NCBI GenBank assembly: GCA_006384855.1
Contig: VCJN01002150.1
Span: 118,265-182,264 of the forward strand
DNA from: Tetraselmis striata
Lineage: Eukaryota > Chlorophyta > Chlorodendrophyceae > Chlorodendrales > Chlorodendraceae
Reading direction: 5' to 3'
Length of the DNA: 64,000 nucleotides
This document shows, in pieces, positions 1 through 64,000 of the stretch; position 1 is the stretch's first letter, and each line of letters opens with the position of its first letter. The notes below the pieces were generated by a model, which was not told the DNA's origin, did not search any database, and saw nothing but the letters and a program-made list of their open reading frames with translations. The translations under genes and the position numbers were made by a program.

Positions 1-735
1 ACGCTGAGTAATAGCTTTGCGTCGAGAAGCCCCCGCCAAGCATCGTAGCTGGCAACATTTGTGCCCATGATCCCCGAAGGTGAGATTTGATTCGTGGAAC
101 GTTTCCGGCTTGTTTTAAGCATCACTTCGAGCCGGTTTTGCATTGCCAAGATCTCCACGTCCATCATGCTCGGCCACTTCAAAGACACAACGAAGTTGAA
201 GGACGAGGACAGACATGCCGTGAACAAGTACCAAAAGCCTATCGCGCTCTTTTCCAAGCACATGAAGATGGCGGCAACAGACGGGACAACAATCGTCGAC
301 GTCACAGCCGGGACCAGACAACTGCGGTGCGCGAGGGGTGCAACCCGGGTGAGTGACATTACAATGCGATAAAACAAAATCATTAACGCCTCGTGCGGTT
401 TGCCACGCACGCCGTCAGGTCGCTGCGGCCTTTATGTGTTGTTGGACTAAATTAGCCCGGACCACTCCTTCATACACATGAAGTTGAATACCGTCCTCAT
501 TGACAACCATAAGACACAAATCGCTGGGATGGAATCCATGATAAAGTCATGGTTCAAAGAGAAGCTATGGGGCGAGACTCAGAGACTGCGTCCAAATGAG
601 TTCGAGAAGTGGCCGGGTCTATCCCTTCCAATTACCATGGAAGAGCAGCGGGAGGAGCTTATAGCGGCGGAGAAGAGGAGACACAAGGCGGCAAAGCGCC
701 GAAGGGATTACGTGGTCGACGATACCTGGGCGGCT
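1..735 (+). pseudogene. 3' end of a second copy of the methyltransferase-domain transposon gene
   Basis: These bases match the last exons of the 33.5-40.8 kb gene. An exon end lies at 1-79 followed by GTGAG, an exon at about 151-348, and the final exon at about 481-735. The peptide contains IVDVTAGT followed by an altered stretch where the other copy reads GTGTTAV, so the SAM-binding loop is damaged. The final exon keeps the LIDNHKTQIAGM and WFKEKLWGETQRLRPNEFEKWPG segments, aligned to the full copy. The copy starts before the window. Its tail is separated from its right terminus (2551-2834) by about 1.8 kb of unrelated DNA. It is a decayed paralogue, not a working gene. Confidence 0.85.
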
Positions 736-752
736 CAACGCCGGTGCGGCAG

Positions 753-1067
753 TCCGAAAAATACACACTGTCTTCTGGTACACCACCCTCCTTCCGCATG
801 ATTGGTGGAGGCATGCCGGACGAGGCGACTGGGAGGCCGCCGTGGCGTGCGCTGCTGCTGGCGGGCGGCCTGCTCTTGGGTGGCGCGACGCTGCTGATTA
901 TGGGCGCGGTGGAGATGGCGTGCTGCCCGAAGGCGCACTGGGCGGCGATGCTCTTCCTCGGCGCGCTAGCCTTCGTGCCCGGCTTCTACCACAGTCGGAT
1001 AGCCTACCTCGCGGCGCGCGGCGCCCGCGGCTACTCCTTCGACCAGCTGCGCGAGGTCGTTGTCTGA
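753..1067 (+). CDS. TMEM230-like membrane protein, last exon
   Basis: The open frame ends at TGA 1065-1067. The peptide has two hydrophobic segments (around ALLLAGGLLLGGATLLIMGA and AAMLFLGALAFVPGF) followed by PGFYHSRIAYLAARGARGY. That is the signature of the TMEM230/TMEM134 family of small two-pass membrane proteins of the endomembrane system. A splice acceptor (GCGGCAG) at 752 would give an in-frame exon starting SEKYTLSSG. An internal Met at 798 could also serve as start if the gene is intronless. The family is usually 100-120 residues, so this exon holds most of it. It lies inside a broken transposon copy, so it may be a captured fragment. Family assignment is firm; function in this organism is inference. 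Confidence 0.75.
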   Translation, partial: SEKYTLSSGTPPSFRMIGGGMPDEATGRPPWRALLLAGGLLLGGATLLIMGAVEMACCPKAHWAAMLFLGALAFVPGFYHSRIAYLAARGARGYSFDQLREVVV

Positions 1068-1950
1068 GCCGGCCGTGTGGTCCCTGCACACGAGTCACTA
1101 CATAGAGCATCCCGGGGCTGCATAACAGAGAAATAGCGCGAAGGAGACGATGTTATCGGAGCGAACAGCGAGGCGACGCCAACCATAACTCCCCCAAACC
1201 CCCAAAGTTAAAAGGCATTTTTTAGCCGAACAAGGCGAAGCCGCTCGGCGCTTGTGCGACCCCTTCCGTCTGGCTGGACCTGTGCGGCTTCAAAGGGGGC
1301 GGCGACTCAGCCGGGAGGTGCCTCGGAGACACCCCTCTGCAGGAACTGCCGCGCTGCGGCGGTGCGATAGGGTTTCAGAGTCGACAGACACCACAGGCAT
1401 AGGTGCAGAGCCCCCTTACCCCCCTCCCCTTCCCCTCCCCGCTCACCTCTCATTCAGCGTTTGGTGTGGTGTGCTAAAAAACGCGCCAAGCCTGAAGGTC
1501 TTGTAAGGGGTATCAAATGGGCATCTCCAAGTCCCACAAGTACTGGTCACTGGGTACCTGATGTACCTAAGAAACTGAGTACCTACATCCCCTCTGCCCT
1601 CAATAGTATACAAATTCCCATGCCTACTCAAGACGTCCTCCATGGGCAGCTCCCTCCCGTGACACATGCATTCAGCAGCTGGTGCCGGATGTTGACTGCC
1701 AGGGTTGACCCACTCTCTCCGGTGTCTACATCTCTTGCTGCCCCCCCCCCCCTGCCCCTCCGCGTAAATAATGGCCGCTTTTTTGTACAACAAGGGAAAG
1801 GGAAGGAGGGGGGGTTGTCGATTCCCAGCGCCCAAAGGGTGACTGACACATGGTCTGGCTGCCACCAGTGCCCCAGCCAGGTTCCAGTGTCGTTCCCTCC
1901 CCCCTTCTCTTCCTCTCTATCCATCCCACCATCCCTTCCTTGGCCCGCAT

Positions 1951-2451
1951 CATGCTGGGCATCCCGGGCGCCCCGGAGGCCATGGGGCGGCTGTCGCTTT
2001 CGGAGGTGGAGCCGCCGCAGCCGGTGCCAGCAAAAAGCGTGTCGGCAGTGTCGGCGGAGGCGCGACTGGGGCCGGGGCTGCCTTCTTGGCGGCTGCCCCC
2101 GCCGCGGGGCTGCTGGCCTGGAGCGACGGTGCCACCGCGGCAGTGGGCGCCCTGGGCGCCGGCGCCGCCACCCCCTCGCAGCCGCTGGGGCTGCCCCCCG
2201 GTGGCGGCCCCGTTGCCGCGCTTGCCTTCTCCCCCACGTGTGCCGCCGCTCCGGCGCTGCTTGTGCTCGCGGGGGATACCGCTAGTGTGCACGGCGTCAG
2301 CCGCGCCGCTCCCGGCGCGCCGCCTGCCGGCTCCATGCTGGGCTGGTGGCCGGAGCGCGGCGGTCTCGCCTGGCGCACCGCGGCGTGGCACCCCGCGGAG
2401 CCACTGTTTGCCGCTCTCAGCCAGGGTTGCCTGCTGCTGGGCCCCGCGCAG
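1951..2451 (+). CDS. Candidate GC-rich exon, possibly beta-propeller-like
   Basis: A long GC-rich open frame ends at a good donor (CGCAG|GTTAGCC) at 2451, followed at once by a poly-C tract. In the frame that includes 2086 the peptide has blocks such as GLLAWSDGATAAVGALG, PVAALAFSP, LLVLAGDTASVHGV and LAWRTAAWHPAEPLFAAL. Their hydrophobic spacing resembles WD40 repeats. The other plus frame, with ATG at 1951, is Pro/Arg-rich and looks like a shadow. No family is recognised with confidence. The start and upstream exons are not determined. Confidence 0.35.
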
Positions 2452-2518
2452 GTTAGCCCCCCCCCCCCCCCCCCCCCCCTCTCCCGCCCCTCCCCTTTGC
2501 ATATCTTATCAGATACAG

Positions 2519-2519
<1 letters not shown>

Positions 2520-2550
<31 letters not shown>
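2520..2550 (+). repeat. (GAT)n trinucleotide run
   Basis: A run of about ten ATG/GAT units just before the transposon's 3' flank. The full-length copy has only three units at this place. Confidence 0.9.
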
Positions 2551-2551
<1 letters not shown>

Positions 2552-2834
2552 GTAGTTCACTTTTCCGCAAAATTAGCCTTCATGAGCCGCTCGTACTTTT
2601 GTCCCAGCTTGGACGGAATTTCAGCCCCCGACGGCACAAACTACTTGTAACCATCACGTTTCCTTCACTCTTTTGATTCGCCCCTGATTGGACAAAATTG
2701 TTTTCCCGACTTCGTACAAATGAACCAACCGGCCTTCATGACAGCTATCAATCCCACTACTGACCCTAAACCCTAATTTAGATGTAACCACAGTGCACCG
2801 CGTGACTCATTGCAAATTAGGTTGAATTATTGTT
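2551..2834. mobile_element. Right terminus of the DUF7869/methyltransferase transposon (copy 1)
   Basis: This segment aligns with 40828-41164. It contains the subterminal TTTTGTCCCAG..GGAC repeats, the CCCTAATTTAGA block, and the terminal ATTATTGTT, the counterpart of ATTACTGTT at 41164. It marks the right end of the copy whose gene tail is at 1-735. Confidence 0.75.
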
Positions 2835-3149
2835 TCCTTAGCATCTTCCATCTTCACACCCCGCCTACCACATGGCAGACCGCCTCGATGTTTGTCGCGG
2901 GTTCGCCATGTGCAAGACGCTTTGGCTTTACCGCACGCCAGACCCGCTTGTGAAAACTGCCGTCCCCCGCCCGCCGGCAGCGTTTTACTAGATGCAAATA
3001 TCCGGCCCCTACCGGCCATGCTTGCATATGCCGACTTTATCTCGAATTATGTTAAAGAAGAGCGTTAAGATATCGCGCCTTTCTATTCCCTTGAGCGAGC
3101 CCCCATTCCGACCGCGCTTGCTGCGCGGGTTGGTGTTAGTAGTCGCCCC

Positions 3150-5860
3150 CTTTGCGTACCCTCACCGATATGACCCGCTCCATCTTGGCCGCGCCGATTG
3201 CTCAGCGCCTTTGCCTTGCTCGCCGATATAATTTTCTACCCCGTCACTGGTCGCGATTCCGCACCCGACCTGTGGCCGACTTCACTGCCATAGTTGAACG
3301 AGCAGCCCCGTCTAGTCAACTACTCCTACCACGACGTGCCACAGGTATGCATCCTAGGGCGGATGACGTGGCTCATGAGCGCGGGCGGGCAGCTATGCGT
3401 CAATCGCGCAGTAATGCGCCATCCGGACCACGCCCCGACTCGTGTGCTCCCAAGTCCAACTTTATGCGTCACCGAGTGCGCCGCAACTGGCAAGCTTGGG
3501 CGGATATCGGCGCCGGACGCATGGTCGTCGACATGATCCGCAACGGTGTGCGCATCCCGTTTAGGGACAAGCCGCCCCCTCATTTGTCACCAAGGCGTCT
3601 CGATGGAGGACGCGACTCGCGACCGGCTACGCTTCATGGACGCGAGCTGGCTCGGTTATTGGCTAGCGGAGCGTGGGAGGAAGGCCATTGCTTGCGGTGA
3701 GTCTCCCGGCTGCTTCTCGTCCCCAAGCCCAATGTCAACAAGTGGCGACTCATCGACATGCAATCCCTCAACCGGTATTGTGAGGAGCGGGACTTGACCT
3801 TTGAGACCGTCACCTGGCTCAATCATCTGGCTCGGCCCGGCGACTATATATGCTCTCTATGGACATGCAGGGACGGCTTCTACACCTTCGGCATTGGCCC
3901 CGAGGACCGAGACTACTTTACCGTCGACTACCGAGGCACTAACTACCGACGGGCAAGGGCTCCCTATGGGCTGGAGCCTAAGCCATGCCTACTTATGCTC
4001 CTTCACTGCCGCGTTCAACCGCCACTTGCGTCGCCTCGATTTCACAGTAGCCCCCCACGGAGTGCGTCGGTCCATGCTCAGCATAGGAAGACGCCATACG
4101 CTGCGCCGGCACTTCAGTGGCTGCCGCATGCTCTCCCACATGGACGACTCCATGTTCTTCGTGTCAAATCGAGCACATATGCTTACGCCGTGCGAGATCG
4201 CATCACTTCACCAGTGGGGAAGCTATGCCTCAGCCGACACCCCGACAAGGGCCAGTGGGAGCCAGTGCGACGTCGAGAGCACCTCGGACTGGATTTCGAC
4301 TCACATAACGGTACGCGATTTGCCCCCCTCCCCCCCCCCCCCCCCCCCCGCGGAACCTCGAATCGCTAGCTGCAACGGCCCTGAGTCTCATCCGCCGCAG
4401 CAAGCGCGACAAACGATGGCTGCAGGTGCGAGAGCTCGCGTCCATGGAAGGTCTTGCCTAATTAATGTTCTTCGCCATCAAGCCTGGCCCGCTCTATCTC
4501 CGCGAGCTGCACGAAGTACTCCGCACGAAGGACTCGTGGAGCGGGCGCGTCAAGATGACGCACCAGCTCCGACGCGTTCTCGAGTGGTAGTAGGCCGCGG
4601 TCCCTACACACAGCAACGCACGGCCGTTCCATCTACAGTCCCGTCGAGACCGTCCGCATGCACGTCCACAGCTCCAGATACGGGTGGCGGGAGCGCCTTC
4701 CTTAACGAGACCACAGAGGCGCGCGGCTTCTGGTACGACGGCGGCCGCCGCGAGCTACACATCACCTACAAGGAACTCAATCAAGGCTTTCTGGTACGCT
4801 GTGCTCACCTTGCTTTCGGGGCTGCGAGGTCACAGATGTTGCTTCATGATGATAATAACATGGCAGTGGTCCAAATCCTCGCCAATCTCATCTTTAGCCC
4901 CCAACCTCTATTCCTGACCAACCTACGGAAGCTGTGGTTTATCCTCAACACAAACGACATCTACACGCGTGCGCGCTACATCAAGACCACGGCGAACATC
5001 TGGGATGACCGCCTCAGCCGCGACATCGATTACGACGGCTAGGCGCTCAATCTACGCCACTTCAACCACCTCTACATGGAGACGCTCACTGGCGTGTACA
5101 ACACGACGCTATCGCAGATGCCTTCCGCGATCACTGTGTTCACGACCTAGGTATCGCGGTACGGCGGGAGGTGGATGACTTGTTCCAGCATGCAGTGCCT
5201 CTCGGCAACACCCTACAATCGTATCTACACGCGTGCGCGCTACATCAAGACCACGGCGAACATCTGGGATGACCGCCTCAGCCGCGACATCGATTACGAA
5301 GGCTAGGCGCTCAATCTACGCCACTTCAACCACCTCGACACCAACCACCTCAATATATGTAGTCGATACACCATCGTTCGCTTCGTTACAATGGAGAGAA
5401 CGCGCGGGTTTTGCGCTACAACTCCCGCTCGCGCGACCCGTGCAGCGACGCTACCTAAAGCCTGCCCCTTTCCGACGGTGCGTGGCGTCGCGAGGAGCAC
5501 AACTGGTAGTGCAACCCTCCCTGGGGGATTATCGACGATCTCGTCACTATCCTCCACATCTCCATCCGGCGCGCGGCAACCACCGTCATCGTGCCTACAG
5601 GTCCGATCGATGGCATGTGGGATGGTTGTCTCCCCACTCTCCCCGGACGCTACATTTTCGCGCCCGGCCGTCTCGGCGAGCGTGTCGGCGTTGGTCCTCC
5701 CAAGTGCCCCTTGGTCACCTTAATTTTGGCTCCCCCTTCGAGCTTTGTGCCCGGCCCTGGCTTTTGTATTGCCTCTCGCCTGCCCTTCGGGCTGGCGAGC
5801 GCCCTCCTGCGTCGTGCCCCAAGATTGAGCACGGCAAACAGCGGCCCCCCTCATTTTGAA
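3150..5860 (+). mobile_element. DIRS-like retroelement fossil (RT and RNase H region)
   Basis: The plus strand carries reverse-transcriptase blocks in order: a RLIDMQSLNRY-type segment near 3.75 kb, a DGFYTFGIGPEDRDYFTVDYRG block near 3.9 kb, and the HMDDSMFF block (the YxDD motif) near 4.15 kb. RNase H-like sequence follows at 4.68-5.04 kb (HITYKELNQ, LLHDDNNMAVV, NIWDDRLSR). This order and the DDN-AVV / LSR signatures fit DIRS-type (tyrosine-recombinase) retroelements better than Ty3 or Copia. A segment of a little over 100 bases occurs twice. The element is broken in many places and looks old. No terminal repeats were identified, so its ends are approximate. Confidence 0.7.
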
Positions 5861-8800
5861 ATCTTTATTACCCTTGGTTGGGGTTTCCTTCCGCCTTGTA
5901 CGCATTGCTCGCGCACGCCTAAGAAACGGCAATCAATGTGGCACGCATGCGACGCGCGCAGCTACACATCTTACCACACACGAACATGGACTGTTGTACA
6001 GTGGGCGTGCTATACAACACCCAAATTAGACGTTGGTAGAAAACGACCGTGACAACGAGCGAGCGCGGTCAACTCCAACCCATCGCCGATGTGAGTCGTC
6101 CCCGCCGCTCGAGGTAGCATTTAATAACAACTAGCGGGGTCTTTGCTGTCCCCGTCATCTCCCACTTCGCGCTCCACCTACCATGTGGCGGGCCGCGTCC
6201 GCTTCCCCCCCCCCCCCCCCCTCTCCCTCACTTGGAGCTTTGTGCTACTGCCCTAGAAAACGCTAAAACCCAAACCAAGACACCTTTTCGGCAGACCACA
6301 CAGCCCTCTCTATTTACTTTACCACATTGCAGTTTTTTTGTCGTATTCACACGAGTGTAGTCCCTATATCTTTTTTATGATGTGTTGATGTCGCCGATAT
6401 GGCCAGCACGTATCAGCAACGGACGTGTTGTTGAGATGATGTGTAGGTTGTTAGGCGTTTCGAGTCCAGGGAAAACGGAGGAATTCCGTCTATCTGGCGG
6501 GTGTTCCGGGCCCGTGTGGGGCGTCTTGGGCGGCTAGCAAGTAAACGATGACCGACTCCAGCCCGCAGACTGCGACGACAGTAGTTGTGAGCATATACCC
6601 AAATTGAATCTGAATTTGAATTTGATTACAACGTGCTCGTATGTTGCTCTCCACGGCCGAGAGTGAGTTAATCTCAGGGCCTGCCATATCTAGCCATAGT
6701 AGGGAACACATAGTGTAATTACAGCTCAAGCGGCCATCTTCTTTCGTTTCCAAGCCCCGCATCCTTCCATCGGGCTTCCCGCCGCCCGGACGGACTTCTT
6801 CCGAGGTCTAGCGTCAGACAACTCCCCCTAGTAGAGGGCCCATAACCTGTTGTGCGGAATGTCCCTACCAACCCGCCACGTGCGGGTCCCGGCTCGTGCC
6901 GGGGACTGTGGGAGGGAGCGTGAAGCGCGGAGAGTGGCTGGTTACATAAGAGCGACCATGCCCGCCCGGGCGCTGCACCCATCTAGGCATGCGTTGCGGT
7001 GCCATCAATGAAGATGTGTAATAAACTACTCAGGCATACCCTAGCTGCATTGTACATATTCGGTAGTGCGCCAACAATGATGTCAACAACACTACATGCA
7101 TATTTATATCGTCTGGCTAGCATATTAGCATGGTCCGGTGTCAACATATTGCACATGCGTCGTGTGTCTTCTGACATTTGCGCATCAATATGTTACGTGC
7201 CGGCAACCTTGTTGACTGTGTTCGGGTCTGTAAAATGAAAACCAGCAAAATATATTTGCGTGCCATATCCACGCGTCGTTCACGCTGTGGGCGTGCATTT
7301 TTGTTTTGGACCCCTCCACAAAGAAAGAAAAACTGCAATTTATTTATATCTGAAAATCAGAACATGCCATGACTATGACACGCAATCCTTGACTCGATGG
7401 TGCGAAACAATTCCATCCTTATTTTTGCGATTTGAGAATTCAGTTAAAATGGTACGACAACCAGGCGCCGGGGGGCAGGCTTACCCAGGTAGGTTGCACA
7501 TTAGCTCAGGGTGAACCCAGAGAGGCTCCGGAGTGCAGACTAGAGGTATATAGATAATCCTTAATAGCCGCAATAAGAGATCTGCTGCATGGGGTGGTTT
7601 GTATTCGCATGGGCAAATCCTGGAGGCCCTATCTAGGGTACATATAATTATTGTACGCTAGAGACTTTGAGAGCTTCAAAAAAGATTCGGTCCGTTCTCA
7701 ACGAAGGCTATTTTAAGTCAGAAACAACAATTTTGCAGCCGGAAGCTAGTCCTTATCGCTGATGTGACATGCTCGCTTGGCCAGACGGGAACTCCAACTG
7801 ACACCTACCCGCATAGCATGCTGTCCCCAGCGTTGGGACGCCGGAAGTAGCGTACATTGTCTGCAGTTGTAGATTTGCGCGAGCATAGTATCAGTGCGGT
7901 TTAGGTCACTCACCCCTCATATGCGGTATTACAATGAATGAGTGTAGCTAATAAATGATGGTAAGAAAAAGTACTCTTAATTAAGGGATGCTGACAGTCA
8001 TGGCACCACGTCACCTGCACCGTACGCGTTGTATCACACATGAACAGCACGTGTGGTGTAGCGGCGTAACAGCGCATCCTTACTCAACGGCATTCTGAGG
8101 CAGCAAGTGCTACATTCTGTTCCCATATGGATAATGCTACTCACAAAAAGGGCATAACGCGCACCACTGGTAGTTTGGTACGTACAGCCCTGGAACACTG
8201 CGTACCAGTGGTAGTTTGGTGCGAACTATTGGACGAGCACAGACAAGTAAGCCGTGTGCCTATGTGTGCTGCATGACCACTAGCAACGCTACTGTGCTCC
8301 ATATACAGAAAGGAACTAAACATGCCCCCATGCAGTAAATACCCTTTTCTGCTCATAGCGCCATGCATACGTGTATCGGCCTGCGCACGAGACCTGGCTG
8401 CCAGTGCCCTATCCGCCTCTCAGAGTAGAGGCGCTTGTGTCCTACCTGCCTGGAGGCAGCACATCATCTCAGGCAACCTGGAATACTGCATTGGAGCCGC
8501 ATCCCCGGCGTCAGCCACATCTGAGGCGTGTAGGGGTAGAAACAGCAACGGTGTGGGTATTTTGCGGATGGACAGAAACTCCACGTATGGTCTTTACACA
8601 TTACTGCCTTTTTTATCCATAACAACGATCTCCAGAAGCTGGTGCGCAGAAGCAACCGAGAGTTGCCTACGTGCAGAGTTGAATAGAGACAGGGCGAGGC
8701 GTGCGTGTTGTGCATGGCGTTGCAATCGTAATGAATTTACCATTTGAGCACAAGCAGATGCGCGCTCGGCCTGTTTCGCATCGGTTGAAACAGTTGTTTC

Positions 8801-9345
8801 TGTGGGCCCAATGGTGGACGAGTTGGGGACTTGGGGTAGGTGTAACATCCCTAGTTGATAGCAGGCACTACTTGTGGTGCAGGTCAGGACCTGGAGTCCC
8901 GGATGCTGATGCTATGCTTGCAGGGTGTGGGCTCAGGGTGTGTTCCTTGAACAGTGGATGGTCACAAGATTGTGGCTGTGCGCCCTCGAGATTCTCAAAC
9001 TCGTGTGTTAGGATGATCAACCTGTTGTCCTGCTCGAGGGCCCATGACATGGCATGGCTTCTGGCGGTCGTCTTGATTGGCGACGTGAGTATTGCTGGTG
9101 AAAATCAGGGAAAGTGTTGAAATGCATAAGGACTGTACATATATGTTTCTACTTTCGGCATCCGGGCGCCGCCCGTTTTATAGCGCTATAAAACCGAACG
9201 CAGACCACCCGCGAGGCGGGGGTACTAATTAATACTAATGGTGGACTGGAGTGACGAATCTGTAGCAGGACGGTCCAGGTCACGGACCGTCGCGCGGTAC
9301 CTTTCGCCTCCTGGCTGGTGTTTGTGACGTCGTTGAATCGGTGCC
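5861..9345. other. Gene-poor stretch
   Basis: I see no supported gene here. It holds a poly-C tract at about 6206-6221, a dispersed repeat (6640-6790), AT-rich DNA (7.0-7.7 kb), and two near-identical 20-base direct repeats containing GGTAGTTTGGT at about 8163 and 8205. Short open frames have no recognisable domains. Confidence 0.6.
6640..6790. repeat. Dispersed repeat, pair with 15955-16105
   Basis: Shares with 15955-16105, in the same order, the blocks GGGCCTGC, a CATAGTAGGGAACAC-like block (ATGGTAGGAACAC at the other site), GTGTAATTACA, TCCAAGCCCC and TCCATCGGG. Two diverged copies of an unclassified repeat. Confidence 0.65.
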
Positions 9346-10233
9346 TTACTGGTAAAGCGAGCTGATGTTGACGCTCAGAGCTCCAGCGCCCAGGTACTCG
9401 GGCTTCGGCCTCAGCACAACGAGGCTGTCAATCTCCGCGATCTGGTCGTAAAACTGCAGCACCTGGCTGTACCCCCTCTCCCTGGCCCAGTTTTGAGGCG
9501 CTCCGTAGTTGTGCAAGAACACCGCCGAGTTCTGGTGGAGGTGCCTCAGGACGTAGACCGAGCACGCCACCCGTGCGCGCCCATCCACCAGCACGCGGTC
9601 AAAGGTGGTGACGTTGAAGTTGTCCACGGCGTGCACGTAGTCCTCGAACTGGTGGTAATTTCCGGGAGCGTAGAAGGTGTGGCCCCAGCCATTGCCCCAG
9701 TCGCGGAAGCCGGGAGAGACGCTGGACAGCTGGTAGTGCACGTTCGGCAGACCCTCGATGGCCGCCCGGGTGTGGTTCCACCAGCCTGCGTCGTGCTCGA
9801 TGCTGTAGTACTCGCCGACGAGACGGTGAAACCAGATCGTAGACGCGCCGGAACCCCACTCCAGCATCGACTGCTCGCCGTTCAGGAAGGAGCGGATAAC
9901 GACCTGTTCGTTCTGAGTCATAAGGACGTCTGCGTCCCACACCTGCCCTTCCAGCGACTGCAGCTTGGCGCTGGGCGCTTGGGGCCTGGTCGCCCACAGA
10001 GCAACCGCCGCTGCGAAAGTGGCCGCGAGTGTGAGCGCGCATAAGAAGCCGAGGGCACGCATCAACTGGCGACCGCTCGAGGCAGCGGGGTGCCGCTTCC
10101 CGCCCAGCAGCGGTCGTCCCAAGGAAGCATCGTCTCGACTGGCGTCGAGACAAGACATATCCCCCAGCGTGAATGACGGCGACTTTCGCGGGCCGAAATC
10201 AAGCTGCGACATAATGTTCCTACTCTTTCTCAA
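9346..10233 (-). CDS. Type II membrane protein with methyltransferase-like lumenal domain
   Basis: An intronless 295-residue gene. A cytoplasmic N-terminus of about 57 residues precedes one transmembrane helix (about 60-81, ALGFLCALTLAATFAAAVAL), giving a signal-anchor layout. The rest is a Rossmann-like methyltransferase fold: LEWGSGAST at 124-132 is the SAM-binding loop, EYYSIEHD at 141-148 is the acidic second motif, and FDRVLVDGRARVACS at 211-225 plus AVFLHNY are later strands. Plants and algae have similar uncharacterised single-pass proteins with the GSG-ST / SIEHD / VDGRAR signature. Its substrate cannot be told. Start: Met at 10233; Met-8 at 10212 is an alternative. It is the most intact single-exon gene in the window. 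Confidence 0.8.
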   Translation of the reverse strand: MRKSRNIMSQLDFGPRKSPSFTLGDMSCLDASRDDASLGRPLLGGKRHPAASSGRQLMRALGFLCALTLAATFAAAVALWATRPQAPSAKLQSLEGQVWDADVLMTQNEQVVIRSFLNGEQSMLEWGSGASTIWFHRLVGEYYSIEHDAGWWNHTRAAIEGLPNVHYQLSSVSPGFRDWGNGWGHTFYAPGNYHQFEDYVHAVDNFNVTTFDRVLVDGRARVACSVYVLRHLHQNSAVFLHNYGAPQNWARERGYSQVLQFYDQIAEIDSLVVLRPKPEYLGAGALSVNISSLYQ

Positions 10234-10755
10234 GAGTGTGTCGTTTTGCGAGTGGAGGGGGCTGGGGCCGAATGACCGAGGGAACAGCCGCGTAGTGAGA
10301 AGGTGAGAAGGCAGAGGGTTGGGTCGGTGTTTCGGTACCCCACAAAGCCTCCACCACCCACTCCAGGTCTGCCTCGTGGATGTCCCCAGGAATATTGATT
10401 CGGGATTAAAACATTACTGTTGGGATTGAAAACATTGATTGAAAACATGATTGAAAACATTACTGCCGTTGATGACGACGACGATGAACTAGTCGCTAAT
10501 CCTTATCATACATCAAGGAACGATTGCTACTGATACGACGGGCTTAAATTACAACGCGACGAATGAAGAACGAACCGGCGGGCCTACCATGCAGGTACGG
10601 GTACAATATAATAAGGATTATATGAATGTATTTATGAGTGGACGGTTAACTATATATCCAGGATTAATGCCAACTGTTTATCTAATCGTTATGAGTCGGT
10701 CATTTCGCGCCCTGCTGGCGCCGCGGCAATTGTGGCAGCGCGACCAGTCGATACC

Positions 10756-11071
10756 TGTACATAACGTAATCTTACTGTTTTTAATTTTGTTTGTGGTGAA
10801 TTACAAAAGGGCAGTAACAATTCCAGCAGCACAACCCCTGGTAGAGTGGTAGTAGCCTGGTACAGTATAGTAGTCCAAGTATGTACTATCGAGGTAGCGA
10901 ACTACAAGCACCGCACGCATAACGTAATCCTTACTGTTTTTTAATTTTGTTTGTGGTGAATTACAAAAGGGCAGTAACAATTCCAGCAGCACAACCCCTA
11001 CCTGGTAGTAGCCTGGGTAGTTCAATATATATATGATCCCGAGGTAGCGAACTACAAGCACCGCATGCATA
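10756..11071. repeat. Tandem duplication, ~160-bp period
   Basis: The block from the TAACGTAATC segment through AATTACAAAAGGGCAGTAACAA to the GAGGTAGCGAACTAC segment occurs at about 10758-10915 and again at about 10919-11066, with small changes. It lies directly before the LINE-like frame. Confidence 0.85.
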
Positions 11072-11880
11072 CCGCTTTGAAGAATCTGTGGGCATCTGTG
11101 GGAATGGATGCGGGGGCGGTGCTTGACCGGGACCGTTCGGGAGCCGGCGACTTGACCCTTGAGACGAGTGAGCTGCGCCCATCGGACCGTTCGCGGCCGT
11201 CGGACTTGACGATGGCGGGGTGGGGAGGGGCAGCGTGCGATTACATGATCGACTTCGCGTGCGTGTCCTCCACGACCCCCACTTGGAGCAACTACCCCCG
11301 TTTGTACACCCCGGGAATCGCGGCGACCGAGGCGGAGCATGGTAAGTTGGCATCGGACCGGGCGTCTTCCGCCCCAGTGCAGGGTGTTCACCGGTACTAC
11401 CCTTTTGTGGTTGAGGACCGCGGCCGTCTCGGGAAGTCCGCTTTGACGGTGGTCTACATCTTCGCGGTGCTGTTGGCTGTGCGCAACTTCCCTGGCGGTC
11501 CTTCCGCCCCGACCTCATGCTTCCTTCGTGGTCAATCCGTTCAGGCACTTCGGAACTTTGTCGCTCGCCAACATGCGGAGTTCCGCCGTCACCTGTCGCG
11601 CACACGGCGGGGGCTGTTGCAGCGGGTCTCGGCTTGCGTGCATGGTACCTTGGGCGGCATTCTCTCTGCCGGTGTGCATATGGCCAAGTCCGATGCGTGG
11701 GCTCGTGCCCATTCTGCGTCTTCTCATGTTACTGCTTCCACCTCGCAGTCGTTGTAGAGGACCTTTCTGATTGTCCTTTTTTTGGTGATTTCCTGATATC
11801 GCCTTCTGTTGGTAGTACATGTATGTACTGCGTAATAAAATACACGAGACGGGAGTACCTGCTGTAACAAACGAGTGATT
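11065..11880 (+). mobile_element. LINE-like 3' end (reverse transcriptase C-terminal region)
   Basis: An open frame of about 230 residues (11065-11757) has the layout of the region after the polymerase domain in many non-LTR retrotransposons: a PSDLTMAGWGG block (RPADVxLPGW-like), a FACVS strand, AATEAEHGKLAS (AAxxAExxK-like), YYPFVVEDRGRLG (FxPxVVExxGxxG-like), then an Arg-rich tail. No palm-domain motifs remain upstream, so it is a 5'-truncated copy, as is usual for LINEs. The stop at 11757 is followed by about 120 bases of probable 3' UTR. Confidence 0.6.
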
Positions 11881-11883
11881 TAA

Positions 11884-12050
11884 CATATGCGCACTACAAA
11901 CAAAACCAATAGCAACCTAGCGATAGCTAATAGCAACCCAGAAAGGTTGCCTGCTGCAAGGGAGAGACCTGAGCCGAAACCAAGGTCGAGCAGGAGGCCA
12001 GGGAGCCCAGAACCAAGGAAGAGCCAGGCCAGGAAGTGCCAAGAGTACAG
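11884..12050 (+). repeat. Dispersed repeat, pair with 58393-58545
   Basis: Both copies start with AACATATGCGCACTA and share GAAAGGTTGCC, AAACCAAGG, AGGAGCCAAGAACC-like and AACCAAGGAAGAGCCA blocks in order. They are diverged by small indels. No coding content is recognised. Confidence 0.7.
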
Positions 12051-12099
12051 GTAAGAATTACTGGTGTGAATTACAAAAAAGGCAGTGCCAAGAGTACAG

Positions 12100-14578
12100 G
12101 TACTGGTACTGATGCAGAGCACGCGGAATAAGTAGTGCAATAAACGGTATATTACGCACTGATGCGACCGGGATGACGGGAACTATACGCAACCTCCCAA
12201 AACTCGGCGGCCGGAAAATTGGTCCCTACCCGTAGCGACTACCTGTATATGCTCTCACAGAAATCCCGCGAATACCTGCGGCAGGTGAAGAGGTTTTATT
12301 GTCACTGTACCACACTTTGCGCCGTTTTACACTACGGGAAAAATACGCATATTTTCCGTATTACCCGGAAAATACGGGCACCTTGCTTGTCGCGCCACGT
12401 AGCGGACGGTTTTCTGCGAATTCCCGTCAAGCACACGCGACTTGTTTTTTCGTTTTATACTGGTGACTGGGCCGTACGGTCGGCCCAGCCAGGCTGTACA
12501 TATGATATCCGGGGCTCCGACACAGACTCCCACAGCGATTTCTCGAAGTATGACTGCGTGATGCCACTCGTAGTGTTGGAGGCGAGCAAGGCCAACGCCA
12601 GTCCGGAGGCAGCAGGCCAACCATTGTCTCGCAAAAACGAGCCCGACGAGCGCGTGCATGGGAACACAGGGCGTCGGGGCCAGAAGTCCCGCAACGAGAA
12701 GCGGGATTGGACCGAAGGGTTGTGGCGCTAGCGAGGCTACACCAACAAGACATTCAAGGTGACAGCGCGCCGTTTTTGGCAAATGGCGAAGGAGACAGCG
12801 CCGCCGCTCGAGTTTGACGACCTGGGTAAGCTTGCTGCGCTGAGATCGTCATGCAGTTGGGTTCTTGTGGAGTGCCGGCTTGATGTGGCGCTGCGATGGC
12901 TCGCTCGTAATTTGCACGGCACGGAGGACCTGAACATTAGCCTCCCAGATTGTATCGTGATTATATCGTAATTATAATGTAATTACCCGTAATCGCGCGG
13001 AATGGGCGTGTAATCACCGTATAAAATGTGTATTTAGCGCCACTTTTCTGCTAGCAGGCTCGGTAGTCGCAATGACGTGCCCGGCTCGCCCAGTCCCTAA
13101 ATATGCCAACAGTAGCATGTTGTGCCACCCCCATAGTACATTGGTCCCAAATCGAGCCTCGCGCAAATACCCGTAATCGTTGGGACTTTCACCACTCTGT
13201 GCTTTAACGCCTCAAGAGCTCCGTGACGACGCAACGACCATTTGTACCGTTACGGTAGGTCTCAACCCTGCTGAATTGCTGCAAGTCCCGCGGCAGTTTA
13301 CCATGCTGCATCGCGGCAGCGCCGGAGCGCTAGTGACTAGCTCCTACCGACTCCCGGCGCTGCGAGCCGCCGGCGCCGAGTAGTGGTATATATGCCATGG
13401 GGCGTCCGTCGCAACTCCAAGCGCCGTATTCTTGAGGGCAAGGAGGGTTGGACGCCTTCCGAGGGGACTTGGGTAGAGGTGACCAAGAAAATGCGCTACT
13501 CCGCGTGTGACGCCTCTTTCGGGAAGACTCGGTTCTACGACACGCACGGCTGGACGGAGGCGTGCGCCAAGCGGCCTCCGGACACCACCTACCGCGCCTA
13601 CTGTCGCAACCGGTGGTGATGTCGCCCATTCGATAGCTGCTGCACTGTACGACCGTCACGCCTATGCCCCGTTCGGACCCGGTTAGACCGAAACGCGGGG
13701 CGAGCCGGGCGATGCATCGATACCGTCGCCGCCGCCATCGCCCCCGCCGCCTTCTCCACCGCTCTCGTCTCCCCGATTTAGCGAGCCCCGCACTGCCCAA
13801 CGACGGGGAGGGGCGCTCGGTGTCGTGTGATGGCGGCCTGGCAGCAAGCATGGCAGCGAAGGAGATGAATGCCGAGCTTCACGTGGGCGATGTCATAACC
13901 AAGACGTTCGGGACTCGGGGGAGTAGTTGACCCCCCCTTCTCCGTTGCTCTCCTTGAAGTCCCGTTACACCTGCCATAGGCCCACCACCGCCATGTGATA
14001 GCCACCCGTGTGTATCAGCTAACATCCAGTACGTCAATTGGAGATGGGATAAGAAGGACGCAGACCCGGCGGGTAAGCAGCTGTTGATGAAGGTGACGAC
14101 GACGGCGACTCGGAAGAGGTAACAAAGTCGGAGATACCTACAGCAGCCCACAAAAGTCTTTGACTCTTTGCATGTTTTTATGGGTATGATTTGGGTTTGG
14201 TCGCCTCTAGTCGTTAAACCCACGCATAGTCTACGCCGTTGCAGCCATTGCGAGGATAACCATGAAAGAGCGTGCACATGGTGTGCTAGGGCCAATGCGA
14301 CGTTGCGCGTGGCGCGCGCGTCGCATTTTATGCGGCACTACAAGTGTAACAAGTGCTGCATGGCCGGGCTGTGAACGGTTTGAGCGCACGGCACGCCGAC
14401 ATTTGGATATAAATAACCGTGTTTTTCTCCCATGGTCGCCGAGATACATGTCTTGGCCACCTACCCCATGCGGCGCATGGTTTGGAGTCTATGGTCAGCT
14501 AGCGGGCTACATGTGACATTCGCAAACTGGCCGTTCGCCCTGCAAGCAGCAGTAATATTGCAATCACGTTTTAATTCA
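12100..14578. other. Unresolved region with weak coding segments
   Basis: Open frames at 12495-12731, 12759-12971, 13383-13619 and 13664-13930 look partly protein-like but match no family I know. At 14206-14374 the plus strand encodes RRCSHCEDNHERACTWCARA followed by a His/Cys pair (H-x(3)-YKCNKC). This resembles the cysteine-rich tail of piggyBac-type transposases, but no catalytic domain is visible beside it. Confidence 0.3.
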
Positions 14579-14693
14579 TAACATTTCGGCGTTTTATCAA
14601 ATTGGGCTGCACATTAGTGCGATGGAAAGCCCGTGACCTGTGCTTTCCAGCGCACTAGTTTTCAGCCCAATCTGTTAGAACACCAAAATGTTA
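14579..14693. repeat. Foldback (hairpin) element
   Basis: Two 52-base arms (14579-14630 and 14642-14693) are reverse complements at about 43 of 52 positions, around an 11-base loop. The outer ends read TAACATTT and AAATGTTA. The size and form suggest a tiny MITE or a structured-RNA-forming repeat. Confidence 0.85.
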
Positions 14694-14699
14694 TGGCCT

Positions 14700-16634
14700 G
14701 TCACAGTTACCCCCCCCCCCCTCCCCCCGCCCCCCATGTTCTACTATCCCAGCCAGCCCACTCACTGTGGATGGGAGCGCATGATGCATGGGGGCATGTA
14801 ATGTGCCCTTCCACGCAAGCTCCCAGGCGCGAGGACCCCTTTGATAGGTCTCCACGTCGCGCGGACCCCGTCATCATTTTGGCTTTGCCCTTTGGATGAT
14901 GGGTGACATGTGTGACAACATGCGCGCATACCTGTGCAGCAGTGGCCACATTGCTGCCGAGGGGGGCAGCCGGCGCTTAGCCTACGGTGCGGGCGGTATA
15001 AGCATGCACCTATGGAATCGAAGGCACTTTTGTGTGCTACTTTCACCCAGCGAGGCGCGGCCAACGGCGGTCGTCTTGCAGCTTGGAAAATTGTGGGATG
15101 ATTGGCCCCATCGCAACGACGGGATTACCGGCACACTCTCATGGAAATACCATGCATTGCATCGGTAGCGTGCATGGATTGGGCTCAATCTCGGTGGTCT
15201 TACAGCGCATGCATACGTCCACCCACCACCGGCAGCGCGCGGGCATATGCGGAGGATGGTAGCTACGCCGCCAACAAGTTGCCCCCTATTCATCGCCCGT
15301 TTTTTCTGTGGTTTTAGCTATGTGCCAAGCAATGCCATTGCCGAAAAACATTTTAAAAGTGCGGTAACCGGGAGAAATGGCTGCCTCCTTGGCGTAGGAG
15401 GCTTGCATACACTGGAGTACAAGGCTCCATGGCCCCGTGGCCCGATGGCTTGGGCACCGAGGCGAGGATACGCGCGGATTTCTATGTGCAAAGACTTATG
15501 TGGACTGGTGTAACGATAGAGCAGCTGAGCGATTTCACTCGCAGGTTGCCTCAAGGCACCATTGACGACTACCAGCGGTGCGCCCCTTGCGGACCCACCG
15601 ACGGTGCGGACCCACCGACGGTGCCTTCGGGGGGTGCTTGCCCGCGTTGTTGCCCCAAAGGTAAGGTATTGGTAAGAATATCGCACTTGCAAGGTGCAAA
15701 CGATGATTTGCTGAAGATGACGGTTACATGCGCGTTCGTTTAAGATGCTTGCGCGCATGTATGTGCACCTGGCATCTACGCAAACATATGGACCCCGATA
15801 GCGACGCCGAAGGCATTGTCGCGGGGGTTGTGGAAGGCAATCCCTCTGAGGACAGCCGCAGCGACAGCGACGGTGAAGAAGACGATGGCGCGAGGTATGA
15901 CTTTAGTACCGGGATAAGCAACGCTCGAGGGAAATTGAAACTGATTACAACTGCTTATCTGCTGCGTCCACTTGCTGAGACTGAGTTGTTCTTAGGGCCT
16001 GCTATCTGTAACCATGGTAGGAACACTAGGTGTAATTACAATTCTAGCTACCGGCCGTCCATTCGTGTGTCCAAGCCCCTCCTCCCTCCATCGGGTTGTA
16101 GATAGAATAGCAGCGCCCCCCCGTTGTCCCTACCTAAGTCAGGCCTATCCCATTCAGAGCTCAGCAGGTAAGCTTAGGCAGCTAAAGCGTCCCGCCTACA
16201 GCTACTAAGGTGAGATGGGGGAAGGGGGCTGACCAGAATAGCTAAGAGTTGCTGCTCAGTATTTGTCCACCGCTGAGCCGGCTAGTAGGATTCGTGGGGG
16301 TTGCGATGCCCTCCTTCAGTAGAGTGAGTATTTGTTGTATGTGGCAAGGTTGTGGTAATCAGCGATGGGGATGTCCCGTGATTTGTGCGGTGTTGTGTGA
16401 TATCTTAGTAGCTGCACCGGTCGCATGGGTTAGTAGTGGCCGGTGTTCTTGAGTCGGCTCGCATGCTTTTCGCTGCGGTGGATCGCTCGGCAGTTACTTA
16501 TGCGACCTGCCAGACGGTTTGGCTGCTTCGTCGTCCGTTTCCCATTCGCTGTAGGAGTCGTGAGTGCACGAGAGGCGCGGCTTTCTCTTGCTGCGGTTGC
16601 GGGTGGCGCCGCCTGAGCGGCTGCGACCCCTGGG
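14700..16634. other. Mostly non-coding stretch
   Basis: Holds a C-rich tract (14708-14735), a short acidic open segment at 15788-15930 (DPDSDAEGIVAGVVEGNPSE), and the second copy of the 6640 repeat (15955-16105). No gene is supported. Confidence 0.5.
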
Positions 16635-18979
16635 TTACTTCTTCTTGTGCTTGGCAGATGCGGCTGCCTTGCCCTTGCGGGTTGGGAGGGGCTGGCGGGG
16701 GTGGTGTTCGGGCTGGATCGAGTGGCGCTGTGGGTTACGCAGTCGATGTGACTCCGCTGCGAGTCTGGGTAGTTCGGCCGCGAGTGCATGCTGACTGGCC
16801 GGGGAGCACTGGGCGAGCAGCTCTGTGGTTGTGGTGGTGAGGTGCGGAAGCTCGAGCAGTCGTTCTGTGGTGCCTTCGCGGAATGTGCGTTGCACTATTA
16901 GGCGTTGGGGAGAGTCGAGGGTAATGTCAGCCAAATCTGGTGCCTCCGCTGCTCCGCGTTGGGCGGTGTCCACATCCATGGTGCTGTCGCTCTCCTCGTA
17001 GTTCAGTTCCCGCTCGTCCTCGTCTGCCGCCTGCACTCCGGTCATGGCGGTTGCCGCTGGGGCTGCGGCTGTAGGTGCAAGGGTTGGGTGGGCTGCTTTG
17101 GGAGCGGGCTCCGTTGTTGTTCGGCGCTGGTTGATGGCTGCGACGGCATTAGCGACCGCCCCTCGCCTCCGTATCATGTGCTCGAACCCAAGGGAGGGGG
17201 GGGGGGGGGGAGTGTCGTAAACCTGAGGTTCGGCATGGGCTGTTGGGGTCGCAGGGAGTGTCCGCTGAGCTGGGCCGGCTGGCGGTGGTGCAGGCGTTGT
17301 GCCTGCAGGTCGCCCCTCGACCGGTACCTGAGCTGGCGCAGTCTTGATCTTTCCGCTCGCTGTCGAGACTGTCTTAAGCCACTGCTCTATTCTGTTAGTT
17401 GCGCGGGTGCCACCGATGATGTTGTGGTGGTGGGCGGTCAGCTGCATGGTGAGAGTGTAGGATGGGCATCGTTCGGCCCGAAGGGCGAGGGATGCTAGGG
17501 GGGTCTTTCGAGCCTTCCTACGTAGGCCCATCGATGTGCGTCGAAGGTGTATGTGGCCAGTGATGCCGCCGAGTTCTCCCGCCTCCCGGACCGTCTGGAG
17601 GGGGGGGGGGGGGTATAAGTAGTTCCGAGGGATCGAACTCGGAGGAGGTGAACCGCCCGTAGTAGTGCGACAAGAGAGGTGAGGGCCACTACCAGGCGTA
17701 GGGTGTCCGCAAACTCCTCGTCCTCTTTGCCGAGGGAGATAGCTTAGAGATTGTCGTCTCCCACACGCAGCAGTTTCGGCTCGGTGTGGTATTGCGGCAT
17801 CTCGACGCCAGCAGCCGTCATGGTGTCCGTCAGCCACTGGGCATGCTGCACCTCCGGGGGCGTGTTGATACGCTGGCTGGTGGTGGTTGCGATGGCCTCT
17901 GCTAGCTGCTCGACCGTCTGCAGCTCCAGGTTGGCTAGGGGGCCCGTGCAGATCGCTTTGGCCGTCATCGCGCATTGGAAGAACTGCTTGGATAGTGCAG
18001 GGGGCAACACTCCCAGGTGTGGGGTTGTTGGCGGGTCCTCGCGTTCCTCGTTGTGTTCGACGGTGACCCGGACCACCGCTCGGCCTTACGTCTGGTCGCC
18101 AAACGGGAGCTCCAGTACGGCGTCGCGACACACATCATGTAGTAGGCGCGCCGCTTCGGGATCAAGGAAGTCGGCCGACCGGCGGGCCTTCCACACTTCG
18201 CGGACCTCTAGAAGGGCCAATACGGTGCGGGTCGGGGGGCAGATAACGGCGTCGTCTGCGTTTGGGTCGGCCTCGTACTCGCCCCATGCTCTCACGCCGA
18301 CGCGTGCCAAGTTGCCTGCTGGCGCTGCCGCCGATTGGTCTACCGCCGCTTTGCCAGGTTGGGGTTGGTCGTACACCGGGTGGAGGCCCTCTGCCAGGTG
18401 CTACCACATGTTGGTCTCTGTACGGCCCCTGAACGAGGGGGGGCGGAGCCACACGTGGTGATGTACCGGTCGCTCGATGTTGTCGAGGTGCGGCGCTCTG
18501 AGCAGGCGGGTGGAACAGCGGCGGCCGTGGCGGTCGAGGATCGTTGTGCCCTCTCCTGTCCATTGGGTCTGCAAAACGCTAGCCGCCGTTTCTCTGCGGG
18601 CCAGTCGCAAGATGACGGACCCAATCGTAGTGGGGAGCCTGGTGCCACTCGATCAGGTTGGGTCAGCGGCTGTGGGATTGAGGGGGCGGCGAGTCACCAC
18701 CCGGACGTCTGCTGGTAGGATTTGGACTTCAATTTTGGGGCTGAGGGTGCGGATCAGATTCGTCACAGTCCGGCCGCGCGACTCTTCGTCCATCGCTTGA
18801 TATTGGGCCACCAAGTCGCCGAACAATAGGGCCACGTGGGCGGCATCGTCCGTGCCGGCGAAGAGGCCGGTTAGGAGCAGGTGGGGTGGGCGTTGCAGTA
18901 CGCGTATGTGGCGGCGGGTTGCTGGTGGGAGTTGGCATGGTGGTGGGTCATCCGGTCGTCGGACGGTCCACCGTTTCAC
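16635..18979 (-). other. Minus-strand coding cluster of unknown family, probably a transposon relic
   Basis: Protein-like segments follow one another on the minus strand: 18979-18653 (LLLTGLFAGTDDAAHVALLF, TVTNLIRTLSPKIEVQILPA), about 18648-18410 (a TIGSVILRLARRETAASVLQ segment), 18376-18086, 18076-17744 (LSKQFFQCAMTAKAICTG, LELQTVEQLAEAIA), and 17460-16635, a Pro/Ala-rich tail ending in Lys-rich KHKKK. The ILRLARRETA segment resembles the RNA-binding part of LINE ORF1 proteins, but this is a weak match. Two poly-G tracts (poly-C on the coding strand, near 17.2 and 17.6 kb) interrupt it. The frames do not form one uninterrupted gene. Function unknown. Confidence 0.35.
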
Positions 18980-19189
18980 AGGAGGAACACGCTCCCAGTA
19001 CCAGTAGGCGCGACGGCTCGCCCGGATTCAGTACATCTGCAGTACTTCGCCCGGTGTTAAGGGCCGGCTGGAGAGTGAGAAGTACGCTCGAGGAAAGTAC
19101 GACGACGGGAAGAGGTGAGCATGTATCGTGTCTTCCCTCCCCCCCCCCCCCCCCCCCCCCCGTGTGGCGCCTACCAAATTAGTCCGCCG

Positions 19190-19660
19190 CTGACACGTGT
19201 TCCTCCACCCCATTCGCAACATCCGCCGTCAATCGTACACCGGTGCCGACGCCACCCTGATGGAGGCGGCGCTCAATATCTGCGAGTGGAAGCTAAAGCG
19301 CAAAATAAAGACGGCGGCGTTGGAGCGGCTGTCGAAGCTGTTGAAGAAACACATGCTACCGAAAGACGGGTCAGAGCTTACCGAGATGTGGTATCTGAAC
19401 GTCCCGGACATCAAGAAGTATATCGTTCACTACAGCCCGTGCGACGAGCATCGGTACGGCCACTCTCTGGATGGTGACTGGAGCTACGACGGCCGCTGCC
19501 TTATTGCTCGCTGCAACCTGACGCGCAGGACACCCGAGTCACTGCGCCACTCGCGCTCTGCCACCAATCCTATGTCCTCTGCCCATCTCACTCCTTTCCC
19601 CTACCCACCTTCCACTGCGTCCATTCCCCTTCTCCCCCCCCCCCCCCCCCGCGCTCTTTA
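19190..19660 (+). pseudogene. TNP2/CACTA-like transposase fragment, N-terminal side
   Basis: The plus strand encodes TGADATLMEAALNICEWKLK, then a basic helix, then LPKDGSELTEMWYLNVPDIK and YIVHYSPCDEHRYGH. The pattern 'LPxS...Y..hxCxxxC' is typical of the segment before the catalytic domain of TNP2-type (CACTA) transposases. No DDE motif is visible here. A poly-C tract sits before it (19138-19161) and another after it (19634-19650). It may be the same gene as the 24.4-kb fragment, split by the transposon copy at 19845-23490. Confidence 0.35.
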
Positions 19661-19844
19661 GCACTCTTAAGGCACATTGCCAGCATTGTTATGAAGCCGA
19701 AGCCTCAACCGCGCAAGTTGTTCTATGACTTCAACGTCTTCGAGGTGATGCGCCCCCACCCCCTTCCGTTTGCCCCCACTCATCGGCAGCATTGTCAGCG
19801 CAAAATTTAATCGAATTATTGTTGTTGTTGCACGAAACACGATG

Positions 19845-22516
19845 AACGGTAACCTATTTTGCACCGCGGATTTCATTTTGCACCGTAGGGTTTGGTTATA
19901 CCCTAGTTCCCAGGGCTACTATCAGTTCTTAAGACTCATGGGTGGTGCATCTTGGGTTTGTAGACCTAGGGTGCATGCGGCATTTATTAGCGTGCACACC
20001 AACCGTGACTCATATCCAATGCTGGTTTTGGAGCATTTTGTACAAAATGGGACAAAGTGCAAGTGCAAGTCAATATCAATCATAATGATTGAATTCATCG
20101 CCTAGCCACAAAGACGTTGCTAAGAGGTTACTCGTTGAACATCCCCAACTCGAGCAAGTCCTTCCTCGTGGCTGCCTTAAACTAAGAGGTTACTAAGAGG
20201 TTGCTAACATGTTACTCGTTGAGCATTCCCAACTCAAGCAAGTCCTTCTTCGTGGCTGCGTTAAACTTGACGACTCCTCCGGGCTTGCATTGTGCTGGGG
20301 TGGTTGACATGACGTGGACGCAATTGTTTCGTGGCTGACTTATTTGCCACCCAGTTTGCGCGTATGTCTTCACGATTTGGACGCTTTTACCGTACCACTT
20401 CTTTTTGACCATGGTGCCGTCCTCGTTGAACAACTCGCGACTTCCCGACGCGTCGTGGATGGCCTTCGCGTACGACAGAGGGACGGCTTTAACAAGCTTC
20501 CAAGGAAGCGTCGGGCACTTCTCACAGCTTGTGTCAACCGGCTTCTTCCCTCCTTTTGTCTGCGCGTACAACCATAGGGGCATGAGAGGTCTGCCCTATT
20601 ATATGCATCGGCATGGAAGGGCTCGTATACGGCCACGGTCAACGTGTCTTCGGTAGTCTCGCGCGACTTCACAAGCCCGATGACGATTCTCAACTCCCAA
20701 TCGCCAAGAGTTTCTGGATACTTGTCCTCCTCATGCACCTAGCGATGGCCAAGACCGCAACCTATGTCGGTCCCGAGCGAGACGCCATACCATTTCTGTC
20801 CCAGCTAGGACAAGCAAGGCAGATGCACCAAATGCGTTTGTCCCGACAAAAAAATAGCAAACAATGGGACTCATATATCGGAGACGTCTATGATAACGAA
20901 GTTCGTGCCCTTCGCATCGTTGGGCGATGTGTTGTCATGAAGCCTCTCCTTGGCGCCGGCATGAGCTCTTTGGAAGGTGCTATCATCTTGAAGCACTTGA
21001 GCTCGAACCTCGGCTTCAACGCGAACGGCTTCGGCATTGTTGAGGTGAGGTCGGCGTTGGTAGCCACCGTGTGACGTGCCTCTGCGGGCGCGGCCTGCCC
21101 GTGCTCGCGCAAGAAGATGTCAACTTCCTCTTTCCGCTGCTGCCAAAACATGGAGAAAGCTGCCGAGGGACTAGTATGCATCTCATCCAAGTCGTCAAGC
21201 ATGTTCTTCAAGCTCTTGCGCTCGATTGGGGAGAAGTGCAACTGATCTGTCAGGTCCGTGATGTACGACCTAACCTTCTTGAAGTCATCCAAGTACCTCT
21301 CCACCTTCATCGCGTCGGGCTTCTTCTTGTCGTAGAGAGCGTAGAAAAGGGGCCGGCCCGCACGAATCTCGGGCGTCCTAGTTGGCGCGCTCTTCAAGAT
21401 TTGCACGGGCTCGGAAAGCGGTTTGTTGGACCACATGGCGGTGCGCAACGACCCGCCACACGCGGCGGCGTCATCACACGTGCTTTTGCGGCTTGCCGAT
21501 GTCATGGATGTGGTCTTGGAAATGGGGCCTTAATAATTCAGAGAAGTCGAGGGAGAATGAGAGCTCTGCAATCTCTAGAGTGGGCGAGAATGTTTTCGCA
21601 ACCAAGTCAAGAAAAGCCTCGACTGTGTAGGCGGAGCTGCGAGACAGCGCAAGATTGATGCGGCTGGAGATTTGGTCAATGAACTTGGCGTTCATTTGTG
21701 TTCCCGACAGGCATGAGCACCGAATGAATGACGTCGCAGATGCCGATAGACACAATCAAATTGCAGAGGGCCGCCACGTTTCTGTTCTTGTTCTCCCTGA
21801 CGGTTTTGTCCATCTTGATTTTGATGTACGGAATGTTTTTTGCCACGGAGTTGAATTTCCTGCACCGCAAATTAGATTTCATCAATCCACGGATACTGGA
21901 CAACTACGGCGAAACAGTCAGGAGGACAACGAGCTCGCCTTCATGATCGTGATCCATATCAGAGTGCAAGTCGTGGATGAATCATGGGGGATGGTGTTGG
22001 TGTAGTAGTAGATTTCGTCGTCCGGGCGGTAGCGGTCGTACTTCACACCAGTGAGGTGATACCTGAGGAGCATGTCGGGCTTCATAGTCTTGGGGATACG
22101 AACCCAGTGAGGCAGCATGGTCTTTGCGGAGTCCATCGCATGCTATCAGTTTCAAAGAAGAAGAAGTTTCCATGGCCAAGGCGCGATTGGAAGGCGGCGT
22201 TGATCAAACCCCTCGGTTCCATGCGCGTTCTCTCGAGGTGTACCTTCTGCTCGGCTCTGACCTGACGCCTCACAAGGTCTCAGAGCGCTTTGCCCGCCGC
22301 GCAAATGGGAGAATGGCTGAATCGCTTCACCTTTGGCGTGGTGACATCCGGGAATTTTTCCTTCCAAGTCCGGCGGAAAGTGTCGAACGACGCAAGCTTC
22401 ACTTCGCTCTCGGCAGCCAAATCCACAAAGCGGCAAGTAGTTTTTAAGGGTTTGTTAGTGACATGGTCCGTCGAAATCGTACAAGGCCTATCGATAGCGG
22501 AATAGAATCGTCGCAC
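19845..22516 (-). pseudogene. DUF7869-like transposase gene, copy A (left half of the transposon)
   Basis: Same order as the 25.2-27.8 kb copy: left terminus (AACGGTAACCTATTTTGC, 19845), C-terminal exon (20212-about 20735), an intron, the long helical exon (about 20888-21840) and the N-terminal-side exon (21918-about 22440). Recognisable motifs include ENKNRNVAALCNLIVSIGIC and the NTIPHDSSTTCT strand. Where the other copies read LPVGHTHE, this copy has MPVGNTNE, so the His-Thr-His-Glu motif is lost. The 3' end is locally duplicated (about 20103-20185 against 20186-20270). Several frame breaks. It is the most diverged of the three copies, hence the oldest. Confidence 0.8.
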
Positions 22517-22689
22517 GCCGAAACTGATAAATACCCGGTCGGATTAAAAGAGTGGAGAGATCGATGCCATGCGGACAAATCGATACTAAATCGACTGAAT
22601 TGTGAGCTGTAATATCAGTATCGGATCGTTTTTCGGTCGGCAGAATAGGTGCCTATCAGGCTGTCAACATCGGCAAGAGTAAAGTCATC

Positions 22690-23330
22690 AGCGGGACATC
22701 ATAGTCCGGTCTACAACGGGCGGACAAGGTAGGACTCAAAAAGCGCGAGACAAAAAGGTGCGTCTACAGCGGGACGGCATAATTTTGACATCATTGGGAG
22801 AAAGTAGTTCGGTCTGCGGCGGGAAATGATACGTCTGACAACGGGTTAAAAAAATTGGTCCAACTGGATGAATTTAATCTAGCATCCGCGGGACAATTGT
22901 TCGATCATCAACTCGAACAAAACAAATATATCGGCAATAGGATGAAATCGTTATGCCACCAGCGGGACGAAATAGCAGGTATGTCATCATCGGCACGAAA
23001 TAGTTCCGTCATCAGCGGGACGAAACAGTTCGGTTACACGCGGGACGAAATAGTTATGTCATCAACGCGACGAAATGGTTATGTATTCAGCGGAATGACA
23101 TCGTTCTGTCATCAATGGGACGAAGTAGGTGTGTCATCAGTGGGACAAAATAGGTATGTCATCAGTCGGACGACATATATCTATCATCAGCGGAACGAAA
23201 TCTATCCGTCATTGGCGGGACGAAATCGGTCTCTCATCAGCGGGACGAAATCGGTTTGTCATCAGCGGGACGAAATGGTTCTCTCAAGAGCGGGACGAAG
23301 TAGTTCTGTTATCAGCGGAACGCGTACTCT
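22690..23330 (+). repeat. Degenerate 24-bp minisatellite array
   Basis: Imperfect units built on TCATCAGCGGGACGAAAT with spacing near 24 bases, poorly kept at the left end. Same family as the arrays at 27.8-28.5, 34.0-34.6 and 37.5-38.0 kb, but much older. It lies at the same place relative to the DUF7869-like exons as the 27.8-kb array. Confidence 0.8.
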
Positions 23331-23490
23331 ACACTGATGTACTATGTACTGTTGGAGCCGACAAAGTAGCGAAGAACTGGCGACTTAGGCGTACGAGAAC
23401 GAGTAAAATACAAGCAAAACGAAGTATGAGTACGAGCACAGCGACCATTAAGTGCTAAGTAAGTATTATGAGTACCCATAGGGTGCGAGT
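23328..23490 (+). mobile_element. Old fragment of the LTR-like repeat
   Basis: Aligns with the start of the 28745 repeat: TACTCTACACTG, GAGCCGACAAAG, GCGAAGAACTGGCGACT and further CGAGTAC blocks. It is visibly diverged. It is a fragment, and older than the copies at 28.7-32.4 kb. Confidence 0.75.
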
Positions 23491-23499
23491 TTAGGGTTT

Positions 23500-24370
23500 T
23501 CATGGCACCACTAACACGGAGCGGGCATACGGGTGCAATTCTTATTTGAGGCACGCATCAAGTTTCTGCGTGCATGCATGGACCTAGACTTCCCTAGCAT
23601 GCCTATGTGGCGGCCAGGCTTTGTGGGACAGTGGGCGGCCGCCTGCGCATACGATGCGGTGGATATGTTTGAGGGCACGGGACCGGGCTCCAGGGGCGCC
23701 GCCGTGCAGCAGCCAGGCACCTCAGCCGCCCCCGCCACCTAGGCGGCCTGCGCAGGGGCGCTGGATACGTACTGTCAAGGAACTACTGGCAAACTAGAGC
23801 CTGAGCCGGCATGGAAGCGCGAATATGAAATAAGGGGGCTCGACCCCAATGGCATCAAGTGAACCCCCCCCCCCCCCCCCCCCCCCCCCGGCCCCATACC
23901 GCCCTCTACCCCCCATATAGCTAGAATCGTACCGCGGGTCATAGGTCTGAATCTTAACGAAGCATGTTCCGGGTATATACTCAACTTCCTACTACCATGT
24001 GAACCGTCTATTTACTGTATACCATGTTGCGCGTTGCTACCCTGCTGCGCGCTGGCGCCCCGCTGCCCCGGCCGCGCTAGCAGAGGAAATGCGGTTTGTG
24101 AAATCGACGGACAGAAGTCGATCATTTTCACTCTTATCTGCGGTCGACAATGATTTTTGTGATTGTTAATCATGATCAACGAGTTATTTGTTGGCTGCAC
24201 TACTACCCCGCAGGTACAACATGTATCACTAGTGCGAGATAGGGGAAGGGACATCATCCATGGCTACCTCTGTATCGTACACTAGGACCCAAGGACCGAA
24301 GCGCACCTACTGGATAATAACGGCACCCCCCCTCCCCCACGCCTGACTCCAAACTACATATATAATGTCG
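23500..24370. other. Weak coding remnant and poly-C tract
   Basis: A plus-strand open frame at 23533-23742 (FEARIKFLRACMDLDFPSM, then a Gly/Ala/Pro tail) looks like the C-terminal part of a protein, but of no known family. A long poly-C tract lies at 23863-23889. Nothing else is supported. Confidence 0.35.
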
Positions 24371-24373
24371 CCA

Positions 24374-24908
24374 TGCTGAGTTTTGGTATACACACACATG
24401 CAGATTGTGCAAGAGAAGCCCGAGACACGGAGGGATGCGGTGTTCAAGCATAAGATATGGGACGAGCAGTGGGTGCCCACTGATGACTACGGCAAGCATG
24501 CCATATTGAGAAACATGCGTGCCAAGGTGGAGCAGCATGACAACCACGAGTATGTTGGGGAAGTGCAGTCTTTCCTGCTAGAGGTGACTCACACCAGCCC
24601 TTCGGTGCCGGACTTCACCCTCGCTCTGTGCCGACTGCACGCAGCTAAGCGCATGGTGATAGCCCCCCCCCCCCCCCCCCCCTGTCGGCACTGGTGTGTG
24701 GCAGAGCAAGGCGCCCCTTCGGCCAAACATTCGCAAGAGGCATGCCGCCTTCCATGTCGCGATGAAACACATCGAGGAGAAACTGTGCTGCTTCTATGCT
24801 GATCCGGACATAGTGACAAACCAACATTTATCCAAGTTTGGCATGTCCTTACAAGATGTGGGGCGGTATGTGTGGTGCACATACAACACAATGACACTGC
24901 ACTACTAG
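24374..24908 (+). pseudogene. TNP2-like transposase fragment, C-terminal side, with a tiny poly-C intron
   Basis: Plus-strand exons at about 24374-24655 and 24706-24908. The first encodes DNHEYVGEVQSFLLEVTH and TLALCRLHAAKRM, the second HVAMKHIEEKLCCFYADPDI and ends at TAG 24906. The pattern resembles the region after the catalytic domain in TNP2 transposases. The putative intron between them is only about 50 bases (GTGATAG...GTGGCAG) and is largely a 20-base poly-C run. Family call is tentative; no catalytic motif is visible. Confidence 0.35.
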
Positions 24909-25185
24909 CTGCACTTTCGAAAAGCTTGTAAATGTAATCGATCAAACATCGGCCCAGCAATTCCGCGCCGCTCCCCGGCGCCGCTGATGCCTTGCGCACC
25001 CACCGCCCAACTAAACCTAGCCCCCTTGGCAATCTGCTGAATCGACGGAGGTTCTTAAGCAGTACCTGCTGGCAGTCTTCTGGGTACGTGGGACTGCAAA
25101 GGGAGGTGACACCGTTGGGACAGTCATAGGGGTAAGACTTGCCGGACAGTTACACAATGCTAAAATTACAGCACTTTTGCGTGTT
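24909..25185. other. Intergenic stretch before the large transposon
   Basis: No gene, repeat or regulatory site is evident here. Confidence 0.5.
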
Positions 25186-25215
25186 AACAGTAATTTAACC
25201 TATTTTGCGCCGTGG
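25186..25215 (+). repeat. Left terminal inverted repeat
   Basis: About 30 bases beginning AACAGTAATTTAACC. The same terminus is present in the copy at 61767 and, with a small deletion, at 19845. Confidence 0.75.
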
Positions 25216-25997
25216 AATTCATTTTGCACCGTAGGGTTTGTTTATACCCTAGTTCCCGGGTTTACTATCAGTACTTAAGACTCACTGGTGATGTAGCTTG
25301 GGTTTGTAGAACTAGAGTGCATGGCGGCATTCAACAGCATGAAGGCCAGCCGCGACGCATATCCAATGTTGGTTTTGGAGCATTTTGTCCAAAATGGGAC
25401 AAGATGAGGCAATGAAATCAATATTTATTATGATTATTACTGATAGCTAGCTAGCCAAAAGACGTTGCTGATAGTTTATTCGTTGAGCATCCCCAACTCA
25501 AGCAAGTCCTTCTTCGTGGCTGCGTTAAACTTGGCGACTCCGCCGGGTTTGCGTTGCGCTGGGGTGGTTGACATGACGTGGACGCAGTTGTTTCGTGGCT
25601 GGCTGATTTGCCACCCAGTTTGCGCATATGTCTTCACGACTTGGACGCTTTTACCGTACCACTTCTTTCTGACCATGGTGCCGTCCTCGTTGAACACCTC
25701 TCGACTTCCCGACGCGTCGTGGATGGCCTTCGCGTACGATAGGGGGACGGCTTCAACAAGCTTCCAAGGAAGCGTCAGGCACTTCTCCCAGCTTGTGTCA
25801 ACTGGCTTCTTCCCTCCTTTTGTCTGCGCGTACAACCATAGGGGCATGAGGGGTTTGCCCTTTGCATCGGCATGGAAGGGCTCGTATACGGCCACGGTCA
25901 ACGTGTCTTCGGTAGTCTCGCGCGACTTCACAAGCCCGATGACGAATCTCGACTCCCAATCACCAAGAGTTTCAGGACACTTGTCTTCCTCATGCAC

Positions 25998-26145
25998 CTA
26001 ACGATGACCAATACCGCGAGCTATGTTAGTCCCGAGCGAGACGCCACGACATTTTTGTCCCAGCTGGGACAAAATAACAAGCAAGGTAGAAGAACAAAAT
26101 TGTTTTGTCCCGTAAAGGACAAAAATGACAAACAATGGGACTCAC
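25998..26145 (-). other. Last intron of the transposase gene with a GTCCCA palindrome
   Basis: Donor GAT|GTGAGTCCC, acceptor CGTTAG|GTGCAT, both in phase 0. It holds the perfect palindrome TTTTGTCCCAGCTGGGAC (continuing AAAA) and a second GTCC/GGAC pair. The same intron with the palindrome is kept in the 62-kb copy. Confidence 0.75.
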
Positions 26146-27747
26146 ATCGGAGACGTCGATGACAACGAGGTTCGAGCCCTTTGCATCGCTGGGCGATGTG
26201 TTGTCATGAAGCCTCTCCTTGGCGCCGGCGTGAACTCCCCGGAAGGCGCTGTCATCTTGAAGCACTTGAGCACGAACCTCGGCTTCCACGCGAGCGGCTT
26301 CGGCATTGTTGAGGTCTGCGTTGGTAGCCATCGTGTGACGTGCCTCAGCAGGCGCGGTCTGCCCGTGCTCGCGCAAGAAGTCGTCAACTTCCTCTTTCCG
26401 TTGCGGCTAGAACCCGGAGAAAGCTGCCGAAGGAGCAGTTTGCATCTCATCCAAGTCGTCGAGCAGATTCTTCCAGCTCTCGCGCTCGACTGGGGAGAAG
26501 TGCCACTGGACCGCCAGGTCCGTGATGTACGACCTGACCTTCTTGAAATCATCCAAGTACCTCTGGACCTTCACCGCGTCGGGCTTCTTTTTGTCGCAGA
26601 GAGCGTACAAAAGGGGCCGGCCCGCACGAATCTCGGGCGTCCCAGTTGGCGCGCTCTTCAAGATCTGCACGGGCTCAAAAAGCGGTGTGTTGGACCACAA
26701 GGCGGTGCGCAACGACCCGCCAGACGCGGCGGCGTCGTCACGGGTGAACTCGAATTTGTGCGGCTTACTGATGTCCTGAATGTGGTCTTGGAAATGGGGC
26801 CTTAACCACTCAGAGAAGTCGAGGGAGAATGAGAGCTCAGCAATCTCCGGAGTGGGCGAGAATGCCTTCGCCACCAAGTCAAGAAAGGCCTCGATTGTGT
26901 AGGCGGAGCTGCGAGATAGCGCAAGACTGATGCGGCTGAAGATCTGGTCAACCCGTTCGTGAGTGTGCCCGACAGGCAAGAAGACCAAATGAATGACGTC
27001 GCAGATGCCGATAGACACAAGCCAATTGCAGAGGGCCGCCACGTTCCTATTCTTGTTCTCCCTGACGGTGTTGTCCATCTGGATTCTGATGTACGGAATC
27101 TTTCTACCACGGTGTTGGATTTCCTGCATCGCAGACAAGCTTTCATCAGTCCATGGCTACCGGACAACCACGGCGAACCTATCGGGAGGCTAACGAGCTC
27201 ACCTTCATGATCGTGATCCATATCAGAGTGCACGTCGTGGACGAATCGTGGGGGATGGTGTTGGTGTAGTAGTAGATGTCGTCCGGGCGGTATCCGTCGT
27301 ACTTCACACAGGTGAGGTGGTACTTGAGGAGCATGTCGGGCTTCACAGTCTTGGGGATGCGAACCCAGTGAGGCAGCAGGGTCTTCGCGGAGTCCATGCT
27401 ATCAATTTCGAAGAAGAAGAAGTTTCCATGGCCAAGGCGCGACTGGAAGACGGCGTTGTTCAGATCCCTTCGTTCTTGGCGCACTCTCTCGAGGTGTACC
27501 TTCTGCTCAGCTCTGACCTGACGCCTCACCAGCTGCTGATGTTGACGGTGCACTTGACGTTCCTCTGGCGTCATGTCCTTTGTGCAAATCTCGCGAGCTT
27601 GGTCTCTGAGTGCTTTGCCCGCCGCGCATATGGGACAGTGGCTTAATCGCTTCACCTTCGGCGTGGTGACATCCGGGAAGTCTTCCTTCCAAGTCCGGCG
27701 GAAAGTGTCGAACGATGCGAGCCTCACTTCGCTCTCGGTAGCCAAAT

Positions 27748-28469
27748 CTACAAAGGGGCAGGGGCGTGATATGTCGGTATACAAATAAGGTCTCATAATG
27801 CGAGACAGAAAAGTTCGGTCTGAAGTGGGTCGAAATAATTATATCGGTAGTGGGTGAATAATTCTGTAATCAGCATGGCGAAACAATCTGTCATCAGTGT
27901 GACGAAACGGTATGTCAGTAGCGGGACAAAACCGTATCTCAGCAGTGGGACAAGACGTTCTCTCTGCAGTGGAACGATATCGGCTAATTATGTGGGACAA
28001 ACACTTTTGCGGTCGGTGGGACGAAACGGTATGCCATGAGCGGTGCGAAACGTTCTGTCATCAGTGGGACGAAATCGGTCCGGCGTCGGTGGGACTAAAC
28101 GTTCTGGCGATAGCGGGACGAAACGTTCTGTCATCAGTGGGACAAAACGGTTTGTCATCAGCGGGACAAAACGGTTTGTCATCAGTGGGACGAAACGGTT
28201 CGTCAACAGCGGGACGAAACGGTCTGTCAGCAGCGGGACAAAACGGTTTGTCATCAGTGGGACGAAACGGTTTGTCATCAGTGGGACGAAACGGTTTGTC
28301 ATCAGCGGGACGAAACGGTTTGTCATCAGTGGGACGAAACGGTTTGTCATCAGTGGGACGAAACGGTTTGTCATCAGTGGGACGAAACGGTTTGTCATCA
28401 GCGGGACGAAACGGTCTGTCATCAGCGGGACGAAACGGTCTGTCATCAGTGGGACAAAATGGGCCTCAC
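27748..28469 (-). other. Intron of the transposase gene filled by the minisatellite
   Basis: Donor CGTG|GTGAGG and acceptor TTTGTAG|ATTTGG, joining in phase 1 to keep the frame into DLATESEVRLASF. Nearly the whole intron is the 24-bp array. Confidence 0.7.
27790..28460 (+). repeat. 24-bp minisatellite array 2
   Basis: Units of 24 bases with core TCATCAGTGGGACGAAAC. Units are well kept from about 28100 to 28455 and degenerate toward 27790. The sense of the repeat relative to the window is the same in all four arrays. Confidence 0.95.
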
Positions 28470-28744
28470 CACGGAGAATGGCGTTGTCGTCCTCGGCCCA
28501 CGACTTGTAGTAGTAGTGGACGCAAATCTTGGTCATCCAGGGAGGTAGATAGGTGCTTCTTGAAGGTCTCGCTGTTTCCGTCATGAAAAGGCATGATCTC
28601 GACGTGACCGAGGTCATCCGAGAAGAAGTGCTCGAGAAACATGCGCACATGCTCCCTCGGTCCGGTTTGTCTGCTCTCGTATTGCTTGCGCTGCCTGATG
28701 TACGTGGGTTCGTTATCCACCACCGACCGCTGGATCACGAGACG

Positions 28745-29753
28745 TGTTATGTACTCTACACTGCTGTACTTTGTACTGCGGGAGCCGACGAAGGAGCGAA
28801 GAACTGGCGACTGAGGCGGACGAGAACGAGTACAAGCCAAGCGAAGTACGAGTATGAGCATTGCGAGTGCGAGTACAAGTGAAGGCGAAGTACTGGTACG
28901 AGGACGACGAGGCGTCAGTACGAGCGACTACCAGGCGACTAGTAGTGCAGGACAGTATTACGAGTACCCACATGGGGTGCGAGTAACCTGTACTTACGCC
29001 TGCGTACCAGCAGGAGCGCGATTGTCGTACGCTATGGTGTCACCTGCTAGAGGATGATGATACCAAGCGTGATGGAGCGCTGCCTTAGTGGAGTGTCTCA
29101 GTAGTAGGTACTAGAGCCTACTAGAACAATCTAGAACGCTATAGCATTTGCTATAGCAATAGTAGTGAAATATTATATCACTGTGCTGCGGACAGACGAA
29201 GGTGCTAGGAACCGTGTCTGTACTTAGTAGTATATGACTAAAATAGCGACGGGCCGCGGGTTAGGACCGCACACGTCGATTTTAGTATTAGTCTAGTAGT
29301 TACACGCAGCACAGTGATATAATATTTCACTACTATTGCTATAGCAAATGCTATAGCGTTCTAGATTGTTCTAGTAGGCTCTAGTACCTACTACTGAGAC
29401 ACTCCACTAAGGCAGCGCTCCATCACGCTTGGTATCATCATCCTCTAGCAGGTGACACCATAGCGTACGACAATCGCGCTCCTGCTGGTACGCAGGCGTA
29501 AGTACAGGTTACTCGCACCCCATGTGGGTACTCGTAATACTGTCCTGCACTACTAGTCGCCTGGTAGTCGCTCGTACTGACGCCTCGTCGTCCTCGTACC
29601 AGTACTTCGCCTTCACTTGTACTCGCACTCGCAATGCTCATACTCGTACTTCGCTTGGCTTGTACTCGTTCTCGTCCGCCTCAGTCGCCAGTTCTTCTTC
29701 GCTCCTTCGTCGGCTCCCGCAGTACAAAGTACAGCAGTGTAGAGTACATAACA
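28745..29753. repeat. Kilobase palindrome
   Basis: Arms 28746-29189 and 29306-29752 are near-perfect reverse complements (about 445 bases each) around a 116-base spacer. The spacer belongs to the left unit, since the same spacer follows the unit at 31820. Confidence 0.95.
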
Positions 29754-32380
29754 CTCTCACCCTGTTAATGAACAGCGGCCGCGCTGTTCGCCAGTACGTT
29801 CAGCAGAACTCGGTCGTCGTTGTAGAGTCGCGTAGCCAGAATATGTACAGATATGTACAGTGGTGACACTCGTCATAGAGGCAGTCCCTTCGGAAAAAAA
29901 AAATCCTCATAGTCGAGCATCATCTGGTGGTGCAGCAAGTCGCAGCAAAACGCCACCAATGGCACCGATAGGTGTCGTTCGGTGGGTAGCCACAGAAATG
30001 CAGCATTCTTCGAGCTCAGCCTCGTCGCGTCGAACTGTCGCAAGTCCCCATTGACTCGTAGCGTGTGCGCCATCGCTCCCGCCATCGGAACGCACACTCG
30101 CGTAGTCGTGGTCTAAGATTATATACCATAGGCTCTTGCGTCGCAGTTCGCCGAGGTAGCAGGCTCGCATCTTCTCAGCGGTGTCGGCATCGGCACGCAG
30201 CGCTTCGGTGTCGCTCATCGCTTAGTAGTAGGTCGTCGCTGCTCGCGATGTCGTCGGTGCGTCACATGTCGCGTCCGATACAGCACTCGTGCTCACAGTC
30301 GCTCACTCGCTGAACCGTAGTCGCATGTCGTCCACGGATTTTTCTACTCTCGATTTCGGTCAAAGCTCGTAGCTGGGCTGGTAGAGGGAATCATCGGCCA
30401 GTACCTTATACAGTATTTCCGCAAGTAGATAACCGTCCCATACCGGATACCTCCTCGCCATTTGTAGTCGTAGCCATCTTCTCGTCGCAGCAGTACAATA
30501 TATCCGTCCCATACCGGTGATACTGTTTTTGGTTCTAATGCAGTGAGTCGTAGACATACTCGTGCAAATATCCTGTTTTTCCTGTATTTTGCACTCTTGG
30601 CCTCCACAGTAGTAGATTCGTAGTCGCTGCTTCGGTATCTCCTACTGTGGTACGACGCGCTTCGTTCGGTACCGTACAGCATACAGCATGTACAGGCAGG
30701 TAACGCGCCGAGTCTCGGTCGCCTCTCCGCAGCTCCCATCGCGCCATCTTCGCGTTGGCCGTCGTCGAGTCTTCTTACTTGGCAGCAGGCAGCAGGGTCT
30801 CCTCCGCCATACCGCATCATGTCGAGAGAAATGCGCGCGCCCGGACATTGAGCCGTGGTCACCCAGGATTTTCACCTGACGGCTCAGGTCATAATCTCGC
30901 AGCGCTCTCCTCGAATCTCAGTCTGCAGCTGTTTTGCACTCTCGTACGAAATTAATCGTACCAGTACCTCATGGTTGTACCGGTAACCACAGCTGTTCTG
31001 TCTTCTTCTTCTTCTGAGTTCGATTTTCGTGTGGCATGTTCATTCTTCATCGCAGAAAAAAAAAATCTGCGGTTCTTCTCGTTCGCTATACCAGCTCGTT
31101 ACCAGTAGTCGCTACTATGCCGATAACGGCTGATACAGGTCGGTTCTGGTTGATGTCGCGCCATCGCCAACTCGCGTCGTCGGAACTGTAGCTGGGGTCG
31201 CGAGTCGCACGTTGCTCCGCCCTCATGGCTTCGCAGCTTGCAGCGTCATCGTTACACATCTCAGATCGAACGTTCGGCTGCTCCTTGGTACTCGCAATCT
31301 TCGTCCCTTCGCTAGTTCATAATTTCGCTCGCTCGTTGTCGCATCCTCCTCATCGTCGCTACATCGTTCTCGCCACGTCGAACTTGGCTCCATCTATCAA
31401 AGCCGGTGCGCATCCTCGGTGGGCGTCCCCGCCATAGGATCCTTGACATCTGAAGTCTTCTTCTGTCCCTATCTCGCCTCTCGCTCTCGTCGCTATGCCG
31501 CTTCTCTTGTGGAATCCGGAACCATGTGCTCCGGTCACCGCTCCGAAACCAAGTGTTACAGCCCCCTTAGGACTTAGGCCGAATAGACGTCTAGCCATAG
31601 ATAGTCCTAAAGCAGGAGCTGAGTCGAGGGCCCATTGGATCGTTATTCCACACGGCCAGGAATAATGAGCAGAGATTTGGGAAAAGGGATTCTTACAATA
31701 CCGGAATGCCGGTAACCTGGGTGACTGGCCCGGCGGTGGTTTTGCCGGCCTATTTATAGTCGCTGGTTTCCGTCATTCCGTGCGCTGTGTACCGATCCAA
31801 TTTCCGCCACCTGTGCTGCGTGTAACTACTAGACTAATACTAAAATCGACGTGTGCGGTCCTAACCCGCGGCCCGTCGCTATTTTAGTCATATACTACTA
31901 AGTACAGACACGGTTCCTAGCACCTTCGTCTGTCCGCAGCACAGTGATATAATATTTCACTACTATTGCTAAAGCAAATGCTATAGCGTTCTAGATTGTT
32001 CTAGTAGGCTCTAGTACCTACTACTGAGACACTCCACTAAGGCAGCGCTCCATCACGCTTGGTATCATCATCCTCTAGCAGGTGACACCATAGCGTACGA
32101 CAATCGCGCTCCTGCTGGTACGCAGGCGTAAGTACAGGTTACTCGCACCCCATGTGGGTACTCGTAATACTGTCCTGCACTACTAGTCGCCTGGTAGTCG
32201 CTCGTACTGACGCCCCGTCGTCCTCGTACCAGTACTTCGCCTTCACTTGTACTCGCACTCGCAATGCTCATACTCGTACTTCGCTTGGCTTGTACTCGTT
32301 CTCGTCCGCCTCAGTCGCCAGTTCTTCGCTCCTTCGTCGGCTCCCGCAGTACAAAGTACAGCAGTGTAGAGTACATAACA
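28745..32380 (-). mobile_element. Young LTR-like, non-coding element nested in the transposase gene
   Basis: Flanked by the 5-base direct repeat AGACG (28740-28744 and 32381-32385). Both outer ends read TGTTATG...CATAACA. A ~560-base terminal unit occurs at 31820-32380, again in the same sense (shortened) at 29306-29753, and once inverted at 28745-29305. The two same-sense copies flank ~2.07 kb without recognisable gag or pol. On the minus strand a purine-rich AGGGTGAGAG immediately precedes the inner repeat, as a polypurine tract would. The copies differ at only a few positions, so the insertion is recent. Best read as a non-autonomous LTR element (TRIM/LARD type) with one rearranged end. 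A Ginger-like DNA transposon with long inverted repeats and TGTTA ends is the main alternative. Confidence 0.65.
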
Positions 32381-32940
32381 AGACGTCTGTGTTTCGAGAC
32401 CTGATGCAAGACCTCCCACGCACGCCCACACGTGTAGATGGGGCCGCGATGATCGAAAGATCGCAAGTAGCCACCGTGATCGAACATGTAATCGAACTTG
32501 TCGGATGCCGACTCGTAGCCACCCCTGAGAACCTGAGCGAGCCGGTCAAAGGAGCGGTTCTGATTGCCAGAGTATACGGTCAACGCACGGTCCAACACGG
32601 CATCAACGAGAGCCTCTCCGCACTGTGTGTAGAGCTTGTGCACGCACTTGCGCGAACAGCATGGCGACTGCTCGCTAGCCTCCTTGGCGAGCATGAGGCG
32701 GATACAATCGCGAGAGGTGCGCTTGCTGATCAGAGACGAGACCTTGCCATTACCGCTTTCGGCGACCTCATCGCAGCCCTTGCCCCACGTGTACTTCCTT
32801 TTCTCAGGCTCCTTACGATCACTCGCACGCGCGTCGCAATCACACGAGTACCCACTGCGGCACGAACACAGCGGTAATGTAACTGTAGTGTCCGACGCGC
32901 CGGATCCTGGAGAAGAGGCCATGCTTTCGACCGCCGCCAT

Positions 32941-33483
32941 GCAGCGCGGGGCCAGTGGGTGGGGGGGGGGGGGGGGGGAAGGACTGTGATCTGTGGTGAG
33001 GAAGAGTGACGGCCGATGACCGTTCTCGGACGGGCCGTTGACCGGGGTGCATAATATCCAGGTACGGGTCAAAATAATTGATGACTCAAATACCGTGTTA
33101 TTTCGTGCTTCTTTCGTATGTCGGAAATAGTTCTATACTAGTAAGTACACCCAAATCCAATCCAAGGAATATATCATCCCATGAAGGAATATTATTGCCA
33201 CGCCACTGTACTCTCGTACCGTTATGACTCTCGAGTAGGGAATATTTTATCTTCCAGTAATAGTAATATATAGTCGCAGTAGTTAGCCCTGTATATTCGT
33301 CGCGGTGCAAAATACATGAACCTGATGACGACGACGAGGTACACTATAGTGTGCGCACGCGCGCCGTTGGTCCAGCAGGGGTCAGAGCGGCGGCAGACGG
33401 AAACCACGTCATTTCCACCTCTCCCTCACCGCTTCCCACCAAGAAACACGCTCATCTACCGCGTCAACCTACCTACCGCCACA
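32941..33483. promoter_or_regulatory. Divergent promoter region of the two transposon genes
   Basis: About 540 bases separate the putative starts of the leftward and rightward genes, so both promoters should lie here. It contains a poly-G tract at 32960-32978 (poly-C in the 5' leader of the leftward gene) and AT-rich DNA at 33080-33320. No TATA box or initiator can be called with confidence. Confidence 0.5.
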
Positions 33484-36400
33484 ATGGCGCCGAAGAAGAA
33501 CGAGCCTGCCAAGGACAAGGAAGACAAGGACGACGCCACCCCAGGTGAGTTGCGCGCTCGTACAGTAGCTGCCTGCCTGCTCGACGCGTGATACGGCCAG
33601 ATCTAGCGAGTTCGGTTAGGGTTCACTGTAGAAGCGGTGTAATCTAGGACCACTCGGGGTGTAGGCAGACGAGTGGCAGCGTACAGTAGCCGCCTGCCTG
33701 CTCGACGCGTGATGCGGCCAGATCTAGCGAGTTCGGTTAGGGTTCCCTGTAGAAGCGGTGTAATCTAGGACCGCTCGAGGTGTAGGCAGACGAGTGGGAA
33801 TATAAACACAAACGAGACGAGCGGCATCAGGGTCCTGCATGGTAGTATTACGTCCCGTCGAGGCAGCTGTTGCAAGCAGTAAGGATGCTAATTGGTGGTG
33901 GGAGGGGGTGGGGGTGAAGAGCGGCCAGGGGGAACCTCTGCCGGTACTCCGCCGTAAGGAGTGGTTTAATATTAGTGTGAAGCGCAGTACTTACAGACAT
34001 TACATTATTAAACCGCAGTACATAATGTATTGAAATTAGTTTTGTCATCAGTGGGACAAAACGGTTTGTCATCAGTGGGACGAAACGGTTTGTCATCAGT
34101 GGGACGAAACGGTTTGTCATCAGTGGGACGAAACGGTTTGTCATCAGTGGGACGAAACGAAACGGTTTGTCATCAGTGGGACGAAACGGTTTGTCATCAG
34201 TGGGACGAAACGGTTTGTCATCAGTGGGACGAAACGGTTTGTCATCAGTGGGACGAAACGGTTTGTCATCAGTGGGACGAAACGGTCTGTCATCAGTGGG
34301 ACGAAACGGTTTGTCATCAGTGGGACGAAACGGTCTGTCATCAGTGGGACGAAACGGTTTGTCATCAGTGGGACGAAACGGTTTGTCATCAGTGGGACGA
34401 AACGGTTTGTCATCAGTGGGACGAAACGGTTTGTCATCAGCGGGACGAAACGGTTTGTCATCAGCGGGACGAAACGTTCTGTCATCAGTGGGACGAAACG
34501 GTTTGTCATCAGTGGGACGAAACGGTTCGTCATCAGTGGGACGAAACGGTCTGACAGGATATGATATTTTTAGGTCGAAGGTCCAAGCGGACATCAAAAC
34601 CTACCGAGAAAGCAAAAGAATTCGATGCGCTCGGAGCGCTAGTCGGGAGAAAACACAAGGCGTCATCTTCTGTGCCCGAGCAGCCGGCGGCGAAGAAGAG
34701 CCGTGCAGCCTCAGCTTCTGCAGCTGGAGCCGGCGCTGAGGCATCAGGTAACCCCTGGAAACCGAGCCTTTTAGGAGGTAGGGTGCCGGCTTACGGCACG
34801 CACTCGCAAGGAGAAAGATCGGCCGCCTTGCTTTTGAGGGCCCGAATCAAGAGCGGACAAGTCCTCTCAGATGCTCAAATGCAGACAGCGCGAAGGCTAA
34901 TCGATTACGAAAAACTCATGCAAGCTTACTATCAATCAGGTCCTTGCCTCTCTCCAATCATATAATTTTTGTGAGTGCACTGTGTCATATTGACATTGGT
35001 TGAAATCATGTGTGTTGACAGGTTCGAAAGGACGCGCACAAGAGCCAGTAGCGACTAAATCTTCAAAGGAATCCAAGGGAAAAGAAAAAGTTTCAGAAAC
35101 GATTGTGACTCCAGGTAATTGTGACTGAAAGTATCAATCCCTGCCTTTGTGAGTGCACTGTGTCATATTGACATTGTTTGAAATCATGTGTGTTGACAGA
35201 TTCGAAAGGACGCGCACATGAGCCAGTAGCGACTCAAGCTTCAAAGGAATCCAAGGGAAAAGAAAAGGTTTCAGAGACGATTGTGACGCCAGGCAATTGT
35301 GACTTAAAGTATCAATCCCTGCCTTCTCACTCCCTTCGATTACTTTCTCGTCAATGAGTTATCTGACGTTCCAACAGGTCGTACATTGGCGCAGGCAACC
35401 GCGTCGGAAGCAGCTGGTAGATCGGGATCCCCAGGTAAGAAAAATTACGCTTGGCTTTGATGGTGTATGGCGATACAGTTCAGTAGTTAATCGTGACGCC
35501 CACTGCAGGTGTGTTGAGTACTCTCTACTCATTCTTTACAGGTTCCCCAAATCAAGGCTCTTCTTTGTCTAAAGGCCCATCTCAAGTACCGGAAACAGAG
35601 CCTGAGCCTGAAATAGAGCACACTGAGCCGGAGCCGGAGCCCGAGCCGGAGCCTGAAACAGAGCCCACTCAGATGGAGCCGGAGCCCGAGCCGGAGCCCG
35701 AGCCCACTCGGCTTGACCCGGCGCCAGAGGCCGAGCTCGAGACTCCAGCGCCGACTACCGGGCAAGCGTCTGGTTCTGGAGCCTCTTGTTCTCGAGCCCC
35801 TGTTGCCGAGGCTCCGAGAAGGGTTCCTGAATTCCTCAGTATGTGCACGGATGAAGAGGTCTTCGGCACAGAGGAAGAACAGAGGCAACGGGCGGCAGAG
35901 AAGCGTAAGCAAGCTCTCGACATCACCGGCACTCCTGGACCCGAGAGGAAGACAAAGCTGATGACGGTCGCCTCTTACGACGACTTCTTTGACGAGAGGG
36001 ACGGGTCCCAAGAAGATGACTCCTACAGCGACTTTACCTCAAGGAGTTGGACTATCCACTGGTTCAAGAACGCAAGTGCTGAGGTAGAGATCTATTTGTA
36101 CATCGAATTGCACAAGGCGAGCCTGCTGACTGGCAAGGACTTTTTCGATGATCCGAAGGGGCCACTTCTCGCGTGTATCGGAAAGATCAAGGACGTCGAG
36201 CTGGACTCGGCCGGAAACTACGAGGTGAGTAAAGCTTACTCGATGTCTGAATTCGTGTCAATGTCGTGTTTTAATAAGTATTAATATTCTTATGCTTGTT
36301 ACCGCAGATCTCCCTTGAACCTTATCGCTTGACAGTGCACAAGGAGTTCAGGATCGATGTCAGCTTTGAGAGGTTGCTACTCCACGCGATCCAACCGCCA

Positions 36401-39400
36401 CTCTCCTTCCAGCCGCGGTTCCAGTCTTACTACGCATGGACTTTGGTCGAGCGCAATGTGCTGGCGCAGGCGCTGACAGGTTTCGCGTCTGGTCAGATTG
36501 ACATCAATGACTTGGCCAACATTGACAAGGATTTTAAGAACGCGCTTCCATACGTCAACACGTTGGCCGTCCCGCCGGCCTTGAATGGCTTCAACAACAC
36601 CGGTGCCGTCGACTGGATCTCTTACGGCCACCTCAGAGTCGAGATTACTGATCCAGAGGTGAAGACATCTCACGGTGGCGACATCAACACGCTATACGCC
36701 GACAGAGTCAACCTCGTCGTTGACAAGGATACGGGGCTGCCTCACATTTTCAGCTTCATATCCGATAAGTTCGTCGCTCCGCCGCCGGAATTTGAATTCC
36801 GTTCCCCAAAGCTGCAAGACTGCAATATGGTGGCGCAAAGCTACAAGGTAAAAGCCTATCGCGACCTGTTGTCCCTATCCGGTAATCAATACACAATGCA
36901 ACTTACTGACATCCATTTCTTGCATTTGTTATTCAGAGGAATCCTTCCCTGTCCGCCGAGAATTTCTCGGTGTCCTTTCCAGTAGTCCCTAAATTCGGTT
37001 CTTTCCGCCAAGAGTACGAGCCCCTCGCTCAGACCATGGCCAACTTCAAGGAGCTAGTCGCAGCACACGAAGGCGGGGAGAACCCGAGGTTGGCGGATTC
37101 AAGTTCCTACAAGCCAGAGATCGACGTCATCATCGATTTTCTTACGTACTGCAATGCGCGTCAAGCCAACATCGATGGCAGCCACAGACGGGAGGCGAAG
37201 CGCATGGTGAAAGAAAACTACCCGGAAATCTACAAAGCCAACAAAGGCATCCACCTCACGTCGGCTAAGATGTACATCGGCCTCTCGCCGGAAGTCTGCC
37301 GCTACATGTCTATGAAGCTCAACGAGGCGGGTCACACCGTCGTGGGAGACACGTCGATGCACAAACTCCTGGTGAGTGCCCCATTCTCCCAAATTATTAT
37401 TAAGCTGACCGTGGCAGCAAATAGGCGTAAAGTGTGACAAAAGTCGTTCTTCGTTCGCGGGTTAAACATATGTCACAGTGGGACGAAACGGTCTGTCATC
37501 AGCGGGACGAAACGGTTTGTCATCAGTGGGACGAAACGTTCTGTCATCAATGGGACAAAACGGTTTGTCATCAGTGGGACGAAACGGTTTGTCATCAGTA
37601 GGACGAAACGGTCTGTCATCAGTGGGACGAAACGGTTTGTCATCAGTGGGACGAAACGGTTTGTCATCAGTGGGACGAAACGGTCTGTCATCAGTGGGAC
37701 GAAACGGTTTGTCATCAGCGGGACGAAACGGTTTGTCATCAGCGGGACGAAACGGTCTGTCATCAGTGGGACAAAACGGTCTGTCATCAGTGGGACGAAA
37801 CGGTTTGTCATCAGTGGGACGAAACGGTTTGTCATCAGCGGGACGAAACGGTCTGTCATCAGCGGGACGAAACGGTATGTCATCAGTGGGACGAAACGGT
37901 TTGTCATCAGTGGGACGAAACGAAACGGTTTGTCATCAGCGGGACGAAACGGTCCGTCATCAACGGGACGAAACGGTTTGTCATCGAGGTACAATCGTTC
38001 GGAATTTTGAAATCGGTGCAATTGTTTCTGCATAACCTTCGCAGATGTTTCGAGAGTTGGTATGCAGAACAGGATGCAAATCGCCCCGGCTTTAGGGCAC
38101 TCCCGCAAATCAGGGTAGTGAAGGAGTTCAAGAAGTCTGAAGTTCTTCAAGTTGAACTTGAGAAGATCGGCATCAAAGATGAGAAGAGCAACGAGTTCTC
38201 AAATTTGATTGACCTCTGTTCGCGCCCACAACGGTGAGCTGCGTACATGATGAAAATTAATTGTGTTGTTAATGCTGCTAGATTCTGACAAATGATTTGC
38301 GCAGTGTTTTTGAGCCCCTTGAGCAGATTTCTGAAGCCTACCGGCATGTGGACCTCGGTGTTCGAGGATGGAGCGAAGCCAGAACCAAACTCGGAGACCT
38401 GTTAGTGTACTACGAGCAAGAACTCGATAGAGTCAAGCGCCTCAATGCCGGCAGGCAACTCACCCAGAAGGAAGTGAGCAAGGTTTACGAAGCAATTCGG
38501 AAGCCTATCAATGCAATCCTCGATAATAAGAAGTACGGCTTCGGGAAAGACAGAGCTCACTTCCGAGTCGCACTCATGGAGGTAAGTTGTGACCGACCCC
38601 AGTGTCTTAATCACATGGAATACTAACATGTCTTTCTCCGTACTGAAGTTTGTTTTTCGACCCAGGATGTTGGCTTTGGACCCCATGCGCCCTGGCTAGA
38701 CGAGCCGTCTCTTGCCAAGCAGAGCGACAGCGCGGATCTCCCTGTGGGCCAGATGTACCTGGTGGTTGGACTGCTCATCCAAGGCGAGCACAGTGTGACC
38801 CCGAGCCTCTACGAGCTTGTGGATGACATTAAGCATGCCGGCGACGATGGCCCCATGGCTGTCACGCACACCAACGCGAAGTGGCTCGCGATGATTGAGA
38901 CCTGGAGGTTTCGCGATCTCTTGCGTCGAGCAAGCATCAAGCTCATGAATGCTATTGGCACGGCAAAGGGACACGGACAGGAACTCCAACTGCTGACGCC
39001 CGACGAACCGGCCAGGAACTGGGGGAAACATCTCTCGGACCACATCATCGAAATGGATGTGGATGACAAAGTGTCGGGTGAGCAAGCGGCCGCTCGCCTT
39101 GACGCTATCACCAAGTTCCAAGCCAAGGTTGATGACCTCGGCCCAACAGGCTTCCCCAGAAAGTTCCAGGATTTGTTCAAAGGTGCTCATCGCTCCGGTC
39201 CTTTGATGGTCTTGCTGACCCCTCCTGCCAGATGGGGGGACATGAAATCCGCCGATTGTCTCACACCACTACCGGTTCGAGAGCATATCGCGGCCACCAA
39301 CACCACCATCAGGAGTGAGGCGTATCGCATCAAGAATCAGATGCCGGACTTGGTCATCTCCTTCTTCACAGAGTTTGCTCTTCTGGCATGTGCGCCGGAG

Positions 39401-40822
39401 CTTATCGCGGTTTCCGCTCCGAATGTTTCTAATGAGCTGTGGATATCGATGAAGGTAACTAAGATCTTGTGCAACCACAAATGCTCTTCTGAATTTTCGT
39501 TGTGAGCTATTAACCCGAATCTGTTTTCTAATACACACAGGCCGAGAAACTTCCGGTGATGCCCAAGGGCCATGAGGTCGACAAGGATGAGGAGGTGTGG
39601 TTGAACACGGAGCTTTGCAAGACTTGCATTGTGGAGGGGAACTTCAAGGCTCCCGCGACAAAACAATTCGTCGCGGACGCCATGTCGGCAGTTCGTGCCA
39701 AAAAGGCAACAGTCTTCATTGCCGACGCGCTTTTCGGAGCTGGTTCGCACACATGGGACTCGAAGGATGATGCGTGGGGCACGGACGACTTCAACGACGT
39801 GTTTGCTTTCGCCAGGCAAGACAACCCCCACAACCCCGGTGCGTACTAGATGACTGTGCTTTCATTTATCTCATTCCCGATTTACCCCCGCGCAGGCAGT
39901 TGAATATCCTGACTGGATCTTCTGACGTCCACACTGCTCTCGATGGGTGCCATTTCTTCATTCACCTCTCGGACCAGCAACTTGGATCCGCAATCACAGC
40001 CGTTCAAAAACAAGCTGAGGACCTCATCTATCACGTCCTGACTTGGGCCAAGGATTGCGGGATGAAGATGGGCAGCTCTCTGCGTCACGACGCTGAGTAC
40101 TACCTCTACGTCAGGAAGCCCCCGCCAAGCATCATACCTGACAACATCCGTTTCGATGATCCCCGAAGGTGAGATTTGATCCGTGGAAAATAGCCGGCTT
40201 GTATATTCTACTCGCTAAGCCGGTTGTGCCTTTCCAGGTTCTCTACATCCATCATGTTGGGTCACTTCAAAGACAGTTCGAAATTGAAGGACGAGAACAG
40301 ACAGACGGTGAACAAGTACCAAAAGCCTATCGCTCTCTTCGCCAAGCACCTTAAGATGGCGGCAACAGATGGGACAACAATCGTCGACGTCACAGCCGGA
40401 ACCGGGACAACCGCGGTGCGTGAGGGGTGCAACCCGGGTGAGTGTCTTAATGGGATCAACATAAAGAAAATAACGCCTTGTGCGGTTTGCCACGCCTTTT
40501 CCAGGTCGCTGCGGCCTTTTCCGTGTGGTGGGACCATATGGATCATACCTACTCGTTCACACACAGGAACTTGAAGATTATCCTCATTGACAACCAGAAG
40601 ACGCAAATCGCTGGGATGAAGTCCAGGATGACCTCATGGTTCAAAGAGAAACCATGGGACGAGACTCAAAGACTGCGTCCAAGTGACTTCGAGAAGTGGC
40701 CGGGTCTACCCCATCCAATGACCGAGTTAGAGGAGCAGTTAGAGCGTGTAGCGGCGGATAAGAGGAGGCAAGAGGCGGCAGATCGCCGAGGGGATTATGT
40801 GATCGAAGATGATGATATGTAG
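33484..40822 (+). CDS. Transposon-borne large protein with C-terminal N6-adenine-methyltransferase-like domain
   Basis: Exons: 33484-33544, 34574-34939, 35022-35114, 35200-35292, 35378-35434, 35542-36224, 36308-36847, 36937-37371, 37989-38233, 38305-38581, 38666-39454, 39541-39838, 39896-40168, 40238-40437 and about 40567-40822; about 1,550 residues. The N-terminus is Lys-rich (MAPKKNEPAKDKEDKDD), followed by an acidic Glu-Pro repeat tract (35.6-35.7 kb). The long middle is unrecognised. The C-terminal ~350 residues follow the order of N6/N4 DNA methyltransferases: VFIADALFGAGSHTWD where DPPY is expected, a W-K segment, IVDVTAGTGTTAV as the SAM loop, then LIDNQKTQ. Most joins keep frame; those at 39838/39896 and 40437/40567 are one base off under GT-AG rules. 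The methyltransferase call is from motif order only. Confidence 0.7.
33561..33797 (+). repeat. Tandem duplication in intron 1, 121-bp period
   Basis: Two near-identical units, 33561-33681 and 33682-33797, each starting TACAGTAGC and containing GATCTAGCGAGTTCGGTTAG. Confidence 0.95.
34043..34552 (+). repeat. 24-bp minisatellite array 3 (in intron 1)
   Basis: About 21 units of the TCATCAGTGGGACGAAAC family, nearly identical to one another. The array ends about 22 bases before the acceptor of exon 2. The intron spans 33545-34573. Confidence 0.97.
34968..35320 (+). repeat. Duplicated exon-plus-intron unit, ~178-bp period
   Basis: Exon 35022-35114 and exon 35200-35292 encode nearly the same 31 residues (SKGRAQEPVATKSSKESKGK and SKGRAHEPVATQASKESKGK). 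Their upstream introns are also alike (TTTGTGAGTGCACTGTGTCA). The second copy uses a GC donor (CCAG|GCAATT) in place of GT. All exons here are phase 1, so the duplication kept the frame. Confidence 0.9.
37470..37985 (+). repeat. 24-bp minisatellite array 4 (in intron 8)
   Basis: About 21 units of the same family. The intron runs from GTGAGTGCC (37372) to an acceptor formed by the truncated last unit (CATCGAG|GTACAATCG, 37988/37989). That acceptor keeps the reading frame, while the more usual-looking CTTCGCAG at 38044 does not. Confidence 0.9.
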
Positions 40823-41134
40823 TACAATTCCGCAAAATTAGCCGCTCATATGTTTTGTCCCGGCTTTGACAGAGTTTCAGCCCCGGACGGACAAACTACT
40901 TGTAGCCATCACGGCCCCCGCACTTTTTTGTCCCAGTTTGGACAGAGTTTCAGCCCCCGATGGCGCAAACTTCTTGTAACCATCCCGTTTCCTTCAATCT
41001 TTTGATTTGTCCCTGCTTGGACGGAATTGGTTTCCCCGACTTGGCACAAAATGAACCAACCGGCATTCATATTAGCTTGCAATCCCACTACTGCCCCAAA
41101 CCCTAATTTAGACCTAACCACAATGCACCGCGTG
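40823..41134 (+). repeat. Right subterminal repeats of the transposon
   Basis: Three imperfect copies of a TTTTGTCCC-N(3-7)-GGACAGAGTTTCAGCC unit lie at about 40852, 40926 and 41007. Reduced versions occur in copy 1 (near 2598 and 2674). The array unit (GTGGGACGAAAC), the intron palindrome and the left end (TTTTGTCCAAAATGGGAC) share the GTCC/GGAC core. Confidence 0.65.
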
Positions 41135-41164
41135 CCTCGGGGCAAAATAGGTTGCATTACTGTT
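41135..41164 (-). repeat. Right terminal inverted repeat
   Basis: Reads ...GCAAAATAGGTTGCATTACTGTT, the imperfect reverse complement of the left end at 25186; the last two dozen bases are best kept. Confidence 0.75.
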
Positions 41165-41349
41165 TGTTGCTACTCGCTACGTACTTTACTGGCTACGTGC
41201 AAGTATGCCTCATCTCTACCTTTAAGCACTTTGGATGATGGCCCAACTATGCCTCATCTATCCGCAGTCTGCTCTCCCAAGGGGCGGTGAAGCATCTCAT
41301 GAGATGGTTTCACTGCAAAATTTTGTAAGTCGACCAGTATAGAACAAGA

Positions 41350-42180
41350 TCATGGCCGCCGGTATCTATCCGCCCATTGCATGATGGGAGTCATTACGGC
41401 GGCCGCTGGCCTGGTGCCCTCGTCCACGCCCCACGGAATGTTGGGGTACGGCAGGAAGCTTGCCCGAAGTGCTGCAACTGCACTTGTTGGGCGCGGGTAA
41501 TCGGGGACGATGCCACCCGCCATGTCGGCTTCCCAATTCTTGGCAGTCTCTCTCAATCTGCGCACATTGGCCGCCGTGTCAGGGGGATGGTTCATGTACA
41601 ACGTGGAGCGGGATAGCAGGGTCGTAGCCGCTAGCACTATTGCCGTGAACAGCTTGAACTGTCTAGTCGACGAAGGCTTCCCGCAGCTTTGGGTGCCCTT
41701 GTGGGTCCTTCTCGATGCACACCTCCAAAGCGCGTTACAGCTGAGCCCGCGCCGCAGCGAGCCATATCCGGTCGACTTCGCTAAACATGCCTCTTTCAGA
41801 AAAAACCGGGTATCGTCCGGCGCGTCTATGAGAACGAACTACCAGCCCCCGGAGACCCTTTGCCCCAACGGCGAGGATGCCCGGCAACGACTGTTCCTTG
41901 TCGAGAGAGGCATACATTATGTTGTTGTCGGTCCTGCATGTTTGAACCCATCCCCGCTTGAGATGGATGCACCCCCTCTCCACCAATTCCTGGGTGAGGT
42001 ATTGGCTGAACTCCGTAGGGACGCCTCGTGCTCCCGGTGGCGCTTGGCCATACTGCTGGGCGAGGCGAGGAGCCGTGGATATGGTGGGTCACGATGGGTG
42101 CCGGCGGCGGGTGAGTGCTGGTGGAGCAGTTGGGTTTGGGTTCGGTAGTTGGGAGAAACCGACAACTTTGCTGCACTACA
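41350..42180 (-). pseudogene. Unrecognised decayed minus-strand gene
   Basis: The minus strand reads LVERGCIHLKRGWVQTCRTD, then IMYASLDKEQSLPGILAVGA, RSHRRAGRYPVFSERGMF and EVDRIWLAAARAQ (41986-41735). After a gap it continues with NHPPDTAANVRRLRETAKNW and PYPNIPWGVDEGTRPAAAVM (41637-41350). The segments are protein-like and in order but not in one frame. No family is recognised. The neighbouring 42.2-42.57 kb shows nothing. Confidence 0.35.
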
Positions 42181-42571
42181 AGTCGTCGTTGGCAGCCCTG
42201 ACGACCAACGTGTCTCAGCCGCTTGTCTCACTGTTTGGGCTTGTGCATACGCGTAGAATCGATTTTAGAACGGAGTACGCCAGAATACGCGACCATTCTC
42301 CGTGAAGGGGTATGTAGCTACGGACGAATTACGATTCTGTCGATTCTGTCGCAAGTGTGTGTCAAATGTGTTCTCATGCAAACGCTAAGTACGGGATATG
42401 TACGGGACATTACGCGATGGCTACGCAGCAAGTCGCGGAGTGCGCTAACAACGGAGCGCGATGAGAAGTCGTCTAGGCGCGGCGCCGACTTATGTTTTTG
42501 AAAAAAGCAGTCGCTGCGCCCATCGGACGCCTACTCGCACCCGCTATACAGTACCGTAGCTGCTCATCCTC

Positions 42572-44200
42572 ATGCACGCGCCCTCCATCATGGCCACCCA
42601 CGCCGAGCTAATTCCAGGCACCCCCTACGGCAAAGCTGTGAGGCATGAGGGCATGACCATACCACTCGGTGCTCTGTGCAGCACGGGCCGCATCGTTGAG
42701 TACGTGCGGCACACACTATTCCGCGGCCTAGCGACCAACAACCATATCCGCGTTCACCCAGAGCGAGGACGCGTTCGGCTATGCTCTCGCAGACATACTG
42801 AACAACTGCGCCGAGCCAAAGCAGTACGACGCAGCCGGCAAGAAGCACCTGCTTGAGACAGGTTTTCAAGTGTCCGATGAGGGTGTCGTCACGCTGTATT
42901 TTACCTCGTGCGTACCCAACGCGACGCGTGCCCATATCTTGAACCTAGCACCCGAGGCGGCGCCATCCCCCCCCCCCCCCCCCCCGCTCGCAAGATCTGA
43001 CATGGGCACTGCGGTTAAGCATGCCTTGCCGACGTTCCATCCCATACTATCACTATGAGCCAGGGGCGGGAGTCCACCATGAAAGGTACTGACAGTGAGT
43101 CGGCGGGTGGCTGAGATGACTGCGTGGAGGATTTGAATTTCACAGGCTTTGACCGCCCCGTGCCGCGTTCTTGCTGTTGCTCCTGCAATCAAGGACAAGG
43201 CGGTGCTGTCGGATGTCTTTGACGAATGCTGGCCGCGCGACACGAATACGGGGATCCCTCACCCTCTGAAGAGGACGCCGAGGTTTCTCATCGCCTCGCC
43301 CCCGTACATCTAACGGATTTGCTACGCTACCTTCAACTACCGTGCTGGCTACACAACCGCAAACCACATCTACGCAAGGGAGACCATCTTGACCGCATTC
43401 CGAGAGTACACCCCCTCCCACTTCCCCCCAACCCCACTGCGACCATCCTTGTGGGTTGTGCTGACGGTTGACCTTGTGATGTACAAGAAGCAGGGGAAGG
43501 TGAGGAACTACCTCGCGCTCGGCACTACTTCCTGAGTGAGGGCAAGGACGGCAAGGTAGGTAGGAAGAAGGGACCATTGCCGAGCGCGGACCGACTCGTG
43601 AAGGCCCTTGATCTTGCAGAGGCGGCCTGGCAATAGAGCGAGCTGGGGAGGTACTACCAAGCCGGCAAGTGCCCCCCCTTCTAACTTGATATTCAAGGGC
43701 GAAGAGGAGGTCTGCGAGGTGACGCCGTACTGGGAAGCCACAGGTGAGTCGCGTTTGTTTCCGCACTTGTTCGATTACACAGCCACCGCCGCCGCGACAA
43801 ATAATCAACACGCATACTAACTTTCGCAGTTGTTGTGTCAGACCCCCGCCCAGCCCCTACGTTCGGCGGTAAGCCGATCGTATCGAGTGTTCAGCGCAAC
43901 AAGGTCGCGTCGCTGCCGCTGGCGGGCACCGCTGCGTCGCCAAAGCTCCACGGCTTGGTGGGCGTGCTGGCGCAGCATCAGAAAAGGGCAGGCGGCATCA
44001 TCAAGCACAATACCAACGCGGTCAAGAACCTCGCCGCCACGCAAGCCGTCCCCGGCGACAACGTCGACGAGGGCAGTAGCCCGGAGCCCCCGGCCAAGAA
44101 GGCCAAGCAGCCCGTCAAGCAGGCGGCTGGAGGGCTGGCCCGGGGCCGGGTAGGTGCCGGGGCCATGGCGGGCGGTGGGCCGGCCGCCGGGCCGCCGTAG
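42572..44200 (+). pseudogene. Unrecognised, probably spliced and decayed plus-strand gene
   Basis: Protein-like segments in order: HEGMTIPLGALCSTGRIVEY (42650), YALADILNNCAEPKQYDAAG and VSDEGVVTLYFTSCVPNATR (about 42780-42960), a poly-C tract (42967-42985) within a probable intron, VLAVAPAIKDKAVLSDVFDE and PRFLIASPPYI (about 43160-43310), and a last exon from about 43829 (CTTTCGCAG acceptor) to TAG 44200, which is Ala/Pro/Lys-rich (PEPPAKKAKQPVKQAAGG). Stops interrupt the middle. IASPPYI recalls the catalytic PPY of adenine methyltransferases, but that is a three-residue hint only. Family unknown. Confidence 0.35.
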
Positions 44201-44764
44201 CCGCTGCCGGCACCCGTGAGCAGCATGCCGGCCGCCGAGGCGGTCCCGGCCAAAACCGAATGTAAATACTTTATTCCGCCCGCCCACTACCGCGCGCCCG
44301 CTCGCTGGCACTGCCGCGCGCGCGCTACATCGCGGATCAAGCCAGAGCGCAGCTGCGAGATTGTCGGGCTTGTAGAGGCAGATGCAAAAATAGTCCTACG
44401 CGGATATAGTGTCATGATGATGAGTGATATGCGCCGAATAGAGTTTATTACGAGAGTGTCACGGAATGACTATAGACGAATGTCATTATATTGGTAAGAT
44501 TACTTGATAAATACAGGGTCTTACAGTATAATTACGATGTCGTGCGGGAGCCGGGTGACGCTGGGCAGCGGCTGCAGGTCCGCAGCCGCCGAAAACTCAT
44601 GCACCACCTCGCGATGGCCAGCTCCATCAGCCTCCTCTCCTTTTTTGCTGTCGCGGTTCCTCTTGGATCGCTGGCTGCCTCGCCACTTTTTGCGGGCACC
44701 CATGCCGTGCCTCTACACCTCATGCTGAGCCTTGTTGTAATCTTTCGGGGGCTTATGCTCACGA

Positions 44765-45520
44765 TGGGTCGATGCCGGCCAGCCAGGCGGACCTCAGATT
44801 CCGTCTGATACCGGCGCCCTGCGCAATGAGCTCCAAGGCGGGTTCGGGCTTCGGTGGCACCTCCAGCCACGCGTCATCGTCGTCGTCCTCCTCCTGCTCA
44901 GCTTGAGTATCGCCCGCCTGGCCGCTGACGCAGCGGGATGGCGCAGGGCGGTGGGCGTGACGCTGGCTGGGCGTTGCGCCGGCTTCCTTGCAGCCGCAGT
45001 AGCCGGCGTCATCGCTGCCGTGCGCCGCGAAAGCGCACATGCCATGGAAGTGGCCTTCGCACTCGCGGCAGCGGTGGTGAGGGCTGCGCATGTCGATCAG
45101 ACTGCCCGCCGGCATACATACACACACAACAACGCACCGAGCCGTCCTTGGCAGCGAGGGAACATGGAAATGTCCTCATGCTCCTCATGGTCGTCCTCGC
45201 CCGAATCCTCCGCGACCATGTCCGGGTCCAGGGTGTAGATGTCTTTCAACATGTCGCCGTCGCATAGCGGGTTGGCGAGCAGGCGTTGTTCGCTGTTATG
45301 CAGCCTGGCGGGGGCAAGCGGCTGCGACATTCGCCGCTCTTGCGCGTATGATCGAGCTTCCCGAGGGGTATGGGGTGAGCGGCCGGACCTTGGCGGAGGA
45401 TTCGGGGCCACGGTGGCGTCGCGGCGCAGGGGTGCCGGGTCTAGGGGCTGCGGGCGGGCGTTGGTTTGGGAAATGGAGCCAGGTAGGAGGTCTTGAACCA
45501 AAAACCGGTCACGCATACGC
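44765..45520 (-). CDS. Protein with a Cys/His zinc-binding C-terminus, partial
   Basis: Two minus-strand exons seem joined by a ~37-base intron (GTGCGTTG...GGCGGGCAG, about 45147-45111). The first encodes LLANPLCDGDMLKDIYTLDP and an acidic stretch. The second encodes SPHHRCRECEGHFHGMCAFA then GYCGC, a C-x2-C-x4-H-x2-C type zinc site, and an acidic run (EEDDDDDAW). Such Cys/His tails are common in transposon proteins of algae. No catalytic domain is visible. The family is not recognised and the start is not determined. Confidence 0.4.
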
Positions 45521-45930
45521 AGGGCGTTTTGAAAGAAAAATGCCCCGCGTACTCGTAACGCGAACGCAGATCTTGGCTTCGCCGGGTGTCACCGCCTCAC
45601 GGGTTTTGGATTCTGTTTTCGCCGGCTGGCTACGTGGCGCGACGAGGTGCCCGTATTGTCCGCGTATTTAAAATAAGCGTATTGTAATCGTATTGTAACA
45701 TGAGGCTTAATATCTCAACTGCCGCTCCGCGCAATGAGCTCATATATGTTCGCATGATTGCTGTGCTGGGAGCGGAGGTGCCGGGGCGCAGGGGCGCATC
45801 TTGCTGCGGGCGGGCGGGCCGGTACGAGGTGCTATAACTACACCCCTCCACACAAGTCCGGGTTTTGCATTTTCGATCGCAAAGCGCTTGCATAGGCGAG
45901 AGTAACGCCGGCTGCATGTGCATACATGCT
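45521..45930. other. Stretch without a supported gene
   Basis: No protein-like frame, repeat or RNA gene was recognised here. Confidence 0.5.
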
Positions 45931-45932
45931 AA

Positions 45933-46646
45933 CTACAGTGGGAATAGTTCGGGCAAACGCCTATTGCGCGCTTTATACCCACCCGCGCGACAACACGACC
46001 ATTTGGGGCGCCTTTTATAAAACGCGAAATCGGTGCATAGTACGTTGGCGCTAGAAAATTGTGGGTTGCGCCAACCGTCCAAACCTATGGAAATAGCGGC
46101 ACTCGTCGCACCGAACTCGGTGAATAAGGCCCTTGACATAAGTTGCACAGACCGTGCGTGTAGGCCACTGAAAGCATGTCGCTATAGGCACGACGTGACA
46201 CCCCAACGACAAGTTGGCCATTGTGGGGAGCAGTTTTGGGGTGAAAATGCTGCTGTTTCTGTGGCAAACGCACGCAGAAGAGGCGCTCGATGGCCGCCTT
46301 GGCGTAGGGCAATGCTCTACTATGGGGGCGCGTGGTGGGATGCCACTTGCACCGTTTCGTGGGCGGGGTGGCGCGGTAGAGGTGTGGACTTTAATTAATA
46401 TGAAATTCCTTGAAAAATGCTGTGGAGAATGGTATTTTGGCTGGTAGATGTGTGTATCGATAGGAGGCGGCACATGCTAAGTGGTGGTGGTCCGTGGTCA
46501 TCCACACACATAACGCTCTCGCGCAACCAAGTATGGGGCCTAGACACGCACTTGGCGCAAAGCCACGCGCCCGACATGGGTGGGCACATGAGGCAGTGAG
46601 GGGCAACTTGGATGATCATCTTTGGGGATTTTTCCGGGGCCCCCAA
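45933..46646 (-). pseudogene. Possible hAT-like transposase fragment
   Basis: Minus-strand segments: CLMCPPMSGAWLCAKCVSRP (a Cys-rich zinc-finger-like block, near 46.6 kb), VGVSRRAYSDMLSVAYTHGL (46.2 kb) and ALFTEFGATSAAISIGLDGW followed by RNPQFSSANVL (46.1 kb). The order zinc finger, SRR, then 'aISxDGW.N' matches the N-terminal half of hAT transposases. Frames are broken and the C-terminal dimerisation region is not seen. Confidence 0.4.
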
Positions 46647-46649
46647 AAA

Positions 46650-47140
46650 ATCGAATTTTTAAAATTGGAATATTGGTTTCGACGCAGAGTTGAACGTTGA
46701 ATTGCGTGGTATTTTTAAAAAGTTTTTCTGAGCAAAACCTGAGAAGTTATAGCGTTTAAAAGCCAAGGGGTGTTGCTCAGCGTGGCCAACACTGATGCCA
46801 TGTCAGTATCGCAACGCGACATGTACTAGCCGCCGCCCACACGGCTGCACCCCAACCAAATGCACCCGAGCCCCTCGCCAATGAGTTTCCTCAGGCGTTC
46901 ATGGCCATCCCGCCGTTTGGTTGTCTATTCACGCGCGTCGGCGTGTGCGTGATACCGACCCTGGTTTTGGTGCATTTGCAGGCGACGCCCATCCACGCAC
47001 CAAGTGCAGCGTGACACACTAGTCAAAGGTCTTTAAGCTTCGGTTTGAGCCACTCGTCATGCAGGTTTTATAAAACCCTCTGAGATTCCAGGGTTTCATT
47101 TCATATACCCTACGTTCAGGTACCCTAGACTTCTGAAGTC
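46650..47140. other. Stretch without a supported gene
   Basis: AT-rich at the left, then ordinary composition. No gene or repeat found. Confidence 0.5.
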
Positions 47141-47149
47141 TTGAGACTG

Positions 47150-48520
47150 CCGAAAAGGGACCCCAAACTTATGTGGAAAGGTGTATCCTGCCTGGAAGGC
47201 CGCGTCGCGGTCGGCGATGAAGCGGCGTAGAAGGGCTGTCCAAGTGGGCACGGCGGTGGCAGGGATTTGAAGTGAGGGTTTGAACCCGTCTCGACACTTG
47301 CACTGTCCCCCCTCGCGGTTGACGAATCGCGGGTGATATTGTGGGTGTCCACGGCCATGTCGCGGAGCGGGCAGTAGACGTTGGACTCACCACAGGAGGA
47401 AAAACATAAATGCTGAGCATATCGCGGCACCGTCGCGAAGGATGGTCCCGTAGCCGGGGGTGATCATGGGAAGGGTAGCAAGGTCGTCAAGGATGTCGGG
47501 GATGACGTCGCAGGAAATGGGGGCGCGCTGCAGCTCCTCGCTAGTCTTGAGCTGACGGATTTGAAGCGCGCGCCGATGTCGCCGATGGCTGGGCCGGGGC
47601 GTCATCCCGACCGGTGTGACGCAAGAAGGTGTTAATGGCCGAGAGGTAGGGTTGCAGAGAGCCGGCGGCGATGGTGCCGCGCTCTGCAATCCAGGCGAGG
47701 TAGCGGACGCATGTAGACTCGGAGCGGTCCAGGGGGGAGATGCCTTTTGCGTCGATGATGCAGCACTCGGCGAAGAGAGGAATTTTGCCCTCGTAGTTGC
47801 TGGAGTAGGTGTTGGCCGTGAGCGAGGTAGTCAGGAGGTCAAGCACCTTGGCGCCACAGTCGTCCGTGACGTACAGGGCTTCGATCTTGCCTCGCATGAG
47901 CTCGCTCCAGGGGGGGCCTTCGCTTTGGCGGTGGTGATGAAATAAGTAGGTGTCTTCGTGGTGCGGCGGACGCGCCGAAACTCGCCGTACGCTGCTGCCG
48001 GGTTCGATGGCGGTGCTCGCCGGATGGTGACGACGGGACCAAGTGTAGCACGAAGCTGATGCCATGAAGGCAGGGTAATGTATATAGCCGCCGACCTCGT
48101 AACGGGCGTCGCGTGAGTACTTGGCTCGTCTGGCTACCCGCGGGAGGTCGCTCCGTGCGCGACGGGCAAAGAGGGTTAGCGCGACAGGTTGGAGAGGGCG
48201 CGCCATAATTGGGGAGTCGGTGTAGACGCGTGATGTGGAAAGACGAACCGCGCAGGAGGGGTCAGCGGCGAAGGAGTCCCGCTCATCCCGGCTGCACACA
48301 ATGAGGCTGCTAGGCGTCAAGAATACTGGCCAGCCCATGTAGCGAGGCGGAGAAGGTAGCCACGCAGGTCGTAGTGTACGATATGGCGGTGTTCAACAGG
48401 GCGGGGTAGTCAAAGGTCGACTGCGCCGCCCGCGCTCCTGCTGCATGAGCTACTCGCTCGGGCGTCAGCCTGAGAAGGCTCTCGAGCTTGGCCCCCTTAG
48501 CTGCATCTTCCGCCATATGT
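47150..48520 (-). mobile_element. Tyrosine-recombinase fossil (DIRS-like or Crypton-like)
   Basis: The minus strand encodes LDLLTTSLTANTYSSNYEGK, FAECCIIDAKGISPLD, YLAWIAERGTIAAGSLQPYL and SAINTFLRHTGRDD. This is the core-binding domain pattern of tyrosine recombinases (SLxxxTxxxY, YLAxLAxxGTIxAxSLxxYLSAIxxxH). Catalytic-domain-like sequence follows toward 47.2 kb. The element is broken. It could be the recombinase part of a DIRS-type retroelement related to the one at 3.1-5.9 kb, or a Crypton. No terminal repeats found. Confidence 0.6.
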
Positions 48521-49290
48521 GCTTGCTCTGAGTCGTTGTCGTCTGTTGCAGGCTTCCTTCCATCTCGTCGTCGTGAGCACCGGCGAGGTCGTCCGCGGGC
48601 GCCTCCGGGAAATCCGCCGGAGTGGCCTCTGCTCCTGGGCCTTGGGCAGAGGCTGCTGCTGCTTCTTCGGTGGTAGAGGCATGCCTGCCCGCGCCTTGCA
48701 GCCTATGTTGGGCGGCAAGGTTGGCACCTTCCTCCCCAGTCGTCGCTGCTTTGCTTTGATGGGGGTGGGCTTGGTTGTGGGTGCTGTCTGCGCTGCAATG
48801 TTTGCCCTGGTTAAATCCCGCTGGGTGGCTGCCTTCTTCAGGGCTGCAACTTTGTTCATGTCTCGCATGGTGTTGCGGGCGGTGAAGCTCAGGAACCTGC
48901 GCCCCATCATATGCCGCAAGGAACGCAACACAGGGTGACGGAGCAGGACCGCCTTATCCTCCCACACACCCAGTTGTTTGCTCTTGTCTGCTGCAAGTGC
49001 CCCAAGAATGTCTTGGGCTGCGCGCATTTCATCTTTCAACCGATCTCCACCGTTGTTGATGAATTTGCATACCCCGCTCTCCAGCAGCCGAGGACATGCT
49101 TGCCACAACCCGTTGCTTAACTCCAAATTCCACGACACACGAATGAAAACTTGCGACTGGTAGCGAGCAAGGGCGCGTGGCGGGCACGGATGGGCTGCTG
49201 GTTGCAGTAAGAAAACCACAAACTGCTTGAATGCCGTGTCCAGGTCCACAGCATCTCGCTTGCGGATTTCGCACCGATAGCTCCCCGTGC
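48497..49290 (-). CDS. Unrecognised minus-strand coding segment
   Basis: Protein-like frame with AFKQFVVFLLQPAAHPCPPR, QVFIRVSWNLELSNGLWQAC, DRLKDEMRAAQDILGALAAD and LRHPVLRSLRHMMGRRFLSF, ending in a Lys/Pro/Gln-rich basic tail. A splice acceptor is possible near 49285. No known domain. The basic tail suggests nucleic-acid binding, but that is inference. It may be part of the recombinase-bearing element to its left. Confidence 0.35.
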
Positions 49291-50040
49291 GCAAAAGCCT
49301 ACCACAAAATATGTTTTGTTGAGATACGGTAGATACCAAGGCAAGTATACCATGGATGCATGCATGTACATATTTGTACATATGTAACAAATATGTAACA
49401 AACAATAATCTATTTTGGTACAAATGGGCCCATACCTGGCAATGAGCATGCACTCAGCTGACTGCATGGGATTTTTGGGGTTGAGCGCTCCGCATTGTTC
49501 ATGCCCACTTTGTTTTAAACGCTTCAGCTGTGTGGAATTGGCAGTCGTGTAGCATAGTAGCCACCGCCGATGTAGCGAACCGCCCTTTATTGCTTGCGAG
49601 ATGGGCAAACTGCCCTGGTTCTCACGATCAAGACTAGGCGATTGCTCGTGTGTGCGGGGTCGAAGATCAGCCTCAAGGAGGGCAGCGAAGACTGCCTCAA
49701 ACTAACGCCACTCGCCCCACCAGGTTGCGGACAGGCGGTGGGACAGGGAGCCACAATTTGGAGAAGTCAGGGAAACTCGAAACCTTCTGTGAACTGCGCG
49801 TCACCCCACGATGGCCCAGCAGCGGCGCCCATGTGTTGAAGGCAAGCCGACCATGTAGCCCTTTGTCGCCCCAAACCAGCAACTCCCTTAGCCGTGCCCT
49901 AAGAAGCTCCTTCAGCAATGAATGGTAGCCAAAATACAAATAAATAACAATAAACACTCATTAGAACTGAAAAAAACAATAATACCCCGAAATTTTATAG
50001 AGATATTTTTCCTACGTGAAAAGCGCAAATCATCAAGTTC
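49291..50040. other. Stretch without a supported gene
   Basis: Contains TACATA-rich DNA (49360-49400) and AT-rich DNA (49910-50000). No supported gene. Confidence 0.5.
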
Positions 50041-50046
50041 ATCAAG

Positions 50047-50940
50047 CTGCTTTGCATCGTCGCATCGTTGCCATACCTCTTTGTCGCGGGCAGCAACTCG
50101 TCCATGCCCGGGCAGCATAGCCACTTCAGCTGTTTCGCGAGCAAGGCGGACAGCATTTGCCACAACTTGCATCACAAGCGCTGTTGACCTGGTGGGTGGA
50201 TGAGGTAGGCCCGCGTCAGCGGTGGGTTGCGCATTCACAGTCAGGCGTTGCTCCAGCACATGTAGCACGAGTGTGTCAGGATGTCTGCGCATCTCACTCA
50301 CTCGGGTGAAGTCCTCTAGCCGCAACACTAGGTGATGTAGGTGTTGATACATGCTCGATGAGAAATCGACGCTCGTTCTCACATGGTGTTGGGTACATAT
50401 CCGTGTCAAACATGGACTTTTTCGACTGCTCAATGATATGTTGAAGCCCGACGACGCCCAACCGGGTCTGGCAGTGGTGTCGGTCGGGGCAGGCTTGAGA
50501 CGGGTTAACGCCGGGGGGGCTGGTAGCCGTGGAGCTCGTGCCACTGTCGGGCTTTGTCGTCGGCCAGCTTACCGGCCAGCAGGTCGAGCTGCTGTGCCCC
50601 ACAGGCCCTGTTGGCGCAGTGCAGCGGGGAGCTGAGAGGGCGGCCGCACGCGTCTAGGTGGTCCTTGGAGCCCTGGTAGGACTTAATGTAGATCCAGCAG
50701 AATGTGTCGCCCCATCGATGGGTGGCCGCACCTGTGGATGAGAGCAGCTTCGCGGGTGACGGGTAGTGGCTCGGGGCCGCCGCCGGCGGCCTCGTAGCTG
50801 CTGCCGGGCCGGGCGCGCGTCCTGCCGGCTTGGGCGTGGACCTTCATGTTCTGGTTCTCATCGACCACCTGGTCGACCTTTTCGGCGAGGGCAGCGATGG
50901 TGCCCTCGACCAGCTAGATGTAGTCGGCAGAGGTGAGGGT
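50047..50940 (-). CDS. Unrecognised exons, possibly one spliced gene
   Basis: Minus-strand coding-like segments: VEGTIAALAEKVDQVVDENQ followed by NMKVHAQAG (about 50915-50690), CANRACGAQQLDLLAGKLAD and DKARQWHELHGYQ (about 50640-50520), and MYQHLHHLVLRLEDFTRVSE, then VVANAVRLARETAEVAMLPG and VWQRCDDAKQLDELDDL (about 50355-50020). All are hydrophilic and helix-rich; the first looks coiled-coil. Exon joins were not fixed. Function unknown. Confidence 0.35.
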
Positions 50941-51600
50941 GAACGGGGCAGGTTAGCCATACAATTCGGCAAGATTCTCAGTAGCAGCTCGTGCAGGCAC
51001 AAGAGAACGCTCATCAGCGGCCGCGCCGCCCGAACTGGAAGCCATGGCGCAACGCAGGTGGGTGGCAGGTTGTGCAAGGAAGGCAAGGGCGCAGCTTTCA
51101 GGATTACTTGTCACGCTGTTGGTTACAGATGCTGAAAATACTGGCTGTTGTGTGGAACAGCCCGGCTGCCCTCCTAGTTTCTAGCAAAGGCAGATCATTT
51201 CTAGACAGACCCGGGCACAGTCCCAGATCTGCTCGTAGTTGGATTCCCTCACGGATCCAACCGCCACTTACTATTTCTTGTAACTAATCATTGTAACTAC
51301 ATTCTTCTCCTAATTCTTGGTCTTGATTGTCTCTTGTCTCATCCTTCTCTGATGCAGAAAACCAGTGTGCCCCTGGCCCACAGGCCACCACCGTACAGTA
51401 TGCCTGTGGGAGGCTGTTGCAATAGATCGAGCGAAGTAAGCGAGAGCACTGACATAATACCTGGAATAAGTCCATGTACATAATCCTTGTGTGGCACTTG
51501 TAGTCTGATGGGGGGTCCACATGCGTCCCGCGACATGAATAAGTTCCCGCCATTGCAATAATAAAACCGGGGTGCAGCTTCTGGCCGGCTTGTTCATACA
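50941..51600. other. Stretch without a supported gene
   Basis: No protein-like frames or repeats beyond short runs. Confidence 0.5.
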
Positions 51601-51610
51601 TACCTTTTAT

Positions 51611-51639
51611 CTATCTATGTATATGTATATGTATATGTG

Positions 51640-51691
<52 letters not shown>

Positions 51692-51811
51692 GATATATAT
51701 ATATGGATAAATATATATGATATATATTTGGATATATATATATATATCTATGTATATATACATATACATATGTATATACATATACATATAAATATACATA
51801 TACATATACAC

Positions 51812-51848
<37 letters not shown>

Positions 51849-51850
51849 CG
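51611..51850. repeat. (TATATG)n/(CATATA)n microsatellite
   Basis: A ~240-base hexanucleotide tract: GTATAT units in the left half and CATATA units in the right half, so the whole can fold back on itself. Open frames through it are meaningless. Confidence 0.95.
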
Positions 51851-52310
51851 TAAAGCACATATATGGCATGCGAGCCTTCGGAACTGCTCTACTGTGTCAT
51901 CAATGTCAATGATGTATGTGACTGTCGTGCCATTGTCAGCTTCTGGACTCCATGTTCTTATACATGCTCTGATTGGCCACTCTCAGAAACTGTAAATAAA
52001 AAGCGGTGAAGTTGAAGCGGTAAAATTTAAAAAGGCGTCGCAGACGGTTAATAAAGTACATTAATAGGTACAATAAATGAAGTACAGAGGGGCAAAGCGA
52101 AGGCGAGTGTGAGCACACGGTGGCAATGCAGTGGGCGATAGCTGAGGCAAAGTTGTGATACATGTGAAGCCTGTATGATGCAGGAGGGCATCCCCGGCAG
52201 GGCATCAACAATAAACATAAATTCTACAGCAAAAGGACTTAGCGGCTCAGTTGCACGCCGACTGGCGCCAGAGCGGCGCGTCCCGCCGCTCTGGCATGGC
52301 GGCCACGCCG

Positions 52311-55300
52311 TCACGTCCACCAGCACGTGAGCTCCATCTCCAGCGCCTCGGGCAGCTCGTGCACCGCGACGCCGGCCTCCTCGCCCTTCCCGTACACAAA
52401 GCCCAGCGAGGGGCGCGCGTTGGCGCCGGGCGGCACGTACGCCGTGATGTGCGGCTGCCCCGAGGAGATCCAGAGCGCGCCGCCGCCCGGCAGCACCGGG
52501 ACCGCGACGCGGAACGCGAGGTGCCCGTCGCTGCGCTGCTCCACGAGGTGCGTGATCGCAACCCGGACTCGGCTGCCGTGCGGCGCGACGCGCGCCGCGA
52601 CGTCGCTGTCGGGCACGGGGCTGCGCTTCTTGCCGCCCGCGCGGGGCTGGAAGTACTGCGTGAGGTGGAAGCTCACGCCCGGCGCCGCGGGGTTGCGCTC
52701 GCGCGTGAGCGCCGCGAGGCGGGCGGCGTCAGCGGGGCTCGGGTAGAAGGCCACCAGGTGCGTGTCGCGCAGCGCAAGGCACGTGAACGCCTCGGGCGGC
52801 GTGGCCCGCAGCAGCCCGCGGAGCTCCGCCACCAGCTCCGGCAGCGGCCGCCGCAGCGCCAGCAGCGCCGCGCTGTGCGCCTCCGCGTAGCCCCACATCT
52901 CCGACGCGTCCGCCTTGCCGGCCGGCAGTGCCGGCAGCTCCTCCCCCACCCCCGGCTCGCGGTACAGCTGGAAGCGCTGCCCCTTGGGGTGGGGCTCTAT
53001 GCTGGCGAGCGTCTTGCGCAGGATGTCCAGCACCTCGGGCTTGGGCAGCCGGCTGTTGCCCAGCACCACCCCCTCACCGTCCCCGCTGCGCTCCAGCATG
53101 CCCGCCATCGACACCAGCAGGCTCACGCGCCCGTCCGCCGGCACCCGCGGCGTGAGGAAGCTGGTGCGCGCCCCCAGGCGCTGCGCCGCCGACTCGTACG
53201 CCGAGTAGTGCTTCGGGTTGGCGTTGACGCGCGTGACGATCGCGTACGCCACGGCGCGCGCCTCCAGCAGGCGCTCCATGTAGCTGCGGCACGACAGCGT
53301 GCAGCCGCCAAACTGGTCCTGCTCCACCACCTCCGCCGCCAGGCCCTCCTCGCCGCGCAGCGCCTCCGCCAGCTGCTGCCCCAGCGTCGACTTGCCCGAG
53401 CCCTGAAGCCCCTGCAGGAACACCACGCGCGGAGGGCCCTCACCCGCGTCGCCGCCGCTGCCGCTGCCCACCTGCGCCAACCAAACACGCAGAGCAACAA
53501 CGGGGTGAGCAACTAGGGAGGCACGCGCCGCCCAAGCTAGGGTTTCAAGGGCATTTCTCAGGCTGTCTGGCGTCTGATAGGTGTGACAGAAAACCCAAAC
53601 AACCCTCAAATCATCGCGGTTCGAAACTCCTTAATTGTTGAATGTTTCACCCATAAACCCTAAGGGGGTTACAAGATTTTAGGGTTTCACGACCACCCTC
53701 CCAACCTACAGAGAGGAGAGAAGTGGCAATGGCACATCCCCTACCGGTACGTCAAGATTTGCTGTAGAAATCTCGTCGACGGCATGGCGTTATCAAATTC
53801 GCTTTACATCCGTGATTCGATATGCATATTTTGTCTTGAATCGACCCAGAAAGGACATGGCGCGTTCTGTAACATGTGCGCTGCAAAGTTTGTCGGCACC
53901 CGTACACACGCTTCCGGGTCGCGCCATAACTGTGTAGGATCCCCCCCCCCCTCCACACGAGCAAGCATGTGTACACGCAAGCTCAGGGCCGCGCACGCCG
54001 GGACCCAGGCGCTGGGGGAGGGGCACCTTGGTGGCGGCCCCTCCCGGCGGAGGGCGGGGCGGGGCGTACCCGCGGGCCGCGCGCCTTGATCGCCTCCATA
54101 AAGGCGGCCGCATCAAAGGTGCCGTTGACGTCGCCGGGGCCGAGCCGGCTGAGGTCGGGCGCCTCCCCGGGGCGCTCCGCCTCGTAGCGACGCCACACGT
54201 TGGCAAAGCCCACCAGCTCGTCGCCGCCCGTGCCGCCGCCCGCCGCGCCGCCGCCAAAGCCGACCGCGCCCACCGGCACCCGCGCCGCCATCATCCACTC
54301 CATCAGCCCGAACATCGCGGTGCACAGGCCAGCGGCGGCGGGCGTGCTGAGCTGGTGGTAGGCGGCCGTGTCGCAGAGCCGCTTGGGCAGGCGGTCGTAC
54401 AGCGCGTAGCCGTGCTGCCGCAGGATCTCGCGCGCCATCCGCTTGACGATGTACACCGCCGTCTTGTTCTTCGCAAGCGTGACCTCCCCGGTGCGCGTGT
54501 TGGTGAAGTACATCACGTAGCCCTCCCCCGCGCCGCAGCGCGCGCCGCGGATGGTCTCCGTGAGGTCGGTCGCGGGGTCCAGAAGCGCGTAGGACACCGC
54601 CGGCAGGCCCAGGGACGCCAGCAGCTGCAGGCTGTCCTCCGGGCTGAGCGACGCGCCGCGCGCAAAGAGGCCGAACCACTTCACGTGCGGCGGCCCCTCC
54701 AGCGGCACAAAGTGCATGCCGTCGCAGAGCTCCCCCGCGAGCGTCGCGCCCGGGTGCGCCCCAAACAGACGCGTCAGCGCCTCCCAGTGCGACTTTACGT
54801 CGGCGAAGATCTGCGCCAGCAGCGGCCGGCCCGCCGTGTCCGCGATCACGGCGTCGATGGTGGCGGGGCACACCACCACGTGCTGCGTCTTGGAGCCTCC
54901 CACCGCGAGCCACTCCCCGCCGGGGCCTCGGAACATCTTGAGCACCGCAAACTTGCCGTTCTCCTTGTTCTCGCGCACGATGCGCAGCTCCCCCGCCGCC
55001 TGCCACGCCTCCACCTGCCCGCGGTTGAAGATCTGCGCGTCCTCGTCCGTGTCGGGCACATCGTCGTTGTCTGCCAGCGACACTCCCTCAAACTTGCGCG
55101 GCCCCTGGCAGCCGTGCACACACAGCAGAGGCGGGCGCGTCAGGAAAGCAGCTCAGGGGTCAGGGGGGATCCCCTGGCGATGGAGGAGTATAAAAAGGAA
55201 AAGGCAAAAAAAGATCGTAAAAAGTGGGGCTGGCGGGGATAGATGGGGGGCGGGGGGTTGAGGCGCACCTGCATGACGCACATCACCTCGCAGCTGCGGC

Positions 55301-55598
55301 CGTCGTCCGCCTTGCGGACAACCACGGAGAAGCCCCGTGGCATGTGCTCCCGGAGCCAGGGGCTGCGCGCGTAGAGCTTGTCGTCCGGGGCTCGCTTGGA
55401 GTCGACGGTGTAGGTGTACAGAAACAGGCCGTGCGGGGCACCCGTCTCGGGCGGCTTTACCGCGGACCGGATGGGCTCCTGCGGCAGCTCCGCCTCGGAG
55501 GGCAGCCCCAGCACGGCGGCCAGCACCGCGCGGGGCGCGCAGCCACACACGACGCCCTCAGATGCGTCACGCGCCACCGCGGTGGACAGGCTCGCCAT
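52311..55598 (-). CDS. TRL1: tRNA ligase (ligase-kinase-cyclic phosphodiesterase)
   Basis: Three exons, 55598-55269, 55104-54070 and 53471-52311, all joined in phase 0 at GT-AG sites, give 841 residues, close to fungal Trl1. The ligase domain has the nucleotidyl-lysine motif KENG at 157-160, GELCDGMHFV at 234-243, EGYVMYF at 304-310 and AKNKTAVYIVKR at 321-332. The kinase has the P-loop GLQGSGKST at 476-484. The phosphodiesterase has two HxT motifs, HLT (724-726) and HIT (796-798), as in 2H enzymes. The family heals and seals the halves of spliced tRNAs (and HAC1-type mRNA in fungi); all signature residues seem present. Start: the Met at 55598 opens the exon. The poly-C tract at 53941 lies in intron 2. 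This is the best-supported host gene here. Confidence 0.92.
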
Positions 55599-55599
55599 A

Positions 55600-56890
55600 C
55601 CGCCCAGCTTGAGACCCAGCCCTGCAGACGCACGACGGCATGGGGACGTTGAAGGGCGGCGCAGACAGTCAGCGGGGAGTATCTACTCAACAGCGCTTAA
55701 CAGGATGACAGAGCCCTGTACATTATGCGGTGCTTCCGCAGGTGTTGTGCCGGCGTTGTTAGTTTTTGGCGCCGCGGCATTGCGGCGGTGCGCTTATCGG
55801 CCTATCCTTCCTTCACCCCGCACTTCCCCAAAGTCTCGGCAGACGAGGAAATCATATGCTGCGTAAGGGTTGACTGTATGCGCTGCTGTTGAGTGTATTG
55901 CATCAAAAATTGCCGGTAATCCTCCGCGACTATGACGAGGAACAGCGCCGCCTTAAAAAATTCGACGAATCTGCAGAGGCAGTAGTGAACGGTTGGTGGT
56001 TGGGGGATGGGGGCTTGGCCCACCTGCGCTAGGGTCGAGTTCTGAAAAAGATGCGCTTGCAATCTGGGGAAAGGGTACTTGCGGTCGCGGTGCCCAGAGG
56101 CTCGGTGCCGGCAAGCGGCGGTTGAGCTTCCGCCTGACGGGCGCTTCCTCGTACAAGTTTGAGGGCGGCGGAGCCGCCGCTGTGCTTCGTCGCCGGGCGG
56201 GCCGGATTATAACCCTATGTCTTGGCGGTTGGTGCGGGACAAGTGCGGAAGAGAACCTCCGCGCGTTGTTGCCAGGGGTTGTAAGTGGGACTTGTGGCAA
56301 CGGGCGGCGACTGGGTATGTATCTGTGGAAGTGTCGGGTGCACTGCCGGTATAAAACAGATGATGCTGCGCACCGCCTGGTGTGGTGCACAACCTGGCTC
56401 ATAGCGGAGTAATGGAGTTGGACTCCGTCGTCGGCCGACTACCCTGTACATTATTTTGGGAGGATCGACGCGCGCTGCTCACGCGAGGTGACGACGCTGC
56501 GGCTGGTTCTGCTTATGATGCTGGGTACTGCTGCTGCTGCGACGCGTACTGGTTTGAATTATTTGAATTAGAAGAACCAGTAATGACTGACGAACCGGAA
56601 TGACTGACGAGTTCTTCCCACCAGCACCAGTGACAGGAATTAGCACATCATCAGAATAAAATAGCATTTGAAATAAGTAATTGCTTTTAGTGCGCAAATT
56701 TTAATAGCGACTGAAACACTGATGTAAGAAACAATTAAAACAACACCGCCCGCCGCAATTTTGCATTTAATATATATTACACGAGCTAGCGACTACAGGA
56801 ACGGGAACAGGAACAGACGCGGAGGAATCGCTATCACGCTTCTATCCCATACTACTGATGTTTTTTGGTAGTAGGTTTCTCACATCAGTG
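55600..56890. other. Region upstream of the tRNA ligase, no supported gene
   Basis: The first few hundred bases should hold the tRNA ligase promoter. A GC-rich open stretch at 55993-56412 (plus) and its minus-strand shadow have no recognisable domain. The rest is AT-rich. Confidence 0.5.
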
Positions 56891-56898
56891 CTCCATCA

Positions 56899-57118
56899 GG
56901 CCATCAGGATCAATCTGTCGCTTTAGGTGCCCCCCCCCCCCCCCCCCCCCCCCCTTTTCTGAGACCCCCCTTTTAAAAAAAGCCTGCACCGACAGTACAG
57001 TCTTAAGTATTGCTAGGGGCCTGGCAATGTGGTTAAATGAACCACCATGCATCCCATACTCTTTATGCAACATCGGCATACATATCTCAGAGCAATGCCA
57101 CATTATTACATGCTAGCC

Positions 57119-57185
<67 letters not shown>

Positions 57186-58391
57186 CCTGTAGTTATATTC
57201 TTCAAACTGTCTATCACTCCCCTCACAGAGTCCCGCAAAGTCGTCTTGGTGACATTGGCACGCCGCCTTGGAGTAGACGCCCTTGTATTTAATAGTAGCA
57301 ATTCTACACTGATTGTTGCATCCTTACTGAACAACATCAGCAACTACTATGGGTTGCTGAGCGGTGCGCTCTGCATCAGCATCCCTCTCGGTGCGCAATA
57401 TTGTTTCTGATCGTGCGCATCGTCCGCGTTATGTCCGCGAACTGCCTACCCCAAAAACTGCCTCAAGCACTCGTATGTAGGAGCATGACCCTTCTGAAGA
57501 TGCCTCCATACCGACGGCGGTGGGCCGAAGTCGCTACGCGGGAACAACCCTACGTGCAGATCTTGCACGAAGCTTGTAGTGCCCGAGGTGTTTGCTGTGC
57601 TGGCTGTCCACCCTACCCGTTGTGAGGCCAGCCAGTCGTTGCGTTGTAGTGTTTTTTTCATATTCGACAGCTCCCCTTCACCATCGATACCCAGTACGTG
57701 GCGGTTAGGCAGGTGAAGGTCATTAGTCGTAGCAGTCAAGCACCATCATAGCTGCGAAAGGGTGCCGGGGCGGGGCGGGCCTCTACTAGAAGTGTAACGA
57801 TGGAGTGGAGATGCGACGCGCCAATCGTCATGACGACGTCGTGCATGCGCTCCTCCATGCGGTCCGTCAAAGTTGAGCATTCGCGGAGCCCTGCTTCGGT
57901 ACGCGCATTTCCACAGTCGCATACTCCGGCAGAGGTAGGCAACCAAGGGGAGCAGACTGCAGTAGTGACTCCATAACGGTTGCGCATGCCGCCTCAAAAC
58001 CAAACCCTGACATTTTCTTCCACGTGGGCGCCAGCAACACGCGCACGTCATCGAGGCTGACGCTGAAGCATACAAGAATATCGCCGCCTAGTACCGATAC
58101 CGGCATGGCAACGGAGAGCAAGGCTTTCGCCTCTGTGAGGCCAAAACGGTTTGGTGGGCTCTGCGGAGGGCTACACGGCTTTGTGTCGCCGCATCCAACG
58201 CGCTGCCGCCATACGCGCAGCCGCCACTGTAGCCGCATGCGCCGCGCGCTGACGATGCGCGGTTGGTATTACGCTCAAGTAATACATAAAGTACTGTTAA
58301 GGAAGCATGCTTTTGTATCGGGCATAAACTTTATCCCCCCCTTTTCTGGACTTGTAAGGCACCTAAAGCGACAAATCCAATTGTGATGGCC
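56899..58391. mobile_element. Small TIR transposon
   Basis: Inverted termini: GGCCATCA at 56899-56906 with TGTCGCTTTAGGTGCC at 56916-56931, mirrored by 58358-58373 and TGATGGCC at 58384-58391. The 16-base core is identical in both arms. Inside, the minus strand carries protein-like segments (58238-57850: FGLTEAKALLSVAMPVSVLG, LLAPTWKKMSGFGFEAACAT; 57870-57740: LTDRMEERMHDVVMTIGASH; 57739-57446: GIDGEGELSNMKKTLQRNDW) of no known family. An (AT)n run sits at 57121-57184. Superfamily not determined; no target duplication is clear. Confidence 0.65.
57121..57184. repeat. (AT)n microsatellite
   Basis: About 60 bases of pure alternating AT. Confidence 0.98.
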
Positions 58392-58392
58392 T

Positions 58393-58545
58393 TAACATAT
58401 GCGCACTAAAAGCAGAACTAAAGCAATTGTGAAAGGTTGCCCGCAGAAGAGGTATAAGCCTAAAACCAAGGGTCAAGCACGAAGCCAAGGAGCCAAGAAC
58501 CAAGGAAGAGCCAAGGAAATCAGGAAGTCAACAAGTTGCCAAGGA
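58393..58545 (+). repeat. Dispersed repeat, pair with 11884-12050
   Basis: Starts AACATATGCGCACTA directly beside the small TIR transposon. A Lys-rich open frame through it is probably not a gene. Confidence 0.7.
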
Positions 58546-58599
58546 ATCAAAGGGTCCATGGAAATAATGAAAGCCAAGGAACGACCAGAAAAAACCGAA

Positions 58600-59790
58600 A
58601 GGGAAACATGAAACCAATGGGGACCACCGCGCACGGGTGGGCCATCAGCTGCGGCGAGTGGTTCTACTGATGATATTGGTATACATGTGCTTTATGATGT
58701 TATTGATACACCGGTAATCTTACGTGTACGCATCGAACTGCTACTATTATGCTCAGGAGCTACCCGTAATGGCGTCAAGAGGAATAACCTACGGGTTTAC
58801 GACAACTCAACTCCAAATCGGTGCCCCGCGGCGGTACATCGAGCCGTTCGGTACCGGGTCGCGATTTTAATGTAAGAGTAGAACAAAACAAAGGATTGTG
58901 TAATCTCTCGGGCGGCGGCACGAACGTTGAAGCAACGCTATCCGTACGCTCGCATGCCGTTACGCAGGTCCGATTCTCGCAGTGGGCAGATTTCCTGGTA
59001 GTGTGGCGGGCTCGCCGCGCGCGAACCACGGTGGTAGCACCTCCCGGACTTGAGACTAATTTCTGCTCACAGTTTACAGCCGCTCTGTGACCCTATGTAC
59101 TGCGCGCTTATATTGCGATTTTTGCGCATTTCATTGCTGACCGGCAGTTTCGTAGTCCGTTTTTAATGCGCGCCCTACTAGCGGGCGGGTATCGCTTATT
59201 TTTGAAGCGCATACGCCAAGCGCGGCCATGGGCTCGCGACGCAAGATAGCCGAAACATCACCTCGCATGTGCTCAGAGTAGGGCATAGAAATACCCTAGA
59301 TAACCCTAGATGTACACCGCGTACATACGATGTAACGCAATCATTTACATCTAGCAAGATGTAGCAATTTACCAATTTTGGATGCAAATGCGTATATATA
59401 TATGTCCACCATACGCCATCGCATTCCTTGAGCGACTATTGGGGCCTGCTAGCTCGAGGGAAGATGAGGATGTATGCCCAAAGGGCAGCAATCCGGCGAC
59501 ATGATGTGGCGTGCAGCGCATGCGCACGGATTAAGCCATGCTCGTTCATTGCGTTTGACGCATGTAGTGGGATGGAAAATATGATACGAATATTTCGTTT
59601 TACTTGCGATTTCTTAAGCAAAGATTTTCAGTAGGTTGCAACTTTATTTTTTTGGGTGAACATGTTTCCCTCTATGTGTCCTCCTCCCGTGTTCAAAATC
59701 TTTGAAAGTCGCCTAGGCAGTTTTCGTATTGTTTTATTGATACATCTATCGCCCCATTTGCGATGCAGTGTCTTCGTAAAGCCGCGGAAG
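58600..59790. other. Stretch without a supported gene
   Basis: No domain, repeat or RNA gene was recognised. Confidence 0.5.
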
Positions 59791-59792
59791 CT

Positions 59793-60745
59793 TTAGAATG
59801 TCACCCCCCGCAGCAAGTTCTCAACTATGTTCCACATATTCTCGACATGGTCCGAATCTGGGGAGCACGGAGGTGCGCGCACCATTGTGATGTGCGAGAC
59901 AGTTTTTTGCCGTGTCAACTTTCTCATTTTTGCCCAATGCGGAGAGGTGCCATCTTCATAGACCGTTAACGGCTGCCCGCCAAAGAGCCGCGCACCTTCA
60001 GGAACGAACATTCTCTCAATCATCTTGCAGTAATTTTTCGCTCACACACCTTTTGTCTTGTATTCCTTACGCCATGTGATTACCATGACTGCATACAAGC
60101 TAGACACGCCATTTGATGCCAACGCGCTGTAAAATGTGATTGTGCTTGGTTTGGATGCTTGGCCACCTCTTGCTTCACCGGTTTGACGCGACGTTGCCAC
60201 CTCCGTCCCCCCGAGAGCTTTTCCTGCCAACATATCTTAAAATCTGTGAACATCCAGTTTGGTATGCCTGAGTTTTCGTTCTCTTTCACCCATACCACTC
60301 GTTGCCGCTCGTGAGTCGCAACTGTTATTGCGTCGTTGCCTCTTATCCATTGAATCGAACTCCAACCCGTCCGGCCGCCCTCGCTTCAAAGCGCGGCACA
60401 CAATGCTCGTGTTGACCGTCTTTGCCGTATGCCCAAGCGCTATCGGGCGGCAAGCTATATGGCGGCCCCTACGGCCTCCTTTCCCTCGCCCCTTTGCCTC
60501 GCCCTTGAAGCAGCCTTGTTGTTGAGGACGCGCGGCATGCCTTGCCACGCGCGCTTACCAAAGCCTTCTCCCGCCGCAGCGCACCGAGTCCACCGGCGGA
60601 CGAAGTTCTCGCATCGCCCTCGCCGTTTCAGCAACGTTTCCGCGATGCTTCCTCAGCTTGATTGGCGCAGCCTCTCTATGTTCAAGCATCGTCGTGCTTG
60701 TCATGGTCGTGCGAATTGCGTTGATGACTGTAAACGAGCGCGTCG
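59793..60745 (-). pseudogene. Tc1/mariner-like transposase relic
   Basis: The minus strand reads, in order: LRKHRGNVAETARAM (about 60.65 kb, helix-turn-helix-like), LGHTAKTVNTSIVCRALKRG (60.43 kb, second DNA-binding helix region), WMFTDFKICWQEKLSGGRRW (60.24 kb, first catalytic Asp), and finally TVYEDGTSPHWAK and RAPPCSPDSDHVENMWNIVE (59.96-59.85 kb), ending LLRGVTF-stop at 59793. The second and third Asp lie about 31 residues apart. The SPDSDxVENxW block is diagnostic of the Tc1/mariner superfamily. The frame is broken at least twice between the DNA-binding and catalytic parts. Terminal repeats were not found. Confidence 0.75.
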
Positions 60746-60779
60746 AATGAGCTTTTGCTGAGGAATAGGGTGCAAAGAG

Positions 60780-61766
60780 AGGAAATTGCCGGGTTGTGGC
60801 GCTGCGCGGGAGCCTTATATGATCTAGCAAGCCCGATGGGCGTGCAATATGCACCGGAAGCTCCGAGGGTGTCGGCCGAAACAATGGCGTGTTTAGTGAC
60901 ATACGACATACGACATATCTTTTTCGATAATTACATACCACGTCATACACTTGGGCCCAAAATGCAGTGATAAATAGGCACTGCACCGAATAATTCTCTT
61001 CATTGCAAAATTCTAGGAATTCGGCCCCGCCCCTTATAGTGTACAATAGAAATGCTGATTTTAAGCGCAATTCTTTAGGGCGCCATCGATCGGCTCCATA
61101 ACCTGCCTTGACCACCTACTTCGAGATATTAGCACGAAGCTATACTTCCCACCACACCCCGTACGCAATATAGGTGCCCCCAAGGGGGAGGGCGGAGAGA
61201 TACGGAAGAGATATGGGTGTCGGTTGCCAATGATCAGTGGCGGTAGGGGTGGTGGGAAGTGACAAGCGCTTTGATGATTCGCGTTCGCCGATGATCTCGG
61301 TCTCAATTGGAGAAATGTCACATCGTCATGCCGATGTCACATCATACTCGTACTCTGTGTATTTTCGTGTAGGTGTGCTACGGCAGTTTGCCACGGCTAC
61401 AATACATTCGTATAGTGAATAGTAGTCATGATGACGAGAAAGCGGGTCGGAGCTGCACATTATACATTGCAGTTCCCATGGGGTTACATGGAGAAGTGTA
61501 GAAACCGGGCTCCGTGTAATGGACACGCAATCATAACCGGCGGGCCCCATGGACCCTCTTGCTGTGATGCGAGTGGGGGTTGGATTGCTCCAAGAAAGTA
61601 TATCATGTATTTAGAACCTGTCATATATAACATGTGTACAATCATGTTTATGAGGCGCTGTCTTATGTATTCATAACATGTCCGGAATAATATATCACGT
61701 ACCCTCAGGGGGGGTGTCTGTGGTGCCGTCCGGTTTGCTGTAAATTTCATTGGCCAAACGACAATA
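60780..61766. other. Stretch without a supported gene
   Basis: No protein-like frames. Ordinary composition with AT-rich patches near 61.65 kb. Confidence 0.5.
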
Positions 61767-64000
61767 AACAGTAATTTAACCTATTTTGCACCGTGGAATT
61801 CATTTTGCACCGTAGGGTTTGTTTATACCCTAGTTCCCGGGTTTACTATCAGTACTTAAGACTCACTGGTGATGTAGCTTGGGTTTGTAGACCTTGGGTG
61901 CAGTGCAGCATTCAATAGCATGAAGGCCAGCCGCGACGCATATCCAATGTTGGTTTTGGAGCATTTTGTCCAAAATGGGACAAGATGAGGCAATGAAATC
62001 AATATTTATTATGATTGTTACATCCAGCGGCTAGCTAGCCACAAGACGTTGCTGATAGTTTATTCGTTGAGCATCCCCAACTCAAGCAAGTCCTTCTTCG
62101 TGGCTGCATTAAACTTGACGACTCCGCCGGGTTTGCGTTGCGCTGGGGTGGTTGACATGACGTGGACGCAGTTGTTTCGTGGCTGGCTGATTTGCCACCC
62201 AGTTTGCGCATATGTCTTCACGACTTGGACGCTTTTACCGTACCACTTGTTTCTGACCATGGTGCCGTCCTCGTTGAACACCTCTCGACTTCCCGACGCG
62301 TCGTGGATGGCCTTCGCGTACGATAGGGGGACGGCTTCAACAAGCTTCCAAGGAAGCGTCAGGCACTTCTCCCAGCTTGTGTCAACTGGCTTCTTCCCTC
62401 CTTTTGTCTGCGCGTACAACCATAGGGGCATAAGGGGTTTGCCCTTTGCATCGGCATGGAAGGGCTCGTATACGGCCACGGTCAACGTGTCTTCGGTAGT
62501 CTCGCGCGACTTCACAAGCCCGATGACGAATCTCGACTCCCAATCACCAAGAGTTTCAGGACACTTGTCTTCCTCATGCACCTAACGATGACCAAGACCG
62601 CGAGCTATGTTAGTCCCGAGCGACACGCCACGCCATTTTTGTCCCAGCTGGGACAAAATAACAAGCAAGGTAGAAGAACAAAATTGTTTTGTCCCGTAAA
62701 GGACAAAAATGACAAACAATGGGACTCACATCGGAGACGTCGATGACAACGAGGTTCGAGCCCTTTGCATCGCTGGGCGATGTGTTGTCATGAAGCCTCT
62801 CCTTGGCGCCGGCGTGAACTCCCCGGAAGGCGCTGTCATCTTGAAGCACTTGAGCACGAACCTCGGCTTCCACGCGAGCGGCTTCGGCATTGTTGAGGTC
62901 TGCGTTGGTAGCCATCGTGTGACGTCCCTCAACAGGCGCGGTCTGCCCGTGCTCGCGCAAGAAGTCGTCAACTTCCTCTTTCCGTTGCGGCCAGAACCCG
63001 GAGAAAGCTGCCGAAGGAGCAGTTTGCATCTCATCCAAGTCGTCGAGCAGATTCTTCCAGCTCTCGCGCTCGACTGGGGAGAAGTGCCACTGGACCGCCA
63101 GGTCCGTGATGTACGACCTGACCTTCTTGAAATCATCCAAGTACCTCTGGACCTTCACCGCGTCGGGCTTCTTTTTGTCGCAGAGAGCGTACAAAAGGGG
63201 CCTGCCCGCACGAATATCGGGCGTCCCAGTTGGCGCGCTCTTCAAGATCTGCACGGGCTCCGAAAGCGGTGTGTTGGACCACAAGGCGGTGCGCAACGAG
63301 CCGCCAGACACGGCGGCGTCGTCACGGGTGAAACTCGAATTTGTGCGGCTTACTGATGTCTTGAATGTGGTCTTGGAAATGGGGCCTTAACCACTCAGAG
63401 AAGTCGAGGGAGAATGAGAGCTCAGCAATCTCCGGAGTGGGCGAGAATGCCTTCGCCACCAAGTCAAGAAAGGCCTCGATTGTGTAGGCGGAGCTGCGAG
63501 ATAGCGCAAGACTGATGCGGCTGAAGATCTGGTCAACCCGTTCGTGAGTGTGCCCGACAGGCAAGAAGACCAAATGAATGACGTCGCAGATGCCGATAGA
63601 CACAAGCCAATTGCAGAGGGCCGCCACGTTCCTATATATTCTTGTTCTCCCTGACGGTGTTGTCCATCTGGATTCTGATGTACGGAATCTTTCTACCACG
63701 GTGTTGAATTTCCTGCATCGCAGACAAGCTTTCATCAGTCCATGGCTACCGGACAACCACGGCGAACCTATCGGGAGGCTAACGAGCTCACCTTCATGAT
63801 CGTGATCCATATCAGAGTGCACGTCGTGGACGAATCGTGGGGGATGGTGTTGGTGTAGTAGTAGATGTCGTCCGGGCGGTATCCGTCGTACTTCACACAG
63901 GTGAGGTGGTACTTGAGGAGCATGTCGGGCTTCACAGTCTTGGGGATGCGAACCCAGTGAGGCAGCAGGGTCTTCGCGGAGTCCATGCTATCAATTTTCG
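61767..64000 (-). pseudogene. DUF7869-like transposase gene, copy C (runs off the window)
   Basis: Starts at the left terminus AACAGTAATTTAACC and follows copy B closely throughout. C-terminal exon 62581-62060, palindrome intron, central exon from 62730 to about 63707, and the FFEIDSMDSAKTLLPHW-side exon reaching the window edge. LPVGHTHERVDQIFSRI and ENK-type segments are present. Unlike copy B it keeps Trp after AAFSGF, so the central exon continues into PQRKEEVDDFLREHGQ. It has its own small insertions in the central exon near 63336 and 63637. The high similarity to copy B points to recent activity. The right half is beyond the window. Confidence 0.8.

What the first reader, a model, noticed from the sequence alone, without database searches (positions are those of the whole stretch)
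25186..41164. A two-gene transposon pairing a DUF7869-like transposase with a DNA-methyltransferase-domain protein
Seen: inverted termini at both ends, two divergent spliced genes between them, and three partial copies in which each gene sits beside the expected terminus. Known: fungal KDZ transposons carry DNA-modifying dioxygenases, and some DIRS elements carry methyltransferase-like proteins. Inference: this is an autonomous eukaryotic transposon that carries its own N6-adenine-methyltransferase-like protein, perhaps to mark or shield its DNA, or to act with the transposase. I know of no named superfamily with this pair.
Basis: partly seen in the sequence, partly recalled or inferred. Interest (0 to 1): 0.9.

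Follow-up and report, generated by a model that had tools for sequence, protein, structure and literature searches.

The report
Algal transposon with methyltransferase-like partner
A green alga carries two related families of jumping genes that each pair a cut-and-paste enzyme with a large protein built from a DNA-methylating enzyme, a pairing I did not find described and whose job could be tested.

Summary
Window 25186-41164 is one insertion of a two-gene DNA transposon, probably in the green alga Tetraselmis striata: termini AACAGTAAT...ATTACTGTT, 4-bp target duplication TGTT. The genome holds 421 exact termini (reversed control 0). Of nine copies read with both ends, all carry both genes (one has part of gene 2 deleted) and three keep both frames open. 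Exact 4-bp duplications flank 12 of 19 paired ends (mis-paired control 1 of 342). Gene 1 (956 aa) carries DUF7869; its modelled core resembles mariner transposases and retroviral integrases and has invariant aspartates. Gene 2 (1560 aa) ends in an amino-methyltransferase fold (PF01555, 31.6 bits, cut-off 26.7), but catalytic motif IV reads DALF, not DPPY.

Main new result: a second family (methyltransferase domain about 30% identical, own DUF7869 gene, AACATT termini, duplications in 7 of 12, one empty site) has the same divergent layout in all 8 contigs where both genes were listed. The pairing is not a one-off. Catalysis is unproven: both families lost the PP of motif IV. One copy of a third DUF7869 group showed no such domain nearby. 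The superfamily (Sola-like?) stays open.

The parts
25186..41164 (+). whole transposon insertion (family 1), including a later 3.6-kb insertion
   Evidence: common boundaries with 8 fetched copies
25182..25185 (.). target-site duplication TGTT, left
41165..41168 (.). target-site duplication TGTT, right
25186..25215 (+). left terminal inverted repeat, AACAGTAATTTAACCTATTTTGCGCCGTGG
41135..41164 (-). right terminal inverted repeat, reads AACAGTAATGCAACCTATTTTGCCCCGAGG on the minus strand
25476..32940 (-). gene 1, DUF7869 RNase H-like transposase; exon 1 from 32940 to about 32381 and from about 28744 to 28470 (split by the insert), exon 2 27747-27203, exon 3 27123-26146 (in-frame stop near 26407), exon 4 25997-25476
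   Evidence: gene model on other copies, window positions read; DUF7869 E 4e-38; fold
28745..32380 (.). later insertion of another element with about 570-bp inverted ends, breaks gene 1
33484..40822 (+). gene 2, 15 exons, 1560 aa, open in the window copy; introns after 35292 and 39815 start with GC (the latter in all nine copies, the former in the window copy only)
39541..40822 (+). exons 12-15 of gene 2: amino-methyltransferase domain (PF01555) and C-tail
39718..39738 (+). motif IV position, IADALFG instead of (D/N/S)PP(Y/F/W)
   Evidence: alignment with family 2 and a bacterial-type relative; 30 of 30 proteins found by the expression
40314..40337 (+). motif X, KYQKPIAL
40386..40415 (+). motif I (AdoMet-binding loop), DVTAGTGTTA
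27865..28459 (.). 24-bp tandem array in the first intron of gene 1
34041..34550 (.). 24-bp tandem array in intron 1 of gene 2
37471..37985 (.). 24-bp tandem array in intron 8 of gene 2

Best explanation
This is one insertion of a two-gene DNA transposon. Gene 1 is its RNase H-like DDD transposase, which cuts at the AACAGTAAT termini and joins them to target DNA with a 4-bp stagger (shown: termini, duplications, modelled fold; inferred: the chemistry and that gene 1 does it). Gene 2 is an evolutionarily kept partner derived from a beta-class DNA amino-methyltransferase (shown: profile match, motifs X and I, selection on the reading frame, the same pairing in a second family). My best guess for its role is that it binds, and perhaps still methylates, the element's own DNA, for instance the subterminal TTTGTCC/GGACAAA repeats, so as to help the transposase recognise or protect the element or to keep the element expressed (inferred). 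Probabilities: two-gene transposon 0.95; gene 2 needed for or helpful to the element 0.8; gene 2 a catalytically active methyltransferase 0.4.
Confidence: 0.8

Rival explanations
1. Gene 2 is a working amino-methyltransferase (6mA or 4mC) with an unusual motif IV (DALF or DSNY), which marks the element to escape host silencing, as proposed for TET/JBP enzymes of fungal transposons.
For: PF01555 31.6 bits over cut-off, phage DNA methyltransferase family E 6.5e-9, motifs X and I intact, D and an aromatic residue of motif IV kept in both families, core under constraint.
Against: The two prolines of the catalytic motif are gone in both families. I saw no methylation data for this alga (only listings were looked at).
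Confidence: 0.4
2. Gene 2 is a dead methyltransferase used as a DNA-binding or base-flipping subunit of the transposition complex or as a regulator.
For: Loss of PP in motif IV of both families while the AdoMet loop is kept; about 1,200 extra residues before the domain without a Pfam match over cut-off in the pieces and long models scanned (exon 6 gave only a repeat-type match far below cut-off).
Against: Motif I for AdoMet is kept, which a dead protein need not keep; D and aromatic residue kept.
Confidence: 0.4
3. Gene 2 is only a passenger: a captured gene that rides along without effect.
For: A deletion copy without most of gene 2 has its own 4-bp duplication (C70); one copy of a third DUF7869 group showed no methyltransferase.
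Against: dN/dS 0.43 over the whole gene and gap totals in threes, and the same pairing and layout in two families whose methyltransferase domains are about 30% identical. Deletion copies can be moved in trans.
Confidence: 0.12
4. Two neighbouring elements, or an integrated virus, mistaken for one transposon.
For: Tetraselmis striata is host to a small DNA virus, TsV-N1 (search listing only).
Against: Shared termini, duplications and fixed divergent layout; no viral family over cut-off in the Pfam scans; a scan of viral contigs with a DUF7869 alignment found no relative.
Confidence: 0.02

Closest known systems
Fungal DNA transposons with TET/JBP dioxygenase (KDZ, Plavaka and others; PMC12730594, abstract and passages seen)
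   Same: DNA transposons carrying a DNA-modification-type enzyme beside the transposase, in several lineages
   Different: The enzyme there oxidises 5-methylcytosine; here the partner is a beta-class amino-methyltransferase fold; the transposase is DUF7869; duplications are 4 bp, against 8 bp given there for Zisupton
Mariner elements of giant viruses with endonuclease and methyltransferase (PMC3627910, passages seen)
   Same: Transposase plus methyltransferase in one element
   Different: Those carry C5 or Methyltransf_26 domains with an endonuclease, in viral genomes; no endonuclease was seen in the pieces scanned here
Sola superfamily (4-bp duplications for Sola2 in PMC3627910, passages seen; DDD transposase recalled from Bao and others 2009, not seen)
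   Same: 4-bp duplications, three aspartates in the core
   Different: Sequence relation to Sola transposases could not be tested; the Sola2 duplications described are AT-rich, these are not
DUF7869 proteins of other sources (for example Apostichopus japonicus, P0068)
   Same: Same domain and invariant residues, 24-32% identity to gene 1
   Different: Their genomic surroundings could not be read here, so a partner is neither shown nor excluded

Membership tests
DUF7869 (PF25273) | Pfam gathering score | tested here: met
   131 bits (exon 3) and 149 bits (P0016) against cut-off 26
RNase H-like DDE/D recombinase | RNase H fold order and three acidic residues at end of strand 1, end of strand 4 and on the helix after strand 5 | tested here: met
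   Model core 379-522; D385/D388, D468, D510 of P0016; second-look rows all DDE/D recombinases; no assay, and Foldseek alone was not significant
Beta-class amino-methyltransferase (PF01555) | Pfam gathering score of the spliced domain | tested here: met
   31.6 bits against 26.7 for the spliced C154 domain; database models without exon 13's start score 24.8 and 26.2
Beta-class amino-methyltransferase (PF01555) | Motif order IV - X - I with AdoMet loop | tested here: met
   DALF, KYQKPIAL, DVTAGTGTTA in order
Beta-class amino-methyltransferase (PF01555) | Catalytic motif IV (D/N/S)PP(Y/F/W) | tested here: not met
   DALF in 30 of 30 found, DSNY in family 2
Sola | 4-bp target duplication | tested here: met
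   12 of 19 and, for family 2, 7 of 12
Sola | Sequence similarity to Sola1-3 transposases | not testable with these tools
   No reference Sola sequences on hand; PMC3093488 not held
Zisupton (KDZ) | 8-bp target duplication | tested here: not met
   Duplications are 4 bp; the one empty site fits only 4 bp
Kolobok or piggyBac | TTAA target duplication | tested here: not met
   12 different exact duplications, none TTAA

The most novel reading that the evidence does not exclude
A lineage of eukaryotic DNA transposons has a two-part machinery in which a DUF7869 DDD transposase depends on an amino-methyltransferase-derived partner with a remodelled motif IV (D-x-x-F/Y); the pair was kept while the two families diverged to about 30% identity in the partner's methyltransferase domain, so self-marking or methyltransferase-type base flipping is part of how these elements move or avoid silencing.
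Probability: 0.35. Interest if true: 0.88.

Novelty: new variant of a known kind. Interest (0 to 1): 0.72.

Why it matters
It gives the uncharacterised domain DUF7869 a likely job as a transposase, and it links a DNA-methyltransferase fold to transposition in a nuclear genome in two families. Because both frames are open in some young copies of an alga that is grown in culture, the question of what transposon-borne DNA-modifying enzymes are for becomes directly testable: read the copies for 6mA/4mC and test gene 2 with gene 1.

Tried and rejected
Foldseek on the gene-1 model gave no match at or below 0.001; the second look is what I use. In one search superfamilies absent from the list are not excluded. 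Relatives of gene 2 outside Tetraselmis: 0 of 14 hits and 0 of 40 hits up to E 10. DUF7869 in viral contigs: none. PDB by sequence: nothing meaningful for either protein. A motif TPPARWG in exon 11 was considered as motif IV and dropped: it lies too far from motif I, varies (LLTPPARWGD 6, LLTPFATWGD 2, LLDPPARWGD 1, LLAPPARWGD 1) and some database models splice it out; five open copies are identical there in protein (1 synonymous variant), so whether it is exon stays open. A MULE-like look of an ORF in L053 was not confirmed. Eight of the 104 PF01555 places were put in neither family (C1010, C2009, C1597 twice, C803, C240, C2449:3071, C501); two of them (C1010 with DPPY, C2009 with DVPY) look bacterial and were used only as yardsticks. 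A count of motif I by search expression returned nothing because the expression was wrong, and is not used.

Not in print: DUF7869 occurs in 0 papers of the library; searches listed no paper on this pair. The library lacks most subscription papers and Repbase itself, so an entry under another name is possible.
Full report
WHAT IS THERE. The window lies in an unnamed 224-Mb eukaryote assembly. Its proteins match EukProt entries labelled Tetstr1, up to 100% identity over the aligned part; that this label means the green alga Tetraselmis striata is recalled. Reading 25186 inward and 41164 inward on the other strand gives AACAGTAAT-TT-AACCTATTTTGC and AACAGTAAT-GC-AACCTATTTTGC. A pattern for this tip matches 421 places, 224 forward and 197 reverse, and none when read backwards (only the first 100 are listed). 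I fetched ten copies: eight had both ends, 11.2-12.6 kb apart, two had one end in the fetched stretch. With the window copy, 6 of 9 have an exact 4-bp duplication; ten more pairs of ends gave 6 of 10, so 12 of 19 in all, against 1 of 342 when left and right flanks are paired wrongly. The window copy is longer because a 3.6-kb element with about 570-bp inverted ends sits in gene 1.

GENES. Gene 1 (minus strand) has 4 exons and 956 residues, gene 2 (plus strand) 15 exons and 1560-1578 residues in open copies. Introns are GT-AG, except that the intron before exon 13 starts with GC in all nine copies and the one after exon 4 does so in the window copy. The models were built by me from splice signals and open frames; the database model P0016 agrees with gene 1 from its residue 7 on, and database models agree with many gene-2 junctions but most miss the start of exon 13. 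Including that stretch lifts PF01555 to 31.6 bits, over the cut-off of 26.7 that database models without it miss (24.8 and 26.2), and a divergent database protein (P0109) contains it. Both frames are open in C1441, C154 and C2669 (3 of 9), though two gene-2 acceptors of my model are not AG in C1441; the window keeps gene 2 open. Database locus numbers put the two genes side by side repeatedly: TSEL_018301/018302, 010644/010645, 021276/021275, 035424/035425, 006719/006720, 043409/043410.

GENE 2. The end of the protein matches PF01555 (E 2e-7) and phage DNA methyltransferases (E 6.5e-9). Motif X (KYQKPIAL) and motif I (DVTAGTGTTA) are clear. Where DPPY is expected stands DALF: the position is set by alignment to family 2 (30% identity, E 2e-18; DSNY) and to a bacterial-type protein in the same assembly (DVPY). 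DALF stands in 30 of 30 proteins found by the search expression among 51 gene-2-like database proteins; the other 21 lack the stretch or did not fit the expression. Gene 2 had no relative outside Tetraselmis in two searches (14 of 14 and 40 of 40 hits were Tetstr1); those searches need shared five-residue words and similar length. Selection: pooled dN/dS 0.43 over ten pairs of five open copies, 0.15 over three pairs for gene 1. By region, the methyltransferase core has 6 synonymous and 9 replacement variants (ratio 0.41), while the stretch just before it (2 and 11) and the C-tail (2 and 11) look unconstrained; a coarser cut of the last 365 residues gave 0.97.

LINKAGE. One search lists 104 PF01555 places; I sorted them by profile range into 59 gene-2-like (42-48 to 197), 37 of a second type and 8 others. 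Of the 59, 35 have a DUF7869 place from then on the same contig, divergent and 6.5-21.4 kb away, 24 of them at 9.3-10.6 kb; no pair in another arrangement lies within 5-25 kb, and one lies at 25.2 kb. The 24 without a partner are weak evidence either way, since one search scored 150 of 548 candidates. Two short pairs of ends, 7.3-7.4 kb, are deletion copies: C70 keeps gene 1 and has lost most of gene 2 and still has a duplication CGAC; C200 has lost most of both and has none. Counting these two, exact duplications are 13 of 21.

A SECOND FAMILY. Of the 37 places of the second type, six were read as DNA (L051-L053, L076-L078); the rest were sorted by profile range only. Three copies (L051-L053) share a right end reading AACA(T/G)TGATTCAAAATAAATG inward; 89 such ends occur with at most one mismatch, control 0. 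A DUF7869 group of 27 places, 47-54% identical to P0067 by sequence, was typed (which scored 73 of 1038 candidates); it lies divergent from this methyltransferase in all 8 contigs that list both (C1697, C1479, C2707, C401, C1134, C611, C2208, C1400; 10.0-24.7 kb). P0067 is itself a DUF7869 protein, 31% identical to gene 1; the second family's own proteins were not scanned against Pfam or compared with gene 1 directly. Its left end is AACATTCGTTCATT (87 with at most three mismatches, control 0). Exact 4-bp duplications flank 7 of 12 pairs, mis-paired control 2 of 132. One copy (C2620) sits in sequence like exon 4 of gene 1, judged from 20 bases on each side; removing exactly 4 bp restores it with 3 mismatches in 36, other lengths give 12-18. 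Thus two families, with methyltransferase domains about 30% identical, share ends beginning AACA, 4-bp duplications, divergent genes and the methyltransferase next to the right end.

A THIRD GROUP. P0067 itself (C652) belongs to a further DUF7869 group; 8.3 kb upstream of its first exon held no detectable methyltransferase (best E 0.93). One copy was looked at, and in family 2 the distance is larger, so this is only a hint that pairing is not universal.

HOW IT MAY WORK. Staggered joining with a 4-bp offset is well supported by the duplications. Gene 2 must help the element in some way that selection sees. Its AdoMet loop and domain layout suggest binding to DNA with base flipping; TTTGTCC/GGACAAA occurs 5 times in the left and 3 times in the right kilobase of C154, means in single-base shuffles 0.11 and 0.14, and 24-bp arrays that resemble it fill three introns; they are candidate binding or target sites (inference). 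Whether methyl transfer survives without PP in motif IV cannot be told from sequence.

PLACE AMONG THE KNOWN. Fungal transposons carry TET/JBP enzymes (PMC12730594, abstract and passages), giant-virus mariners carry other methyltransferases (PMC3627910, passages), Kolobok lineages carry varied accessory proteins (PMC9587614, passages). The passages seen of IS481EU (PMC10045372) and of the Repbase list (PMC4455052) offered no pair like this. The 4-bp duplications and DDD core fit Sola, but Sola reference proteins were not available, so the superfamily is left open.

Noticed in passing
28745-32380: A 3.6-kb element with about 570-bp nearly identical inverted ends (ends GTTATGTACTC) is inserted in gene 1; flanks suggest a duplication of about 6 bp (AGACGT). 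Its family was not identified.
   Followed up: partly
27865-28459, 34041-34550, 37471-37985: Three introns of the two genes are filled with the same kind of 24-bp tandem repeat (TTTGTCATCAGTGGGACGAAACGG), resembling the TTTGTCC repeats near the termini.
   Followed up: partly
about 19850-22276 and 1-723: Older relatives of the element (about 88% and 81% identical), one with a degraded left end, one with only the end of gene 2.
   Followed up: partly
L051-L053, L079-L104: Second transposon family with the same gene pair; nine short pairs of ends 6.2-6.9 kb apart lie beside pairs 13.9-16.6 kb apart (coordinates), perhaps non-autonomous copies.
   Followed up: yes
L087, L088 (G000:C541): One family-2 copy is flanked by an 11-base repeat (GGCACTCCACC) instead of the usual 4 bases.
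   Followed up: no
L074 (G000:C1010) and L075 (G000:C2009): Bacterial-looking methyltransferase genes with DPPY and DVPY motifs in the algal assembly, perhaps contamination.
   Followed up: no
C154, C1441, C2669 copies: Gene 1 is more alike between copies than gene 2 (dS 0.010-0.026 against 0.011-0.058), which may point to gene conversion or swapping of halves between copies.
   Followed up: no
L105 (G000:C652:22000-31000): A third DUF7869 group with other open frames upstream and no methyltransferase found.
   Followed up: partly
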